Assembly (NCBI RefSeq): GCF_001423245.1
Contig: NZ_LMOH01000012.1
Location: 521,679-585,678, forward strand
Reading direction: 5' to 3'
Origin: Aureimonas sp. Leaf324
GTDB taxonomy: Bacteria; Pseudomonadota; Alphaproteobacteria; Rhizobiales; Rhizobiaceae
Length of the DNA stretch: 64,000 bases
Under the pieces are notes generated by a model. The model made no database searches and was not told the DNA's origin. It saw only the letters and a list, made by a program, of their open reading frames with translations. This document shows positions 1-64,000 of this stretch, one piece after another; position 1 is the stretch's first letter; each line of letters begins with the position of its first letter. The position numbers were made by a program, and so were the translations under genes.

Positions 1-127
1 CGGCAGCGCCCGCAGATCCCGCGAAGTCTTGATGGATGTTGCGGCGCGATAACTCCTGTCGAAAACTCACGTCTTCTTCAGGACCTCGCGTTACCGTCCG
101 GTCATCCCCCAAGGGAAAGGCCGAATC

Positions 128-628
128 GTGAACCGCAGAACTCTTCTGATGGGAATGGGCGCGCTCGCGTTGTCGGGATGGATCGTCCCCGCCTCTGCGG
201 GGGAGCCGATCCTGACGCTGCGCGGCGAATTCGCGCGTGCGGGAGCCGACGGGTCGGCCATGCTCACCCTTGCAGACCTCGACGCCCTGCCGCAAACGCG
301 CTTCCGCACCGCGACGCCTTGGCACAGCGGTCCGGTCGAATTCTCCGGCGTCTCCGTCTCCGACTTCCTGGCGGCGATGGGCGTGCCCTCGACCGAAGGC
401 TCGATGCAGCTGGTGGCCCTGAACGACTACGTGGTCGACACGAAGGCCGGCGATCTCGTCTCCGGCGATGCACTTCTCGCCACGCGCATGAACGGCGAGC
501 CCATGACGGTGCAGGACAAGGGCCCGGTCTTCGTCGTCTTCCCGTTCGACAGCCGGACGGAACTCCAGCACCAGTCCTACTACAGCCGCGCCGTGTGGCA
601 GCTCGCCGAGATCGACCTCGCTCCATGA
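128..628 (+). CDS. pruR: PruR-like periplasmic pterin-binding protein
   Basis: A 166-aa exported protein with a molybdopterin-oxidoreductase-like fold but too short to be an enzyme subunit. The GTG start follows AAGGGAAAGG. Residues 1-25 form a signal peptide (NRRTLLMG, a hydrophobic stretch, then PASAGE). The body carries the small Oxidored_molyb pattern (TLADLDALP, WSGV-like VEFSGVSVSDFL, and a C-terminal SRAVWQL). Its stop overlaps the ATG of the downstream GGDEF-EAL gene. In Agrobacterium, PruR is a periplasmic pterin-binding protein that controls the dual-function enzyme DcpA, and this pair has the same size, order and topology. The role here is inferred from that operon structure; ligand binding is not shown by sequence. 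Confidence 0.75.
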   Translation: MNRRTLLMGMGALALSGWIVPASAGEPILTLRGEFARAGADGSAMLTLADLDALPQTRFRTATPWHSGPVEFSGVSVSDFLAAMGVPSTEGSMQLVALNDYVVDTKAGDLVSGDALLATRMNGEPMTVQDKGPVFVVFPFDSRTELQHQSYYSRAVWQLAEIDLAP

Positions 629-2535
629 TCGCAGGCGTCGGCACGCGGCCCTTCCCCTTGAGCGTCCGCAAGGTCAGCTATGGTCTGACCTGCGTCACCG
701 CGGTCCTCGCGCTGCTCGTCGTCGTGTCGTCGATCCTCGTGGTGCGCTACCAGCGCCAGATCAGCGAGGCGTCGCAATACAACGTCACGTTCGACTACTC
801 GCAGACCGCCGCCGAGATCCTGCGCCTCCAGGTCGCCCTCAAGGACGTGATCGCAGGCGCCGACCCCGCGCAGATCAAGCTTCGGCACGACATTCTGGTG
901 AACCGGCTCGGGATCATCCGCGACAACGCCTTCGCGACGCGCCACCAGCTGACCGAGACGGGCGACCGCCTCGCCGACGTGCTCAGACGGCTCGAACCCC
1001 TCCTCGCCGATCCGGCCGATACCGCCAATCTCGAGGCGGCCTACGAGCTTCTCGGGCCCCTCACCACGCCCATTCTGCGGCTGGCCTCGCGCGCCCATGG
1101 CGAGGCCGGCGACATCGTCCTCGGCAACCAGACGACGCTGCGCCAGATCATGGCGATCGTCACGGCCGTCACGATCGTCCTCGTTCTCGTCGGCATGGTG
1201 CTGGTCGGCTTCGTCCTCCACCAGAACCGGCGGCTCGACAGCATCTCGCGCACCGACGGGCTGACGGGCCTCGCCAACCGCCTCGGCTTCGACGCGGACC
1301 TGCGCAAGGTCGACGGCAAGCCGGCCGCCGTCGTCCTCGTCGACGTCGATCATTTCAAGACCATCAACGACACGCTCGGCCACAGCGTCGGCGACGGCGT
1401 GATCGTCGAGCTCGCGACGCGACTGCGCACCGCCGGGGCCGACGCGGACACGATCGCCCGGATCGGCGGCGACGAGTTCGCCATCGTCTTCTCGGGCGAG
1501 GCGGCCGAAGCGCGAAGCCTGTCATGCGCCGACGCGGTGCTCGCCAGCATGGACGAGCCCTGCCGCGTCGCGGGCACCGAGGTGCAGGCCAACGTGACGA
1601 TCGGCATCGGCGCGCAGGAGGCGAGCCAAGGCGCGATGCTCCTCAACGATGCCGACATCGCCCTCTACGCCGCCAAGGGCGAGGGCCGCGGCCGCTATCG
1701 CCGCTTCCGGCCCGAGATGAAGCAGGCGTTCCTGCGCGAGCAGGCGATCGAGGACGCGCTGCGCCGCGCGGCCGCAGCCGGCGACTTCTCGCTCGTCTAC
1801 CAGCCGATCGTCGATCTCTCCGACGATCGCACGGTCGGTTTCGAGGCGCTCCTGCGCTGGCAGCACCCCGAACTCGGATCGATCTCGCCCACCGAATTCA
1901 TTCCGATCGCCGAGCGCAGCGGCCAGATCGAGGCGATCGGGCGCTGGGTGATCGAGGAGGCCTGCCGCGAGGCGAGCCGCTGGCCGTCCGACGTCTATGT
2001 CGCCGTCAACGTGTCGGCGCGGCAGCTTCTCGACCAGAGCTTCATCGCCCAGTCGCGCGCGGCGCTCGAGGAGAACGGTCTGGAGCCCTGCCGCCTCGAG
2101 ATCGAGATCACGGAAAGCACGCTGATCGTCGACGACGCGACCGTCCTGGAACTCGTGCACCAGTTGCGCGCGCTCGGCTGCCGCGTCTCGCTCGACGACT
2201 TCGGAACCGGCTACGCCTCCTTGAGCTACCTCCAGCGCTTCCCCTTCGACAAGATCAAGATCGACCAGTGCTTCCTGCGCGGCGAAGGGGTCGGCGTCGG
2301 CGGGCACGCGATCATCGCCACCGTCTGCTCGCTCGCCGAAGTGCTCGACCTTCGCATCGTCACCGAAGGAGTCGAGACTCCGGACGAGCTGGCGACCGTG
2401 CGCCGGGCGGGCAGCCACTACGGGCAGGGCTACCACTTCGACCGGCCGCTCCGCCCGGACGACGTCCTGAAGCGCATCGCACGCGAAAGCCTCGACCGGG
2501 TCCCCCTCGTCGTCGCCAACGTCTCGGCCGCCTGA
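625..2535 (+). CDS. dcpA: DcpA-like membrane diguanylate cyclase/phosphodiesterase (GGDEF-EAL)
   Basis: A 636-aa inner-membrane c-di-GMP enzyme. A first membrane segment lies at about 17-42, a periplasmic region of about 130 aa follows, and a second segment lies at about 176-200. The GGDEF domain has an intact RIGGDEF signature at about 279-285. The position normally held by Arg of the RxxD inhibitory site is Ala (ADAD). The EAL domain has EALLRW from about 407 and DDFGTGYASLSYL. Both catalytic signatures are intact, so dual activity is plausible. The ATG at 625 overlaps the pruR stop (ATGA); the frame is open further upstream, but only as an overlap with pruR. The PruR partner would contact the periplasmic region. 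Confidence 0.85.
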   Translation: MIAGVGTRPFPLSVRKVSYGLTCVTAVLALLVVVSSILVVRYQRQISEASQYNVTFDYSQTAAEILRLQVALKDVIAGADPAQIKLRHDILVNRLGIIRDNAFATRHQLTETGDRLADVLRRLEPLLADPADTANLEAAYELLGPLTTPILRLASRAHGEAGDIVLGNQTTLRQIMAIVTAVTIVLVLVGMVLVGFVLHQNRRLDSISRTDGLTGLANRLGFDADLRKVDGKPAAVVLVDVDHFKTINDTLGHSVGDGVIVELATRLRTAGADADTIARIGGDEFAIVFSGEAAEARSLSCADAVLASMDEPCRVAGTEVQANVTIGIGAQEASQGAMLLNDADIALYAAKGEGRGRYRRFRPEMKQAFLREQAIEDALRRAAAAGDFSLVYQPIVDLSDDRTVGFEALLRWQHPELGSISPTEFIPIAERSGQIEAIGRWVIEEACREASRWPSDVYVAVNVSARQLLDQSFIAQSRAALEENGLEPCRLEIEITESTLIVDDATVLELVHQLRALGCRVSLDDFGTGYASLSYLQRFPFDKIKIDQCFLRGEGVGVGGHAIIATVCSLAEVLDLRIVTEGVETPDELATVRRAGSHYGQGYHFDRPLRPDDVLKRIARESLDRVPLVVANVSAA

Positions 2536-2545
2536 ACGCCCGGCG

Positions 2546-3460
2546 TCAGTCCACCCATTTCGGGTCGGCGGTGAAGGCCACCGTCAGCCAGCGATCGCGC
2601 GGATCGCCGCCGATCGCTTCGGCGACCTCCTCGCGCACGCGGTCGAAGTCGGCGAGCGACTGGCGCGGGTGGTCGTGCGGCACGACGAAATGGAATTCCA
2701 GCGTGCGCGAGCGCCCGACCTTGGCGACATAGGTGCGCACCTCGCGAAAGCCGTGACGCGTCACGATATCGGCGGCGACAGCGCGGGCCTTGGCATCGAG
2801 CTCCGGCGGCGCGACGAGGAAGATGTCCTTCAAGGCGTCGAAGACGGTGCGCAGCGGCACCGGGATGAGGCAGAGCGTCAGGATCGCCAGCACCGCCGGG
2901 TCGACATAGGGCGTCCAGCGTTCGTAGGCGCTGCCCTGCAGAAGCGCCGCGATCACGAAGGCGACGAGAAGCGCCGCGGTGATCGACCCCGCCATCGCCC
3001 AGCCCTTCACGTCGAGCGCGAGGAGCTCGGACCGGATCTCGCGGTTCTGACGGCGCCCGATCACGAACATCGCGAGGCAGATCGCCACGATCACGGCGGC
3101 ATAGGCGATCGCCCATCCGAACTCCAGCGGACGCCCGCCCGACAGCAGCGTCCCCGCCGCGTTGACGAACGCATAGAGCGACAGAAGCGACAGAAGCCCG
3201 CCGTTGAACAGGAGCACGATCGGCTCGAGGTGCCAGAAGCCGAGCTGGAACCGGCCGCTCGTCTGCCGGGCGATGAGTCGCGAGACGAGGAGCGCCATGC
3301 CCGTCATCGACGCGTCCACCACCGAGAACATGCCGTCGAAGGCGATCGACAGCGATCCCGACAGGACGCCGAACACGACGCCCGACGCCCCGACCACGAG
3401 GGTCGCGGCGATCGATCGCTTCAAGGCGGCTTGTTCTCGCGTCGCGGCAGTCATCGTCAC
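2546..3460 (-). CDS. Cation diffusion facilitator-like transporter lacking canonical metal ligands
   Basis: A 304-aa protein with about six membrane segments and a C-terminal cytoplasmic domain, resembling the COG3965-type branch of the cation diffusion facilitator (CDF) family. It starts at GTG 3460, or at ATG 3454 two codons in. In TM2 the usual H/DxxxD reads FSVVD (F45, D49). In TM5 the usual HxxxD appears to be replaced by G153 and A157 within DVKGWAMAGS. The standard tetrahedral transport site is therefore mostly absent, so Zn/Co/Cd/Fe export should not be assumed. It converges with dcpA across 10 nt and diverges from a metallophosphoesterase gene. The ligand comparison was made by eye. 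Confidence 0.75.
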   Translation of the reverse strand: MTMTAATREQAALKRSIAATLVVGASGVVFGVLSGSLSIAFDGMFSVVDASMTGMALLVSRLIARQTSGRFQLGFWHLEPIVLLFNGGLLSLLSLYAFVNAAGTLLSGGRPLEFGWAIAYAAVIVAICLAMFVIGRRQNREIRSELLALDVKGWAMAGSITAALLVAFVIAALLQGSAYERWTPYVDPAVLAILTLCLIPVPLRTVFDALKDIFLVAPPELDAKARAVAADIVTRHGFREVRTYVAKVGRSRTLEFHFVVPHDHPRQSLADFDRVREEVAEAIGGDPRDRWLTVAFTADPKWVD

Positions 3461-3609
3461 ACTCGCATATCGGGTCGGCGGATCGTCGATCCCCTATCGC
3501 CTTCGCGTCCCTGAAAACAGGCCGCGAAGGCGTTGCTCCGGAACCTAACGTAGCGTCAGCGGTTCGGCAGCCGGACGCGATCACGCGTTGGTGAAAACGG
3601 GGATCGGCG

Positions 3610-4725
3610 ATGATCACTTGGCTGCAGTTCGGCGACCTGCATGTCTGCGAGCAGGACGGCTGGGCAAGCCTCGACGTCTTCCGGCAGCTCGTGTCGTCCG
3701 CTCGCGAGAACCTTGTCGGGCAGGTCGATCTGGCGGTGCTGCCCGGCGACAACGCCAACCATGCGACCGAGGAGCAGTTCCAGCGGATCGCAGAAGCCGT
3801 GGCACCGCTCGGCATTCCGCTGCATGCGATCCCCGGCGACCATGATTTCGAGGCCGGCGACCTCGACGGTTTCTACCGCCACCTCGCGCGCCAACCCCTC
3901 CCCTACGCGATCACGGCCGGCGAGACGCGCGTCCTCTTTCTCGACATCGTCTCGGCAGGAAGCGGCGGCCCGGACTTCCGCCTCGGCCCGAAGCAGACCC
4001 TCTGGCTGCGCCGCGAACTCGACGCCGCCGACGCGGCCGGGCACGCCGTCGTCGTCTTCATGCACGCCTATCCCGGCGACCTGCGCGCCGGCACCGAGGA
4101 GGTCGCCTCGCTCCTCGCATCGGGGAACGTGCGCTTCGTCGGCACCGGCCACACGCACTACAACGAACTCCTCAACGACGGGCGCGTCGTCTACGCGGCG
4201 ACGCGGTCCACCGGCGAGATCGAGGAGGCCGGCGGTCCCGGCTTCTCGATCGGCGCGGTGGATGGCGATGCTGTCAGCTGGCGCTTCAAGCCGCTCGACG
4301 CGCCCTGGCCCTTCGTGCTGGTCACCTCGCCCTCCGATCTCCGGCTGATGACCGATCCGCAGTCCCGCGATCAGGTGCCGGAGGGCGAGTTCACGATCCG
4401 CGCCCGCGTGTTCGGCTCCGACGTCGCGTCCGTGTCGGCGCGCCTCGGCGAGCGCGAGATCGCGCTGTCGCACGAAGGCGCCGCCTGGGTCGCGCCGTCC
4501 GGCGCGGTCGAGCCGGGGCTGCATCGCCTGAGCGTCACCGCGCGATCCTCGAGCGGCACCGAGGACACCGACCATGTCGACATCCTCGTCCGCCCGCCGC
4601 GCGAGCGTCCGCGCCGGAGCGATGCCTTCGCGCTCGGCCGCGACATCCATTCGGTCGGGCCGTGGCCGGGCCGCGGGATCCCCGGCGGCCAGCTCGGACC
4701 CAACAAGAACGGCCTGAAATGGTAG
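3610..4725 (+). CDS. Calcineurin-like metallophosphoesterase
   Basis: A 371-aa cytoplasmic protein with no signal peptide. The binuclear-metal motifs occur in order: GDLHV (about 8-12), GDNANH (about 46), GDHDF (about 76), a lone His in FMHAYP, and GHTHYN (about 180). This is the layout of cyclic-nucleotide and related phosphoesterases. Residues after about 230 form a separate beta-rich C-terminal region, possibly Ig-like (TIRARVFGSD, LHRLSVTARS). The substrate is unknown. The gene converges with murB with a 9-nt gap and no obvious terminator, so it sits where ddl or ftsQ is often found in relatives. The ATG follows GGGATCGGCG. Confidence 0.8.
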   Translation: MITWLQFGDLHVCEQDGWASLDVFRQLVSSARENLVGQVDLAVLPGDNANHATEEQFQRIAEAVAPLGIPLHAIPGDHDFEAGDLDGFYRHLARQPLPYAITAGETRVLFLDIVSAGSGGPDFRLGPKQTLWLRRELDAADAAGHAVVVFMHAYPGDLRAGTEEVASLLASGNVRFVGTGHTHYNELLNDGRVVYAATRSTGEIEEAGGPGFSIGAVDGDAVSWRFKPLDAPWPFVLVTSPSDLRLMTDPQSRDQVPEGEFTIRARVFGSDVASVSARLGEREIALSHEGAAWVAPSGAVEPGLHRLSVTARSSSGTEDTDHVDILVRPPRERPRRSDAFALGRDIHSVGPWPGRGIPGGQLGPNKNGLKW

Positions 4726-4734
4726 GCCCGGCCT

Positions 4735-5682
4735 CTACGGGCTGAAGGGCCGGACCTCGGCGCCCTCAGCAAAACGGCCGAGGCGCTTGATCTCCCATTC
4801 GAGGAGAATGCCGCTCGTTTGAAAGACCCGCTCGCGCACCGTCTCGCCGAGAAGCTCGAGATCGTGCCCCGTCGCGTCGCCGACGTTCAGCATGAAGTTG
4901 CAGTGGAGCGCCGACATCTCGGCGCCGCCGATCCGAAGGCCGCGGCAGCCCGCACGATCGACCTCCTTCCAGGCCGAGATGCTCGGCGGGTTCTTGAAGG
5001 TCGAGCCGCCCGTCTTCTCGCGCACCGGCTGCACGGTCTCGCGGTGATGCTGCACCTCGTCCATCGCGCGGCGGATCTCGTCCTTGGGGCTCTCCGGCCC
5101 CTCGAAGACCGCCGAGACGAAGATCAGGTCCTCGGGCGCGTCGGCGTGGCGATAGGAGAAGCCCATCTCGGATCTGGTGAGGATGTGCATTCGGCCTTGC
5201 CGGTCGAGCGCGCGCGCCTCCACGAGGCGATCGGCCGTCTCGACCCCGTTGGCGCCGCCGTTCATGCGGATCGCGCCGCCGATCGAGCCGGGAATGCCGT
5301 GCAGGAAGTGGAAGCCGCCGATCCCCGCGTCGAGCGCCACCGCCGCCACGCGCTTGTCGCTCGCCGCCGCGCCCGCCCGGATGCGCCCCTCGCCGATCGC
5401 CTCGACCTCGCCGAAGCCCTTGGCCGGCAGCCGCAGCACGACGCCGCCGATGCCGCCGTCGCGGATCAGGAGATTGGAGCCGATGCCGACGACGGTCAGC
5501 GGCACCTCGGCCGGCAGCGCCGCCAGGAAGCGTGCGAGGTCCGCCTCGTCGGCCGGCTGGAACATCAGGTCCGCCGGGCCGCCGGTGCGAAACCAGGTGA
5601 TCTTGGAGAGGTCCGCCCCGGCCTGCAGCTTGCCGCGCAGGCCGAGGGCGGGATCGGAGAGCGCGGCGAAGAGCTCGCTCAA
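4735..5682 (-). CDS. murB: UDP-N-acetylenolpyruvoylglucosamine reductase
   Basis: Reduces UDP-GlcNAc-enolpyruvate to UDP-MurNAc with NADPH and FAD. At about 315 aa it has the normal MurB length. FAD-binding motifs are visible ([18 protein letters not shown]), as are [12 protein letters not shown] and GSTFKNP. I place the start at TTG 5682, which overlaps the murC stop (TTGA) behind a G-rich stretch, because the family N-terminus (LSELFAALS) begins there. An in-frame ATG at 5757 lies 75 nt inside murC and adds unmatched sequence. It is the last gene of the minus-strand cluster. Confidence 0.92.
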
Positions 5683-7091
5683 GCCCCCCGCCCCAGCGCC
5701 TCGAGTTCCTTCGGCAGCGCGTAGGCCCAGGCCGTAATGTTGCCGGCGCCGAGGCACACGACCATGTCGCCGGCCTCCGCCACGCGATGGACGAGCGGCG
5801 CGAGCTCTGCAGGGCCGTCGATCAGCCGCGCGTCGCGATGGCCGCCGAGGCGCAGGCGCTCGGCCAGCATCACGGAATCGACGCCGTCGATCGGTTCCTC
5901 GCCGGCCGAGTAGACCGGCGCGAGGATCACCGTGTCGGCGTCGTTGAAGCAGGCGGCGAAATCAGCGAACAGCGACTGGAGGCGCGTGTAGCGGTGCGGC
6001 TGCACCACGGCGACGACGCGGCCCGAGGCGGCCGAGCGCGCGGCCGACAGCACGGCGCGGATCTCGACCGGATGGTGACCGTAGTCGTCGTAGATGTCGA
6101 TGCCGAGCGCCGTTCCGGTGTGGGTGAAGCGGCGCTTGACGCCGCCGAAGCCGCCGAGCCCCTTGCGGATCGCCTCCTCGGTGATCCCGATGCGGTGGGC
6201 GACGGCGACGGCGGCCGTCGCGTTCGACACGTTGTGCCGGCCGGGCATCGGCAGGACGAGGTCCTTCATCGCCGTGGTCGCGCCGGTGATGCGGTCGCGG
6301 ATCGTCACGTCGAAGGTCGAGCGCGGCCCTTCGGCGCGCACGTTCTGGAAGCGGGCGTCGGCCTGCAGGTTCTCGCCATAGGTGATGATGCGCCGGTCCT
6401 CGATCTCCGAGACCAGCGTCTGCACCTCCGGGTGGTCGAGGCACATAACGGCGAAGCCGTAGAAGGGCACGTTCTCGACGAAGGCGCGGAAGGCCGCGCG
6501 CACCTTGTCGAAGGTGCCGTAGTGGTCGAGGTGCTCGGGATCGATGTTGGTGACGACCGCGACGTCGGCGGGCAGCTTCAGGAAGGTGCCGTCGCTCTCG
6601 TCGGCCTCGACCACCATCCACTCGCCCTCGCCCATGCGGGCGTTGGTGCCGTAGGCGTTGATGATGCCGCCGTTGACGACGGTCGGGTCCATGCCACCGG
6701 CGTCGAGCAGCGTCGCCACCATCGAGGTCGTCGTGGTCTTGCCGTGCGTGCCGCCGATGGCGATCGCCTGCCGGAAGCGCATGAGCTCGGCCAGCATCTC
6801 GGCGCGGCGCACGATCGGCAGCAGCCGCTCGCGCGCGGCCGACAGCTCGGGGTTGGAACGCTTGATCGCCGTGGAGACGACGACGACCTCGGCCAACCCC
6901 AGGTTCTCGGCGGCGTGGCCGATATGGACGGTCACGCCCTTCTCGCGCAGGCGCTGCACGTTGGCGTTCTCCGAGGCGTCGGAGCCCTGCACGGTGTAGC
7001 CGAGGTTGACCAGCACCTCGGCGATGCCGCTCATGCCGATGCCGCCGATGCCGATGAAATGCACCGGGCCGATATTGGGCGGCATCTTCAT
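5679..7091 (-). CDS. murC: UDP-N-acetylmuramate--L-alanine ligase
   Basis: Adds the first amino acid of the stem peptide, L-Ala, to UDP-MurNAc using ATP. At 470 aa it has the normal length. It has an N-terminal Rossmann motif GIGGIGMSG (14-22), the Mur-ligase P-loop GGTHGKTTT (about 113-121), EADESDG and a DDYGHHP segment in the C-terminal domain. The start ATG at 7091 is preceded by AGAGGAG at ideal spacing, so the upstream in-frame extension to 7238 into murG is rejected. It overlaps murB by four bases and follows murG after 31 nt. Confidence 0.96.
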
Positions 7092-7122
7092 GGCCGGCTC
7101 CTCTGGTCTTTTCGTTGAACGA

Positions 7123-8226
7123 TCAGCGCCTTGCGGCGGCGTCCGGCATAGACGCGACGAGATCGGCAAGCAACCGCGCGGCTTCCGGAATGCCCTCGCC
7201 CCTGGCGGCTTGCGCCATGACCTCGGCCTTGTCGGCATCGTTGGCGATCATGGTGGTGAGGCCGGCAAGGCGCTCGGGCGTGAGGTCCGTCTGCTTCGAG
7301 ACGATGGTCCCGTGCGCCGACTGGAGACGCGCCGCATTGGCCGCCTGGTCGTGGTCGAGCGCATACGGGTATGGCACGAGGATCGAGGGACGCCCGATCA
7401 CCGACAGTTCGGAAACCGTCGACGCGCCGGCGCGGCTGACCACGAGATGCGCCTTGGCAATGCGGGCCGCCATATCCTTGAAGAAGGGCGAGACGTCGGC
7501 GGGGATGCCGATCTCGCGATAGGCGGCGACGACCTTCGCCTCGTCCTCGGCGCGGGCCTGCTGCGTCACGCGCAGCCGGGCGCGGAGGCCGGCCGGCATC
7601 AGCTTCACGGCCGCCGGCACCGCATCGGAGAAATAGCTCGCGCCCTGGCTGCCGCCGAAGACGACGAGCTCGAACGGCTCGCCCTCGCGGCTCGGCCGAT
7701 AGGGCGTGGCGGCGGCATCGAGCACAGCGGGGCGCACCGGATTGCCGGTGACGGTGATCTTGGCCGCGACCGCGCCCTCGGCCTCGGACTGTGGGATGCC
7801 GGCCGCGATCCGGCGCACCCGTGTCGACAGGAACCTGTTGGCGCGCCCCATCACGGCGTTCTGCTCGTGGATCGCGGTCGGAAGCCCGAGCTGCACCGCC
7901 GCCATCATCGGCGGGATGGTCGGATAGCCGCCGAAGCCGACGACGGCCGCCGGCCGCAGCCGCTTCATCAGCGCGATCGCGCCGCGATAGCCGCTCCAGA
8001 GCTTCAACCCCGAGCGCAGGACGGCGGCCGGGTTCTTCGAGCCGAAGGTGGCGGAGGGCACGACATGCGTCTCGTCGGCCGGGAAGCTGCCGGCATAGCG
8101 CCCGGCCCGCTCGTCGGTCACGAGGTGCACGGTGTGGCCGCGCGCGTGCAGCTCGTGCGCCAGCGCCTCGGCGGGAAACAGGTGGCCGCCGGTCCCGCCG
8201 GCGCACAGGAAGATGGGTTGGGTCAT
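7123..8226 (-). CDS. murG: Lipid II-forming GlcNAc transferase
   Basis: Transfers GlcNAc from UDP-GlcNAc to lipid I on the inner face of the membrane to give lipid II. At 367 aa it is a GT28-type protein. The N-terminal [10 protein letters not shown] glycine loop, [27 protein letters not shown] and the sugar-nucleotide segment [11 protein letters not shown] are all intact. It starts at ATG 8226, nine nt after the ftsW stop, and murC follows. Codon use matches its neighbours. Confidence 0.96.
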
Positions 8227-8235
8227 GTCGACGTT

Positions 8236-9402
8236 CTAGCGCGCGGGATAAGGCGCCTGGAAGGCAAGCGTGCGCTCCAACAGCCGATCGGTCTGCGATA
8301 CGTTCTCGGCGCGCTTGCGCGTCAGCGCCAGCACGAAGCCGGCCGAGATCGCGACCGCCATCATCGACGAACCGCCGTAGGAGATGAACGGCAGCGTCAT
8401 GCCCTTGGCGGGCATGAGGTGGAGGTTGACCGCCATGTTGATGATCGACTGCAGGCCGAAGAGCATCACGAGGCCCGAGATGGCGAGGCGGTTGAAGGTG
8501 TCGCGCTGGTTGAAGGCGATCGACAGGCCGCGGATGACGACGAAGCAGAACACCGCCGAGAGCGCCATGCAGGAGACGATGCCAAACTCCTCGGCGATCA
8601 CCGAATAGGCGAAATCGGTGTGGCTGTCGGGCAGCATGCGCTTGATCGTGCCCTCGCCCGGCCCCTGGCCGAACCAGCCGCCCGACAGGATCGCCTCGCG
8701 CGCCGTGTCGGTCTGGTATGTGTCGCCCTCGCCTGTGAGGAAGCGGTCGATACGCGAGGCGACGTGCGGGAAGACCGTATAGGCGCCGAGGAAGCCGACG
8801 ACGCCGACGCCGCCGAGCAGCGCGATCCACACCCACGACAGGCCGGCCATGAAGAACATGCAGCTCCAGGTGGCCGAGGTCAGGATCGTCTGGCCGAGGT
8901 CCGGCTGCGCGACGAGAAGGGCCGTGACCACGAGCAGCAGCATGATCGAGAAGAGATTGCCCGGCACGTCGGGGCGGCGCGAGCGCTCGGCGAAGAGCCA
9001 GGCGCAGGTGACGACGAAGGCCGGCTTCATGAACTCCGACGGCTGCACGCTGAGGGGCCCGAAGTCCATCCAGCGCCGCGCGCCCTTCACTTCCATGCCG
9101 AAGAACAGCGCCATGACCATGACGACCAGCGAGCCGGCCAGCATGATGATCGACATGCGGCGCACGCCCCGCGGCGTCAGCAGCGAGGTCGCCAGCATCA
9201 CGGCGATCGAGGGGAACAGGAACAGCGCGTGCCGCTTCACGAAGTGGAACGGCTCAAGCCCGATCTTCTCGGCCACCGGCGGGCTCGCCGCGAAGGAGAG
9301 CACCATGCCGCCGATCATCAGGATCAGGAAGGCGGCGAGGAACCAGCGATCGATGGACCACCACCAGTCCGTGATCAGGCCCTTCTTGGCGCGGCTCGAC
9401 AT
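8236..9402 (-). CDS. ftsW: SEDS-family septal peptidoglycan polymerase
   Basis: A 388-aa integral membrane glycosyltransferase that polymerises lipid II at the septum with FtsI. It has many hydrophobic segments after a short basic cytoplasmic tail (SSRAKKG). The SEDS signature is present as GQGPGEGTIKRMLPDSHTDF, followed by AEEFG, and near the end comes LPFISYGGSSM. Its ATG lies 3 nt after the murD stop and its stop is 9 nt before murG, which suggests translational coupling. Confidence 0.96.
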   Translation of the reverse strand: MSSRAKKGLITDWWWSIDRWFLAAFLILMIGGMVLSFAASPPVAEKIGLEPFHFVKRHALFLFPSIAVMLATSLLTPRGVRRMSIIMLAGSLVVMVMALFFGMEVKGARRWMDFGPLSVQPSEFMKPAFVVTCAWLFAERSRRPDVPGNLFSIMLLLVVTALLVAQPDLGQTILTSATWSCMFFMAGLSWVWIALLGGVGVVGFLGAYTVFPHVASRIDRFLTGEGDTYQTDTAREAILSGGWFGQGPGEGTIKRMLPDSHTDFAYSVIAEEFGIVSCMALSAVFCFVVIRGLSIAFNQRDTFNRLAISGLVMLFGLQSIINMAVNLHLMPAKGMTLPFISYGGSSMMAVAISAGFVLALTRKRAENVSQTDRLLERTLAFQAPYPAR

Positions 9403-9405
9403 GGC

Positions 9406-10800
9406 TCATCCCTTCGAAGACGGTTCGGTCGCGGGCAGCGCGGCCACAAGCTGGCGGAACGTGTCGCCACGCACCTCGAAATTGCGGAACTGGTCGAAAC
9501 TCGCGCAGGCCGGCGACAGGAGGACGACCTCGTTCTCGCCCGTGCGGCCCGCGTCGCGCGCCGCATCCTCGACCGCAACCTCCAGCGTACCGGAAATTTC
9601 GTAAGGAATTCGTTCACCAAGAGCGGCGGCGAAGGACGGGGCCGCTTCGCCGATGAGGTAGGCCTTCGCGACCCGCGGAAAGAGCGGCTCCAGCGAGGCG
9701 ATGCCACCGTCCTTCGGCAGGCCGCCGGCGATCCAGTGAATGCGCTCGAAGCTGCCGAGCGCGGGCGCGGCGGCATCGGCGTTGGTCGCCTTGGAATCGT
9801 TGACGAACAGCACCTTGGCGCGTCGCCCGACCTCTTCCATGCGATGGGCAAGGCCCGGAAAGGACCGAAGGCCTTCCATGATCTCGTCGTCCGACAGGCC
9901 GAGCGCCGTCAGCGTCGCGACGGCGGCGGCGGCGTTCTGCCCGTTGTGACGCCCGCGCAGCGAGCCGATCCCGGCGAGCGGAAAGCGCGCCTTGACCGCT
10001 CCCCCTTCCGAGACACGCACCTCGCCGTCCGCGAAATAGACGCCGTCGTCGAGCGCCCGCTCCTTGGAGATGCGCACCACGACGTTGCCTTCGCTCTCGT
10101 GCCAGTCGGCAATGCCGGTGCAGTAGTCGTCGTCGACGCCGATGACCGCGGTGCCCGCTTCCTGCAGCAGGCGCGCCTTGATCGCGGCGTAGTTCTCCAT
10201 CGTGCCATGGCGGTCGAGATGGTCGGGCGTCAGGTTCAGGAGGATGCCGACCGTCGGGGCGATCGAGGGTGCGAGGTCGATCTGGTAGGACGAGCATTCG
10301 ACCACGTAGAAGCGGTCGGGCCGGGGCGGCTCCAGCGTCAGCACGGCGACGCCGATATTGCCACCGAGCTGCGTGTCGCGGCCCGACGCCTTGAGACAAT
10401 GCGCGATCAGGGCCGTGGTGGTCGATTTGCCGTTGGTGCCGGTGATGGCGACGAAGGGCGCGCGCGGCGTCGACGTCTGGCGCTCGCGCACGAAGATTTC
10501 GATGTCGCCGATCACCGGCACGCCGGCGGCATTGGCGAGATCGGCGGCCCAGTGGGGCTTGGGGTGCGTCAGCGGCACGCCGGGCGACAGGACCAGCGCC
10601 TCGACGCCCGCCCAGTCGAGATCGTGCAGGTCGCCGGTCGGGATGCCCTCGGCCCGCGCGGCCTCGACGCTCTTCGGATTGTCGTCGAACGCGGTGAGAC
10701 GCGCGCCGCCGGCCTGCAGCGAACGGGCCGTCGCCAGCCCCGATCCGCCGAGACCGAACAGGGCGACGTTGCGATCCTTGAACGTGTGGGCGGCGATCAT
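9406..10800 (-). CDS. murD: UDP-N-acetylmuramoylalanine--D-glutamate ligase
   Basis: Adds D-Glu to UDP-MurNAc-L-Ala. At 464 aa it has the family length. It has an N-terminal nucleotide-binding fold ([11 protein letters not shown]), the P-loop [13 protein letters not shown] near residue 116, [11 protein letters not shown], and [12 protein letters not shown] in the C-terminal domain. I chose ATG 10800 (MIAAHTFKD); the open frame continues upstream into mraY, but without homology. It follows mraY after 8 nt and ftsW starts 3 nt after its stop. Confidence 0.95.
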
Positions 10801-10808
10801 CCCGAGCC

Positions 10809-11891
10809 TCAGCGCAGCTTGAGCGTGGACAGGCCGACGAAGGCCAGGAGGAGGGCGATGATCCAGAAGCGGACGACGACCTGGCTCTCGGTCCAGCCGA
10901 GCTTCTCGAAATGGTGGTGGATCGGCGCCATCAGGAAGACGCGGCGGCCCGTCATCTTGAACCAGCTGACCTGGATGATGACCGACAGGGCCTCGATCAC
11001 GAAGAGGCCGCCGATCACGACGAGCACCAGCTCGTGCTTGGTGGCGACCGCGATGGCGCCGACGAGGCCGCCGAGCGCGAGCGACCCGGTGTCGCCCATG
11101 AAGATCGCGGCGGGCGGCGCGTTGAACCACAGGAAGCCGAGGCCCGCGCCGATCACCGCACCGCAGACGACCGCGAGTTCGCCGGTGCCGGCGACGTAGT
11201 GGATCTGCAGGTAGTTGGCGAAGTTGGTATTACCAGCGAGATAGGCGATCAGGCCGAAGGCGGCCGCCGCGATCATGATCGGCATGATCGCCAGACCGTC
11301 GAGCCCGTCCGTCAGGTTGACGGCATTGCCGGCTCCGACGATCACGAAGGCGGCGAAGGCGGCATAGAACCAGCCGAGGTCGATCAGGAGCGACTTGAAG
11401 AAGGGGATCGAGAGCGAGCTCGCGAACGACCCCTGCTGCGCCAAGATCACCATGACGCCGGCGGCGAGGGCGATCAGGAATTCCAGCCCGAGGCGCGACT
11501 TGCCGGAGAAACCCTTGTGGCTCTGCTTCGTCACCTTGAGATAGTCGTCGTAGAAGCCGATCGAGCCAAAGCCGATCGTGACCAGCAGCACCATCCAGAC
11601 GTAGAGGTTGGTGAGCTCGGCCCAGAGGAGCGTCGCGACGAGGAAGCCCGAGAGGATCATCAGGCCGCCCATCGTGGGCGTGCCGGCCTTCTTGAAATGC
11701 GTCTGCGGACCGTCAGCGCGGATCGGCTGTCCCCGCCCCTGCCGCAGGCGCAGGTTCGCGATGATTGCCGGGCCGAACAGGAACACCACGATGAACGAGG
11801 TGATCATCGCCCCGCCGGTGCGGAAGGTGATGTAGCGGAAGACGTTGAAGAGCTGCGCGTCGTCGGCGAGCGTGGCGAGATAGGACAGCAT
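10809..11891 (-). CDS. mraY: Phospho-N-acetylmuramoyl-pentapeptide transferase
   Basis: Transfers phospho-MurNAc-pentapeptide to undecaprenyl phosphate, giving lipid I. It is a 360-aa polytopic membrane protein. The Mg-binding Asp motifs are present ([32 protein letters not shown]), as is the conserved [12 protein letters not shown] loop near the C-terminus. It starts at ATG 11891, 3 nt after murF, and is followed by murD after 8 nt. Confidence 0.97.
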
Positions 11892-11894
11892 GGA

Positions 11895-13363
<1,469 letters not shown>

Positions 13364-13367
<4 letters not shown>

Positions 13368-14812
13368 CGGGCCGCCTCCGCGATCGCGGCGCGCACTTCC
13401 TCATGGTCCGAGAAGGGCAGCGTGTCCGCGCCGACCGTCTGGCCGTTTTCGTGGCCCTTGCCGGCGATGATCACCGTGTCCCCCGCCCGCGCCTGCTCCA
13501 CCGCACGGCGGATCGCGGCGCGGCGGTCGCCGATCTCCTCGGCCTCCGGCACGGCGGCCAGAATCTGCGCGCGGATCGCGGCCGGCACCTCGGAGCGCGG
13601 GTTGTCGTCGGTGACGATCACCACGTCGGCAAGCCGTTGGGCGATCTCGCCCATGATCGGGCGCTTGCCGCGATCGCGATCGCCGCCGCAGCCGAACACG
13701 AGGATGACGCGGCCCGTGGTGAAGGGGCGAACGGACGACAGGACGTTTTCCAGCGCCTCGGGCTTGTGGGCGTAGTCGACGAAGACCGGCGCCCCGTCGG
13801 CCGTCGTGCCGGCGAGATCGAGGCGACCCGGCGCACCCTTCAGGTGCTCCAGCGCCGGCAGGACGTCGTCGACGTTGCGGCCCGTTGCGATCGCAAGGCC
13901 CGCCGCGACCAGCGCGTTCGCCATCTGGAACTCGCCGGCGAGCGGCAGCACGATGCGGTAGAGCTTGCCCGCCGCCTCGATTTCGGCGACCTGCCGATGA
14001 CGCTCGTGCTCCAGCCGCTTCAGTTTCAGAAAGCCGCCGTTGCTGCCGACCGTCATCACGGTGGCGCCGGCCCGCTGCGCAGCCTCCGTGGCGGCGGCCG
14101 ACCAGCGGTCGTCGGCGTAGATCACGGCCGGCGCGCCCTTCGGCAGCAGCGTATCGAAAAGGCGCATCTTGGCGCGGAAGTAGTCGTCCACCGTCGGGTG
14201 GTAGTCCATGTGGTCGCGGCCGAGATTGCTGAAGCCAGCAGCCCTCAGTTCCACGCCGTCGAGCCGGCGCTGGTCGAGGCCGTGGCTCGACGCCTCCATC
14301 GACGCATGGGTCACGCCCTCGTCGGCGAGTTCCGCCATCAGCCGAGCGAGCGCCACCGGCTCGGGCGTCGTCAGCGAGCCGTACTCGTCGCGCGTCGGCG
14401 AGACGACGCCGGTCGTGCCGATCGAAGCGGCCTTTAGGCCGCACATCGTCCAGATCTGGCGCGTGAAGGCGGCGATCGAGGTCTTGCCGCTGGTGCCGGT
14501 CACCGCCACGACATGGTCGGGCTGGCGGCCGTAGAAGCGGGCGGCCATGCGGGCGAGCGAGCGGCGTGCGTCGCCGCTGCGAAGGACGGGAACCGCCGGC
14601 GCGGCATCGACGCCGACCGGCAGGAGGACGGCCGCCGCGCCGCGCGAGACCGCATCCCCGACGAAGGCCGCGCCGTCGCCCTTGGTGCCGGCGAGCGCGG
14701 CGAACAGCATGCCGGGCCGCACCTCCCGCGAGTCCGACGTCAGGCCGGTGATGTCGACCGTTTCATCGCTAGGCCCCGTGGCGAGGTCCTCGGCCAGATC
14801 GCAAAGCTTCAT
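13364..14812 (-). CDS. murE: UDP-MurNAc-L-Ala-D-Glu--meso-diaminopimelate ligase
   Basis: Adds the third stem residue. At 482 aa it has the P-loop VTGTSGKTS near residues 104-112, [22 protein letters not shown] and the DNPR motif (TDDNPRSE). DNPR is the established signature for meso-diaminopimelate rather than lysine, so the wall is predicted to be of the DAP type. The start ATG 14812 follows CGGAAGATGG. A 115-nt gap with a terminator-like hairpin separates it from ftsI; murF overlaps its end. Confidence 0.96.
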
Positions 14813-14837
14813 TCACCATCTTCCGCATCGCATGGAA

Positions 14838-14862
14838 AAGCCGGCGGATGGCCCGCCGGCTT
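14838..14862 (-). terminator. Terminator-like hairpin between ftsI and murE
   Basis: On the minus strand AAGCCGGCGG pairs perfectly with CCGCCGGCTT across a 5-nt loop, and the right arm runs into a short T run (CTTTTCC). It lies in the only sizeable gap of the otherwise packed cluster, 26 nt before the murE start. It could attenuate transcription between ftsI and the downstream mur genes. The T run is short, so read-through is likely. Confidence 0.55.
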
Positions 14863-14927
14863 GCCCGGGTTCGTCTCGTGGGCTCGTCCTGTAGAACACG
14901 GAGCGAGCCTGTTGAAGCATTTTGACG

Positions 14928-16652
14928 TCAGTACGACACGAGGAGCGACTTGCCCGTTTCCCCGAAGTCCGGCTTCACGTCGAGGAAGGTGGCGGCGCGG
15001 CGCACGATGTTGCCGACCATCGGCGCGGCATTGTAGCCGGCGGTCGCCGCGTACTTGCCCTCTTCCTTCTTCGGCTCGTCGATGATCGAGAGCACAAGAT
15101 AGCGCGGCTTCTCGATCGGGAAGGCGCCGACATAGGCGTTGAAGCGCATGTCCTTGGAGTAGCGCCCGGCGACGACCTTTTCCGCCGTGCCCGTCTTGCC
15201 GCCGACATGGTAGCCCGGCGGGTTGGCGCTCTTGCCCGAGCCCGACACGCCGTTCAGCTTGAAGATCTCGCGCATCTCGGCCGAGGTCTGGTCCTTGAGG
15301 ACCTTCACCTTGATCTTGTCCGCCTCTTCCTTCGTGCGCGGCAGGAAGGTCGGCGGCACGTACCAGCCGTCGTTGACGATCGCGGCCGCGGCCACCGCCG
15401 TCTGCAGCGGCGTCGTCGAGACGCCGTGCCCGAAGGCGATCGTCATCGAGTTGATCTTCTTCCACTGCTTGGGCTGCGTCGGCATCGCCGTCTCGGGCAG
15501 TTCGGTCTTGATGCGCGACAGGAGGCCCATGCGCGTCAGGAACTCCTTGTGCCCCTCGATGCCGACGAGGTCCGCCTCGCGGGCCGAACCGACGTTCGAG
15601 GAGTACTCGAAGATCTCGGGCACCGAGAGCGGGCGGCCCTTGCCGTGGAACTCCTTGATCGTGAAGCCGGCGACGCGGAAGGGCGTCGTCGAGAACACGT
15701 CGTTGTAGCGCACGAGCCCGGAATCCAGCGCCATCGCGGTCGTGAAGATCTTGAAGGTGGAGCCCATCTCGAACGTGCCGGCCGAGATACGGTTGAGGTT
15801 TTCCTTCTTCAGCGCGTCGCCCGGAAAGTTCGGGTCGTAGTCCGGCAGCGAGGCCATGGCGATGATCTCGCCGGTCTGGATGTCCATGACGAGGCCGCCG
15901 GCCGCGATCGCCTTGTACTTGGCCATGGCGGCGACGAGCTCGTCGCGCACGATGTGCTGGACGCGCAGGTCGATCGACAGCTTGACCGGCTCCAGCTTGT
16001 CGTTGCCGGCGAAGCCGAGCTGCTGGAGATCGCGGAAGCCCGCGTCGTCGACATACTTCTCCATGCCGGCGATGCCCTGGTTGTCGACGTTGGTCACGCC
16101 GACGATGTGGGCTGCGGTCGGGCCGCCGGGGTAGAAGCGCTTCTTCTCGGTCCGGAAGCCGATGCCGGGAATGCCGAGCGCCATGATCTCCTGCTGCTGG
16201 CGTGGCGTCAGCTCGCGCTTCAGCCACGCGAAGCCGGCCTTGGAGGACAGGCGCGCGTGCAGGATCTTCGGATTGAGGTCCGGCAGGACGGTGAGGAGCG
16301 ACTCCGTCGCCTCGTCCGCGTCGACGATGCGCTTGGGCTCGGCGAAGAGCGAGGCGGTCTTGATGTCGGTCGCCAGCACCTCGCCGTTGCGGTCGAGAAG
16401 GTCGGGGCGCGTCACCGGCCCCTGCCCCGCGGCCGAGCGGTAGGTGTCGTTCGGGTCGGACTGGGTGCCGAGATAGACGAGGCGGCCGCCGATCACGAGG
16501 TAGATCGCGCAGAAGAGGCCCGTCGCGATGACGAAGCGCGGCTTGTTGCGCGGCGCCTCGACGCGGCGGCGACGAAGGCCCGTTGCGGTCGTGGCGGGCG
16601 CGGCGGCAGCGGTCAGCCCGAGGCCGGAGAAAAGCTTGCGCAAGGCTTTCAT
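14928..16652 (-). CDS. ftsI: Septal peptidoglycan transpeptidase PBP3
   Basis: A class B penicillin-binding protein that cross-links septal peptidoglycan with FtsW. At 574 aa it has a basic cytoplasmic N-terminus, one membrane segment at about 41-62, a PBP dimerisation domain, then the transpeptidase domain. The three active-site motifs are present in order: STFK (SxxK), SSN in YSSNVGSA, and KTGTA. The start ATG 16652 overlaps the ftsL stop (ATGA); upstream in-frame sequence is ftsL read in another frame. Confidence 0.95.
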   Translation of the reverse strand: MKALRKLFSGLGLTAAAAPATTATGLRRRRVEAPRNKPRFVIATGLFCAIYLVIGGRLVYLGTQSDPNDTYRSAAGQGPVTRPDLLDRNGEVLATDIKTASLFAEPKRIVDADEATESLLTVLPDLNPKILHARLSSKAGFAWLKRELTPRQQQEIMALGIPGIGFRTEKKRFYPGGPTAAHIVGVTNVDNQGIAGMEKYVDDAGFRDLQQLGFAGNDKLEPVKLSIDLRVQHIVRDELVAAMAKYKAIAAGGLVMDIQTGEIIAMASLPDYDPNFPGDALKKENLNRISAGTFEMGSTFKIFTTAMALDSGLVRYNDVFSTTPFRVAGFTIKEFHGKGRPLSVPEIFEYSSNVGSAREADLVGIEGHKEFLTRMGLLSRIKTELPETAMPTQPKQWKKINSMTIAFGHGVSTTPLQTAVAAAAIVNDGWYVPPTFLPRTKEEADKIKVKVLKDQTSAEMREIFKLNGVSGSGKSANPPGYHVGGKTGTAEKVVAGRYSKDMRFNAYVGAFPIEKPRYLVLSIIDEPKKEEGKYAATAGYNAAPMVGNIVRRAATFLDVKPDFGETGKSLLVSY

Positions 16653-17005
16653 CGAATGCGGCCCTGGCTGGCGGATGCGATCTTGGAGCTGTGCGCGGCC
16701 TCCTCGGGAGCCGGGGGCGCGGGCACGGCGGGAAGCTGGTTCGGCTCGACGATCTGCTGCGGCTCGACCGGCTTCAGCTGCAGGACGGCGTCGAAGTTGC
16801 GCGCCAGCGCCTCGAGGCGGAACGGCTGGTTGAGGAGGCTCCAGTCGGCTTCGAGCAGCTGCATGGTCTCGCGCTCCTGCGCGATCTTTCGGTCGAGCAG
16901 CATCACCTCGTGCTCGAGCGATTCGGCCTGATACTTCTGGCCGAAGGTCCACGTCGCGACGACGAGGACGATGGCGACGAGAAGGACGTCGAGCGTCTTC
17001 AGCAT
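16649..17005 (-). CDS. ftsL: Cell division protein FtsL
   Basis: A 118-aa bitopic divisome protein. A membrane segment at about 5-24 (LDVLLVAIVLVVATWTFG) is followed by a heptad-like region at about 25-60 (YQAESLEHEVMLLDRKIAQ) and then NQPFRLEALARN, typical of alphaproteobacterial FtsL. The last 35 residues are Pro/Ala-rich. Identification rests on position between rsmH (3-nt gap) and ftsI (4-nt overlap) as well as topology, since FtsL sequences are poorly conserved. Confidence 0.88.
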   Translation of the reverse strand: MLKTLDVLLVAIVLVVATWTFGQKYQAESLEHEVMLLDRKIAQERETMQLLEADWSLLNQPFRLEALARNFDAVLQLKPVEPQQIVEPNQLPAVPAPPAPEEAAHSSKIASASQGRIR

Positions 17006-17008
17006 GGG

Positions 17009-18046
17009 TCAGGCAGCTCCGGACGGCGGCAGGTCCGCAAGGGATGGCAGATCGACGAAGGCCGTCGCCTCCGCATCCCGCCGGGGCGGAAGCGCGGTTC
17101 GGATGGCGGCCCGCAACTTGGCCGATCGTGCGCGAGGATTGAGAGCGATCTCCCGCTCGTCGCCCGTCACGGCCTTGTTGCGAGCCTCGAATGTGACGTC
17201 CTTATGCTGAACATCCGGTAAATGGCGCGAACCTGACGCCGCCTCCGAGCGGTCGCGGAGAAAGCGTTTCACGATGCGATCCTCCAGCGAATGGAAGGTC
17301 ACCACGACGAGCCGGCCGCCCGGCTTCAGCACATGCTCGGCGGCCACCAGCGCGCGCACGAGCTCGCCGAGCTCGTCGTTCACGAAGATGCGCAGGGCCT
17401 GGAAGGTGCGCGTCGCCGGGTCGATCCGGTCCTTGTGCGAGCGGCCGACCACCTTGCCGACGAGACCGGCGAGATCGAGCGTGCGCTCGAACGGGCGCTC
17501 GGCGCGGCGCGCCTCGATGGCGCGTGCGATCCGGCCCGCCTGCCGCTCCTCGCCGAGGAAGTTCAGGATGCGCGCGAGATCGCCCACCTTGAAGCGATTG
17601 ACAACGTCGGCAGCGCTCGGGCCGGAGCGACTCATGCGCATGTCGAGCGGCCCGTCCTTCTGGAACGAGAAGCCCCTCTCGGCATCATCGATCTGCATGG
17701 AGGAGACGCCGATGTCGAGCACCACGCCGTCGAACGGCGCCTCGCCGCGCTCGGCCGCGATCGCCCTGAGGTCGCCGAAGCGGCCGGGATGGAGCGACAG
17801 GCCGGGGTAGCGCTCGAGAAGCGGCTTCGCCCCCTCGATCGCCGTCGGATCGCGGTCGATGCCGAGAACGCTGGCGCCGCGGTCGAGGATCGCCGCGGAA
17901 TAGCCGCCCGCGCCGAACGTGCCGTCGACGAAGCGCTCGCCCAGCTTGGGGTCGAGCGCCTGAAGAACGGGGTCGAGAAGCACCGGAACGTGGCGGACCG
18001 GTCCGCCACCGGCCGGCACGAGGGCCGAGCCGTGGTCCGCCATCAT
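17009..18046 (-). CDS. rsmH: 16S rRNA (cytosine1402-N4)-methyltransferase
   Basis: Methylates N4 of C1402 in 16S rRNA using SAM; also called MraW. At 345 aa it has [13 protein letters not shown] at the N-terminus, the SAM loop [37 protein letters not shown] and [13 protein letters not shown]. The ATG at 18046 overlaps the mraZ stop (ATGA). As in most bacteria, it is the second gene of the division and wall cluster. Confidence 0.96.
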
Positions 18047-18504
18047 TCCGGTGTACTCTCGAACGCGCCTCGGCCCTGGCGGCGCGCGGTGAGCCGCGCC
18101 CTCGCTTCAGCCCGATAGGCTTCGAACTGGGATGGCTCCCAGAGTTGGAAGAAGTGGTTGCGCCCGACGAAGGCGACGCGGTCGCTGATGCCCGTGTGCG
18201 AGCGGATGAAATCGGTCACCATGATCCTCCCCTCGCCATCGAACTTCAGGAACGCCCCGTCGCCATAGGCGAAGAGCGACATGTCGGCGTAGTCCTCGCC
18301 GAAGGGATCCTCGGCGGCCATGCGGGCTTCGTAGCGCTCCAGGAGATCGACGCCGCCGACGTCGATCGCCGGATGCCCGATCGCCTGGAGGGCGTAGAGT
18401 TCCCGCACCCCGCGGCCGGCAAGGACCTGACGGAAGTGAGCCGGAACCGACACGCGACCCTTGGCGTCGATGTTGTTGATCGCATTGGAAAGAAACCGCT
18501 CCAC
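18043..18504 (-). CDS. mraZ: Transcriptional regulator MraZ
   Basis: A 153-aa AbrB/SpoVT-like DNA-binding protein, the first gene of the cluster. The first repeat has [19 protein letters not shown]; the second has GEGRIMV. I place the start at GTG 18504 because the family N-terminus (M-E/D-RFLSNA) begins there; the open frame reaches 18588 with unmatched sequence. In E. coli, MraZ represses its own operon by binding TGGGN direct repeats, and four such repeats lie 180-215 nt upstream over a predicted promoter. The codons near the end run into rsmH. Confidence 0.92.
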
Positions 18505-18685
18505 CAACTGCGAACCCCACACCCCGCCCGGCACCAGCCCTTCCACCACACCCGCCCCGCCGAAACGGGCACGACAAGGCCCATCCAAGCAACCTATGGT
18601 TGCGCGGTTGATCCGATCTCAAGCGATCGAACGAGGCCCTGGCATGCTCGGAATCGGCCCTGAACGGGCCTTCGAATGTGAATTT

Positions 18686-18720
18686 TGGGATAACATGGGC
18701 TCGTATGGGGGTCAATGGGA
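18686..18720 (+). promoter_or_regulatory. Four-copy TGGGN MraZ-type operator
   Basis: TGGGA (18686), TGGGC (18696), TGGGG (18706) and TGGGA (18716) repeat with an exact 10-bp period and 5-nt spacers. This is the spacing reported for E. coli MraZ sites, which has three copies. Here they read on the strand opposite mraZ and overlap its predicted -35/-10 elements, which fits repression by blocking RNA polymerase. Confidence 0.8.
18688..18715 (-). promoter_or_regulatory. Predicted mraZ operon promoter
   Basis: On the minus strand a -35 element TTGACC (18715-18710) is followed after 16 nt by TTATCC (18693-18688), or after 17 nt by TATCCC. It points toward mraZ and would give an untranslated leader of roughly 170-180 nt. 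It lies within the TGGGN repeat block. Confidence 0.5.
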
Positions 18721-18981
18721 TCACCCCACTCGACACCGGCTCCGGACCCCTTGCGCGCCGGGGCCGCAGAGACATTAAGTCAGCAAAAACAATCGCTTAA
18801 AAAACCGAAAACTGGCGCGACGCAGCCTGCCGCGTTGCAGCAAAGTCGCGCTCGAAATGTTTGCGAAGGGAACGGTTGCCGTCTCGGGGCGCTACGCTAT
18901 CGGCTGCCTGGACGAGCCGCAGATGGGTGCGCGGACGCCGGCAACCCGAGGGCGCCCTCGGCATCCCGAGGTTGCGGTGGG

Positions 18982-18998
18982 GGCTCATCCCATGAGCC
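18982..18998 (-). terminator. Hairpin after rnpB
   Basis: A perfect 7-bp stem GGCTCAT/ATGAGCC with a 3-nt loop lies about 13 nt past the predicted 3' end of RNase P RNA. No T run follows, so it may be a processing or stability stem rather than a full terminator. Confidence 0.35.
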
Positions 18999-19007
18999 GG
19001 GAGGTCG

Positions 19008-19405
19008 AAGAGCCAGCCGGCCTGTAAGCCGGGTTCTGTGCGACGGCCGAAGCCGTGCGGCGACCATTCCTCTGGGACGCCGCTCGCGCGGCGCCTCGTG
19101 CAACCTACCCGGACGACTGGCCCGGAGCGGGCCGGCGGTTACCCGCCACGTCGTCCCTATTCGGTCTTGCTCCCGGTGGGGTTTACCATGCCGCGACCGT
19201 TGCCGGCCGCGCGGTGGGCTCTTACCCCACCCTTTCACCCTTACCTCGCGACCCGAAGGCGGCGAGGCGGTCTGCTCTCTGTGGCACTGTCCCTGGGGTC
19301 ACCCCCGCCGGGCGTTACCCGGCACCGTTCCTCCTTGGAGCCCGGACTTTCCTCCCCCGCCGTCTTTCGACGATTGCGGCAGCGGTCGCCCGGCCGGCTG
19401 GCTGC
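19008..19405 (-). ncRNA. rnpB: RNase P RNA, class A
   Basis: Catalytic RNA of RNase P, which removes tRNA 5' leaders. On the minus strand the conserved GAGGAAAGTCCGGGCTCC element lies at 19354-19337, and the 3' element ACAGAACCCGGCTTA at 19039-19025. A 12-bp P1 stem pairs AGCCAGCCGGCC (19403-19392) with GGCCGGCTGGCT (19022-19011) and sets the ends to within a few nucleotides, giving about 395 nt. It lies between a lytic transglycosylase gene and mraZ. Confidence 0.95.
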
Positions 19406-19409
19406 GGGC

Positions 19410-19438
19410 GGTGTCGCCCGGCGGCCGGGCGCTGTCAA
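19410..19438 (-). promoter_or_regulatory. Predicted rnpB promoter
   Basis: TTGACA (19438-19433) followed after 17 nt by GACACC (19415-19410) on the minus strand would start transcription near the P1 5' strand at about 19403. The -35 is perfect; the -10 is poor, which is common in GC-rich alphaproteobacteria. Confidence 0.5.
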
Positions 19439-19466
19439 GCGCCGACGGCCCGATCGCGAGGACGGA

Positions 19467-20009
19467 TCAGAGCGAGGCGAGAACCGTCTTGACCTTCTGG
19501 CAGTAGCGCGCCGAGGTCGGGTTCATGCGCTTGGAATAGTGCCCGGCATTGTACTTGAGGATCGTGCCGCAAAGCGTCCCGCCGCCACGCCGTTCGGCGC
19601 CCGCCAGATACTTCATGCCGTACTTGATGTTGACCGCGGGGTTGTAGAGATCGCTCGAGTCCCCCTCGAAGCCCATGTCCCGCGCGGTCGCGGGCTTGAT
19701 CTGCATCAGGCCGATCTCGCCGGCCCGGCCGGTCACCTCGACCTTGTAGTTGCTCTCCACCGAGACGATCGCATGGGCGAGCTCGACGGGGATATCGTTG
19801 GCCTTCGCCTCGCGGGCGATGATGTCGGCGAACGGGCGCGAGCCCAGCGTGTCGTTCGTGTCCTCGACCGGATCGGTCGGCTTCTGCTCGGAGATGGACG
19901 GTTCGGCGACGGGCGCCAGGGACGTGGATGAAGCGGTATCGGCTTGAGCGGCAGAAATCTGGGCAAGCAGAAGCGTCGCGGCGCAGGCCGCGGCAGGCAG
20001 TCGGTTCAT
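19467..20009 (-). CDS. Exported lytic transglycosylase, SLT domain
   Basis: A 180-aa periplasmic murein-cleaving enzyme forming 1,6-anhydroMurNAc ends. A signal peptide at 1-23 ends in AQAD. The SLT domain at about 60-175 has the catalytic Glu at about 85 in SVESNY, followed by GRAGEIGLMQIKPATA and the ILKYNAGH segment. The ATG at 20009 was chosen over the longer frame to 20195 because it begins the signal peptide. It is a minimal enzyme without extra wall-binding domains and is immediately followed by rnpB. Confidence 0.88.
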   Translation of the reverse strand: MNRLPAAACAATLLLAQISAAQADTASSTSLAPVAEPSISEQKPTDPVEDTNDTLGSRPFADIIAREAKANDIPVELAHAIVSVESNYKVEVTGRAGEIGLMQIKPATARDMGFEGDSSDLYNPAVNIKYGMKYLAGAERRGGGTLCGTILKYNAGHYSKRMNPTSARYCQKVKTVLASL

Positions 20010-20198
20010 TTTGGTTCCGTGGATTGTCGGCGCGCGTCGAACGGACGAGCAACCGGCCCCCTCAAAAGCCGCCCGAATACGCGGCGGCGATGACGAGGGA
20101 GGTTCTGCCGGAGGAATCCACCGCCAATGTGTCGCGGCGATCACGGAACATGTCAGGCTGAAATAATTCGAGACGGCCGTAAGCCGGCCATACATTCT

Positions 20199-20954
20199 CT
20201 AGAGGATCGACGGCAGGCTCGTCAGCAACCGGTGAAGGGTCGTGATCGTCCCCATGTCGGCGATCCCGTCGACCCGGCCGGGCCGGAAGTGCCTCTGAAA
20301 GGCAAACGTGTTGAAACGCGTTGCTTCGTCGAAGGTTCCGGTGATGTCCTGAAAATATCCGTAAGCTGCGAGCAGCCCCTGATAGGCCTCGACGGGTTGC
20401 CCGCTGTCCCCCATCGCCAGGAAGCGACCGCCGGTCGCCCTAGCGGGCTCGGTCCAGTGGCCAACCCCCGCCGCAAAAAGTTGATCCCACGGAAAGAGTT
20501 CGCCGGGATCCTCCTTGCGGGTGGGTGCGACGTCGGAGTGTGCGAGCACACTTTGTGGCGCGATCGACCAGCGCGCGACGCAATCGCGACACAATTCAAT
20601 CACCGCCGCCACCTGCGCGGGTGGAAAGGCGCGGTAGCCGTGTTCATGTCCGGGGTTCACGATCTCGATGCCGATCGACCGGGAGTTGACGTCGTCGCGG
20701 CCGCGCCACCAGGAAACCCCCGCGTGCCAGGCGCGCCGGCTTTCCGGCACCAGCTGGAAGACGCACCCATCCTCCTCGACAAGGTAGTGGGACGACACCT
20801 CGCCGTCCACGCCGGACAGGCGACGCAGCGCCGCCTCGCCGCTGACCATACCCGTATAGTGCAGGAGGAGGATATCCGGCGACGCGCCGTTGCGCCGTGC
20901 GTCATGATGGGGCGAGGCGACGACCTGGTCGACGAGCGTGCTGTCCGGCGTCAT
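20199..20954 (-). CDS. N-acetylmuramoyl-L-alanine amidase, AmpD/AmiD type
   Basis: A 251-aa Amidase_2 protein cleaving the MurNAc-L-Ala bond. Predicted zinc ligands are His32 (LLLHYTGM), a second His in NPGHEHG or WHAG, and AHSDVAPTRKEDPG near the domain end. Residues about 190-245 form a peptidoglycan-binding domain (ATRFNTFAFQRHF). No signal peptide is visible, so cytosolic recycling (AmpD-like) is as plausible as export. The start ATG 20954 overlaps the upstream djlA-like stop (ATGA). Confidence 0.85.
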   Translation of the reverse strand: MTPDSTLVDQVVASPHHDARRNGASPDILLLHYTGMVSGEAALRRLSGVDGEVSSHYLVEEDGCVFQLVPESRRAWHAGVSWWRGRDDVNSRSIGIEIVNPGHEHGYRAFPPAQVAAVIELCRDCVARWSIAPQSVLAHSDVAPTRKEDPGELFPWDQLFAAGVGHWTEPARATGGRFLAMGDSGQPVEAYQGLLAAYGYFQDITGTFDEATRFNTFAFQRHFRPGRVDGIADMGTITTLHRLLTSLPSIL

Positions 20955-21667
20955 GTCATCGCGACCCGGCCCACCAGCGACCACGCGGCGTTGATCGCCT
21001 TCATCCGCTCGGTCGCGATCGCCATGAACTCGTCCGGCACGCCGCGCGCGGCCAGCCGGTCGGGGTGGTTCTCCTTGACGAGCTCGAGATAACGCCGCCG
21101 GATCACCTCCGGCGGGTCGGTCGGCCGCACGCCGAGGACCGCGAAGGCCCCCTCCGGGCCGGACTGGACGTGCCGCGCCTTCACGCGCTCGAACTCCGTC
21201 TCGGTCATCCCGAAGATTTCGGCGACTCGCGCGAGGAACTCCAGCTCCCGCTCGTGGATGGTGTCGTCGGCGCCCGCGATGTGAAAGAGGCCGTCGAGGA
21301 CGTCGCCAAGAAGCGCGCAGTTGCCCGGCCCCCCGTCGCACAGTCCCCGCATCTTGGCGGCATAGATCTCGAAGCCGGCCGTGTCGCGGCGCGCCAGATC
21401 GTAGAGTCGGAAGACATTGCCGACCTCCTCCGGCGGGATCTTGAAGATCTCCTGAAAGGCACGGATTTCGCGCTGGCTGACGACACCGTCGGCCTTCGCC
21501 ATCTTCGCCGAGAGCGCGATCATCGCAACCGAGAAGGCCACGCGCCGGCGCGTCTCGCGATCACCGGAATAGGCCGAGCGCACGCGCTCGACGATGGCTT
21601 CGATCGCCTCCGCACCGGTGGCGGCGAAATCACGGAAAAGCTGAGCGAGCGTCGAGAAGATGGACAT
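20951..21667 (-). CDS. djlA: TerB/DnaJ-domain protein (DjlA-like)
   Basis: A 238-aa protein with a TerB-like acidic helical domain at about 45-150 (KMAKADGVVSQREIRAF, ADDTIHERELEFLARV) and a C-terminal J domain at about 170-235 with the HPD motif (NHPDRLAARG), which stimulates DnaK ATPase. E. coli DjlA has a membrane anchor, but here the N-terminus (MSIFSTLAQLFRDFAATG) is amphipathic rather than clearly transmembrane. Overlap with the amidase suggests one transcript. The name is by domain order, not proven orthology. Confidence 0.8.
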   Translation of the reverse strand: MSIFSTLAQLFRDFAATGAEAIEAIVERVRSAYSGDRETRRRVAFSVAMIALSAKMAKADGVVSQREIRAFQEIFKIPPEEVGNVFRLYDLARRDTAGFEIYAAKMRGLCDGGPGNCALLGDVLDGLFHIAGADDTIHERELEFLARVAEIFGMTETEFERVKARHVQSGPEGAFAVLGVRPTDPPEVIRRRYLELVKENHPDRLAARGVPDEFMAIATERMKAINAAWSLVGRVAMT

Positions 21668-21772
21668 GAAAGCCGGGTCCTGCCGCCGGTTGGGCGAGTC
21701 CCCGCCGTTCTATCCGATCGCGGCGGGCGGCTCAAAGATCCTGTCGCACTCTGCCGGACGAACGCATGAAAA

Positions 21773-21796
21773 GGCCCGCGCTGCGCGGCGCGGGCC
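21773..21796 (-). terminator. Rho-independent terminator after the Thr-rich lipoprotein gene
   Basis: On the minus strand GGCCCGCGC and GCGCGGGCC form a 9-bp stem around a 6-nt loop, followed by TTTTC. It lies 26 nt after the lipoprotein stop. Confidence 0.75.
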
Positions 21797-21822
21797 CTGT
21801 CGATCGCGCGGAAAGACGCGAA

Positions 21823-22047
21823 TTACTGCGTGGTCGTGGTTCCCGTGGTGCCGGTCGCGGGCGTCGTCGCGGTGCCGGTTGCGGGTGCCATTGAGCTGCC
21901 GGTCGCCGGCGTCGTCGCCGTGCCCGTGGCAGGCGTCGTCGTGGTGGTCGTCGCGGCCGGGGTGGTGGTGGACGAGCTCTTGTTGTCCGAGCACGCGCCC
22001 AGCGCGAGCATGGACAGGGCGCCGATGGCGAGGGTCAGGGAACGCAT
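21823..22047 (-). CDS. Small Thr/Ala/Pro-repeat lipoprotein
   Basis: A 74-aa protein of unknown function. Residues 1-20 are a lipoprotein signal peptide with lipobox LGAC (Cys at about 20), so it is probably membrane-anchored. The rest is almost only Thr, Ala, Pro, Gly and Ser, with PATGTATTPATG occurring twice. Such segments often act as flexible wall-spanning stalks. The start ATG 22047 follows GGAGACG. A clear terminator follows, which supports a real transcription unit despite the low complexity. It sits among murein hydrolase genes. Confidence 0.7.
   Translation of the reverse strand: MRSLTLAIGALSMLALGACSDNKSSSTTTPAATTTTTTPATGTATTPATGSSMAPATGTATTPATGTTGTTTTQ
21851..21933. repeat. In-gene tandem repeat, 48-bp period
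   Basis: Two about 35-bp copies (21851-21885 and 21899-21933) differ at only a few positions and encode PATGTATTPATG twice. The repeat sits in the lipoprotein stalk, so copy number could vary between strains. Confidence 0.7.
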
Positions 22048-22245
22048 GGATCGTCTCCGTTGGTTGTCACTGCCGGCATAACGAGCCAATCCCCGATGGG
22101 TTCAATTTCATCAGTTCACGCCGCAAGACGTGATGAAACATACGTTGCGGCCGCATGCTGTCCGTGGTCGGTGACAGGCTGGCGCAAGGCTGCAACGGGA
22201 AGGTCCCGCCGGGCTCCGGCCACTTCGACGCCAACGGGAAGACGC

Positions 22246-23040
22246 ATGCGCGCGATACAACGCCTTCTGTCGCGGGCCGCCTTCGGCTCGCGCGTCCTCC
22301 TCGTCGTCGGAGCGGCGCTCGCCGTTGCCGGATGCCGAAGCGCCTCCCTGGATCCCGTCGACCTCGGCCTGACCGGCGTCGCCGGCACGCAGCCGCACCA
22401 CTATCCCGTCCACGGCATCGACGTGTCGAAGTACCAGGGCAAGATCGCCTGGGACACGGTGCGCGCGGGCGGCGTCGCCTTCGCCTACATCAAGTCGACC
22501 GAGGGGGGCGACCGGGTGGATTCCGCCTTCCGCCGCAACTGGGACGCGGCGGGCGCGGCGGGCGTGCCGCGCGGCGCCTACCACTTCTTCTACTGGTGTC
22601 GGTCGGGCGCGGAACAGGCCCGCTGGTTCATCGAGAACGTGCCGCGCGACCCGGCCGCCCTGCCTCCGGTCCTCGACGTCGAATGGACGCCGGATTCGCC
22701 GACCTGCACGCGCCGCCCGCCGCGCGAGGAGATGGTGCGCGAGATGACCGCCTTCATGGACACGCTCGAGAAGCACTACGGCGTGCGCCCCATCATCTAT
22801 GCCCCGATCGACATCCACCGCGACCGCCTTATCGGCACCTTCCCGAAGCATCAGTTCTGGCTGCGCGGCGTGAAGGACCATCCGAGCGTCAACTACGCCG
22901 GGCGCGAGGACTGGCGTTTCTGGCAGTGGACCGCGACCGGCACGGTGCCGGGGGTCTCCGGCGAGGTGGACCGTAACGCCTTCTCCGGCACCAAGGCCGA
23001 CTGGGAGACCTGGCTGCGGGCGCACCGCCCGGCCGCCTGA
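22246..23040 (+). CDS. GH25 lysozyme lipoprotein
   Basis: A 264-aa N,O-diacetylmuramidase-type glycoside hydrolase. Residues 1-28 form a lipoprotein signal (RVLLVVGAALAVAGC), with Cys in the AVAGC lipobox. The GH25 domain has HGIDVSKYQGKIAW, FAYIKSTEGG, a GAYHFF strand and the catalytic DVEW, then FWQWTATG near the end. The start ATG 22246 follows GGGAAG; earlier in-frame starts lack the signal peptide. A membrane-tethered lysozyme close to a wall synthesis cluster suggests wall remodelling. Confidence 0.88.
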   Translation: MRAIQRLLSRAAFGSRVLLVVGAALAVAGCRSASLDPVDLGLTGVAGTQPHHYPVHGIDVSKYQGKIAWDTVRAGGVAFAYIKSTEGGDRVDSAFRRNWDAAGAAGVPRGAYHFFYWCRSGAEQARWFIENVPRDPAALPPVLDVEWTPDSPTCTRRPPREEMVREMTAFMDTLEKHYGVRPIIYAPIDIHRDRLIGTFPKHQFWLRGVKDHPSVNYAGREDWRFWQWTATGTVPGVSGEVDRNAFSGTKADWETWLRAHRPAA

Positions 23041-23111
23041 CTTCCTCAAACCGCCCCATTTGGCCCGTCAAAGGCGGCGAACCCGAACAACCGAGGAGCA
23101 ACCGAACCGCC

Positions 23112-24311
23112 ATGGCCCCTTCCTTCACATCGCTGGCACTCGCCTCGACCCTCCTCGTCGCGGGCGTTTCGGGTGCGGCCGCGCAGGGCGCGCAGTGCGG
23201 CGGCAACTGGAACCAGTTCATGGACGGCGTCCGGGCCGAGGCGCTGGCCAAGGGCCTGTCGACGGCCGGCGTCGACCGGGCGCTCGCCAATGTGCGCCAG
23301 GACGAGAAGGTGCTCTCGCGCGACCGCGGCCAGGCGGTGTTCCAGCAGGAATGGAGCCGCTTCCAAGGCCGCATGGTCAACAAGGACCGGCTGGCCCGCG
23401 GACAGGCGCAGCTGAAGAAATACGCCTCGACCTTCCGCGAGGTGGAAGCGGCGACCGGCGTGCCCGGCCCGGTGATCGCGAGCTTCTGGGGCCTCGAGAC
23501 CGATTTCGGCGCCGTGCTCGGCGACTTCGACACCCTCTCCGCGCTCGCCACCCTCGCGCACGACTGCCGCCGGCCCGAGATCTTCCGCCCGCACCTGATC
23601 TCCGCGATCGAACTCGTCGATAAGGGGTATCTCCGCCCCGACCAGATGCGCGGCGCCTGGGCCGGCGAACTCGGCCAAACCCAGATGCTGCCCGAGGACT
23701 ACATCGCCTTCGGCACCGACCAGGACGGCAACGGCCAGATCAACCTCCTGACCGACGTGCCGGACGTCCTGATGACGACGGGCAAGTTCATTCAGTCGAT
23801 GGGCTGGCAGCGCGGCCAGCCGTGGCTGGAGGCGATCCGCGTGCCGGCCGACTTCCCGTTCGATCGCGCCGCCCTCGTCAACAAGGAGCCGCGTCGCGCC
23901 TTCGCGGAACTCGGCGTCACCAAGTCCGACGGCAAGCCGCTGGAGCGCGACGACGTGCCCGCCTCGATCATCCTGCCGCAGGGCAAGGGCGGGCCGGCCT
24001 TCCTCGCCTTCCCGAACTTCGACATCTACCTGCAGTGGAACAACTCGCTGACCTACTCGCTCACCGCCGCCTATTTCGGCACGCGGCTGGCCGGCGAGCC
24101 GGTGGTCGATATGGGCAATCCGCAGCCCGGCCTCGACGGCGACCAGATGAAGGTGCTGCAGAACAAGCTCGTCGCGCTCGGCTACGATGTCGGCAAGGTG
24201 GACGGCATCCTCGGCGCCAACACGCGCGCGGCGGTGGCGACCGAGCAGGGCAAGCGCGGCTTCGCGCCGGACGGCTGGCCGACCGCGCCCTTCCTCGCCG
24301 CCCTCAACTGA
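23112..24311 (+). CDS. MltB-type lytic murein transglycosylase
   Basis: A 399-aa exported protein. The signal peptide is 1-25 (ends AAAQG). An SLT_2 domain spans about 30-320, with catalytic Glu129 in FWGLETDFGAVLGDFDT, HDCRRPEIFR and WAGELGQTQMLPEDY. A peptidoglycan-binding domain at about 335-395 has DQMKVLQNKLVALGYDVGKVDG. It cleaves glycan strands to 1,6-anhydro products. It follows the GH25 gene by 71 nt in the same direction, so the two may be co-transcribed. There is no lipobox, unlike E. coli MltB. Confidence 0.92.
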   Translation: MAPSFTSLALASTLLVAGVSGAAAQGAQCGGNWNQFMDGVRAEALAKGLSTAGVDRALANVRQDEKVLSRDRGQAVFQQEWSRFQGRMVNKDRLARGQAQLKKYASTFREVEAATGVPGPVIASFWGLETDFGAVLGDFDTLSALATLAHDCRRPEIFRPHLISAIELVDKGYLRPDQMRGAWAGELGQTQMLPEDYIAFGTDQDGNGQINLLTDVPDVLMTTGKFIQSMGWQRGQPWLEAIRVPADFPFDRAALVNKEPRRAFAELGVTKSDGKPLERDDVPASIILPQGKGGPAFLAFPNFDIYLQWNNSLTYSLTAAYFGTRLAGEPVVDMGNPQPGLDGDQMKVLQNKLVALGYDVGKVDGILGANTRAAVATEQGKRGFAPDGWPTAPFLAALN

Positions 24312-24322
24312 CCCTGGGAGCT

Positions 24323-24347
24323 GGCGGGCCGCGAAGGGCCGCCCGCC
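24323..24347. terminator. Hairpin between convergent genes
   Basis: GGCGGGC (24323-24329) pairs with GCCCGCC (24341-24347) in the 41-nt space between mltB-like and oxidoreductase stops. There is no clear T run on either strand; it could serve both directions weakly. Confidence 0.4.
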
Positions 24348-24352
24348 TCGAT

Positions 24353-25330
24353 TCAGGGCTTCACCAGCACCTTGCCGACCTTGCCGGGCGCGAGCGACAC
24401 CTCGACCGCGCGGCCGATCTCGGCGAGCGGCACGACCTCCTCGGCCACGAGCGTCAGCTCGCCCTTGGCGACGCGCGTCACGAGTTCGCCCATCAGCCGC
24501 CTGCGGTCGTCCGGCGACACGGCGGGACCGACCTTGGCGCCCCAGAACCCCTTCACCGTCAACTGCTTGAAGATCACCGCGCCCGACGGGATCTGCATCG
24601 GCTCGCCGGTCATCGAGCCGAAGCACACGAGCGTGCCGTTCTCGCCGATGACGTCGGCAAGGTCCGCCGCCGCCTTGCCGCCGACGGATTCGACGCCGGC
24701 CTTGATCGGCGCTCCCTTCGTCAGGGCTCGCACCTTGTCCTTCCAGCCTTCGCCCGACGTCGAGACGGCGTTGCGGATGCCGGCGACTTCGAGCTCGGCG
24801 ACGCCCTCGTCGCGGCGCACGAGACTGACCACGTGGGTGCCCCGCGCCTCGGCAAGCTTGGCCAGCATCCGCCCGACCGCGCCGTTGGCGGCGTTTTGGA
24901 CGATCCACTCGCCCGGTTCGGCGCCGAGCGACTCCAGAAGCGTGATGGCGCTGAACGGCATGGCGATCAGCTGCGCGGCCGCCTCGTCCGGGATCTCGTC
25001 CGGCACCGGCATGACGCCCGCCGCCTTGGCGATGAAGCTCTCGGCCCAGGTGCCGTGGACGCCGGCCGCGCTGACGCGCCGGCCGACCATGGCGGCATCC
25101 ACCCCCTCGCCCACCGCCTCGATCGTGCCGACGGCCTCCGAGCCGCCGATCGCGGGCAGCGGCGGCTTGTAGCCGTAGGTGCCGCGCACGGTCCAAAGGT
25201 CGTGGTTGTGGATCGGCGACAGGAGCGTGCGGATGCGCACCTCGCCGGGGCCGGGCTCCGGCGTCGGACGATCGGCCTGATGCAGGACGGTGGCGGGATC
25301 GCCGAACGTGTCGTGAACAGCGCTTTTCAT
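24353..25330 (-). CDS. Zinc-independent MDR-family quinone/NADPH oxidoreductase
   Basis: A 325-aa medium-chain dehydrogenase/reductase. The N-terminal GroES-like domain has GEVRIRTLLSPIHNHD and GGSEAVGTIEAVGEGV; the Rossmann domain has NAANGAVGRMLAKLAEARG. The structural and catalytic zinc cysteines of alcohol dehydrogenases are absent, as in quinone or enoyl reductases. The substrate cannot be assigned. The ATG 25330 sits 10 nt after GGAGG. It is preceded on its strand by an unusually long gene-free region that could be its leader. Confidence 0.82.
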   Translation of the reverse strand: MKSAVHDTFGDPATVLHQADRPTPEPGPGEVRIRTLLSPIHNHDLWTVRGTYGYKPPLPAIGGSEAVGTIEAVGEGVDAAMVGRRVSAAGVHGTWAESFIAKAAGVMPVPDEIPDEAAAQLIAMPFSAITLLESLGAEPGEWIVQNAANGAVGRMLAKLAEARGTHVVSLVRRDEGVAELEVAGIRNAVSTSGEGWKDKVRALTKGAPIKAGVESVGGKAAADLADVIGENGTLVCFGSMTGEPMQIPSGAVIFKQLTVKGFWGAKVGPAVSPDDRRRLMGELVTRVAKGELTLVAEEVVPLAEIGRAVEVSLAPGKVGKVLVKP

Positions 25331-25890
25331 GGGGCCGGCCTCCGGCATAGTGAGTTGCAGGAAGCCACAGATGGAGCCGCCGCGCTGCGCGCCAAGGGAG
25401 CGCCGGACGCGCGAACGCGCCCGCGCCGCTCGATCGCGGCCGGGATGCTGGGACACGTCACTGAGTGCCGCCGTTCGAGGAACAGGCGACGGGCCGCCGG
25501 AGGCGAACCTCCGTGGGGTAGAGTGTATGAGTGGTCCGCCTCCGGCGACCCGCGCGGTGTTTGCGGTTCGGCAGGGTGTGCGAGACCCCGCCATGGAGCT
25601 TCTCCGGTTGCCGCTCGCCTCGGCCCTCTTGCCAGAACCGTCCGGGCCACGGTCCCCTCCGGCAGGGGGCGTGTCGCGGACACCGCCCGCCACCCCTCCG
25701 AACGATCCCGGTGATCATTCGCGCCTGTTCGATGGGGCGGCGATGGGAGGAGACTAGCGACGGTTCGGCTTCAAGAGGAAAACTGGTGGGAAATCTTGGG
25801 CGGCGCAAAGAGCAATGCGCCTGGGTGGAGGGCCTCGCGATGGTCTGTCGAGGCCCGCGCAGACCTCGTGCCGAGTGATGGCCTACATAG
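25331..25890. other. 560-nt gene-free region with strong inverted repeats
   Basis: I recognise no gene here; several frames are open on both strands, as expected at this GC content, but none has a ribosome site or familiar motif. CGCCGGAGGCG (25495-25505) is matched by CGCCTCCGGCG (25537-25547). The left arm can instead fold locally as GGAGG-CGAA-CCTCC (25499-25512), so two exclusive stems are possible. A further near-perfect stem, GGCAGGGT with ACCCCGCC, lies in about 25570-25592. It may be a structured leader or an intergenic repeat. Confidence 0.45.
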
Positions 25891-26583
25891 CTAGATCGCG
25901 GAGTAGAGCCCCATTTCGCTGAGGCTGACGATCTGGTTTCGGCCGACGATCAAGTGATCGATCAGACGGATGTCGAGAGGCTTCAGGACATCGCGAACAT
26001 CGCTGGTCCGCGCGATGTCTTCCTTCGTCGGGTCCGCACACCCCGAGGGATGGTTGTGAACGAGGATCACGCCGCGGGCTCCGAGGTTGAGCGCGCGTTG
26101 GGCGATTTCCCGGAGGTGAACCGGGACGTGACCGACGGTGCCGACCTGCTGCAGTTCGTCGGAGATGAGGTGAAAACGACTGTCCAGATGCAGGACGCGG
26201 AGGATTTCGACCGGCTGCGCTGCCATCGTCACGCGCAGATACTGCCTGACATCGTCGATGGAGTTGAGGACGTTGCGTTCGCGGAATCGCCCGAACGACA
26301 CACGCCCGACCAGATGCCATGCGGACTGGATCTGATGGATGACGGACGGTTCCAGCCCCGCTTCCAACAGCTTGAACGCCGGGGCGCTGAGACAGTCCGG
26401 GAGACTGCCGAAATGGTCGAGAAGGTCTTCGGCGACGGATCGAGACCGCTCCACCGAACCCATATCCCGTAGAATCCACTGGAGAACGGCAAGGTCTTCC
26501 TCGCGCCAGAGGACTTTCCGGTTCTCGACCGTCGCGCGAGCACGGGACGGAAAGGGTGCCGCCAACTCCGCCAAGCTATGCAT
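25891..26583 (-). CDS. radC: RadC-family JAB1/MPN-domain protein
   Basis: A 230-aa protein with an N-terminal helical region (UPF0758 type, residues about 25-85) and a JAB/MPN metalloprotease-like domain at about 105-230. The metal motif is complete: an upstream Glu or Asp, then HNHPSGCADPTKED. RadC proteins were once linked to repair, but their function is unresolved; extra copies are common on mobile elements. Isolation from conserved operons, the AT-richer surroundings and the PAS gene next door suggest an accessory copy. Confidence 0.85.
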   Translation of the reverse strand: MHSLAELAAPFPSRARATVENRKVLWREEDLAVLQWILRDMGSVERSRSVAEDLLDHFGSLPDCLSAPAFKLLEAGLEPSVIHQIQSAWHLVGRVSFGRFRERNVLNSIDDVRQYLRVTMAAQPVEILRVLHLDSRFHLISDELQQVGTVGHVPVHLREIAQRALNLGARGVILVHNHPSGCADPTKEDIARTSDVRDVLKPLDIRLIDHLIVGRNQIVSLSEMGLYSAI

Positions 26584-26889
26584 AAATCCGCCCTCTCGGT
26601 TGCATCCTTATCTTTTATACAACCTATGGGAGCGCGTCTACGCCTGACCGCTTGCGCCAGCGCCTTTGGTCTTTCGGATGGATAGACCGGCGTGATGGTG
26701 CCGCAGGATTGGCAAGTCTCAGTGCAATCCTCTGCTCACTGGAAGACCTTCGGGGATGCGACCTGGGCCACGTGTGGCGTGGATTAATTCTAGCCTAAAA
26801 TTGCACGTGTACGTCGTTCCCGAGACCCTTGAATACACGCAAAGGTTCTATAACGTTCCTCTGCAATTTAATAGGAGGAGAAGCTTTTC
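26584..26889. other. 306-nt divergent intergenic region, AT-richer than average
   Basis: Lies between radC (leftward) and the PAS gene (rightward). It holds no open frame I would call. The part at 26775-26880 is clearly richer in A and T than the surrounding genes (for example GATTAATTCTAGCC and GCAATTTAATAGGAGG). TTGAAT at about 26829 and TATAAC at 26848 resemble promoter elements but are only 14 nt apart. GTTC occurs twice at 26844 and 26854 with a 6-nt spacer. Confidence 0.4.
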
Positions 26890-27414
26890 ATGCGCGATGG
26901 TTTCGAGCTCAGGGTCGATGTCGAACGGTTCGACGGAGGTTTGACATGGACACCAGCGACCGACATCTTTCATCTCGACGCCAATCTCGCGCAGAACCTC
27001 GGTCTCTCGGACAACAGCATCGCCGTGGACGGAGTGACGTTCCGAGCCTGTATTCACCCGACCGATCGCGCGCGGCTTCGTGAAATCGGCAAGGAGGGAT
27101 TGGCCCTTCAGCAGCCCGTGAAGGTGACATACTCCCTGCGAAATCGACATGGCGAGTATCGCGACGTCCGCTCGGAGGGATTCTGGATCTCGAACGAGGC
27201 CGGTGAGGTCATAGCCACCTGCCAACGCATCGTGGAGGTCGACTACGAAAGCGACGCGAGGGCAGACCGTGTCGCCGATCTAGCGTTGCAGATCGTGAGA
27301 TTGGTCGCAGGGGCGGAAGGACAGACTGCCCAAGCCGTCGCTGAACAGATTCAGGTTCACCTCCTGCGGCAGGATGTGGAGATGCAATCCCAAAAGCGAA
27401 CGATCACCAACTAG
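26890..27414 (+). CDS. Single PAS-domain protein
   Basis: A 174-aa soluble protein. Residues about 5-125 look like a PAS/PAC fold: FHLDANLAQNLGL, then HPTDRARL, then VTYSLRNRHGEYRDVRSEGFWISNEAGEVIATCQRIVEVD. The C-terminal 50 residues are predicted helical. No kinase, GGDEF or DNA-binding domain follows, so it would need a partner. The start ATG is preceded by a strong AGGAGGAG site. Codon use looks less GC-biased than in its neighbours. Its ligand and role are unknown. Confidence 0.72.
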   Translation: MRDGFELRVDVERFDGGLTWTPATDIFHLDANLAQNLGLSDNSIAVDGVTFRACIHPTDRARLREIGKEGLALQQPVKVTYSLRNRHGEYRDVRSEGFWISNEAGEVIATCQRIVEVDYESDARADRVADLALQIVRLVAGAEGQTAQAVAEQIQVHLLRQDVEMQSQKRTITN

Positions 27415-27439
27415 CAAAGAACGGTTCGAGTTCTGCTGT

Positions 27440-27474
27440 CGGGAACGGGGAGACGGCCGCTCACTCCGTTCCCG
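27440..27474 (+). terminator. Hairpin downstream of the PAS gene
   Basis: CGGGAACGG (27440-27448) pairs with CCGTTCCCG (27466-27474), 26 nt after the PAS stop, with a 17-nt loop. There is no T run; termination is possible but unproven. Confidence 0.35.
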
Positions 27475-27605
27475 TCGGGCCGTTGGCTTGACGAGCCCTC
27501 ATCTGGCCGCCTGGGACATCGGCCGGAGGCGACGGCCGTCATGCCCCACGGTGGAAGGGACTGACCGGGCCAACATGCCCCGCCGCATGGCGCTCTTCTA
27601 CAAAC

Positions 27606-28553
<948 letters not shown>

Positions 28554-28653
28554 GGCAGCGGACCCTGGATGTTCTCGACGCGGCGTTCTTGTGACGCGCG
28601 AGTTGCCATGCCCGCTTTGCCGGGGTCAAGCCTCGGGCGCGTGGCGCAGGGCT

Positions 28654-28845
28654 TCAGTCGCGGCGCAGCCGGTAGACGCCGTCCGCCCCGCGCTCCAGCG
28701 TGCCGTGCGCGCCGGTGCGATGCTCGGCCTCGGAGCGGCGGTTGCGCTCGATCACCCGCGCGGTTTCCTGCTGAAGCTGGCGGTAGCCGTAGTAGGCGGC
28801 GGCCCCGACGAGGCCGAAGAGGAAGATGGGCATCGGATCGACCAT
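28654..28845 (-). CDS. Small single-pass membrane protein
   Basis: A 63-aa protein. Residues about 5-22 (MPIFLFGLVGAAAYYGYRQL) form one membrane helix; the rest is a charged, probably cytoplasmic tail (ETARVIERNRRSEAE, DGVYRLRRD). Function unknown. It lies between the S49 peptidase and glyQ on the same strand, and proteins of this type occur in the same place in other Rhizobiales, as far as I recall. Confidence 0.65.
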   Translation of the reverse strand: MVDPMPIFLFGLVGAAAYYGYRQLQQETARVIERNRRSEAEHRTGAHGTLERGADGVYRLRRD

Positions 28846-28904
28846 GATTCACACGGGTCCCAGTATTTGCGGGCTTTCGGGCGAAGGCAAGGCGCCGCGG
28901 GTCG

Positions 28905-29756
28905 TCAGAGGCCGTAGCGCGCCCAGAGCGCACGCTCCTCGGCGGCCGTGAAGGCGGCATCGACGGCGGCGTTGGCGAGCGAGGCGGCGGCGCCCCCGCC
29001 GCGGCCGATGCCGAAGAGTCCGCGCTTCTGCTGGACGACGGCGAGCTTCACCTTCGGTCCATAGGTCTCGCGCAGCACCGTGCGCAGATCGCCGAGCCGG
29101 TCGACGAGGCCGAGTTCGAGGCCGCGCGTGCCGGACCAGAAAAGACCGGAGAACAGATCGGGATGGTCGGCGAGACGGTCGGCACGGCGCGAGCGCACGA
29201 GGTCGATGAAGGTCTGGTGCACGTCGAGCTGGAGGGCCTTCAGGTGCTCGACGTCCTCGGGGCGTTCGGGCCGGAAGGGGTCGAGCGTCGCCTTGTTCTG
29301 GCCGGCGGTGTGGACGCGGCGCTCGATGCCGAGCCTGGCGATGAGGTCGACGAAGCCGAAGCCGCCGGACACGACGCCGATCGAGCCGACGACCGAGGAC
29401 GGGTCGGCGACGATCTCGTCGCCCGCGCAGGCGATCATGTAGCCGCCGGACGCCGCGAGGTCCTCGCAGGCGACGACGACGCGCTTGTTCTTCTCCTCCG
29501 CCAGATCCCGGATACGCTGGAACACGAGGCGCGACTGGACGGGCGAGCCGCCCGGCGAGTTCACCGAGATCGCGACGGCCGGCGAGTCCTTCATGGCGAA
29601 GGCCTTATCGAGCAGCGGGGCGACGGAGGCGAGGTTGATCGAGGAGCGCAGCGGCGAGCCGCCAGCCATGATCACGCCGTTCAGCCGCACCACGGGAATG
29701 ACGGTCTCCGTCTTGCGGAAACGCTTCGGGATCAGCTTGGCGATCGGGTTCGGCAC
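28905..29756 (-). CDS. S49-family serine peptidase (SppA/SohB type)
   Basis: A 283-aa short-form S49 protease, thought to degrade signal peptides or membrane proteins. The core has NSPGGSPVQSRLVFQ, the catalytic Ser in DLAASGGYMIACAGDEIVA, VVGSIGVVSGGFG and, upstream, the general-base Lys region. I prefer GTG 29756 (family N-terminus PNPIAKLIPKRFR, GAGAG upstream) over an ATG at 29801 that lacks a ribosome site. It has no obvious membrane segment at the N-terminus. It is followed by the small membrane protein and glyQ. Confidence 0.85.
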   Translation of the reverse strand: MPNPIAKLIPKRFRKTETVIPVVRLNGVIMAGGSPLRSSINLASVAPLLDKAFAMKDSPAVAISVNSPGGSPVQSRLVFQRIRDLAEEKNKRVVVACEDLAASGGYMIACAGDEIVADPSSVVGSIGVVSGGFGFVDLIARLGIERRVHTAGQNKATLDPFRPERPEDVEHLKALQLDVHQTFIDLVRSRRADRLADHPDLFSGLFWSGTRGLELGLVDRLGDLRTVLRETYGPKVKLAVVQQKRGLFGIGRGGGAAASLANAAVDAAFTAAEERALWARYGL

Positions 29757-29826
29757 GGGGCTTGGCTCTCGTGGAATGTCGGACGCTCGCCATGTAGGCA
29801 TCCAACCCGACTGGCGCCAATGCGCC

Positions 29827-30594
29827 TCACGTCATCGCGACGGTGAACCGTCCCTGCCCCAGCGCCTCGCGCGTCGCCGCGTCGAGCACGACCGGCGGCA
29901 GGAGGCGAAGCGGCGCACGCGAGCCGCGGGTCGCCGCGCACAGGATCCGCACGGCCGGGGCGTCCGCCTTCGCATGCACGGGGCGGATGGTGAGACCGCC
30001 GAGCCGGTTGCCGCAGGCGGCCGCGATCGTCGCGATCTGGTCGGGCCGGCCGATCATGTGGAAGCGCCCAGCATGGCGCAGAAGCGCGGCGGCGACGGCG
30101 ATCCAGCGCGCGGTGAAGGCGGCGTCGGGCTCGGCCTTGGCGGCGGCGCGCGCGGCATCCGGCGAGGCCCGGCCGCCTGCGGGATGAAAGGGCGGGTTGG
30201 TGAGGACGAGATCGAAGGCGCCGTCCGCGAGGCCGGCCGCCTCGCGGCCCAAGCGCGGCAGGAGGAGGTCGAGCTCGACGAGGCGCAGGCGACCGGAGAG
30301 ATCGGCGTTCTGCGGCAGCGCGAGGGTCCGGCGGGCGAGATCGGCCATCGCCGGATCGCGCTCGGCCAGCGTCACCGCGAGGGCCGGCGCGCGGATCGCG
30401 GCGGCGAGCGCGACGGCGCCCGACCCGGACCCGAGATCGGCCGCAATGCCCCCCTGACCCGGCTCCACGGTGGCAGCCAGAAGCAGCGCGTCGTCGCCGG
30501 AACGGAGGCCACCCCTCGCCGGCTGGAGGAGATGGAACGCGCCGCCGAAGAACGCGTCCTTCGTGACGGTCTCGGCGGACGAGGGTTCAGGCAC
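29827..30594 (-). CDS. TrmN6-like (YfiC) N6-adenine methyltransferase
   Basis: A 255-aa SAM-dependent methyltransferase. Motif I is ADLGSGSGAVALA, and the catalytic NPPF lies in LVLTNPPFHPAGG, which is diagnostic of amino-group methyltransferases. The N-terminus (TKDAFFGGAFHLLQPARGGLRSGDDALLLAA) matches the tRNA1(Val) A37 methyltransferase group. I place the start at GTG 30594, which overlaps the stop of the DUF2007 gene. The exact substrate is inferred. Confidence 0.78.
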   Translation of the reverse strand: MPEPSSAETVTKDAFFGGAFHLLQPARGGLRSGDDALLLAATVEPGQGGIAADLGSGSGAVALAAAIRAPALAVTLAERDPAMADLARRTLALPQNADLSGRLRLVELDLLLPRLGREAAGLADGAFDLVLTNPPFHPAGGRASPDAARAAAKAEPDAAFTARWIAVAAALLRHAGRFHMIGRPDQIATIAAACGNRLGGLTIRPVHAKADAPAVRILCAATRGSRAPLRLLPPVVLDAATREALGQGRFTVAMT

Positions 30595-30814
30595 GGTCGG
30601 AGAGTTCGTGAGCCAGCCCCGCATCGCTGAGGAGGCGCCGGGCCTGATCGATCTCCTCGTCGTCCACGAGGAGGCGACGCGGCAGAATGCCGATCGAGCC
30701 GTCGAGGACGCTCATGTGGCTGTCGGCGAGGAGATGCCCGATCTCCGCATCGCGCAGGAGCGCCTGCACGAAGGACAGAAGGACGGGATCGTTGGAGCGC
30801 AGGAGTTCGATCAT
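30587..30814 (-). CDS. DUF2007 small protein
   Basis: A 75-aa protein with the DUF2007 pattern: MIELLRSNDPVLLSFVQALL, a short central loop, then RRLLVDDEEIDQARRLL. This ferredoxin-like fold resembles PII-type signal transducers, but its role is unknown. It overlaps the start of the methyltransferase gene by eight bases. It diverges from the polyprenyl synthase gene with a 144-nt shared promoter region. Confidence 0.78.
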   Translation of the reverse strand: MIELLRSNDPVLLSFVQALLRDAEIGHLLADSHMSVLDGSIGILPRRLLVDDEEIDQARRLLSDAGLAHELSDRA

Positions 30815-30958
30815 GGCCGGGTTCAGTGGCCCCAAAAGCACGCCGGACGCAAGCCGCGACGTGCCCGAGGTCGCCCGATGCCGGCGGCGCGCCACTTTAC
30901 GCACTTGCCGCCTCACGCCCGCCCGGCTATTGCGCGCGCAGCGATACGGAGAAGACCA

Positions 30959-31972
30959 GTGACCCTTGCCCGCCCCCTGGATCAGACGAGAGAGATCGCC
31001 TCGATCGACCCGATCCTCGGCCTGACGCGCGCGGACATGGATCGCGTCAACGCGCTGATCCTGTCCATGGCCGGGTCCAACGTCGAGCTCATCCCCGAAA
31101 TCGCCGAGCACCTGATCTCGTCGGGCGGCAAGCGGCTGCGCCCGATCCTCACCCTCGCCTCGGCGCTCGCCTTCGGATACCGCGGCGAAAACCACGTGAA
31201 GCTCGCGGCCAGCGTCGAGTTCCTGCACACCGCGACGCTCCTCCACGACGACGTGGTGGACGAGAGCGACCTGCGCCGCGGCCGCAAGACCGCCCGCACG
31301 ATCTGGGGCAACCAGGCGAGCGTTCTCGTCGGCGACTACCTCCTCGGCCAGGCCTTCAAGATGATGGTCGAGGTCGGCTCGATGCGCGCGCTGGCGATCC
31401 TCTCCAACGCGTCCGCCGTGATCGCCGAGGGCGAGGTCTGGCAGCTCTCGGCCGCCAAGCAGATGTCGACCACCGAGGCCGACTACATGGCGGTGATCGG
31501 CGCCAAGACGGCCGCCCTCTTCGCCGCCGCGGCCGAGGTCGGCCCGGTGATCGCCGGCGCGGGCGCCGACTTCGAGGCGGCGATGCGCGACTACGGCCTG
31601 CACCTCGGTCTCGCGTTTCAGCTCGTTGACGACGTCCTCGACTACGGCGGTTCGGCCGACGACCTCGGCAAGAACGTCGGCGACGACTTCCGCGAGGGCA
31701 AGATCACGCTCCCCGTCATCCTGTCCTATGCCGCCGGCAACGAGGACGAGCGCGCCTTCTGGCGCGAGGCGATGGAGAACGGGCACAACGACGACGCGGC
31801 GCTGGCGCGCGCACGCGACCTCCTGGCGCGGCACGGGGCGCTGGAGGCGACGAAGGCGCGGGCGCGCGAGCACGGGCGCCTCGCCTCGCAGGCCCTGTCG
31901 GTCCTGCCCGCCGGCCCCCACCGCGAGGCGCTCGACGCCGTGGTGGCGTTTTCGATCGAGCGGATCCGATAG
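30959..31972 (+). CDS. ispB: Polyprenyl (octaprenyl/decaprenyl) diphosphate synthase
   Basis: Extends the isoprenoid side chain of ubiquinone from farnesyl diphosphate and IPP. At 337 aa it is a trans-type prenyltransferase. The first aspartate-rich motif is LLHDDVVDESDLRRG and the second LVDDVLDYGG, with GGKRLRP and GNQASVLVGDYLL between the N-terminus and the core. GTG 30959 follows GGAGAAG at good spacing, so I prefer it to far-upstream starts. Alphaproteobacteria usually make Q10, so decaprenyl synthase is the likely specificity. Confidence 0.9.
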   Translation: MTLARPLDQTREIASIDPILGLTRADMDRVNALILSMAGSNVELIPEIAEHLISSGGKRLRPILTLASALAFGYRGENHVKLAASVEFLHTATLLHDDVVDESDLRRGRKTARTIWGNQASVLVGDYLLGQAFKMMVEVGSMRALAILSNASAVIAEGEVWQLSAAKQMSTTEADYMAVIGAKTAALFAAAAEVGPVIAGAGADFEAAMRDYGLHLGLAFQLVDDVLDYGGSADDLGKNVGDDFREGKITLPVILSYAAGNEDERAFWREAMENGHNDDAALARARDLLARHGALEATKARAREHGRLASQALSVLPAGPHREALDAVVAFSIERIR

Positions 31973-32126
31973 TTCGTGCCGACGGCTGGCGTCGTTCGCC
32001 GTCGCAAAATAAACATTCTGGAAGCGGACACGGGTGAACGCGCCCCGCGCTGCCAAGGCGGCGGGCGGGCACGAGCGCCGCGGCCGACGCCCAGGCGCCG
32101 GCGGGTCGGGAAAAAGGAAGTTCGAC

Positions 32127-33953
32127 GTGGATAGAACGCGTATCTCGCGGATCGCTTTGGCCGCCGCTCTCGCCGCCGCCGTTTTGGCCGGCCCCGCTGC
32201 GGCGCAGACCACCGAGCCCGCCGCGCAGGACACGCCCGCCACCGGCACCGAGCGCGCGACCGTCGACGTCCAGTCGCTGTCGGGCGCCTATCTCGCCGCC
32301 AAGCTGGCGCGCGAGAACCGCCAGCCCGGCATCGCCGCCGACTATTACGACGAAGCGCTGCGCCTCGATCCGACCTCCGACGTCCTGCAGCAGGAGGCGA
32401 TGTTCGCCTATCTGGCGGACGGCCGCTTCAAGGACGGCGTCGATCTCGCCGCCAAGCTCGTCGACGACGATACGGTGGGCAAGGTCGCCCAGATCGCGGT
32501 CGCGCTCGACGCCCTGCACGACGGCCGCTTCGACGCGGCGATCGAAGCCCTCAAGCTGCGCGACACGAGCGATCTCGACACGCTCCTCGTCGGCCACCTT
32601 TCCGCCTGGGCCGATGTCGGCGCCGGTCGAGGCCAGGACGCCATCCGCCGCGTCGAGGCGCTTCGCGGCGCCTCGTGGTTCGAGGCCTTCAACCAGTACG
32701 AGATCGGGCTGATCGCCGGGCTCACCGGCGATGTCGAGCGCGCACGCACCGCGCTCGGTGCCCTGATTTCGGACCAGAGCACCGCGCAGACCTCGGTCGA
32801 CGCCTATCTCGCGGGCGCCGAGGCGCTGGCGCGCATCGAGGCGCGCTCGGGCCGCAAGCAGCAGGCGCTCGACGCCGTGGCGCGCGGTCTCGAACTCGCG
32901 CCCGCCTACGAGCCGCTGACGCAGCTCGAAGCCGCGATCCGCGACGGCAAGGAGATCGCCCCGCCGATCCGCGATGCGCAAGGGGGCGCTGCCGAGACGC
33001 TCTACATCCTCGGGCAGGCGATCAATCGCGGCGACGGACAGGACGTCGCGCTCCTCTACTTCCAGTTCGCCAAGGCGGTCGCCAACACGGCCGATCCCAA
33101 GCTCCTGACGGCGCTCGCCGGCGTCGCCGACCGGTCGAAGCAGATCGATCTTGCGATCTCCTACTACGAGCAGATTCCGGAAGGCTCGCCCTACCGGCGC
33201 ACCGCCGAGCTGCAGATGGGCCTCGACCTCTGGCAGGCCGATCGCAAGGACGAGGCCAAGGTCCACCTGCGCAAGGCGGTCGAGAGCTACCCGGACGACC
33301 TGCAGGCGCATCTGGCGCTCGCCGACGTGCTGGCGGCCGACAAGGACTACGCGGGCGCCGTGACGATGCTCGACAAGGCGCTGACGCTCGCGCCCACCGA
33401 CGCGCCCAACGTCTGGAACATCTACTACCAGCGGGGCATCGCGCTCGAGCGGCAGAAGCAGTGGGACAAGGCCGAGCCGGACTTCCGCAAGGCGCTGGAG
33501 CTCGAGCCGAACCAGCCGCAGGTCCTGAACTATCTCGGCTACTCCTGGGTCGACATGAACCGCAATCTCGACGAGGGGCTGAACATGATTCGCACCGCCG
33601 TCGAGCTGCGGCCGAACGACGGCTACATCATCGACTCGCTCGGCTGGGCCTACTACCGCCTCGGCCGCTTCGACGAGGCCGTCGAGCAGCTGGAGCGCGC
33701 GGTCCTGATCATGCCCGCCGACCCGACGCTGAACGACCATCTCGGCGACGCCTACTGGCGCGTCGGGCGCACCCGCGAGGCGCGCTTCCAGTGGAACCGC
33801 GCGCTGGTCGGCGATCCCGCGCCGGAGGCCGCCGAGGTCGAGAAGATCAAGAAGAAGCTCGCCGAGGGTCTGGCGCCGGTGGCCGATACCGCGACGATCG
33901 CGCCGCCGCCCGCCGCCGGCGGCGGAACCGAGGCCCCCAAGGTCTCGAACTGA
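32127..33953 (+). CDS. Exported TPR-repeat protein
   Basis: A 608-aa protein. A signal peptide at about 1-27 (SRIALAAALAAAVLAGPAAAQ) precedes about ten TPR-like helical repeats; the clearest are AEPDFRKALELEPNQPQVLNY and FDEAVEQLERAVLIMPADP. The C-terminus is Ala/Pro-rich. I choose GTG 32127 because it follows AAGGAAG and begins the signal peptide; a GTG at 32034 would bury it behind a basic leader. It is probably a periplasmic or membrane scaffold. Position between ispB and ispE is common in Rhizobiales but gives no clear function. Confidence 0.82.
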   Translation: MDRTRISRIALAAALAAAVLAGPAAAQTTEPAAQDTPATGTERATVDVQSLSGAYLAAKLARENRQPGIAADYYDEALRLDPTSDVLQQEAMFAYLADGRFKDGVDLAAKLVDDDTVGKVAQIAVALDALHDGRFDAAIEALKLRDTSDLDTLLVGHLSAWADVGAGRGQDAIRRVEALRGASWFEAFNQYEIGLIAGLTGDVERARTALGALISDQSTAQTSVDAYLAGAEALARIEARSGRKQQALDAVARGLELAPAYEPLTQLEAAIRDGKEIAPPIRDAQGGAAETLYILGQAINRGDGQDVALLYFQFAKAVANTADPKLLTALAGVADRSKQIDLAISYYEQIPEGSPYRRTAELQMGLDLWQADRKDEAKVHLRKAVESYPDDLQAHLALADVLAADKDYAGAVTMLDKALTLAPTDAPNVWNIYYQRGIALERQKQWDKAEPDFRKALELEPNQPQVLNYLGYSWVDMNRNLDEGLNMIRTAVELRPNDGYIIDSLGWAYYRLGRFDEAVEQLERAVLIMPADPTLNDHLGDAYWRVGRTREARFQWNRALVGDPAPEAAEVEKIKKKLAEGLAPVADTATIAPPPAAGGGTEAPKVSN

Positions 33954-33961
33954 CGGTCGCG

Positions 33962-34861
33962 ATGGACGCCTTCGTCCACGTTCCCTGGGTCACCACCGTC
34001 ACCGCGCGCGCCAAGATCAACCTGGCGCTCCATGTCGTCGGCCGACGCGCCGACGGCTACCACGAGCTGGAAAGCCTCGTCGCCTTCGCCGACTTCGGCG
34101 ACCGGCTGGAGATCGCTCCCGGCCCGCGCGACGCGCTCAGCGTCGACGGGCCGCTCGGCGCGGGCGTGCCGACCGACGGCGGCAATCTCGTCATGAAGGC
34201 GCTGGCGCTGGCGCAGGAGCTCGCGCCGGCCGGCGGCGTGCGCCTGTCGCCGCTCGCCATCCGCCTCTCCAAGCACCTGCCGCACGCCGCCGGCATCGGC
34301 GGCGGCTCGGCGGATGCCGGCGCCCTGCTCGCCTGGATCGGGGCGCGGCATCCCGCGCTTCGGCCTTCGCTTGCCGAGCGCTGCGTAAAGCTCGGCGCCG
34401 ACGTGCCGATGTGCCTGTCCGGCGAGGCGGCGGTGGTGCGCGGGATCGGCGAGCGCGCCGAGCGGCTGGCCGCCCTGCCCGCGATCCCCGTCCTCCTCGT
34501 CAATCCCGGCGTGCCGGTGGCGACGCCCGCCGTTTTCGCCGGTCTCGCGCGACGCGACAACGCGCCCCTCCTGGCTCTGCCGGCCGAGGGCTTTTCGGAC
34601 CTCGAGACGCTGGCGCGCTACCTCGAGGCCGCGCGCAACGATCTGGAGCCCCCGGCGCTCGGGCTCGCGCCCGCGATCGGCGACGCCGTCGAGGCCGTGT
34701 CCAAGGCCGGCGCGCGCTTTGCCCGGATGTCGGGTTCGGGCGCGACGGTGTTCGGCCTCTTCGCCAGCGACGCCGCCTGCCGCGAGGCGGAGCGCGCGAT
34801 CGCCGCGGCGCGGCCCGGCTGGTGGGTCAAGGCGACGCAACTGACGGGGCAGACGCGATGA
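33962..34861 (+). CDS. ispE: 4-diphosphocytidyl-2-C-methyl-D-erythritol kinase
   Basis: Phosphorylates CDP-methylerythritol in the MEP isoprenoid pathway. At 299 aa it is a GHMP kinase with the substrate motif ARAKINLALHVVGRRADGYHE, the ATP loop HLPHAAGIGGGSADAGALL and the C-terminal MSGSGATVFGLF. It starts at ATG 33962, 8 nt after the TPR gene, and its stop overlaps the moaB start (ATGA). Its presence beside a polyprenyl synthase groups isoprenoid genes. Confidence 0.95.
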   Translation: MDAFVHVPWVTTVTARAKINLALHVVGRRADGYHELESLVAFADFGDRLEIAPGPRDALSVDGPLGAGVPTDGGNLVMKALALAQELAPAGGVRLSPLAIRLSKHLPHAAGIGGGSADAGALLAWIGARHPALRPSLAERCVKLGADVPMCLSGEAAVVRGIGERAERLAALPAIPVLLVNPGVPVATPAVFAGLARRDNAPLLALPAEGFSDLETLARYLEAARNDLEPPALGLAPAIGDAVEAVSKAGARFARMSGSGATVFGLFASDAACREAERAIAAARPGWWVKATQLTGQTR

Positions 34862-35400
34862 GCGAGCGCGAATTCATTCCCCTGTCGATCGCCGTCCTCA
34901 CGGTCTCGGACACGCGCACCCCGGACGACGATCGATCCGGCGATACGCTGGTCGAGCGGCTGGAGGGCGCGGGTCATCGGCTCGGCGACCGCCGCATCGT
35001 GCCCGACGACGTCGAGGCGATCCGCGCCGCCGTCCTCGGCTGGTCGCGCGATCCCGGCATCGACGTCGTCATCACCACCGGCGGCACCGGCTTCACCGGC
35101 CGCGACGTGACGCCGGAAGCACTGGAGCCGATCTTCGACAAGCGGATGGACGGGTTCTCGATCGTCTTCCACCGGATCTCGTTCGAGAAGATCGGCGTCT
35201 CGACGATCCAGTCCCGGGCGACCGCAGGGGTCGTCAACGCGACCTTCGTCTTCGCGCTGCCGGGCTCGCCCGGCGCCTGCCGCGACGGCTGGGACGGCAT
35301 TCTCGCCGCACAGCTCGACTATCGCCACCGTCCCTGCAACTTCGTCGAGATCATGCCGCGGCTCGACGAACACCTGCGCCGCGGCGGCCTTTCGGCCTGA
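34858..35400 (+). CDS. moaB: Molybdopterin adenylyltransferase-type protein MoaB
   Basis: A 180-aa MoaB/MogA family protein that adenylylates molybdopterin during Moco biosynthesis. It has TVSDTRTPDDDRSGD near the N-terminus and the signature TTGGTGFTGRDVTPEAL, then GVVNATFVFALPGSPGA. The ATG overlaps the ispE stop, which indicates co-transcription. It converges with a small glycosyltransferase-like gene across a 4-nt gap. Confidence 0.92.
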   Translation: MSEREFIPLSIAVLTVSDTRTPDDDRSGDTLVERLEGAGHRLGDRRIVPDDVEAIRAAVLGWSRDPGIDVVITTGGTGFTGRDVTPEALEPIFDKRMDGFSIVFHRISFEKIGVSTIQSRATAGVVNATFVFALPGSPGACRDGWDGILAAQLDYRHRPCNFVEIMPRLDEHLRRGGLSA

Positions 35401-35404
35401 CGCA

Positions 35405-35881
35405 TCAGGCGCCGCGCCGCATCCGGCGGGGTTTCAAGGCACCCACGAGACGATCGATCCGCCCGCCGCTGGCGGGGGCGGCCGCCACCAGCGCCGCGCG
35501 CGAGGCGAGGACGCCGCCGCGCGAGCGCCCGAACAGGCGGTCGAAAATGCCGGGCTCGGGCTCCGGCAACCGCGCCGCGGCGACCGCCGACCGACCGCCG
35601 GCATAACGCACCACCCGGTCGATCCAGTTCTCCGGCAGACGCTCGCCCGAGCGCAGGATCAGGACCCACTCGCCCTTCAGAGACGCCGGGGCCGCCAGCA
35701 CCTCGGCCATCGATGCCAGGCGGCAGCCCGCGTGATCGGCGACGCGCCGCACGTCGTCCCCTGCAACATCCAGAACCACGACGTCGCGCAGGATGCCCTC
35801 CACTGCGCCCGAAACGAGCGGCGAGAGGGTCTGGGCGAAGGCGGGCGCATCGTCGGCGCCGTGGATCAGGACGGTCAGCAT
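35405..35881 (-). CDS. Small glycosyltransferase-like protein
   Basis: A 158-aa protein resembling the N-terminal part of a GT-A nucleotide-sugar fold: MLTVLIHGADDAPAFAQTLSPLV, VVLDVAG, WVLILRSGERLPENWIDRV. It is too short for a whole glycosyltransferase and I see no convincing DxD pair, so catalysis is doubtful. Related proteins, often annotated as glycosyl transferase, occur next to moaB in other Rhizobiales as I recall. The last 20 residues are basic. Confidence 0.6.
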   Translation of the reverse strand: MLTVLIHGADDAPAFAQTLSPLVSGAVEGILRDVVVLDVAGDDVRRVADHAGCRLASMAEVLAAPASLKGEWVLILRSGERLPENWIDRVVRYAGGRSAVAAARLPEPEPGIFDRLFGRSRGGVLASRAALVAAAPASGGRIDRLVGALKPRRMRRGA

Positions 35882-35940
35882 CGCGTCCCGCGTTATCGCA
35901 AAGCGGCGTCGCCCGCCAGCGTCCGCTTTCGTTCCCTTTT

Positions 35941-35955
35941 GTTCTTGTATTGTTC
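35941..35955 (+). promoter_or_regulatory. Alphaproteobacterial LexA (SOS) box
   Basis: GTTCTTGTATTGTTC is an exact GTTC-N7-GTTC direct repeat, the established LexA operator of Alphaproteobacteria. It lies 59 nt before the ATG of the radical-SAM gene and 60 nt before the divergent glycosyltransferase-like start. A third GTTC at 35931 has a 6-nt spacer. Confidence 0.7.
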
Positions 35956-36013
35956 TCTCTTGATGACTAGGATCAGGGTCTTAACGGGATCGTATCCGAG
36001 GGAACCCAATCCC

Positions 36014-37171
36014 ATGTCCGAGATCCGAAGCATCGACCGCGCCGCGCACGGCCCGGTCCGCGGCGTCGACATCGCGAACCACATGCTGAACCAGTCGGGC
36101 CTGCGCGTCGGGTTCGACCGGCGGCGCGGTCGCGGCGCGGGGATGAACCCGTCCGGCCGCTTCGAGCCCTTCGCGCGGACCGCCTTCGACGACGGCTGGG
36201 CGACGATCGACGAGCTGCCGCCGTTCCGCACCGAGGTACAGAACGAGGCGGCGCGCACGATCATCACGCGTAACCAGTCGCCCGACATTTCCTTCGACCG
36301 CTCGGTGAACCCCTATCGCGGCTGCGAGCACGGCTGCGTATACTGCTTCGCGCGGCCGAGCCACGCCTATATGGGCCTGTCGCCCGGCCTCGACTTCGAA
36401 TCCAAGCTCTTCGCCAAGCCGAACGCCGCCGAGCTTCTGGAAGACGAGCTCTCCAAGCCCGGCTACGAGCCGCGCTCGATCGCGATCGGCACCAACACCG
36501 ACCCCTACCAGCCGATCGAGAAGACGCGGGGGATCATGCGCGAGATCCTCGAGGTGCTGGAGCGGGCGAACCACCCGGTTGGCATCGTGACGAAGTCGGC
36601 GCTGGTGACGCGCGACATCGACATTCTCCAGCGCATGGCGGCCAAGGGGCTCGCGCGGGTCGCCATGTCCGTCACGACGATGGACCGCCAGCTGGCGCGC
36701 CTGATGGAGCCGCGGGCGGCCACCCCGCCCAAGCGCTTCGACGCGGTGCGCCAGCTGACCGAGGCGGGCATCCCGACCATGGTGATGACCGCGCCGATCA
36801 TTCCCGGCCTGACGGACTCGGAGATCGAGCGGCTTCTGGAGGCGGCGGCCGAAGCCGGCGCGAAGGAGGTCGGCTACGTGCTCCTGCGCCTGCCGCTCGA
36901 AGTGTCGCCGCTCTTCAAGGACTGGCTGCTGCGCCACTATCCCAACCGCTACCGTCACGTGATGGCGCTCCTGCGCTCGATGCGCGACGGCAAGGACTAC
37001 GATCCCGAATGGGGCCAGCGGATGACCGGCAAGGGGCCTTACGCGCAGCAGATCAAGCGCCGCTTCGAACTGGCCGCCAAGCGTCTTTCGTTGAACCTCG
37101 AGCGCTCGACGCTGCGCAGCGACCTCTTTCGCGCGCCGAAAGGCGGCGGCGTGCAGCTCTCGCTGCTCTGA
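36014..37171 (+). CDS. PA0069-family radical SAM protein
   Basis: A 385-aa protein related to COG1533 (spore photoproduct lyase-like). The cluster motif is CEHGCVYC (CxxxCxxC), at about 109-116, in [21 protein letters not shown]. It also has [28 protein letters not shown] and a basic C-terminal tail. The start ATG 36014 follows GAGGGAAC. The reaction is unknown. A LexA-type box upstream suggests DNA-damage induction, which fits the family's link to DNA photoproduct repair. It is followed by rnhB in the same direction. Confidence 0.85.
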
Positions 37172-37355
37172 ACGTGACGAGCCGTCCGGGCGCTTGCGCC
37201 GGACGCTGACAGCACCGGGAGGCTTGCGGGCCTTCCCATCGATCGTCCGGGGCCGCATCCGGACGACCGACGTCGGCGGCCTCCCCGGTCCGCCGCCGTC
37301 ACAGAAGAGCCCGGCGGTCCGCCAACCCGCCGCCGGGCTTGAGAAGGATCGGAGA

Positions 37356-38069
37356 ATGCGCGAGGTTCGCCGCACGATGACTCGCCGTTCCTCCGATCCT
37401 TCGCTCCCCACCCTCTTCGCCCCCGGCCTCGTGCTGCCCCGCTCGGATGAGCCGGGGCCGAACGACGCGATCGAGCGGCATCTCATGACGCTCGGGCACG
37501 GGCGGGTCGCCGGCATCGACGAAGCGGGACGCGGGCCGCTGGCCGGTCCGGTGGTCGCGGCGGCCGTGATCCTCGATTTCAGGCGATTGCCGCAAGGTCT
37601 CGACGATTCCAAGAAGCTGAAGCCCGTCGAGCGCGAACGGCTCTACGAGGCGATCCTCCAGACCGCCGAGGTCGGTGTCGGCACGGCCGGCGCGCCGGAG
37701 ATCGACCGGGTCAACATCCGGCAGGCGACGCTGAACGCCATGCGCCGGGCGCTGGCGGGCCTTGCCGTTCCGCCGGCGCATGCGCTCGTCGACGGGCGCG
37801 ATGTGCCGCCGCGCCTTGCCTGCCCGGCGACGGCCGTCATCGGCGGCGACGCGCGCTCGCTTTCGATCGCTGCCGCTTCGATCATCGCCAAGGTGACGCG
37901 CGACCGGATGATGTCGGCACTCTGCGACGTCCATCCGGCCTACGGTTTCGGCCGGCACATGGGCTACGGGACGGCCGCGCATCTTGCGGCTATCGAGGTG
38001 GCCGGCCCCTGCATCCACCACCGCCGCAGCTTCGCACCGATCGCGGCCCGCCTGGCGCGCGCTGGCTAA
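37356..38069 (+). CDS. rnhB: Ribonuclease HII
   Basis: Removes ribonucleotides from DNA. At 237 aa it has the active-site [25 protein letters not shown], the second Asp in ALVDGRD, and [17 protein letters not shown], then HMGYGT near the end. The ATG 37356 follows AAGGATCGGAG; ATG 37377 is an alternative. The last 23 codons occur again, diverged, 272 bp downstream. In many Rhizobiales the cell-cycle methylase ccrM follows rnhB; it does not here. Confidence 0.94.
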
Positions 38070-38541
38070 GGTCGGCGGTCGTAGGCGGATCGAACGCGCG
38101 GCGGGACGCCATCGACCTCGACTAGCCGAGGACGGCGGCCTGTTCGCTGCGACGTCGCAGTGTGACTGCTGCGCGACCGCTTCCGTTGTCATCCTTCGGA
38201 AAGATGCACTCGCAACACTGCGCGGAGGCGGTCGTGTCATTTCAGCGAGCGAAGCGAACGGACATCAAGGCGGTTGGCCCCTGCATCCACCATCGCCGCA
38301 GCTTCGCTCCGCTTGCGGGGAGACTGGTGCACGCCGACTGAGGCCGGCGGTCGCGAGCGGGTCGACCGCCTGGCGTGACGCCATGGTGCTGGACTTGCCG
38401 ACGACGGCGGTCTCGCTGCAGCGTTGCTCAGAGGCTCCCGCGTCACGGCGTCGGCTATCGGTTCTCCATAGAATGCACCGACAACACTGAGTGGCAGCGG
38501 ATCACGTCGTTTCGGCGAGCCAAACGAATGTCCACTTCCGG
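37998..38541 (+). repeat. Diverged tandem duplication of the rnhB 3' end, 272-bp period
   Basis: Unit 1 (37998-38269) holds the last codons of rnhB plus about 200 bp of downstream sequence. Unit 2 (38270-38541) repeats both. At 38270-38341 it would encode [23 protein letters not shown] and a stop, against [23 protein letters not shown] in rnhB. Non-coding parts also match (for example GCGGTCG after the stop, CAACACTG, GCGAGCxAAxCGAA). Clear divergence means the event is old, or the second copy came from a relative. Confidence 0.8.
38270..38341 (+). pseudogene. RNase HII C-terminal fragment
   Basis: A 24-codon remnant of an rnhB-like 3' end, with its own stop codon but no start or catalytic region. 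Substitutions relative to rnhB are partly synonymous (CAT for CAC, GCT for GCA), which suggests it was once under selection, perhaps as part of a complete homologue. Confidence 0.7.
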
Positions 38542-38640
38542 GCACGACAAGGCCGCAGTGGGAGGCGGTTCGTGCCGTTCAGGCTGCGGTGTCGCTCAGG
38601 AGGATCTGGTCTACAACCCGACAGGCCTCAAAACGCAAAA

Positions 38641-38662
38641 AAGCCGCCCCGGAGGGCGGCTT
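38641..38662 (-). terminator. Rho-independent terminator of the F0 ATP synthase operon
   Basis: On the minus strand AAGCCGCCC and GGGCGGCTT form a 9-bp stem with a 4-nt loop, followed by TTTTGCGTTTTG. It lies 25 nt after the atpF stop. Confidence 0.88.
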
Positions 38663-38686
38663 GTTCTGCTCGGTCCTACGCGGCGC

Positions 38687-39169
38687 TCAGTTGAGGCGGC
38701 GGCGCACTTCCTCGATGGAGCGCTCGGTCATCTGGCCGTCGGTGCCGAGGTGACGCTCGGCGATGACGCGGGTGGCGGCATCGATCGCGATGTTGACGGC
38801 GGAGGCGCGGACCTCGGCGATCGCGTCGGCTTCGGCCTGGGCGATCTTCTGCTCGGCGACCTGCGTGCGGCGAGCGACGTATTCCTCGCTCTTGATGCGG
38901 GCTTCCTCGACGAGGCCGGCGGCCTCGCGCTGCGCGCTGGCGACGATCTCGCGGGCTTCGGCCTCCGCCTCGCGGCGGCGGCGCTGGTAGTCGGCCAGCT
39001 GGCGCTTGGCCTCTTCCTTCAGCTCGCGGGCCTCCTCCATCTCGTTCTCGATCCGCTTGGCGCGGCTGTCGAGCGAGCGGGCGGCCATCGCCGGCGCCTT
39101 GAAGTACATCACGACGGCGAGGAAGAGGATGAGGCCGATCAGCGCCCAGAATGTTGCGTCGAATGCCAT
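38687..39169 (-). CDS. atpF: F0 ATP synthase subunit b
   Basis: A 160-aa peripheral-stalk subunit. An N-terminal membrane helix (ATFWALIGLILFLAVVMYF, about 5-23) precedes a long charged coiled coil rich in Glu, Ala and Arg, ending RSIEEVRRRLN. It joins F0 to F1 with subunit b'. It is the last gene of the operon, 11 nt after b', and is followed by a strong terminator. Confidence 0.95.
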   Translation of the reverse strand: MAFDATFWALIGLILFLAVVMYFKAPAMAARSLDSRAKRIENEMEEARELKEEAKRQLADYQRRRREAEAEAREIVASAQREAAGLVEEARIKSEEYVARRTQVAEQKIAQAEADAIAEVRASAVNIAIDAATRVIAERHLGTDGQMTERSIEEVRRRLN

Positions 39170-39180
39170 GGTTCAGCTCC

Positions 39181-39798
39181 TCAGGCGCGAACGGCGCGAA
39201 CGGCGTTGGCGACCTCGTCGTGCGAGACGCTGGCACCGGTCAGTTCGGTCAGGATGGCCTCGGCCGCATCGGTCGCGATCGTGTCGACGTCGGCGAGCGC
39301 GCGGGCCTTGATCTCGGCGATGCGGGCCTGCGCCGTCTCGAGCTTGGCGTCGAGTTCGCCCTCGATGCGCTTGCGCTCGGTGTCGGCGCTGGAGCGGGCC
39401 GAATCGCGCGCCTCGCCGGCGATCTTCTGCGAGTTGGCGCGGGCGCTGGCGAGCTCCTGCTCGTAGGCGGCCTGGGCCTCGTCGGCATCGGCGCGCATGC
39501 GCTCGGCCGCCTCGAGATCGGCGGCGATGCGCTCGCGGCGGTTCTCGAGAACCGAGGCGATGCGCGGGATGATCGTCTTCGACAGGACGTAGTAGAAGAC
39601 GCCGAAACTGATCGCCAGCCACAGGATCTGCGAGGCGAAGAATTCGGGGTTCAGCGGCGGGAAGGTACCGCCCGCTTCGTGCGCGCCCTCGGGCACGCCG
39701 ATGGCTTCCGCGGTCTGGGGAGCGGGAGCGGTGGTCAACGGCGTTCCATGCCCATCAGGCGCACCCTCTGTCTGCGCGAAAGCTTCGGTGACGAACAT
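39181..39798 (-). CDS. atpF': F0 ATP synthase subunit b'
   Basis: A 205-aa second stalk subunit, as in phototrophs and alphaproteobacteria. Residues 1-50 are a periplasmic-like, Ala/Pro/Gly-rich extension, then PPLNPEFFASQILWLAISFGVFYYVLS forms the membrane helix at about 50-75, and the rest is coiled coil. It follows atpE and precedes atpF. The duplicated, diverged b genes form a heterodimer. Confidence 0.93.
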   Translation of the reverse strand: MFVTEAFAQTEGAPDGHGTPLTTAPAPQTAEAIGVPEGAHEAGGTFPPLNPEFFASQILWLAISFGVFYYVLSKTIIPRIASVLENRRERIAADLEAAERMRADADEAQAAYEQELASARANSQKIAGEARDSARSSADTERKRIEGELDAKLETAQARIAEIKARALADVDTIATDAAEAILTELTGASVSHDEVANAVRAVRA

Positions 39799-39870
39799 GT
39801 CCTACTCCGATGATACGGGTCCGGCCGCCCCGTCCGGGGCGGCCGGCTGCACAATCCCAAGAACTTGAGA

Positions 39871-40095
39871 TTAGACGAAGAGCAGCAGCAGCGCGATGAG
39901 CAGCGAGAAGATGCCCAGAGCTTCCGTGACGGCGAAGCCGAAGATCAGGCGGCCGAACTGGCCGTCGGCAGCCGACGGGTTGCGCAGCGCGCCGGTGAGG
40001 AAGCTCGAGAAGATGTTGCCGAGCGCGAGGGCCGTGCCGGCCATGCCGAAGCAAGCCAGACCAGCGCCGATGTAACGTGCAGCTTCCGCGTCCAT
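39871..40095 (-). CDS. atpE: F0 ATP synthase subunit c
   Basis: A 74-aa ring-forming proteolipid with two membrane helices. The first is glycine-rich (YIGAGLACFGMAGTALALGNIF), and the loop reads RNPSAADGQ. The second helix carries the proton-binding Glu in FAVTEALGIFSLLIALLLLF. The Glu, with no Gln/Thr sodium ligands, suggests proton coupling. The ATG 40095 follows AAAGGAG. Confidence 0.96.
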   Translation of the reverse strand: MDAEAARYIGAGLACFGMAGTALALGNIFSSFLTGALRNPSAADGQFGRLIFGFAVTEALGIFSLLIALLLLFV

Positions 40096-40169
40096 GAGAA
40101 ACTCCTTTAGTGGATCGTGCGGGGGATTGAGGCCCGCGACCGAGACGGCCGCGCGACGAGGGGATGCGG

Positions 40170-40919
40170 TCAGTGGTGAACGTGGACCGCGTCGTTGAGG
40201 TACATGCAGGTCAGGACCGCGAAGACGTAGGCCTGCAGGAACGCCACGAGGAATTCGAGCGCCGTGATGCCGACGGTCATGAGCAGCGGCAGGATCGCGC
40301 CGCCCACGCCCACCGCGCCGAGCGCGCCGAGCGAGGTCACGAAGCCCGCGAAGACCTTGAGCGTGATGTGGCCCGCCAGCATGTTGGCGAAGAGACGAAC
40401 CGAGAGCGAGACCGGGCGCGACAGGAACGAGATGATCTCGATCAGCACCACGAAGGGCACGACGGCCGCCGGAACGCCGGAGGGGACGAAGACCTTGAAC
40501 CAGCCGAGGCCATGGCCCTTGATGCCGGCGACGACCACCGTGCCGATCACGAGCAGCGCCAGCGCGAAGGTGACGATCAGGTGGCTGGTCACGGTGAAGA
40601 AATACGGGAACATCCCGAGGAGGTTCGCCACCAGGATGAACATGAAGAGCGAGAACACGAGGGGGAAGAACTTCATCCCCTTCGATCCCGCCGCGTCGCG
40701 CAGCATGCTGGCGATGAATTCGTAGGAGAGTTCCGAGACCGACTGCGAGCGGCTCGGCACCAGTCCGCGCCCGCGGGTCGACCAATACAGGAAGCCCGTG
40801 GCGACCGCGACAGTCGCGACCATGAACAACGAAGAATTGGTGAACGAGAAATCGACCCCGCCGATTTCGATCGGAACCAGCCGAGAAATCTGAAACTGAT
40901 GAAGGGGATCGTTCGCCAA
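40170..40919 (-). CDS. atpB: F0 ATP synthase subunit a
   Basis: A 249-aa proton-channel subunit. It has the essential Arg in [14 protein letters not shown] and the later [13 protein letters not shown] helix. I assign a TTG start at 40919: the family N-terminus ([10 protein letters not shown]) begins there, and AGAGGA lies at ribosome-site distance. No ATG or GTG is available close to it in frame. It follows atpI after 113 nt and precedes atpE. Confidence 0.93.
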
Positions 40920-41032
40920 ACGCTTGGTCCTCTTATGCTCGCCCTCTCGGAGCGAGACTGCCATAGCGTCCTGAACCGCGCTTCGCAACACCCTCCGGGG
41001 CGAAATGCCTGCTCTGTCCCCGTGCGATCCAC

Positions 41033-41374
41033 TTATCGTGAAGGGGGATCGCTCGGCGGGGTCGGCTGGCTGGCCGAACGGATGACGTTGAGGACGCCGG
41101 CAGCGAAGCCGAGAAGCAGGAAGACGATCAATCCGAAGGGCGTCGTTCCGAAAAGCTGGTCGATGCCGTAGCCGATCACCGCGCCGACGACGACGCCGGC
41201 GATGAACTCGCTGGCGATCTTCAGCCCCTGCGCCATGCCCTGCATGGAACCGGGCTTGCCGTCGGTCTCGGGCAGGAGCGTCTTCTGCGTCGCCTTGAAG
41301 TGGTCGAGGCGGGCCTGCAGGCGGGCGCGGTCGGCGGCGCGCTCGGCGTCGGTCTTGTCGCTGTCGTCGTTCAT
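41033..41374 (-). CDS. atpI: ATP synthase protein I
   Basis: A 113-aa AtpI/AtpZ-type assembly factor for the c-ring. The charged cytoplasmic N-terminus ([18 protein letters not shown]) is followed by two membrane helices ([20 protein letters not shown] and [20 protein letters not shown]). The start ATG 41374 was preferred to 41419 for its family-like N-terminus. First gene of the F0 operon; F1 genes are not in the window. Confidence 0.88.
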
Positions 41375-41496
41375 CGCGTGTCGCCCTGCCGGGAGCGGCA
41401 AGCCTCCCGGCCGCCGCATCCTTCACTTCGCCGTGTCCGGCAAGATGCCGGTGCCCTCCCCGCATCTAAGGCAGGCGGGCGCTTGGCGACAGGGCG

Positions 41497-42696
41497 TCAG
41501 CGCCAGCCGCCGCCGTAGGTGCGATAGAAGACGTGCAGGCCGATCTTGTCGACCTTCTGCATGGTCTTCGCCCAGCGGGGCCGGACGTAAGTCGCATGAT
41601 AGTGGGTCGCCGAGCCGACTTCGGGCAGCCACGTCTTGCCGCGCGTTACCTCGTCGGCGATCCGCTTGGCGGTGCCGTAGGCGCGCTTGTTCCAGATGAC
41701 GTCCTTCACGCCGTCGCAGGCGAACGAGAACTGGCAGCGATTCTTCCAGTCCTGGTTCTGGTAGACGACGCCGCAGATCGTCTTCGGATAGGCGGGATTG
41801 CGCACGCGGTTGAGGATCACCTGCGCGACCGCCGCCTGACCCTTCTCGGTCTCGCCGCGCGCCTCGAAATAGATGCCGTTGGCGAGGCAAGTCTGTTCTT
41901 TCTCGGTGAAGGAGGACGCCGGCAGGATCGAGGCGGCCCAGGAATGGTCCTTCGGCGAGATCGGCGGAATGAAGTCCTGCCCCTGCGGATGGAGCACGGC
42001 GTCGAAGAGGCTGGAATGCCCGGGCTGGGATTCGGGCGCATAGGCCGCCAGCGTCTGCAAGGCGTCGACCTTGCCGGCGGGAATGGCGTCGGACGCGGGC
42101 TTGTCGCGGCGCGCGGCGACCGGGACGGGATCCGGCGTCGCGGACACGCCTGCCTCCGCGCCGCTGCGGCGGAAGGCCGCGACGCGCGTCGGCCCGCCGA
42201 ACGGCATCGGGCCGGCGAGCGCGGTGCGCATCTCGTCGTCGCCCATGGCGAGGCCCGGACGCAGAAGGTTGGTCGCGGCGACGATGGCGCCGGCCGCGAA
42301 CTTCGGCTGCACGGCGGCGAGCGGCCGGGGGCCGACGCGCCCTCCCCGCTCGGCGGGAATGCGGGCCGAGCCGTCGCGCACGAACACCGAGCCGTCGGCC
42401 GGCTGCGCCACGAGATCGGCATCGCCATCGTCGAAGCCGGGATTGCCGGCGAAGGCGGAGAGCGTGAGGAGAGGGCCGGCCAGATCGTCCGGCGCCCCGG
42501 CCGCCGACAGGTCGGCGTTCGGCAGCGTGGTCGGCAGGGCGGGGAGAATCAGAAGCGCGGCACCGATCGACAGGATCGTGCGACGAAACGCGGCGCGGCG
42601 TGCGGCGGATCTTCGGTCCGCCCTGCGGGCGCCGTGCTTCGCTGTTCTCATGACCGGCTTCCGCATGGGTTCCATCGGAAGACGATCATCGCTCAT
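41497..42696 (-). CDS. SleB-like cell wall hydrolase
   Basis: A 399-aa protein. Near residues 38-60 there is a membrane or signal segment (ILSIGAALLILPALPTTL) after a basic N-terminus. The middle is low-complexity. Residues about 275-399 form the Hydrolase_2 domain (LANGIYFEARGETEKGQAAVAQVILNRV, YPKTICGVVYQ, SATHYHATYVRPRW), as in spore cortex-lytic enzymes; in non-sporulating alphaproteobacteria these act in wall turnover. A 9-bp inverted repeat overlaps its start codon, so it may be regulated there. It may be co-transcribed with der, 55 nt upstream. Confidence 0.85.
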   Translation of the reverse strand: MSDDRLPMEPMRKPVMRTAKHGARRADRRSAARRAAFRRTILSIGAALLILPALPTTLPNADLSAAGAPDDLAGPLLTLSAFAGNPGFDDGDADLVAQPADGSVFVRDGSARIPAERGGRVGPRPLAAVQPKFAAGAIVAATNLLRPGLAMGDDEMRTALAGPMPFGGPTRVAAFRRSGAEAGVSATPDPVPVAARRDKPASDAIPAGKVDALQTLAAYAPESQPGHSSLFDAVLHPQGQDFIPPISPKDHSWAASILPASSFTEKEQTCLANGIYFEARGETEKGQAAVAQVILNRVRNPAYPKTICGVVYQNQDWKNRCQFSFACDGVKDVIWNKRAYGTAKRIADEVTRGKTWLPEVGSATHYHATYVRPRWAKTMQKVDKIGLHVFYRTYGGGWR

Positions 42697-42720
42697 TAAC
42701 CTTATCGGAAAGTTAATGAG
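42692..42720. promoter_or_regulatory. Inverted repeat over the sleB-like start codon
   Basis: CTCATTAAC (42692-42700) and GTTAATGAG (42712-42720) form a perfect 9-bp inverted repeat with an 11-nt spacer. The gene's ATG lies inside one arm. It could be a regulator's operator or a weak hairpin that hides the ribosome site. Confidence 0.5.
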
Positions 42721-42751
42721 CCGGACGGGCGGCCGCTGCCGCCCTCGTCCG

Positions 42752-44161
42752 TCAGAACTTCTTGGCCTTGTGCGCGTAGGGGTTATCGGACTTGCGCATC
42801 ATCATGCGGATCGGGATGCCGGCGAGGCCGAACTGCTCGCGCAGGCCGTTGACGAGGTAGCGCGTGTAGGCCGTGCCCACCGCTTCGGGTCGCGACGTGT
42901 GGAGGATGAAGGTCGGCGGGCGGGTCTTGATCTGCGTCATGTACTTGATGTTGACGCGCCGGCCCGAGACCGCGGGGGGCGGATGGTGCGAGACCATGCG
43001 CTCGAGCCACTGGTTGAGCTTGGCGGTGGAGATGCGCCGGTTCCAGGTCTCGTGGGTCTCGGTGATCGCCTTCATCAGGCGGTCGAGCCCCTCGCCGGTC
43101 GCACCCGCGACGGTGACGGCCTTGACGCCGCGCACCTGCGGCAGGAGACGCTCGGTCTTCTCGCGCAGGTCCGCCAGCACCGCCTGGCGATCCTCGACGA
43201 GGTCCCATTTGTTGAAGGCGAGAACCGGCGCCCGGCCCTCGCGCGCGATGAGATCGACCAGCGTCAGGTCCTGCTTCTCGAAGGGGATCGTCACGTCGAA
43301 GACGATCACGACGACCTCGGCGAAGCGGATGGCGCGCAGCGCGTCGGCGACCGACAGCTTCTCCAGCTTCTCCTGCACGCGCGCCCGGCGGCGCATGCCG
43401 GCGGTGTCGAACATCTTCACGCGGCGACCGCGCCACTCCCACTCGACCGAGATCGAATCGCGCGTGATGCCGGCCTCGGGGCCCGTCAGCAGCCGGTCCT
43501 CGCCGAGGAAGCGGTTGACGAGCGTCGACTTGCCGGCGTTCGGGCGGCCGACGATCGCGATGTTGAGCGGCTTCGTCGCGTCGTAGCGCTCGATCGGCTC
43601 GCCGTCCTCGTCGAACTCGATCTCGGCATCCGGATCGGCGTCGGCGGCATCGGGGTCCTCGAAGGCCTCGATCCCCAGCGCCTCGACGATCGCATCGCGC
43701 AGGTCACCCATGCCTTCGCCGTGCTCGGCCGAGATGGCGCAGGGCTGGCCGAGGCCGAGCGAGAAGGCGTCGTAGAAGCCCGTGTCCGAGCCGCGCGCCT
43801 CGGCCTTGTTGGCGACGAGGATCACCGGCTTGCCCCGGCGGCGCAGGAGATCGCCGAACGTCTCGTCCTGCGGCGTGACGCCGGCCTTGGCATCCACCAC
43901 GAAGAGGGACAGGTCGGCGTCCTGGATCGCCAGCTCGGTCTGGGCGCGCATGCGCCCTTCCAGCGTGTCGGCGCCCGCCTCCTCGAGACCGGCCGTGTCG
44001 ATGACGCGGAAGTCGAGGTCGAGCAGGCGCGCCTCCCCCTCGCGCCGGTCGCGCGTGACGCCCGGCCGGTCGTCCACCAGCGCGAGCTTGCGCCCGACCA
44101 GCCGGTTGAACAGGGTGGACTTGCCGACGTTCGGCCGACCGATGATGGCGATGGTGACCAT
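42752..44161 (-). CDS. der: Ribosome-biogenesis GTPase Der (EngA)
   Basis: A 469-aa protein with two tandem GTPase domains, involved in 50S assembly. G1 motifs are [13 protein letters not shown] (about 8-20) and [13 protein letters not shown] (about 205-217). Switch motifs DTAGLEE and DTAGMRR, and the NKAE and NKWD base-recognition motifs, are present, with a KH-like C-terminal domain. The start ATG 44161 gives the family N-terminus. The acidic linker between domains is longer than in E. coli ([20 protein letters not shown]). It follows the YfgM-like gene by 19 nt. Confidence 0.95.
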
Positions 44162-44180
44162 GGTGTCCTCGTGGCTCCCG

Positions 44181-44990
44181 TCAGGCCGGGGGCTGGGCAG
44201 GCGCTGCCGGCGCAGGCGCCTCGGCCGGCGCGGCGGGGGCCGCGGGGGCCGGCGCCGCGGGAGCGGTGGGTGCGGCATCCGGGGCCGCTGCGGGGGTTTC
44301 GGTGACGGGCGCGGCCGGCGTCGCTGTGGGCGCGGCGGGCGTCGAGGCCGCGATCAGCTCCTGCATCAGGCCGGCGCGGCGGCGGATGCCGTTCGGGGCG
44401 CCGAGGTCTTCCTGCAGCTGGTCGAACATCGTGCGGGCGGTTTCGATATCCTGCGCCTTCCAGGCGGCGAGCCCCAACGCCTCGCGCGCGGGGAAGCGCA
44501 GCGGTTCCGCATCGCCGGTGAGGCGTTCGACGCGGGCGCGCACATCGGCGAGCGAACCGTGATCGACGAGAAGATAGGCCGCGCGCACGGCGGCCATGTC
44601 GCGCAGGCCCTGCGGCGCGCCGGACGTGTTGGCCACCTCGTCGAAGGCGGCGACGGCCGCTGCGGGATCGTCGGCGACGCGCGCTTCGGCGAGCCGCATG
44701 CGCGCGAGCGCTGGGTAGGCGCCGACGCCGTTCTGCGAGAGACCGTCGAGGATGGTGTTCCCCTCCTTCGTCTTGCCCTCCGAGTAGAGCGCCGTCGCCT
44801 GGAGAAGCCGGTCGCCGTCGGCGGCCGCGACGCCCGCTTGATAGCGCTGCCAGAGAACGTAGCCGGCGACGCCGAGCACGATCAGCACCGAGACGATCAC
44901 GGCGGCCGTGCCGTAGCGGATCCACAACGCGCGGACACGCTCCTGACGAAGCTCCTCGTTCACCTCGCGAACGAATGTGTCATTGCTCAT
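44181..44990 (-). CDS. YfgM-like membrane TPR protein
   Basis: A 269-aa protein of the TPR_21 type. The cytoplasmic N-terminus ([17 protein letters not shown]) is followed by one helix at about 28-48 and periplasmic TPR-like helices. The last 65 residues are almost only Ala, Pro, Thr and Glu, like a flexible tail. YfgM in E. coli is an ancillary partner of the SecYEG/PpiD translocon. Placement before der is usual in this group. Confidence 0.8.
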
Positions 44991-45181
44991 GGACGCTCAA
45001 CCTTGGCGCTGGATCGGGTGGCCGGCATGGCCGGGCCGGATAGGCCTGCGCTTTTGAACGATTTTTCCCCGCGAAGGAAGCCATCGGCCGGTCGCATGCG
45101 GTTTTCCGCGGCGCGCACTCCCCTCGGGCCGCGCCGGAACGCGGCGTCGACCGTCTGGGATCGGCGGGGCCTGAACGCAAG

Positions 45182-45211
45182 AAGGGCGCGGGGATCGTGG
45201 CCTGCGCCCTT
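45182..45211 (-). terminator. Terminator-like hairpin after the mcp gene
   Basis: AAGGGCGC and GCGCCCTT form an 8-bp stem with a 14-nt loop, 36 nt after the mcp stop, followed by CTTGCG. Long loop and short T run, so moderate confidence. Confidence 0.5.
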
Positions 45212-45246
45212 GTTCGATCGATGGAGCGGCCGCAGGCCCGCCGGGG

Positions 45247-49672
<4,426 letters not shown>

Positions 49673-49725
49673 GGACGGGTCCCTTGACTGCGGCTTCGAA
49701 CGGGGTGCGGCGGGCGGTCGGATCG

Positions 49726-50088
49726 TTACGGGGCGACGCGGTTGATGGCGTCGACGAGCTTCTTCGGATCGAACGGCTTGACGATCCAGCCGGTGGCGCC
49801 GGCGGCCTTGGCGCGGGCCTTCTTCTGCGCGTCGTTCTCGGTGGTGAGCACCAGAACCGGGATCGCCCGCTTGTCGGCATTGGCGCGCAGCTGCTCGATG
49901 AAGGTGAGGCCGTCCATGCGGGGCATGTTGACGTCGGTCACGATCACGTCGGGATCGCAGCCGGCCAGAACCTCCAGGCCGTGGACGCCGTCCTCTGCCT
50001 GCACCACGTCGAAGCCGGCGCCGGCGAGCGCCGCCCGCAACATGTCGCGCATCGTCCGCGAGTCATCTACGGTCAAGATCGTCTTCAC
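49726..50088 (-). CDS. cheY: CheY response regulator (CheY1-like)
   Basis: A single receiver domain of 120 aa. The phospho-acceptor is Asp52 in VTDVNMPRMDG; acidic pocket DD at 8-9; Thr near 82 (VLTT) and Lys near 104 (IVKPFDPKK). In Sinorhizobium, CheY1 next to cheA acts as a phosphate sink while CheY2 drives the motor; position next to cheA suggests the same here. It lies 116 nt after cheT. Confidence 0.92.
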   Translation of the reverse strand: MKTILTVDDSRTMRDMLRAALAGAGFDVVQAEDGVHGLEVLAGCDPDVIVTDVNMPRMDGLTFIEQLRANADKRAIPVLVLTTENDAQKKARAKAAGATGWIVKPFDPKKLVDAINRVAP

Positions 50089-50204
50089 GACCGGTTCCTT
50101 TCTGAAATCGGTGTCATAGGTTTACTGTAGTCTGCAGAAATTTCTTCTTCGTGAACAAGTCCGACGTTGACACGGTGGACCTGGAACTTCGTTTCTGCCG
50201 AGAG

Positions 50205-50537
50205 CTAGAACAGGTCGAGGTCGCCCGACTGCACTTCGGCTTCCGTGAGGCCGCAGAGGCGCGTGGCGAGCGCCGACAGGCGGATCGCCGAGAGCGGCCC
50301 CTGAAGCTCGTGTTCCGGACCGCCCGCAAACGCCGGCGCGCTGGTGCGCACGAAGCCTTCGAGCTCGGCGATCGTCTGGCTGAGGAGGTCGTGGCTCTGC
50401 GCCACGATCATCGCGTCGGGGCCGAGGCCGACCGGCGCGATCAGTCCTTCGAGGCGCGTGGCGGCGGCCGTGAGCCGGGCCAGTTCGTCCGCGAGGCGGT
50501 CCAGAAGGAGGTGGGCGGACATCGCACTTCCGGTCAT
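50205..50537 (-). CDS. cheT: CheT-like chemotaxis protein with CheZ-type DxxxQ motif
   Basis: A 110-aa, largely helical protein just after cheD, where Sinorhizobium has cheT. Residues 50-54 (DLLSQ, within AQSHDLLSQTIAEL) match the DxxxQ phosphatase motif of CheZ (QDLTGQVI in E. coli). The C-terminus, SGDLDLF, resembles the CheZ C-terminal CheY-binding peptide (which ends DDLLDSLGF) and is almost the same as the CheD tail. Phosphatase activity on CheY is an inference. The start is ATG 50537; ATG 50522 is a good alternative with GGAAG upstream. Confidence 0.75.
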   Translation of the reverse strand: MTGSAMSAHLLLDRLADELARLTAAATRLEGLIAPVGLGPDAMIVAQSHDLLSQTIAELEGFVRTSAPAFAGGPEHELQGPLSAIRLSALATRLCGLTEAEVQSGDLDLF

Positions 50538-50550
50538 GCCGTCCAGGTCC

Positions 50551-51123
50551 TCAGAAGAGTTCGAGATCGCCGCCGGAGGCGGGCGCCACGACGGGCGGAG
50601 GCGCCATGATCTTCGGCATGGCCTTGTCGCTCGGCTCCATCAGGATCTGCCGCGCGCGGCCGCTGACCGGCCAGAACTCGATGCGCCGCCCCTGCGTGCC
50701 GCCGAGGCTGCCGCCGCTGTATGCGATGCCTTCGAGCTCCAGGAAACGCTTGGCGAAGCTCGCGTTCTTGGCACCGATGTCGGACAGGCCGACCATCGTG
50801 CGGGCGCCGCCGAAGAGCTTGGCCTCGAGCGCATGCTTGCGCGCGCCCTTCTTGAGAAGGCCGTTGACGAGGAGCTCCATCAGGTAGAGCCCGTAGCTCT
50901 GCATGCTCGTCGAGGACGAGCCCATGCCGTCGCCCGGCAGGAGAAAGTGGTTCATGCCACCGACCCCGGCGCCGGGGTCGCGGATGCAGGCGGCGATGCA
51001 CGATCCCAGAAGCGTGGTGAACACGACGTTGGGCCGGTCGTCGACCTGGGCCTCCCCCTGGATCAGGTTGATGCGCAGGCGATCCGACGGGGCGGACGCG
51101 GGGGAGAGCGACGTCAGGCTCAT
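50551..51123 (-). CDS. cheD: Chemoreceptor glutamine deamidase CheD
   Basis: A 190-aa deamidase that converts receptor Gln to Glu. The catalytic Cys lies in LLGSCIAACIRDP and the His in GGMNHFLLPGDG. The last residues are GGDLELF, shared with the neighbouring CheT. The ATG 51123 overlaps the cheY2 stop (ATGA), and cheT follows after 13 nt. Confidence 0.94.
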   Translation of the reverse strand: MSLTSLSPASAPSDRLRINLIQGEAQVDDRPNVVFTTLLGSCIAACIRDPGAGVGGMNHFLLPGDGMGSSSTSMQSYGLYLMELLVNGLLKKGARKHALEAKLFGGARTMVGLSDIGAKNASFAKRFLELEGIAYSGGSLGGTQGRRIEFWPVSGRARQILMEPSDKAMPKIMAPPPVVAPASGGDLELF

Positions 51124-51509
51124 TGCAGGGGACCGAGCACCGCTTCGAGGGTCTTGCGCAGCACGGGAACCGTGATGGGCTTGGCCAGGATGTTGTTGGC
51201 ACCGGCGGCGGCGGCCTGCTGCACCAGCGCGCGGTCGCCCTTGCCGGTGAGGATGAAGAACGGCGTCTTCTTCGTCGGCCCGTAGGAGCGCAGCGCCTTG
51301 AGGAGCTGGATGCCGTCGAGCTTGGGCATGTTGAAGTCGGAGATGACGATATGGCAGGGCGTCGCCATCATCTGCTTCAGCGCCTGCTCGCCGTCCACTG
51401 CGTAGACGACCTGCGTGATGCCGAGCTGCGTCAGCGCCTCGTAGATCAGGAGGCGGCTGGTCCGATGGTCGTCAACGATCATCACTTTGAGATGCTGTAC
51501 GAAACTCAT
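51120..51509 (-). CDS. cheY2: CheY response regulator (CheY2-like)
   Basis: A 129-aa receiver domain. Asp58 is the phospho-acceptor (VISDFNMPKLDG), with DD at 13-14, Thr in FILTGKGD and Lys in LAKPITVP. It sits between cheB and cheD, the same place as the motor-binding CheY2 of Sinorhizobium. Its stop overlaps the cheD start; it follows cheB after 86 nt. Confidence 0.93.
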   Translation of the reverse strand: MSFVQHLKVMIVDDHRTSRLLIYEALTQLGITQVVYAVDGEQALKQMMATPCHIVISDFNMPKLDGIQLLKALRSYGPTKKTPFFILTGKGDRALVQQAAAAGANNILAKPITVPVLRKTLEAVLGPLQ

Positions 51510-51595
51510 GGCACGCCGTTCCCTGTTCGAAAATTCCGAGATTGATCATCTCGTAGAAAACTGAAGGATTCATTCAAACCGAAGCCTACCTTGCT

Positions 51596-52606
51596 TCAGT
51601 GGAAGATCGCCTTGGCCATGCCGCCGATCGGCACGCGCTTCTCGGCGGCCCCGATCTCCCAGGCGACGCGCGGCATGCCGTAGACCAGCGAGGTTGCCTC
51701 GTCCTGGGCGAGCGTGCGGAAGCCCTTGCGGCGCATGGCCAGAAGCCCGTCCGCGCCGTCGCGGCCCATGCCGGTCAGGATCGCCCCCGTCACCCGGCCC
51801 TCGCAGGCCTTCGCGATCGAATGGAACAGGACGTCGACGGACGGCCGGTGCCCCTGCACCGGGTCCTCGTCACCGAGCGCCGTGATCAGCTTCGCGCCGC
51901 TGCGCCGGACGCTGAGATGACGCCCGCCGGGCGCGAGATAGACATGGCCCGGCAGGATCGGCTCGCCCGAGCGCGCTTCCACCACATGGGCCGGCGACGC
52001 GCGGTCGAGACGGGCGGCGAACGAGGCGGTGAAGGTCGCCGGCAGGTGCTGGACGATCAACACCGGCGGCGTGTCGGCCGGAAACTGCGCGAGCAGCGCG
52101 ATCAGCACCTCGACGCCGCCTGTCGACGAGCCGATGCCAATGAGGTCGGGCCAGTCGTGATGGGCGGTCTGGGGCGCCGAGATCTGACGGTCGCGGCTGC
52201 CCGCGATCTGCGTCTTGGCGCGCTTGGCCTCGTGCACCAGCGCCGGCAGCTGCGCCAGCGTATCGCGCCCGCCCATGCCGCTCGGCTTGGCGACGCATTC
52301 GAAGGCGCCGAGCCGCAGCGCCTCGATGGTCGCGGCCTGCCCCGGCTGCGTCAGCGTCGAGACCATGATCACCGGGGTCGGCCGCAGCCGCATGATCTTG
52401 TCGAGGAATTCGAGGCCGTTCATCCCCGGCATCTCGATGTCGAGCGTGACGACGTCGGGGTCCAGCGCCTTGATCGCCTGGCGCGCCTGCATCGGATCGG
52501 CCGCCTCGCCGACGATCTCGATCTGCGGATCCGCGGCCAGCGAGTGCCGGATCAGGGCGCGCATGGTGGCGGAATCGTCGACGACGAGAACTCGCGTGGT
52601 GGACAT
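51596..52606 (-). CDS. cheB: Protein-glutamate methylesterase CheB
   Basis: A 336-aa response regulator that removes receptor methyl groups when phosphorylated. The receiver domain has Asp56 in VTLDIEMPGMNG. The methylesterase domain has the catalytic Ser in IGSSTGGVEVL, the His in VQHLPATFT and the Asp in LTGMGRDGADGL. It follows cheR after 49 nt. The linker between the domains is about 30 residues and basic. Confidence 0.96.
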   Translation of the reverse strand: MSTTRVLVVDDSATMRALIRHSLAADPQIEIVGEAADPMQARQAIKALDPDVVTLDIEMPGMNGLEFLDKIMRLRPTPVIMVSTLTQPGQAATIEALRLGAFECVAKPSGMGGRDTLAQLPALVHEAKRAKTQIAGSRDRQISAPQTAHHDWPDLIGIGSSTGGVEVLIALLAQFPADTPPVLIVQHLPATFTASFAARLDRASPAHVVEARSGEPILPGHVYLAPGGRHLSVRRSGAKLITALGDEDPVQGHRPSVDVLFHSIAKACEGRVTGAILTGMGRDGADGLLAMRRKGFRTLAQDEATSLVYGMPRVAWEIGAAEKRVPIGGMAKAIFH

Positions 52607-52655
52607 GGAACGGTGCTCGCGGTCTGGAAGCTTGAGCGGACCGACGAAACGCGTG

Positions 52656-53525
52656 TCAGGTCCGGCGGTACGTGGTCGTTCCGACGAGGGTGAGCTGGTC
52701 GGACGCCGATCCGGTGAGGCGCTCGGAATGGCCGATGTAGAGAACGCCGGAGGGCTCGAGATACTTCATGAAACGACTCCAGATCTTCTGGCGCGTCGGC
52801 TCGTCGAAGTAGATCGTCACGTTACGGCAGAAGATCGCCTGGAAGCCGTTCTTCATCGGCCATTCGCCGATGAGGTTGAGTTCCCGGAAGGAGACCAGCG
52901 TGCGCATCTCCTCGCTGACCGAATGGCCGTTGCCGCTGCGCTGGAACCAGCGGCGGCGCAGCTCCATCGGCACCGGCTGGACGGCAGCATCGTCGTAGAT
53001 GCCGGCGCGCCCGAAGGCGACGACGTTGGGATCGATGTCGGAGGCGAGGATGCGGATGTCGTAGTTCGCCGCGTCCGGCATCATCCCGAGGATGGTGAGC
53101 GCGATCGAATAGGGCTCGTGGCCGTTGGAGCAGCCGGCCGACCAGATGCGCACCCGCCCGCCGCGCTTCGCCGCGTCGAGCAGCGGCGGCAGGAGGTCGG
53201 TCCGCAGGTGTTCGAAATGGTGCATCTCGCGGAAGAAATGCGTGACGTTGGTGGTGAGCGCCGCGAGCATCGTCATGCGCTCGCCGGCCCCTTCCGAGCC
53301 CGAGACGTGCTCGCAATACTGGCGGAAGCTCTGCATGCCGAGCGCGCGCAGGCGCTTGGCGAGGCGCGAATAGACCAGCGCCATCTTGCTGTCCGGCAAC
53401 GCGATGCCGGAGTCCTCGTAGAGGATCTTGGCGATGCGCAGGAAGTCCTTCTGCGTCAGCTCGAACTCGCCGGTCGGCTGGACCGTCTCGGACTGCGCCG
53501 TGGCGCCCGGCAGGATTCGCGACAT
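52656..53525 (-). CDS. cheR: Chemotaxis protein methyltransferase CheR
   Basis: A 289-aa SAM-dependent enzyme that methylates receptor glutamates. The N-terminal helical domain (FELTQKDFLRIAKILYEDSGI, KMALVYSRLAKRLR) is followed by the methyltransferase domain with THFFREMHHFEHLR, IWSAGCSNGHEPYSIA (SAM loop), ASDIDPNVVAFGR and IFCRNVTIYF. The C-terminal tail reads GHSERL. It lies between cheW (31 nt upstream) and cheB. Confidence 0.96.
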   Translation of the reverse strand: MSRILPGATAQSETVQPTGEFELTQKDFLRIAKILYEDSGIALPDSKMALVYSRLAKRLRALGMQSFRQYCEHVSGSEGAGERMTMLAALTTNVTHFFREMHHFEHLRTDLLPPLLDAAKRGGRVRIWSAGCSNGHEPYSIALTILGMMPDAANYDIRILASDIDPNVVAFGRAGIYDDAAVQPVPMELRRRWFQRSGNGHSVSEEMRTLVSFRELNLIGEWPMKNGFQAIFCRNVTIYFDEPTRQKIWSRFMKYLEPSGVLYIGHSERLTGSASDQLTLVGTTTYRRT

Positions 53526-53556
53526 GGATGGCCTCCCGAGCCCTGTTCCGCCCGCC

Positions 53557-54021
53557 TCAGGCCGCGAGGTTCTCTGCCGACGGCGGCAGGACGCTCTCCG
53601 GGCTGATCAGCGAGATCATGCGGCCTTCCAGCGCGATGACGCCGCGCACGAAGCTGCGGGCGATCTCGGATGCAAGGTCCGGCGTCGGCTGCAGGTTCTC
53701 GTCCACGACGGTCAGGATGTCCGACACCGCGTCGACGAGGAGGCCGACGAGCTGGTTGCCGACCATGACGACGATGATGACCGAGCGGGCCGTCGGCTCC
53801 GTCGGGCCGAAGCCGAGGCGCAGCGACAGGTCGACGATTGGCAGCACCGCGCCGCGCAGGTTGATGACGCCGGTCACGAAGCCCGGCGTGTGCGGCAGAG
53901 GCGTCGCCGCCGCAAAGCCGCGGATCTCGCGCACCGACGTGATGTCGACGCAGAATTCCTGGTCGGCGACGCGAAAGGCGATCAGTTCGCGTGCGCGCTC
54001 CGCCTCGTGCGACTTGCTCAT
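53557..54021 (-). CDS. cheW: Chemotaxis coupling protein CheW
   Basis: A 154-aa SH3-like adaptor linking receptors to CheA. It has [40 protein letters not shown] and [12 protein letters not shown], the usual CheW pattern. The start ATG 54021 gives the family N-terminus; the longer frame runs back through the STAS gene. It follows the STAS gene after 67 nt. Confidence 0.95.
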
Positions 54022-54088
54022 GTTCGTCTGTTCCCTGGCTCGAAGATGCGTTGCGTCCGCTGGGCGGGCCGGTCGGAAGGCTGTGGCG

Positions 54089-54448
54089 TCAGGCCTCGAT
54101 GTCGCCGAAGTCCGGGGCGATGCCGCCGACTTCGTGGAGCCCGATGCCGAGAAGTTCGAGACCGCGGCTGAGAGCGTCCGACGGGTTGACCAGGCTGAAT
54201 TCCTGGCCGTCGGATTCCCAGCTGCGCGCGGCCGAAAGGAGGATCGCGGCGCACTGCGCACCGATGCGCTCGACCTGCGAGCCGTCGACGATGATCGTGT
54301 CGCCACGTAGGCGCAGAAGTTCGGCGTGGAGCGGCCGGGCGGCCCGCAGGTCCAGAACCGGCGCCAGCGTCACTTCGCCATGCGCCGCAGCCGACGGCAT
54401 CGCGAACGCGTCGGCGTCGATCTCGGAAGCAAGTTCTTGCGGCATCAT
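54089..54448 (-). CDS. cheS: STAS-domain protein, CheS-like
   Basis: A 119-aa protein with an anti-sigma-factor-antagonist (STAS) fold at about 25-115: [49 protein letters not shown] and a C-terminal helix. It is the first gene of the che cluster. In Sinorhizobium, CheS is a small STAS protein that helps CheA dephosphorylate CheY1; the operon position supports the same name here. The usual phosphorylatable Ser of spore STAS proteins is not obvious. The ATG follows GAGAG. Confidence 0.75.
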
Positions 54449-54604
54449 GGCTCTCTCACGTCCCCTGCACAGGCTGCATGCCGATCGAGGAGCTCAGGGT
54501 CGCGGGACCCGAAATCCTCCCGTTCCTCAAAGTTGTATCCTGCAAAGATTGACGAACATTTGAGCCCTGCGGAGTCGCCAAGTGTTTCGTGCGGCCAAGA
54601 GAAA

Positions 54605-54632
54605 GGGGCCGCCGCCTTTCGGCGACGACCCC
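54605..54632 (-). terminator. Rho-independent terminator after guaA
   Basis: On the minus strand a 12-bp stem (GGGGTCGTCGCC with GGCGGCGGCCCC, two G-U pairs) closes a GAAA tetraloop and is followed by TTTCTCTTGG. It lies 34 nt after the guaA stop. Confidence 0.85.
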
Positions 54633-54666
54633 TCGTCTCATCCTCGGCGTGTCCCGCGCGGCGGGA

Positions 54667-56223
54667 TCATTCCCACTCGATCGTGCCGGGCGGCTTCGAG
54701 GTGATGTCGTAGACCACGCGGTTGATGCCGCGCACCTCGTTGATGATGCGCGTCGCGGCGTTGCCGAGGAATTCCATGTCGTAGGGGTAGAAGTCGGCGG
54801 TCATGCCGTCGACCGACGTGACGGCGCGCAGCGCGCAGACGAACTCGTAGGTGCGCCCGTCACCCATGACGCCCACCGTCTGGACCGGCAGGAGCACGGC
54901 GAAGGCCTGCCAGATCGCATCGTAGAGCCCCGCCTTGCGGATCTCGTCGAGATAGATCGCGTCGGCCCGGCGCAGGATGTCGAGCTTCTCGCGCGTCACG
55001 CCGCCGGGGCAGCGGATGGCAAGGCCGGGGCCCGGGAACGGATGGCGGCCGACGAAGCGGTCGGGCAGGCCGAGCTCGCGGCCGAGCTCGCGCACCTCGT
55101 CCTTGAAGAGCTCGCGCAGCGGCTCCACGAGCTTCATGTTCATGCGCTCGGGCAGACCGCCCACATTGTGATGCGACTTGATCGTCACCGATGGGCCGCC
55201 GGTGAAGGACACGCTCTCGATGACGTCGGGATAGAGCGTCCCCTGGGCGAGGAACTCGGCGCCGCCGATCTTGGCGGCCTCCGCCTCGAAGGTCTCGATG
55301 AACAGACGCCCGATCGTCTTGCGCTTGACCTCGGGGTCCATCTCGCCTTCCAGCGCGCCGATGAAGAGGTCCTGCGCCTGCACGTGGACGAGCGGAATGT
55401 TGTAGTGGTCGCGGAACATGCCGACGACCTCCTCCGCCTCGCCCATGCGCAGGAGGCCGTGGTCGACGAAGATGCAGGTCAGCTGATCGCCGATCGCCTC
55501 GTGGATCAGGAGAGCCGCGACCGAGGAATCGACGCCGCCCGACAGGCCGCAGATGACCTTGGCGCTGCCGACCTTGGCGCGGATCTCCTCGACCGCTTGG
55601 CTGCGGAAGGCCGCCATGGTCCAGTCGCCGGGCAGGCCCGCGATGCGGTGGACGAAGTTCGAGATCAGCTTGGCGCCGTCCGGCGTATGAACCACTTCCG
55701 GGTGGAACTGGACGCCGTAGAAGCGGCGGGCCTCGTCGGCGATGGCGGCGAACGGCGCGCCCGGCGAGGTCGCGACGATCTCGAAGCCCTTGGGCAGCGC
55801 GGTCACGCGGTCGCCGTGGCTCATCCAGACCTGATGGCGCGTGCCCTCGGCCCAGATCCCGTCGAAGAGCGGCGAGCCCTTCTGCACCTCGAGGAAGGCG
55901 CGGCCGAACTCGCGGTGCAGCCCGCCTTCGATCCTGCCGCCGAGTTGCGCGCACATCGTCTGCTGGCCGTAGCAGATGCCGAGCACCGGCACGCCCGCAT
56001 CGAAGATGACCTGCGGCGCGCGGGGTGAGTTCTCCTCCGTGGTCGAGGCCGGCGAGCCGGACAGGATCACGGCGCGCGGCTTCAGCCGCCGGAAGCCCTC
56101 TTCCGCCGATTGGAACGGCACGATCTCGGAATAGACGCCGGCTTCGCGCACGCGACGCGCGATGAGCTGCGTCACCTGGGAGCCGAAATCGACGATGAGG
56201 ATGTTGTCGGGGTGCTGGGTCAT
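54667..56223 (-). CDS. guaA: GMP synthase (glutamine-hydrolysing)
   Basis: Converts XMP to GMP with ATP and glutamine. At 518 aa it has the N-terminal class I amidotransferase with the nucleophilic Cys in VLGICYGQQ and GVQFHPEV; the ATP-pyrophosphatase domain with the PP-loop [12 protein letters not shown]; and the C-terminal dimerisation domain. It pairs with guaB 5 kb upstream. It follows an mtnN-like gene after 30 nt. Confidence 0.97.
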
Positions 56224-56253
56224 GGCGGACTTCTAGTCAGGCAGCGTCGGAAA

Positions 56254-56892
56254 TCAAGGGGCTCGAGTCTGCAGCGCGTCCGCCAGCCGGTCGAGCGTCT
56301 CGGCCAGACGCTCGTCGATCATCGGCAGGAGGGCGGTCCAGTCGTCGAAGCGGTGGAGTTCGGCCGCGCCGTCGGAAATGCCGCGCAGGCCGACGAGCGG
56401 GATCGCATGCCTTTGGCAGGCGCGCAGGATCGGGAAGGTCTCCATGTCGACCATGTCGGCGTCGATCCCGCGATAGGCCGCGCCGCTGACGACGTCGGCG
56501 CCGGTGGAGAGACGCGCGGTCGGTACGCCGGGAATGGGCGTCTCCAGCGGCATCTCCGCCGGCATGTCGAGGTGCGGCGTCGCGCCCTTGGGAAAGCCGA
56601 GCGCGCTGGCGTCGATGTCGCGCCACGAAACGTGGGACGCCTGATAGATCGCGCCCTGCTCGAGCTTGGCCGATCCGGCCGAACCGAGCGAGACGACGAG
56701 GTCCGGCAACCCGCCGCCGAGCTTGAGCGTCGCCAGGGCGGAAGCGACGGCGACGGCCGCCTCGATCGGCCCGATGCCGGTCATCAGAGGGCGGATGCGG
56801 GCGCGCAGCGCTGGGCCGTATTCGGCGGGTGCGGCCATCACGAAGAGGACGCGCCGGCCGCCGAAGGTTTCGATCGCCGTCTCTCCCGTCAC
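56254..56892 (-). CDS. MTA/SAH nucleosidase-like phosphorylase
   Basis: A 212-aa member of the PNP/UDP phosphorylase family. It has MAAPAEYGP at the N-terminus, TGIGPIEAAVAVASAL, VSLGSAGSAKLEQG and DMETFPILRACQRHAIPLVGLRGISDGA, with the acidic ribose-binding ME pair and the catalytic Asp in SDGA. Likely cleaves methylthioadenosine or S-adenosylhomocysteine. GTG 56892 overlaps the tspO stop (GTGA), so translation is probably coupled. Exact substrate not certain. Confidence 0.8.
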   Translation of the reverse strand: MTGETAIETFGGRRVLFVMAAPAEYGPALRARIRPLMTGIGPIEAAVAVASALATLKLGGGLPDLVVSLGSAGSAKLEQGAIYQASHVSWRDIDASALGFPKGATPHLDMPAEMPLETPIPGVPTARLSTGADVVSGAAYRGIDADMVDMETFPILRACQRHAIPLVGLRGISDGAAELHRFDDWTALLPMIDERLAETLDRLADALQTRAP

Positions 56893-57341
56893 CCGTTCAG
56901 CCTCCAGATCGCGGCGTTCAGAAGCGTCGCGTAGGAGACCCAGACCGCGTAGGGCACGAAGCACCAGAAGGCGACGCGGTCGCGCGCGCCGGTGCGCGCG
57001 AGAAACGTCAGGATCGCCGCGAGCATGCCGAGGATGACCACGAGCGCCGGCAGGATCGCATGGGCGCTGAAGAAGAGCGGCGACCAGAGGAAGTTCAGCG
57101 CCATCTGGACGACCCAGGCGACCAGCGCCCGCCGGTTGCCGGCCTGATAGGCGCGCCAGCCCGCGACCGCGATCAGGACATAAAGCACCGTCCATACCGG
57201 CCCGAAGACCCAGTTGGGCGGATTGAACCAGGGCTTGGCGAGATGGCGATACCAGTCGTCCGGCATGTTGCTGGCACCGACGAGGAGGCCGCCGCCGAGC
57301 GAAATCGCAAGGAAGACGAGAAGGCTCACCCAGCGCATCAC
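56889..57341 (-). CDS. tspO: TspO/MBR-family membrane protein
   Basis: A 150-aa tryptophan-rich sensory protein with five membrane helices. It has WFNPPNWVFGPVWTVLYVLI, the highly conserved WNxP-type pattern, NFLWSPLFFSAHAI and YAVWVSYATLLNAAIWRLN. TspO binds tetrapyrroles such as protoporphyrin IX and responds to oxygen or stress in alphaproteobacteria. The ATG overlaps the RNA methyltransferase stop (ATGA) and its own stop overlaps the nucleosidase start. Confidence 0.94.
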   Translation of the reverse strand: MMRWVSLLVFLAISLGGGLLVGASNMPDDWYRHLAKPWFNPPNWVFGPVWTVLYVLIAVAGWRAYQAGNRRALVAWVVQMALNFLWSPLFFSAHAILPALVVILGMLAAILTFLARTGARDRVAFWCFVPYAVWVSYATLLNAAIWRLNG

Positions 57342-58636
57342 GATGCCCGCTCCAGAAGCGCGAAGAAGAAGCCGTCGGTGCCCGAGCGCCGCGGCGTCAG
57401 CGTCAGGACCGATCCCGAGCCGATCCGCTCAAGGAGGTAGGCGGGCGGCGCGTCCGGCAGGTGCTCGGACCAGACCGCCGCGCCATCCGCAAGCCGCCAG
57501 CCGGGCGTGCGGTCGAGAAACGCCTCGACGCGGTCCGCATTCTCCGGCCGCAGGACGGAACAGGTGATGTAGGCGAGCCGGGCGCCGGGCTTGGCAAAGC
57601 GCGCGGCGGCGTCCAGCACCTTGTCCTGCTCGGCGGTTCGCTTGGCGAGCTGCGCCTCGCTGAGCCGCCATTTCGCATCCGGCCGGCGGCGCCACGTGCC
57701 GGCGCCCGTGCAGGGTGCATCGACCACCACGAGGTCCATCGTGCCCTCCAGCGACGAGAGATCGTCGCGCGGGGCGTGGACCGTCACCGCATCGGCGCCG
57801 GCCCGCGCGAGGCGATCCCAGATCGGTGCGAGGCGCTGGCGGTCGGCATCGAAGGCGTGGATCTCGGCCTGATTGTCCGACGCGGCAGCGAGCGCCAGCG
57901 TCTTGCCGCCGGCCCCGGCGCAATAGTCGAGAACACGCTCACCCGGGCGGACGCCGCACAGGAGCGCCGCGATCTGCGAGCCCTCGTCCTGGATCTCGAA
58001 GGCGCCCTGCTGGAAGCCCCGCTCGACCTGCACGTTGGGATGCCGCCCCTCCCCCTCGATCGGGGGAATGCGCAGGCCGACCGGCGAGAGCGGCGTCGGC
58101 TCCGGCGCGAAGGGCGCGAGTTCGGCCTCGACCTCGGCGCGCGAGGCCTTCAGCGTGTTGACGCGCATGTCGAGCGGCGGCCGGTCGGACAGCGCCCGCG
58201 CCTCGGCGACCCAGTCAGGCCCCAGCGCGGCCTCGAGTGGCCCCGCCAGCCAGTCCGGCACGTCGGCCGCGGCCGCTGCCTCGGCGCCCTCAAGCCCCTT
58301 CTCGCGGCAGCGCTCCAGCATCTCGTCGTCGGGCAGCGGCGGCGCGAAGCGGTCGCCGTCGAGCGTTGCACGAAGCTCCGCGACGCCCGTGCCCGACGAA
58401 TCGAGAAAGGCGCCGAAGACGAGCGACGCCGTCGCATCCGTCCCCATGCGATGCGCCAGCGAGCGGCGACGGCGCAGGACGTCGTAGACGAGATTGCCGA
58501 TCGCCGAACGGTCGCCCGAGCCCGCGAAGCGATGGGACAGGCCCCAGTCCTTCAGCGCGTCGGCCACCGGGCGACGGCGCGCGGCCATGTCGTCCAACAC
58601 CTCGACCGCCGCCGCGATCCGCCCGCCAAGCCGCAT
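57338..58636 (-). CDS. RsmB/NOP2-family rRNA (cytosine-C5) methyltransferase
   Basis: A 432-aa protein. The N-terminal NusB/RsmB-like RNA-binding part is followed by the SAM domain with VLDYCAGAGGKTLALAA (motif I), VVVDAPCTGAGTWRRRPDAKWR (motif IV, PC) and the catalytic TCSVLRPEN (motif VI). ATG 58636 follows GGAGACGAGG. E. coli RsmB methylates C967 of 16S rRNA, but alphaproteobacterial homologues of this operon position can differ, so I give no symbol. It leads a three-gene overlap chain with tspO and the nucleosidase. Confidence 0.88.
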   Translation of the reverse strand: MRLGGRIAAAVEVLDDMAARRRPVADALKDWGLSHRFAGSGDRSAIGNLVYDVLRRRRSLAHRMGTDATASLVFGAFLDSSGTGVAELRATLDGDRFAPPLPDDEMLERCREKGLEGAEAAAAADVPDWLAGPLEAALGPDWVAEARALSDRPPLDMRVNTLKASRAEVEAELAPFAPEPTPLSPVGLRIPPIEGEGRHPNVQVERGFQQGAFEIQDEGSQIAALLCGVRPGERVLDYCAGAGGKTLALAAASDNQAEIHAFDADRQRLAPIWDRLARAGADAVTVHAPRDDLSSLEGTMDLVVVDAPCTGAGTWRRRPDAKWRLSEAQLAKRTAEQDKVLDAAARFAKPGARLAYITCSVLRPENADRVEAFLDRTPGWRLADGAAVWSEHLPDAPPAYLLERIGSGSVLTLTPRRSGTDGFFFALLERAS

Positions 58637-58714
58637 GACACCTCGTCTCCGTTTGCTTCCGGCTTGGTAGTGCGCCCGCCCGCCGATCACAAGCCGGCGC
58701 CCGAACGCGAAAAA

Positions 58715-58734
58715 GGCCAGGATCGCTCCCGGCC
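58715..58734 (-). terminator. Rho-independent terminator after katA
   Basis: On the minus strand GGCCGGGA and TCCTGGCC form an 8-bp stem (one G-U) with a GCGA tetraloop, followed by TTTTT. It lies 27 nt after the katA stop. Confidence 0.85.
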
Positions 58735-58761
58735 CTTCTCAACCTCGATGGGATCTCGACC

Positions 58762-60270
58762 TTACTCGGCGGCTTCCGCCGAGTGGCTGGTGGTCAGGCT
58801 CGCCTGCGCGTCGTCACGCTGCTGCGCGGCGAGCGCCCGGCGGATGCCGGCGCCGTAGTCGGCGTGCACCTTGTCGAAGTGGCCGAGCTGGCGGTCCACG
58901 ATGAACTGCGGCACGCCCTGCATCGCGCCCGCGATCGTCTTGAACAGGCGCTCCTTGTGGCCGTCGTCGAACATCTCGAACAGCGCGCGCGGCTGGCTGT
59001 AGTGATCCGCCTCGCCGCGATACTCGTAGCGGCCGACCTGGCCGGAGTAGCGGTGCGGCGGCTCCTCGACGCTCGGGTCCTCCACCGGGCCGCCGAATGA
59101 GTTGGGCTCGTAGTAGGCGTCCGGGTTGGTGCGCAGGCCGAAGGGCATCGAACCGTCGCGGTTGTAGTGGTTCACCGGCGAGCGCGGCTTGTTGACCTCG
59201 AGCGACTCGTAGTGGACGCCGATGCGGTAGCGGTGCGCGTCCGGATACGAGAACAGGCGGCCCTGCAGCATCTTGTCCGGCGAGAAGCCGATGCCCGGCA
59301 CCACGTTGGACGGGTTGAAGGCCGACTGTTCGATGTCGGTAAAGTAGTTGTCCGGGTTGCGGTTCAGCTCGAACTCGCCGACCTTGATCAGCGGGTACAT
59401 GCCGTGCGGCCAGACCTTGGTGAGGTCGAACGCGCTCCAGCCGGTCTTCTTCTCGAAGTCCTCGGCTTCCATCTCCGGCATGATCTGCACGAAGAAGTCC
59501 CACTTCGGGAACTGACCGGCTTCGATCATGCCGTAGAGGGCTTCCTGGTAGCTCTCGCGCGACTTGGCGATGACCTTCTCGGCTTCTTCGTTGGTGAAGG
59601 TCTTGTGACCCTGCTTCGTCTTGAAGTGGAACTTCACCCAGAAGCGCTCGCCCCCATCGTTCCAGAACGAGAACGTGTGCGAGCCGTAGCCGTTCATGCG
59701 GGAGGGGTCGACCGGGATGCCGCGGTCCGACATCAGGATCGTGATCTGGTGCAGCGACTCCGGGCAGAGCGACCAGAAGTCCCACATGGCGGTCGCCGAG
59801 CGCAGGTTGGTGCGCGGGTGGCGCTTCTGCGTGTGGATGAAGTCCGGGAACTTGTAGGGGTCGGCGACGAAGAACACTGGCGTGTTGTTGCCGACGACGT
59901 CCCAGTTGCCCTCCTCGGTGTAGAACTTCAGCGAGAAGCCGCGCACGTCGCGCTCGGCATCCGCCGCGCCCTGCTCGCCGGCCACCGTCGAGAAGCGCGC
60001 CAGCATCTCGGTCTTGCCGCCGACCTTGGCGAACACCTTGGCCCGGCTGTAGCGCGTGATGTCCTCGGTCACGGTCAACGTGCCGAAGGCACCCCAGCCC
60101 TTGGCGTGGACGACGCGCTCGGGAACCCGCTCGCGGTTCTGGTGCGCCAGCTTCTCGATCAGCTGGTAGTCCTCGAGCAGCACCGGTCCATTGCGGCCGA
60201 CGGTCTTGGAGTTCTGGTTCGAGGAGAGCGGAGCGCCCGCCGTCGTCGTGAGCCGCGGTCTGTCGGTCAT
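58762..60270 (-). CDS. katA: Monofunctional haem catalase
   Basis: A 502-aa small-subunit catalase that breaks down hydrogen peroxide. Distal residues lie in [16 protein letters not shown] (His) and [19 protein letters not shown] (Asn region). The proximal haem Tyr lies in [17 protein letters not shown]. Substrate-channel segment [18 protein letters not shown] is conserved. ATG 60270 follows GGAGG. It diverges from oxyR, 100 nt apart, the classic arrangement for peroxide induction. Confidence 0.95.
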
Positions 60271-60370
60271 GGAAACCTCCGTGATCTGAAGTTGGAGCCA
60301 TTCCAATCCGATTCCCGCGATAGTTTCCAATCGTATTTACCGGGCCTTCCGATCAGTTTATCCGATCGCG
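60271..60370. promoter_or_regulatory. katA-oxyR divergent control region
   Basis: The 100-nt region is AT-richer than its surroundings. ATAG (60320-60323) followed by CAATCGTATTTACC, and GATCAGTTTATCCGATC (60351-60367), are candidate OxyR/LysR half-sites with dyad character. They do not match the full ATAG-N7-CTAT ladder, so the exact operator is uncertain; control by OxyR is inferred from context. Confidence 0.4.
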
Positions 60371-61260
60371 ATGTTCACGTTCCGCCAGTTCCGCTATTTC
60401 GAGGCCCTCGCCGAGACGCTGCATTTCGGGCGGGCGGCCAAGCGTCTCAACATCTCGCAGCCGGCGCTGTCGGCGCAGATCGCGCAGATGGAGGCCGACT
60501 TCGGGGCGACCCTCTTCGAGCGGCGGCCGAGCGGGGTCTCGCTGACGCCGGAGGGCGATACGGTTGCGCGACGGGTGCGGCGGATCCTCGCCGAGGTTCG
60601 AGATCTCGAGGCGCTCGCACGGGCCGGCGACGAGCTTCTCGTCGGGCAGCTGCGCCTCGGCATCATCGCCTCGCTCGCGCCCTATCTCCTGCCGGGGCTG
60701 CTCGCCGAATTGACGCGATCGTTTCCGCGCCTTGCGGTCGGCGTTCGCGAGAACGTCACCGCGCAACTCGCCGACGAGTTGTCGCGTGGCGAACTCGACT
60801 GCGTGGTGCAGGCGCTGCCCGTCGAGCGCAAGGGCGTCGAGACGATCCGTCTTGGCGAGGAGCCGTTCCTCCTGGCGGTGCCGGAGACCGCCGCCGCACG
60901 CATCCGCGTTCCCGTGTCGCCCGAGGCGCTCGGCGGCGAGCGGCTGATCCTACTGGAAGAGGGGCACTGCCTGCGCGACCAGGCGCTCGACGTCTGCCGT
61001 ATCGCCGAGGCACGCGACTTGGCGAGCCTCGGCGCGACCAGCCTCAACACCTTGATGCGCATGGTGGCGGGCGGGCTCGGCGTGACGCTCGCGCCCGCCT
61101 CCGCCGTGGAGGCGGAGGGTCGCGCCGGCGGCATCGCCTTTCTGCCGTTTCGCGAGCCCGCGCCTTCGCGGACCCTCGTTCTCGCCTATCGCTCGTCGTC
61201 AGGCCGCCGCTCGGACTTCGAGCGGCTGGCCGAGATCATCCGCGCCTGCCTCTTCGAGGC

Positions 61261-61282
<22 letters not shown>
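60371..61282 (+). CDS. oxyR: Hydrogen-peroxide regulator OxyR
   Basis: A 303-aa LysR-family regulator. Residues 1-60 are the winged helix-turn-helix ([31 protein letters not shown]). The sensor domain has the two redox cysteines in [12 protein letters not shown], spaced exactly as Cys199/Cys208 of E. coli OxyR, then [22 protein letters not shown]. It activates katA on peroxide oxidation and likely represses itself. Its 3' end overlaps convergent guaB by 22 bp. Confidence 0.94.
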
Positions 61283-62766
<1,484 letters not shown>

Positions 62767-62786
62767 GGCCAGTCCTTAAAATGAAT

Positions 62787-62810
62787 GCCGGCGCCCCTTG
62801 GGACGCCGGC
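62787..62810 (-). terminator. Hairpin after the MBL-fold gene
   Basis: GCCGGCG and CGCCGGC form a stem, extendable through CCC/GGG, 67 nt after the metallo-hydrolase stop and 20 nt before guaB. It is followed by ATTCATTTTAAGG, a weak T run. Confidence 0.55.
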
Positions 62811-62876
62811 GTATTGAGGATTGGCACGGGCTCGTAGCACGAGGTCCCGTCAAAGAAAAGCCGGTGCCCCGGCGGC

Positions 62877-63875
62877 TCAGCCGCCCGCCAGAAGCTGGTA
62901 AGTCTCCGGCACGAAGCGATAGGCGTCGCCATCCTTCTCGACATAGCCGAGGCCCGGAAACGGCAGGTGGTAGCCGAGGAACGGCACCCTCTGGTCGGCC
63001 AGCATCGCGGCGTATTGCCGGCGGGTCTGCGCCGCGGCCGTCTTGTTCTGGTCGAAGCGGACCTGCCAGTCCGGCTTCTGGAACGAGACGACGAACTGGC
63101 TGAACGTGTCCGCCATCAGGAACAGGCGCTGGCCGGCCGACGACAGCTCGAACGCCATCATGCCCGGCGTGTGCCCGAAGGCGGCGCGCGCGGTGAGGCC
63201 CGGCACGACCTGATCGCCGTCGCCGAGCAGCGTCGTCTTCTCCTTCAGCGGCACGACCATCGCCTCGACGGCCTTGGCATTGTCGGCGCGCTGGCCGTTC
63301 TTCGCCTCGTCCGAGGTCCAGAACTCCATTTCGGTGCGGCCGATCGCATAGCGCGCGTTGGCGAACACCGGGGCCCCATTCTCCATCAGGCCGCCGATGT
63401 GGTCGCCGTGAAGGTGTGTCAGCACGACGAGCGTGACGTCGCCGGGCGCCAGGCCCGCCTGTCCCATGCGCTGGGTGAGGAGGCCCATGCCGTTGGCCCG
63501 TCCGTTGGCGCCCATGCCCGTATCGACCAGCACCAGCTCGTCGCCGAGGCGGATCATCACCGGCTGGAAGAAGTTGACGAAGCGCTGCGGCGGCAGGAGG
63601 TTTTCCTGCATCAGCGCGCCGACCGCCTCCTGGCTCTGGTCCTCGCCGAAGGTCGGGAACGGCCCCTCGCCCGGCCGGATGCCGTCGAGGATCACGGTGA
63701 CCTCGGCGTCGCCGATCTTGAAGCGCCGCCAGCCGGGCGCCAGCGGATGGGTGTCGCTCGTGGTTTCCATGGTCGATCCTTGCGCAGCGGCAGGACGGCT
63801 GCCCAGCGTTCCGGCGACGCCACCGGCGGCAAGGAGCAGCGCGTTGCGGCGATTGACTTCGAAGACGTCGGGCAT
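62877..63875 (-). CDS. Exported metallo-beta-lactamase-fold hydrolase
   Basis: A 332-aa protein. Residues 1-32 form a signal peptide with two arginines (VNRRNALLLAAGGVAGTLGSRPAAA), possibly Tat-dependent. The metal motif THLHGDHIGG (HxHxDH) is intact, with a later GHTPG His and the Asp in LMADTFSQ. The family includes lactonases, phosphodiesterases and beta-lactamases; substrate unknown. ATG 63875 was chosen over an upstream start at 63944 because it opens the signal peptide after GAGG. It is likely a single-gene unit. Confidence 0.88.
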   Translation of the reverse strand: MPDVFEVNRRNALLLAAGGVAGTLGSRPAAAQGSTMETTSDTHPLAPGWRRFKIGDAEVTVILDGIRPGEGPFPTFGEDQSQEAVGALMQENLLPPQRFVNFFQPVMIRLGDELVLVDTGMGANGRANGMGLLTQRMGQAGLAPGDVTLVVLTHLHGDHIGGLMENGAPVFANARYAIGRTEMEFWTSDEAKNGQRADNAKAVEAMVVPLKEKTTLLGDGDQVVPGLTARAAFGHTPGMMAFELSSAGQRLFLMADTFSQFVVSFQKPDWQVRFDQNKTAAAQTRRQYAAMLADQRVPFLGYHLPFPGLGYVEKDGDAYRFVPETYQLLAGG

Positions 63876-64000
63876 CGGATGAACCTCACGTTCGATCTTG
63901 GGGTGCGGGACAAACGTGAACATGGGCGACGGGCCCGCATTCACAAGGCTCGGATAGCGCCGAGCGGCGAACCGCCGCCCCCGACGGCTGGCGCCATCTT

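Follow-up and report, generated by a model that had tools for sequence, protein, structure and literature searches.

The window, by which we mean the whole 64,000-nucleotide stretch of Aureimonas sp. Leaf324 DNA that was analysed, carries mraZ, rsmH and further dcw genes on its minus strand, with the RNase P RNA gene lying upstream of the dcw promoter (Table 1). The mraZ open frame reaches back to 18588. Its product matches the MraZ family profiles (50 bits for PF02381; 195 bits for NCBIfam NF001477, against a cut-off of 162) and contains both DXXXR motifs, D13-R17 and D89-R93, whose D and R are invariant across 71 aligned MraZ sequences. Ten positions of that alignment are invariant, among them D13, K15, R17, P21, R25, D89, G92 and R93. 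An AlphaFold2 model of the window protein, built on the same alignment, has a pLDDT of 93; when it was used as a Foldseek query, the MraZ structures of M. pneumoniae and M. genitalium ranked first, with TM values of 0.65-0.81 over the MraZ matches. These matches include two M. genitalium MraZ-promoter complexes, 9r4j and 9sz7, whose titles speak of 'its promoter' and of a '4 box promoter', respectively. Downstream of rsmH, a DivIC/ftsL-like match is weak and below Pfam's cut-off, and six of the 12 minus-strand ORFs scanned there have no Pfam match at the thresholds used, some of them perhaps being read in the wrong frame. RNase P was the only Rfam family found in the whole window at gathering score.

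Table 1. Features of the mraZ promoter region and the dcw genes, in coordinates of the window.
Feature	Positions	Strand	Remarks
Box 1, TGGGA	18716..18720	+	Predicted MraZ-type box; farthest from mraZ, just upstream of the -35
Box 2, TGGGG	18706..18710	+	Predicted MraZ-type box; directly 3' of the -35 hexamer, touching its last base
Box 3, TGGGC	18696..18700	+	Predicted MraZ-type box; in the promoter spacer
Box 4, TGGGA	18686..18690	+	Predicted MraZ-type box; overlaps the -10 hexamer
Predicted -35, TTGACC	18710..18715	-	Fills the gap between boxes 1 and 2; TTG invariant in 27/27 aligned genera
Predicted extended -10, TGnTATCCC	18687..18695	-	Hexamer TATCCC at 18692-18687; 17-bp spacer
Predicted transcription start	18680	-	7 nt downstream of the -10 and 176 nt upstream of the mraZ GTG
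Predicted 5' leader of the dcw transcript	18505..18680	-	
mraZ	18043..18504	-	153 aa; GTG start at 18504 by homology
rsmH (mraW)	17009..18046	-	PF01795
Further dcw genes	4735..17005	-	Transpeptidase (ftsI), Mur ligases, Glycos_transf_4 protein (mraY), murB; named by domain and order
RNase P RNA gene rnpB	19009..19401	-	Upstream of the dcw promoter, same strand

Four TGGGN copies lie upstream of mraZ on the opposite strand, separated by spacers of exactly 5 nt and thus repeating every 10 bp. Read on the mraZ strand, the sequence is CCCA-TTGACC-CCCA-TACGAG-CCCA-TGTTAT-CCCA. This arrangement had been reported in a first-pass annotation, and both the exact spacing of the copies (at 18686, 18696, 18706 and 18716) and their strand were confirmed. 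The array is unique in the genome and far above chance: across 4,415,253 bases the three-copy pattern occurs at the mraZ site only, as two overlapping matches, and not at all in a reversed control. Pairs of copies are at chance level, numbering 50 in the whole genome and 71 when the control pattern is reversed. Given how often TGGG occurs in the window, ca. 45 pairs, 0.10 three-copy runs and 0.0002 four-copy runs would be expected per genome.

A sigma70-type promoter-like sequence is interleaved with the array, the boxes abutting or overlapping the -35, the spacer and the extended -10. The first-pass annotation had placed TTGACC and TTATCC elements under the repeats; the former was borne out, at 18715-18710, while the proposed -10 lies one base upstream of a better hexamer, TATCCC (18692-18687), which has a 17-bp spacer and an extended TGn. 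This extended -10 fills the gap between boxes 3 and 4 with its TGnTAT and takes its last three letters, CCC, from box 4. By E. coli standards TATCCC is a weak -10. It is acceptable in the class, because more than 60% of the -10 elements of R. sphaeroides, Z. mobilis and C. crescentus, none of them a rhizobium, are reported to lack the -7 T (PMC8407463).

The predicted leader can be set beside published ones, which are 268 nt long in R. sphaeroides and 170 nt long in S. meliloti; for other species, C. crescentus among them, the figure is 70 nt or less (PMC5089854). For S. meliloti 4H41, whose -10 ends at -178, the +7 rule used for the window predicts a start 171 nt before mraZ. Rather than pointing to a promoter elsewhere, the published S. 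meliloti start therefore agrees with the predicted promoter within 1 nt, in a comparison that concerns a relative of the window organism and a published value given in prose on a figure, for a strain that may not be 4H41 (PMC5089854). The distance from the end of box 1 to the ATG is 206 nt in seven Sinorhizobium genomes, and one genome of the same family as the window genome (G531) encodes a MraZ identical to that of S. meliloti 4H41. For agrobacteria, the genes with secondary start sites in at least one member are reported to include mraZ (PMC10469942). The dcw leader and UpsM of R. sphaeroides likewise belong to an alphaproteobacterial mraZ promoter with a long leader; the study that describes them treats the leader RNA, and the terms TGGG, direct repeat, MraZ binding, MraZ box and repressor are absent from its main text (PMC5089854).

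We compared the upstream regions of mraZ in a set of 61 genomes, made up of the window's own and others of its genus, family and order. A PF02381 match was found in 48, all of whose upstream regions were taken; 21 of these 48 belong to one genus, and 28 genera are represented in all. Exact TGGG runs at a 10-bp period opposite mraZ comprise four copies in 27 genomes, three in 12, two in five and one in four (14, five, five and four, respectively, when each genus is counted once), and on the mraZ strand runs never exceed two. Four copies, which the first-pass annotation had singled out as more than the usual three, are thus the commonest number in this set. Nor is that number new, having been described in B. 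cenocepacia (PMC7761207) and appearing in the title of the M. genitalium complex. Exact runs are limited to one or two boxes in nine of the 48 genomes. We also scored a 22-letter core, TTGACn(n)CCCAn6CCCATGnTATCCCA, with a threshold of 19; all 48 mraZ-bearing genomes, and all 28 genera, reach it. The -10 is TATCCC in 37 of the 48. Among named Rhizobiaceae loci (the best 80 of 290 matches, and close kin), all 80 have four boxes, with one upstream of the -35.

The wider class set held 152 genomes, of which 125 match PF02381; 123 were taken besides the window's own, one being left out because its upstream region is missing, and one more (L255) was dropped from the counts for too short an upstream region, leaving 122. 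Opposite mraZ, TGGG runs reach five copies in nine of these, four in 35, three in 32, two in 27 and one in 17, with none in two. Taking the order and class sets together, runs of at least three at period 10 occur opposite mraZ in 115/170 genomes; no such run was found on the mraZ strand (0/170) or at any other period from 5 to 16. The core reaches 19 in 139/170 genomes overall and in 91 of the 122 class genomes, with 31 mraZ-bearing class genomes below it, compared to 0/170 on the other strand and 0/170 after one block shuffle per sequence (maximum 17 in both controls). Among the 91, the -10 is TATCCC in 79. The repeats are thus conserved near mraZ in relatives, across the order set and most of the class sample; the lack of conservation that the first-pass annotation had named as refuting its reading was not observed. 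As a separate observation, in one of the 31 low-scoring class genomes (G117, L270; core score 15) three in-phase TCCA/ACCA units replace CCCA upstream of mraZ, with a fourth 11 bp away, an altered box letter in one lineage.

Genomes without mraZ offer a complementary comparison. Within the order set, 13 genomes lack a PF02381 match; rsmH could be located in 11 of these, and the two that were dropped are 85% and 88% complete. A search of the 13 with the window MraZ gave one marginal match (E 0.009, in G058), on a contig other than that of its rsmH. No array was found in the 1200 bp upstream of rsmH in any of the 11, where core scores are 11-14 and exact TGGG runs consist of one copy opposite the gene and at most two on its strand. 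The core is therefore present in 48/48 genomes with mraZ versus 0/11 without (Fisher 3.6e-12, or 6e-10 by genus, with kinship ignored). The 11 span eight families, one of which also has mraZ-bearing genera. Thus, the array co-occurs with mraZ and is absent upstream of rsmH where mraZ is absent.

Arrays away from mraZ were examined at six places among the matches listed. Those of L339 and L340 each fall within a long open reading frame and are probably chance matches in coding sequence. L341 holds the core a second time, close to the end of a contig, and its assembly is 6% contaminated. The remaining three, L337 (1759-1792), L338 (1769-1802) and L293 (1802-1825), are arrays of three to four TGGG copies in three genomes and could be extra MraZ targets or chance occurrences. 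L293 belongs to G036, one of the 11 genomes in which no mraZ was detected, and is a three-copy pattern on a contig other than that of its rsmH.

MraZ of E. coli binds TGGGN repeats, and the window array resembles the E. coli Pmra (mraZ1p) site in that both are tandem TGGG direct repeats with a 10-bp period at the mraZ promoter. The mraZ strand of E. coli K-12 MG1655 reads TGGGA-AATTG-TGGGG-CAAAG-TGGGA after the -10, so that its boxes are GTGGG, in the sense orientation and downstream of the promoter-like sequence, which ends 8 nt before the first box. In contrast, the window boxes are ATGGG, antisense, four in number and inside the promoter. The leaders differ as well, with 176 nt predicted in the window versus 38 nt in E. 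coli (PMC5089854, PMC7761207). The first-pass annotation had read the array as carrying the E. coli code into an alphaproteobacterium; the TGGG repeats and their period bear this out, whereas box letter, orientation and position do not, and the extension is not a simple one.

The same contrast was seen between the groups sampled. For loci outside the class we used the best-scoring 30 of 124 phylum-sample genomes with matches, plus E. coli (n=31). With the unit relaxed to TGG, runs of at least three occur on the mraZ strand in 23/31 and on the other strand in 0/31, whereas among Alphaproteobacteria they occur on the mraZ strand in 1/171 and opposite it in 148/171. Exact TGGG sense runs of at least three are found in only 4/31 of these loci, the unit outside the class being GTGGN. 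In 18 of the 23 sense loci, the first box follows the end of a promoter-like sequence by 4-10 nt; in the other five none was found at that position. The base preceding TGG is A in 77% of the 531 alphaproteobacterial units, while among the 76 units from outside the class it is G in 95%. Thus, the predicted boxes of the sampled Alphaproteobacteria differ from those of the outside loci in orientation, position and one letter (ATGGGA versus GTGG(G)).

Like the window array, PmraBc of B. cenocepacia has four repeats with a 10-bp period (7 + 3 nt), identified by sequence in a fragment that is gel-shifted by MraZ; these repeats were sought as GTG motifs and, unlike those of the window, lie downstream of the -10 and overlap the start site (PMC7761207). 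GTG is described as part of the repeat unit in E. coli, B. subtilis, mycoplasmas and B. cenocepacia (PMC7761207) and is lacking from the window's ATGGG. Mollicutes also have repeated boxes at the mraZ promoter and the same MraZ fold, with four boxes in M. genitalium by the title of 9sz7; the Mollicutes box given in PMC8475190, AAAGTG[T/G], differs from that of the window, and protein identity is ca. 16%. Among the titles and abstract openings of open-licence papers, we found nothing on MraZ boxes in Alphaproteobacteria. The inverted, interleaved ATGGGA architecture, although common to most of the class sample, was not found described among these titles and abstract openings.

Taken together, these comparisons suggest that the array is very probably the docking site of MraZ at the dcw cluster. 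We consider it likely, and by a wide measure, that it acts as an MraZ operator at the first dcw promoter, through which MraZ would keep polymerase out and so repress the operon whose first product it is. With their 10-bp phase, the four boxes would hold the bound protein on roughly one side of the helix. Since they adjoin or overlap the -35, the spacer and the extended -10, MraZ and sigma70 polymerase would scarcely fit on the site at once. With both promoter elements overlapped, steric exclusion of polymerase is the simplest reading of the sign and mechanism, and negative autoregulation would be its consequence. MraZ represses Pmra in E. coli (PMC7761207), represses in M. genitalium (PMC8475190) and binds the promoter fragment with four repeats in B. 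cenocepacia (PMC7761207). The predicted operator is well supported and ordinary in kind, with a variant architecture.

The alternative closest to this reading is that MraZ binds the array but activates the operon or has no net effect. MraZ is indeed called an activator in mycoplasmas (PMC7761207, introduction); however, a protein bound to boxes that touch or overlap the -35 and -10 would be expected to block polymerase, and the repression known from E. coli and M. genitalium also makes this alternative unlikely. A second possibility is that the four GGG tracts were selected as a promoter G-quadruplex, the fit to an MraZ box being a by-product. The window array has four G3 tracts with 7-nt loops and so fits the canonical motif, (G3N7) x3 G3, as do all 71 arrays of four to five boxes in the order and class sets, and a G-quadruplex has been reported in the S. 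aureus mraZ promoter region (PMC11796246). Yet the motif is missing from 64 of 76 arrays of two to three boxes, and a quadruplex needs neither the exact 10-bp spacing nor the T of TGGG, which is kept in most copies. Arrays were, moreover, not found upstream of rsmH where mraZ is absent. We therefore regard a quadruplex as very improbable.

Conservation of the sigma70 promoter alone, with incidental repeats, is harder still to credit. TTGAC and TGnTAT equal the boxes in conservation. Where the spacer is 17 bp (27 genera), the box letters (0.85-1.00), TTG and TGnTAT (0.93-1.00 outside n) are all nearly fixed. The box letters that lie outside both elements (columns 6-9 and 16-19) nevertheless hold at 0.85-1.00, whereas in the six-letter gap from box 2 to box 3 only the first two positions are fairly constant (0.85 and 0.74), the other four (0.33-0.59) and the flanks being variable. 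Extra in-phase boxes also extend beyond the promoter, with an exact box upstream of the -35 in 31/48 order genomes and, among class genomes with a core of at least 19, a box after the -10 in 51/91 and before the -35 in 29/91. Finally, among the 107 class promoters with a core of at least 16, 36 have an 18-bp spacer, and in these the -35 shifts by one base while the boxes keep their phase. The idea that the array is the site of another dcw regulator, such as NtrX, which binds upstream of mraZ in R. sphaeroides (PMC7240162), or CtrA, for which S. meliloti mraZ is listed as having sites (PMC4414408), is just as hard to credit, given that the array tracks the presence of mraZ and that the proposed NtrX motif, GCAn9TGC (PMC7240162), is unlike it.

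The reading of the array as an MraZ operator could be extended to the Alphaproteobacteria as a whole, with polymerase assisted by a CarD/CdnL-type factor. This genome probably encodes such a protein: one of three matches is a 252-aa open frame, and the other two lie in frames of more than 1190 aa, the size that we take to be expected of transcription-repair coupling factors. The joint reading, a composite dcw operator-promoter arising from one ancient event, is tentative, and we would sooner doubt it than rely on it. If true, operator and sigma70 promoter would be interdigitated letter for letter, in an orientation opposite to that of E. coli and its relatives. MraZ and polymerase would compete for the same bases, and the operator would pin the -10 to TATCCC, without a -7 T. 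Expression of the whole division cluster would then be tied to MraZ release and to the polymerase helper CdnL/CarD. Orientation, position and one box letter would have changed together, in a single event between the classes.

Control of dcw genes by MraZ has been investigated in E. coli, Burkholderia, mycoplasmas and some others. The likely site is now located at single-base resolution in a class to which Caulobacter and the rhizobia belong, both of them leading models for the control of the cell cycle. An inverted direct-repeat operator with a matched change of box letter would allow a natural test of DNA recognition by the MraZ oligomer, and its inversion also bears on whether occupancy of the promoter is enough for repression. 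Natural controls are provided by the genomes with neither mraZ nor the array.

Other sequence features were seen around the promoter. In the 80 named Rhizobiaceae loci (L120-L199, the best 80 of 290 matches), a conserved block lies around and after the predicted start, ca. 7-45 nt after box 4, with the consensus ACTGCacAaGGGC...GcCC..TCATCGC and a short GC hairpin; in the register tested, support for its pairing is mixed, at 34-75 of 80 over five core pairs. The window has a similar hairpin, GGCCC-GTTCA-GGGCC, at 18656-18670 (minus strand), which is also present in some members of the genus. Further into the mraZ leader, at 18589-18603 (minus strand), the palindrome GCAACCATAGGTTGC fits the proposed NtrX motif (PMC7240162). 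That motif occurs in the mraZ leader of 5/21 genus members and of 5/80 of the same best-matching Rhizobiaceae loci. All seven Rhizobiaceae upstream regions inspected (L120, L125, L130, L150, L162, L167 and L183) contain TAACC(C/A)TT(T/C)GTTAAACTTAAC, which we take to be a CtrA-like motif; in S. meliloti 4H41 (L120) it lies 45-66 bp upstream of box 1.
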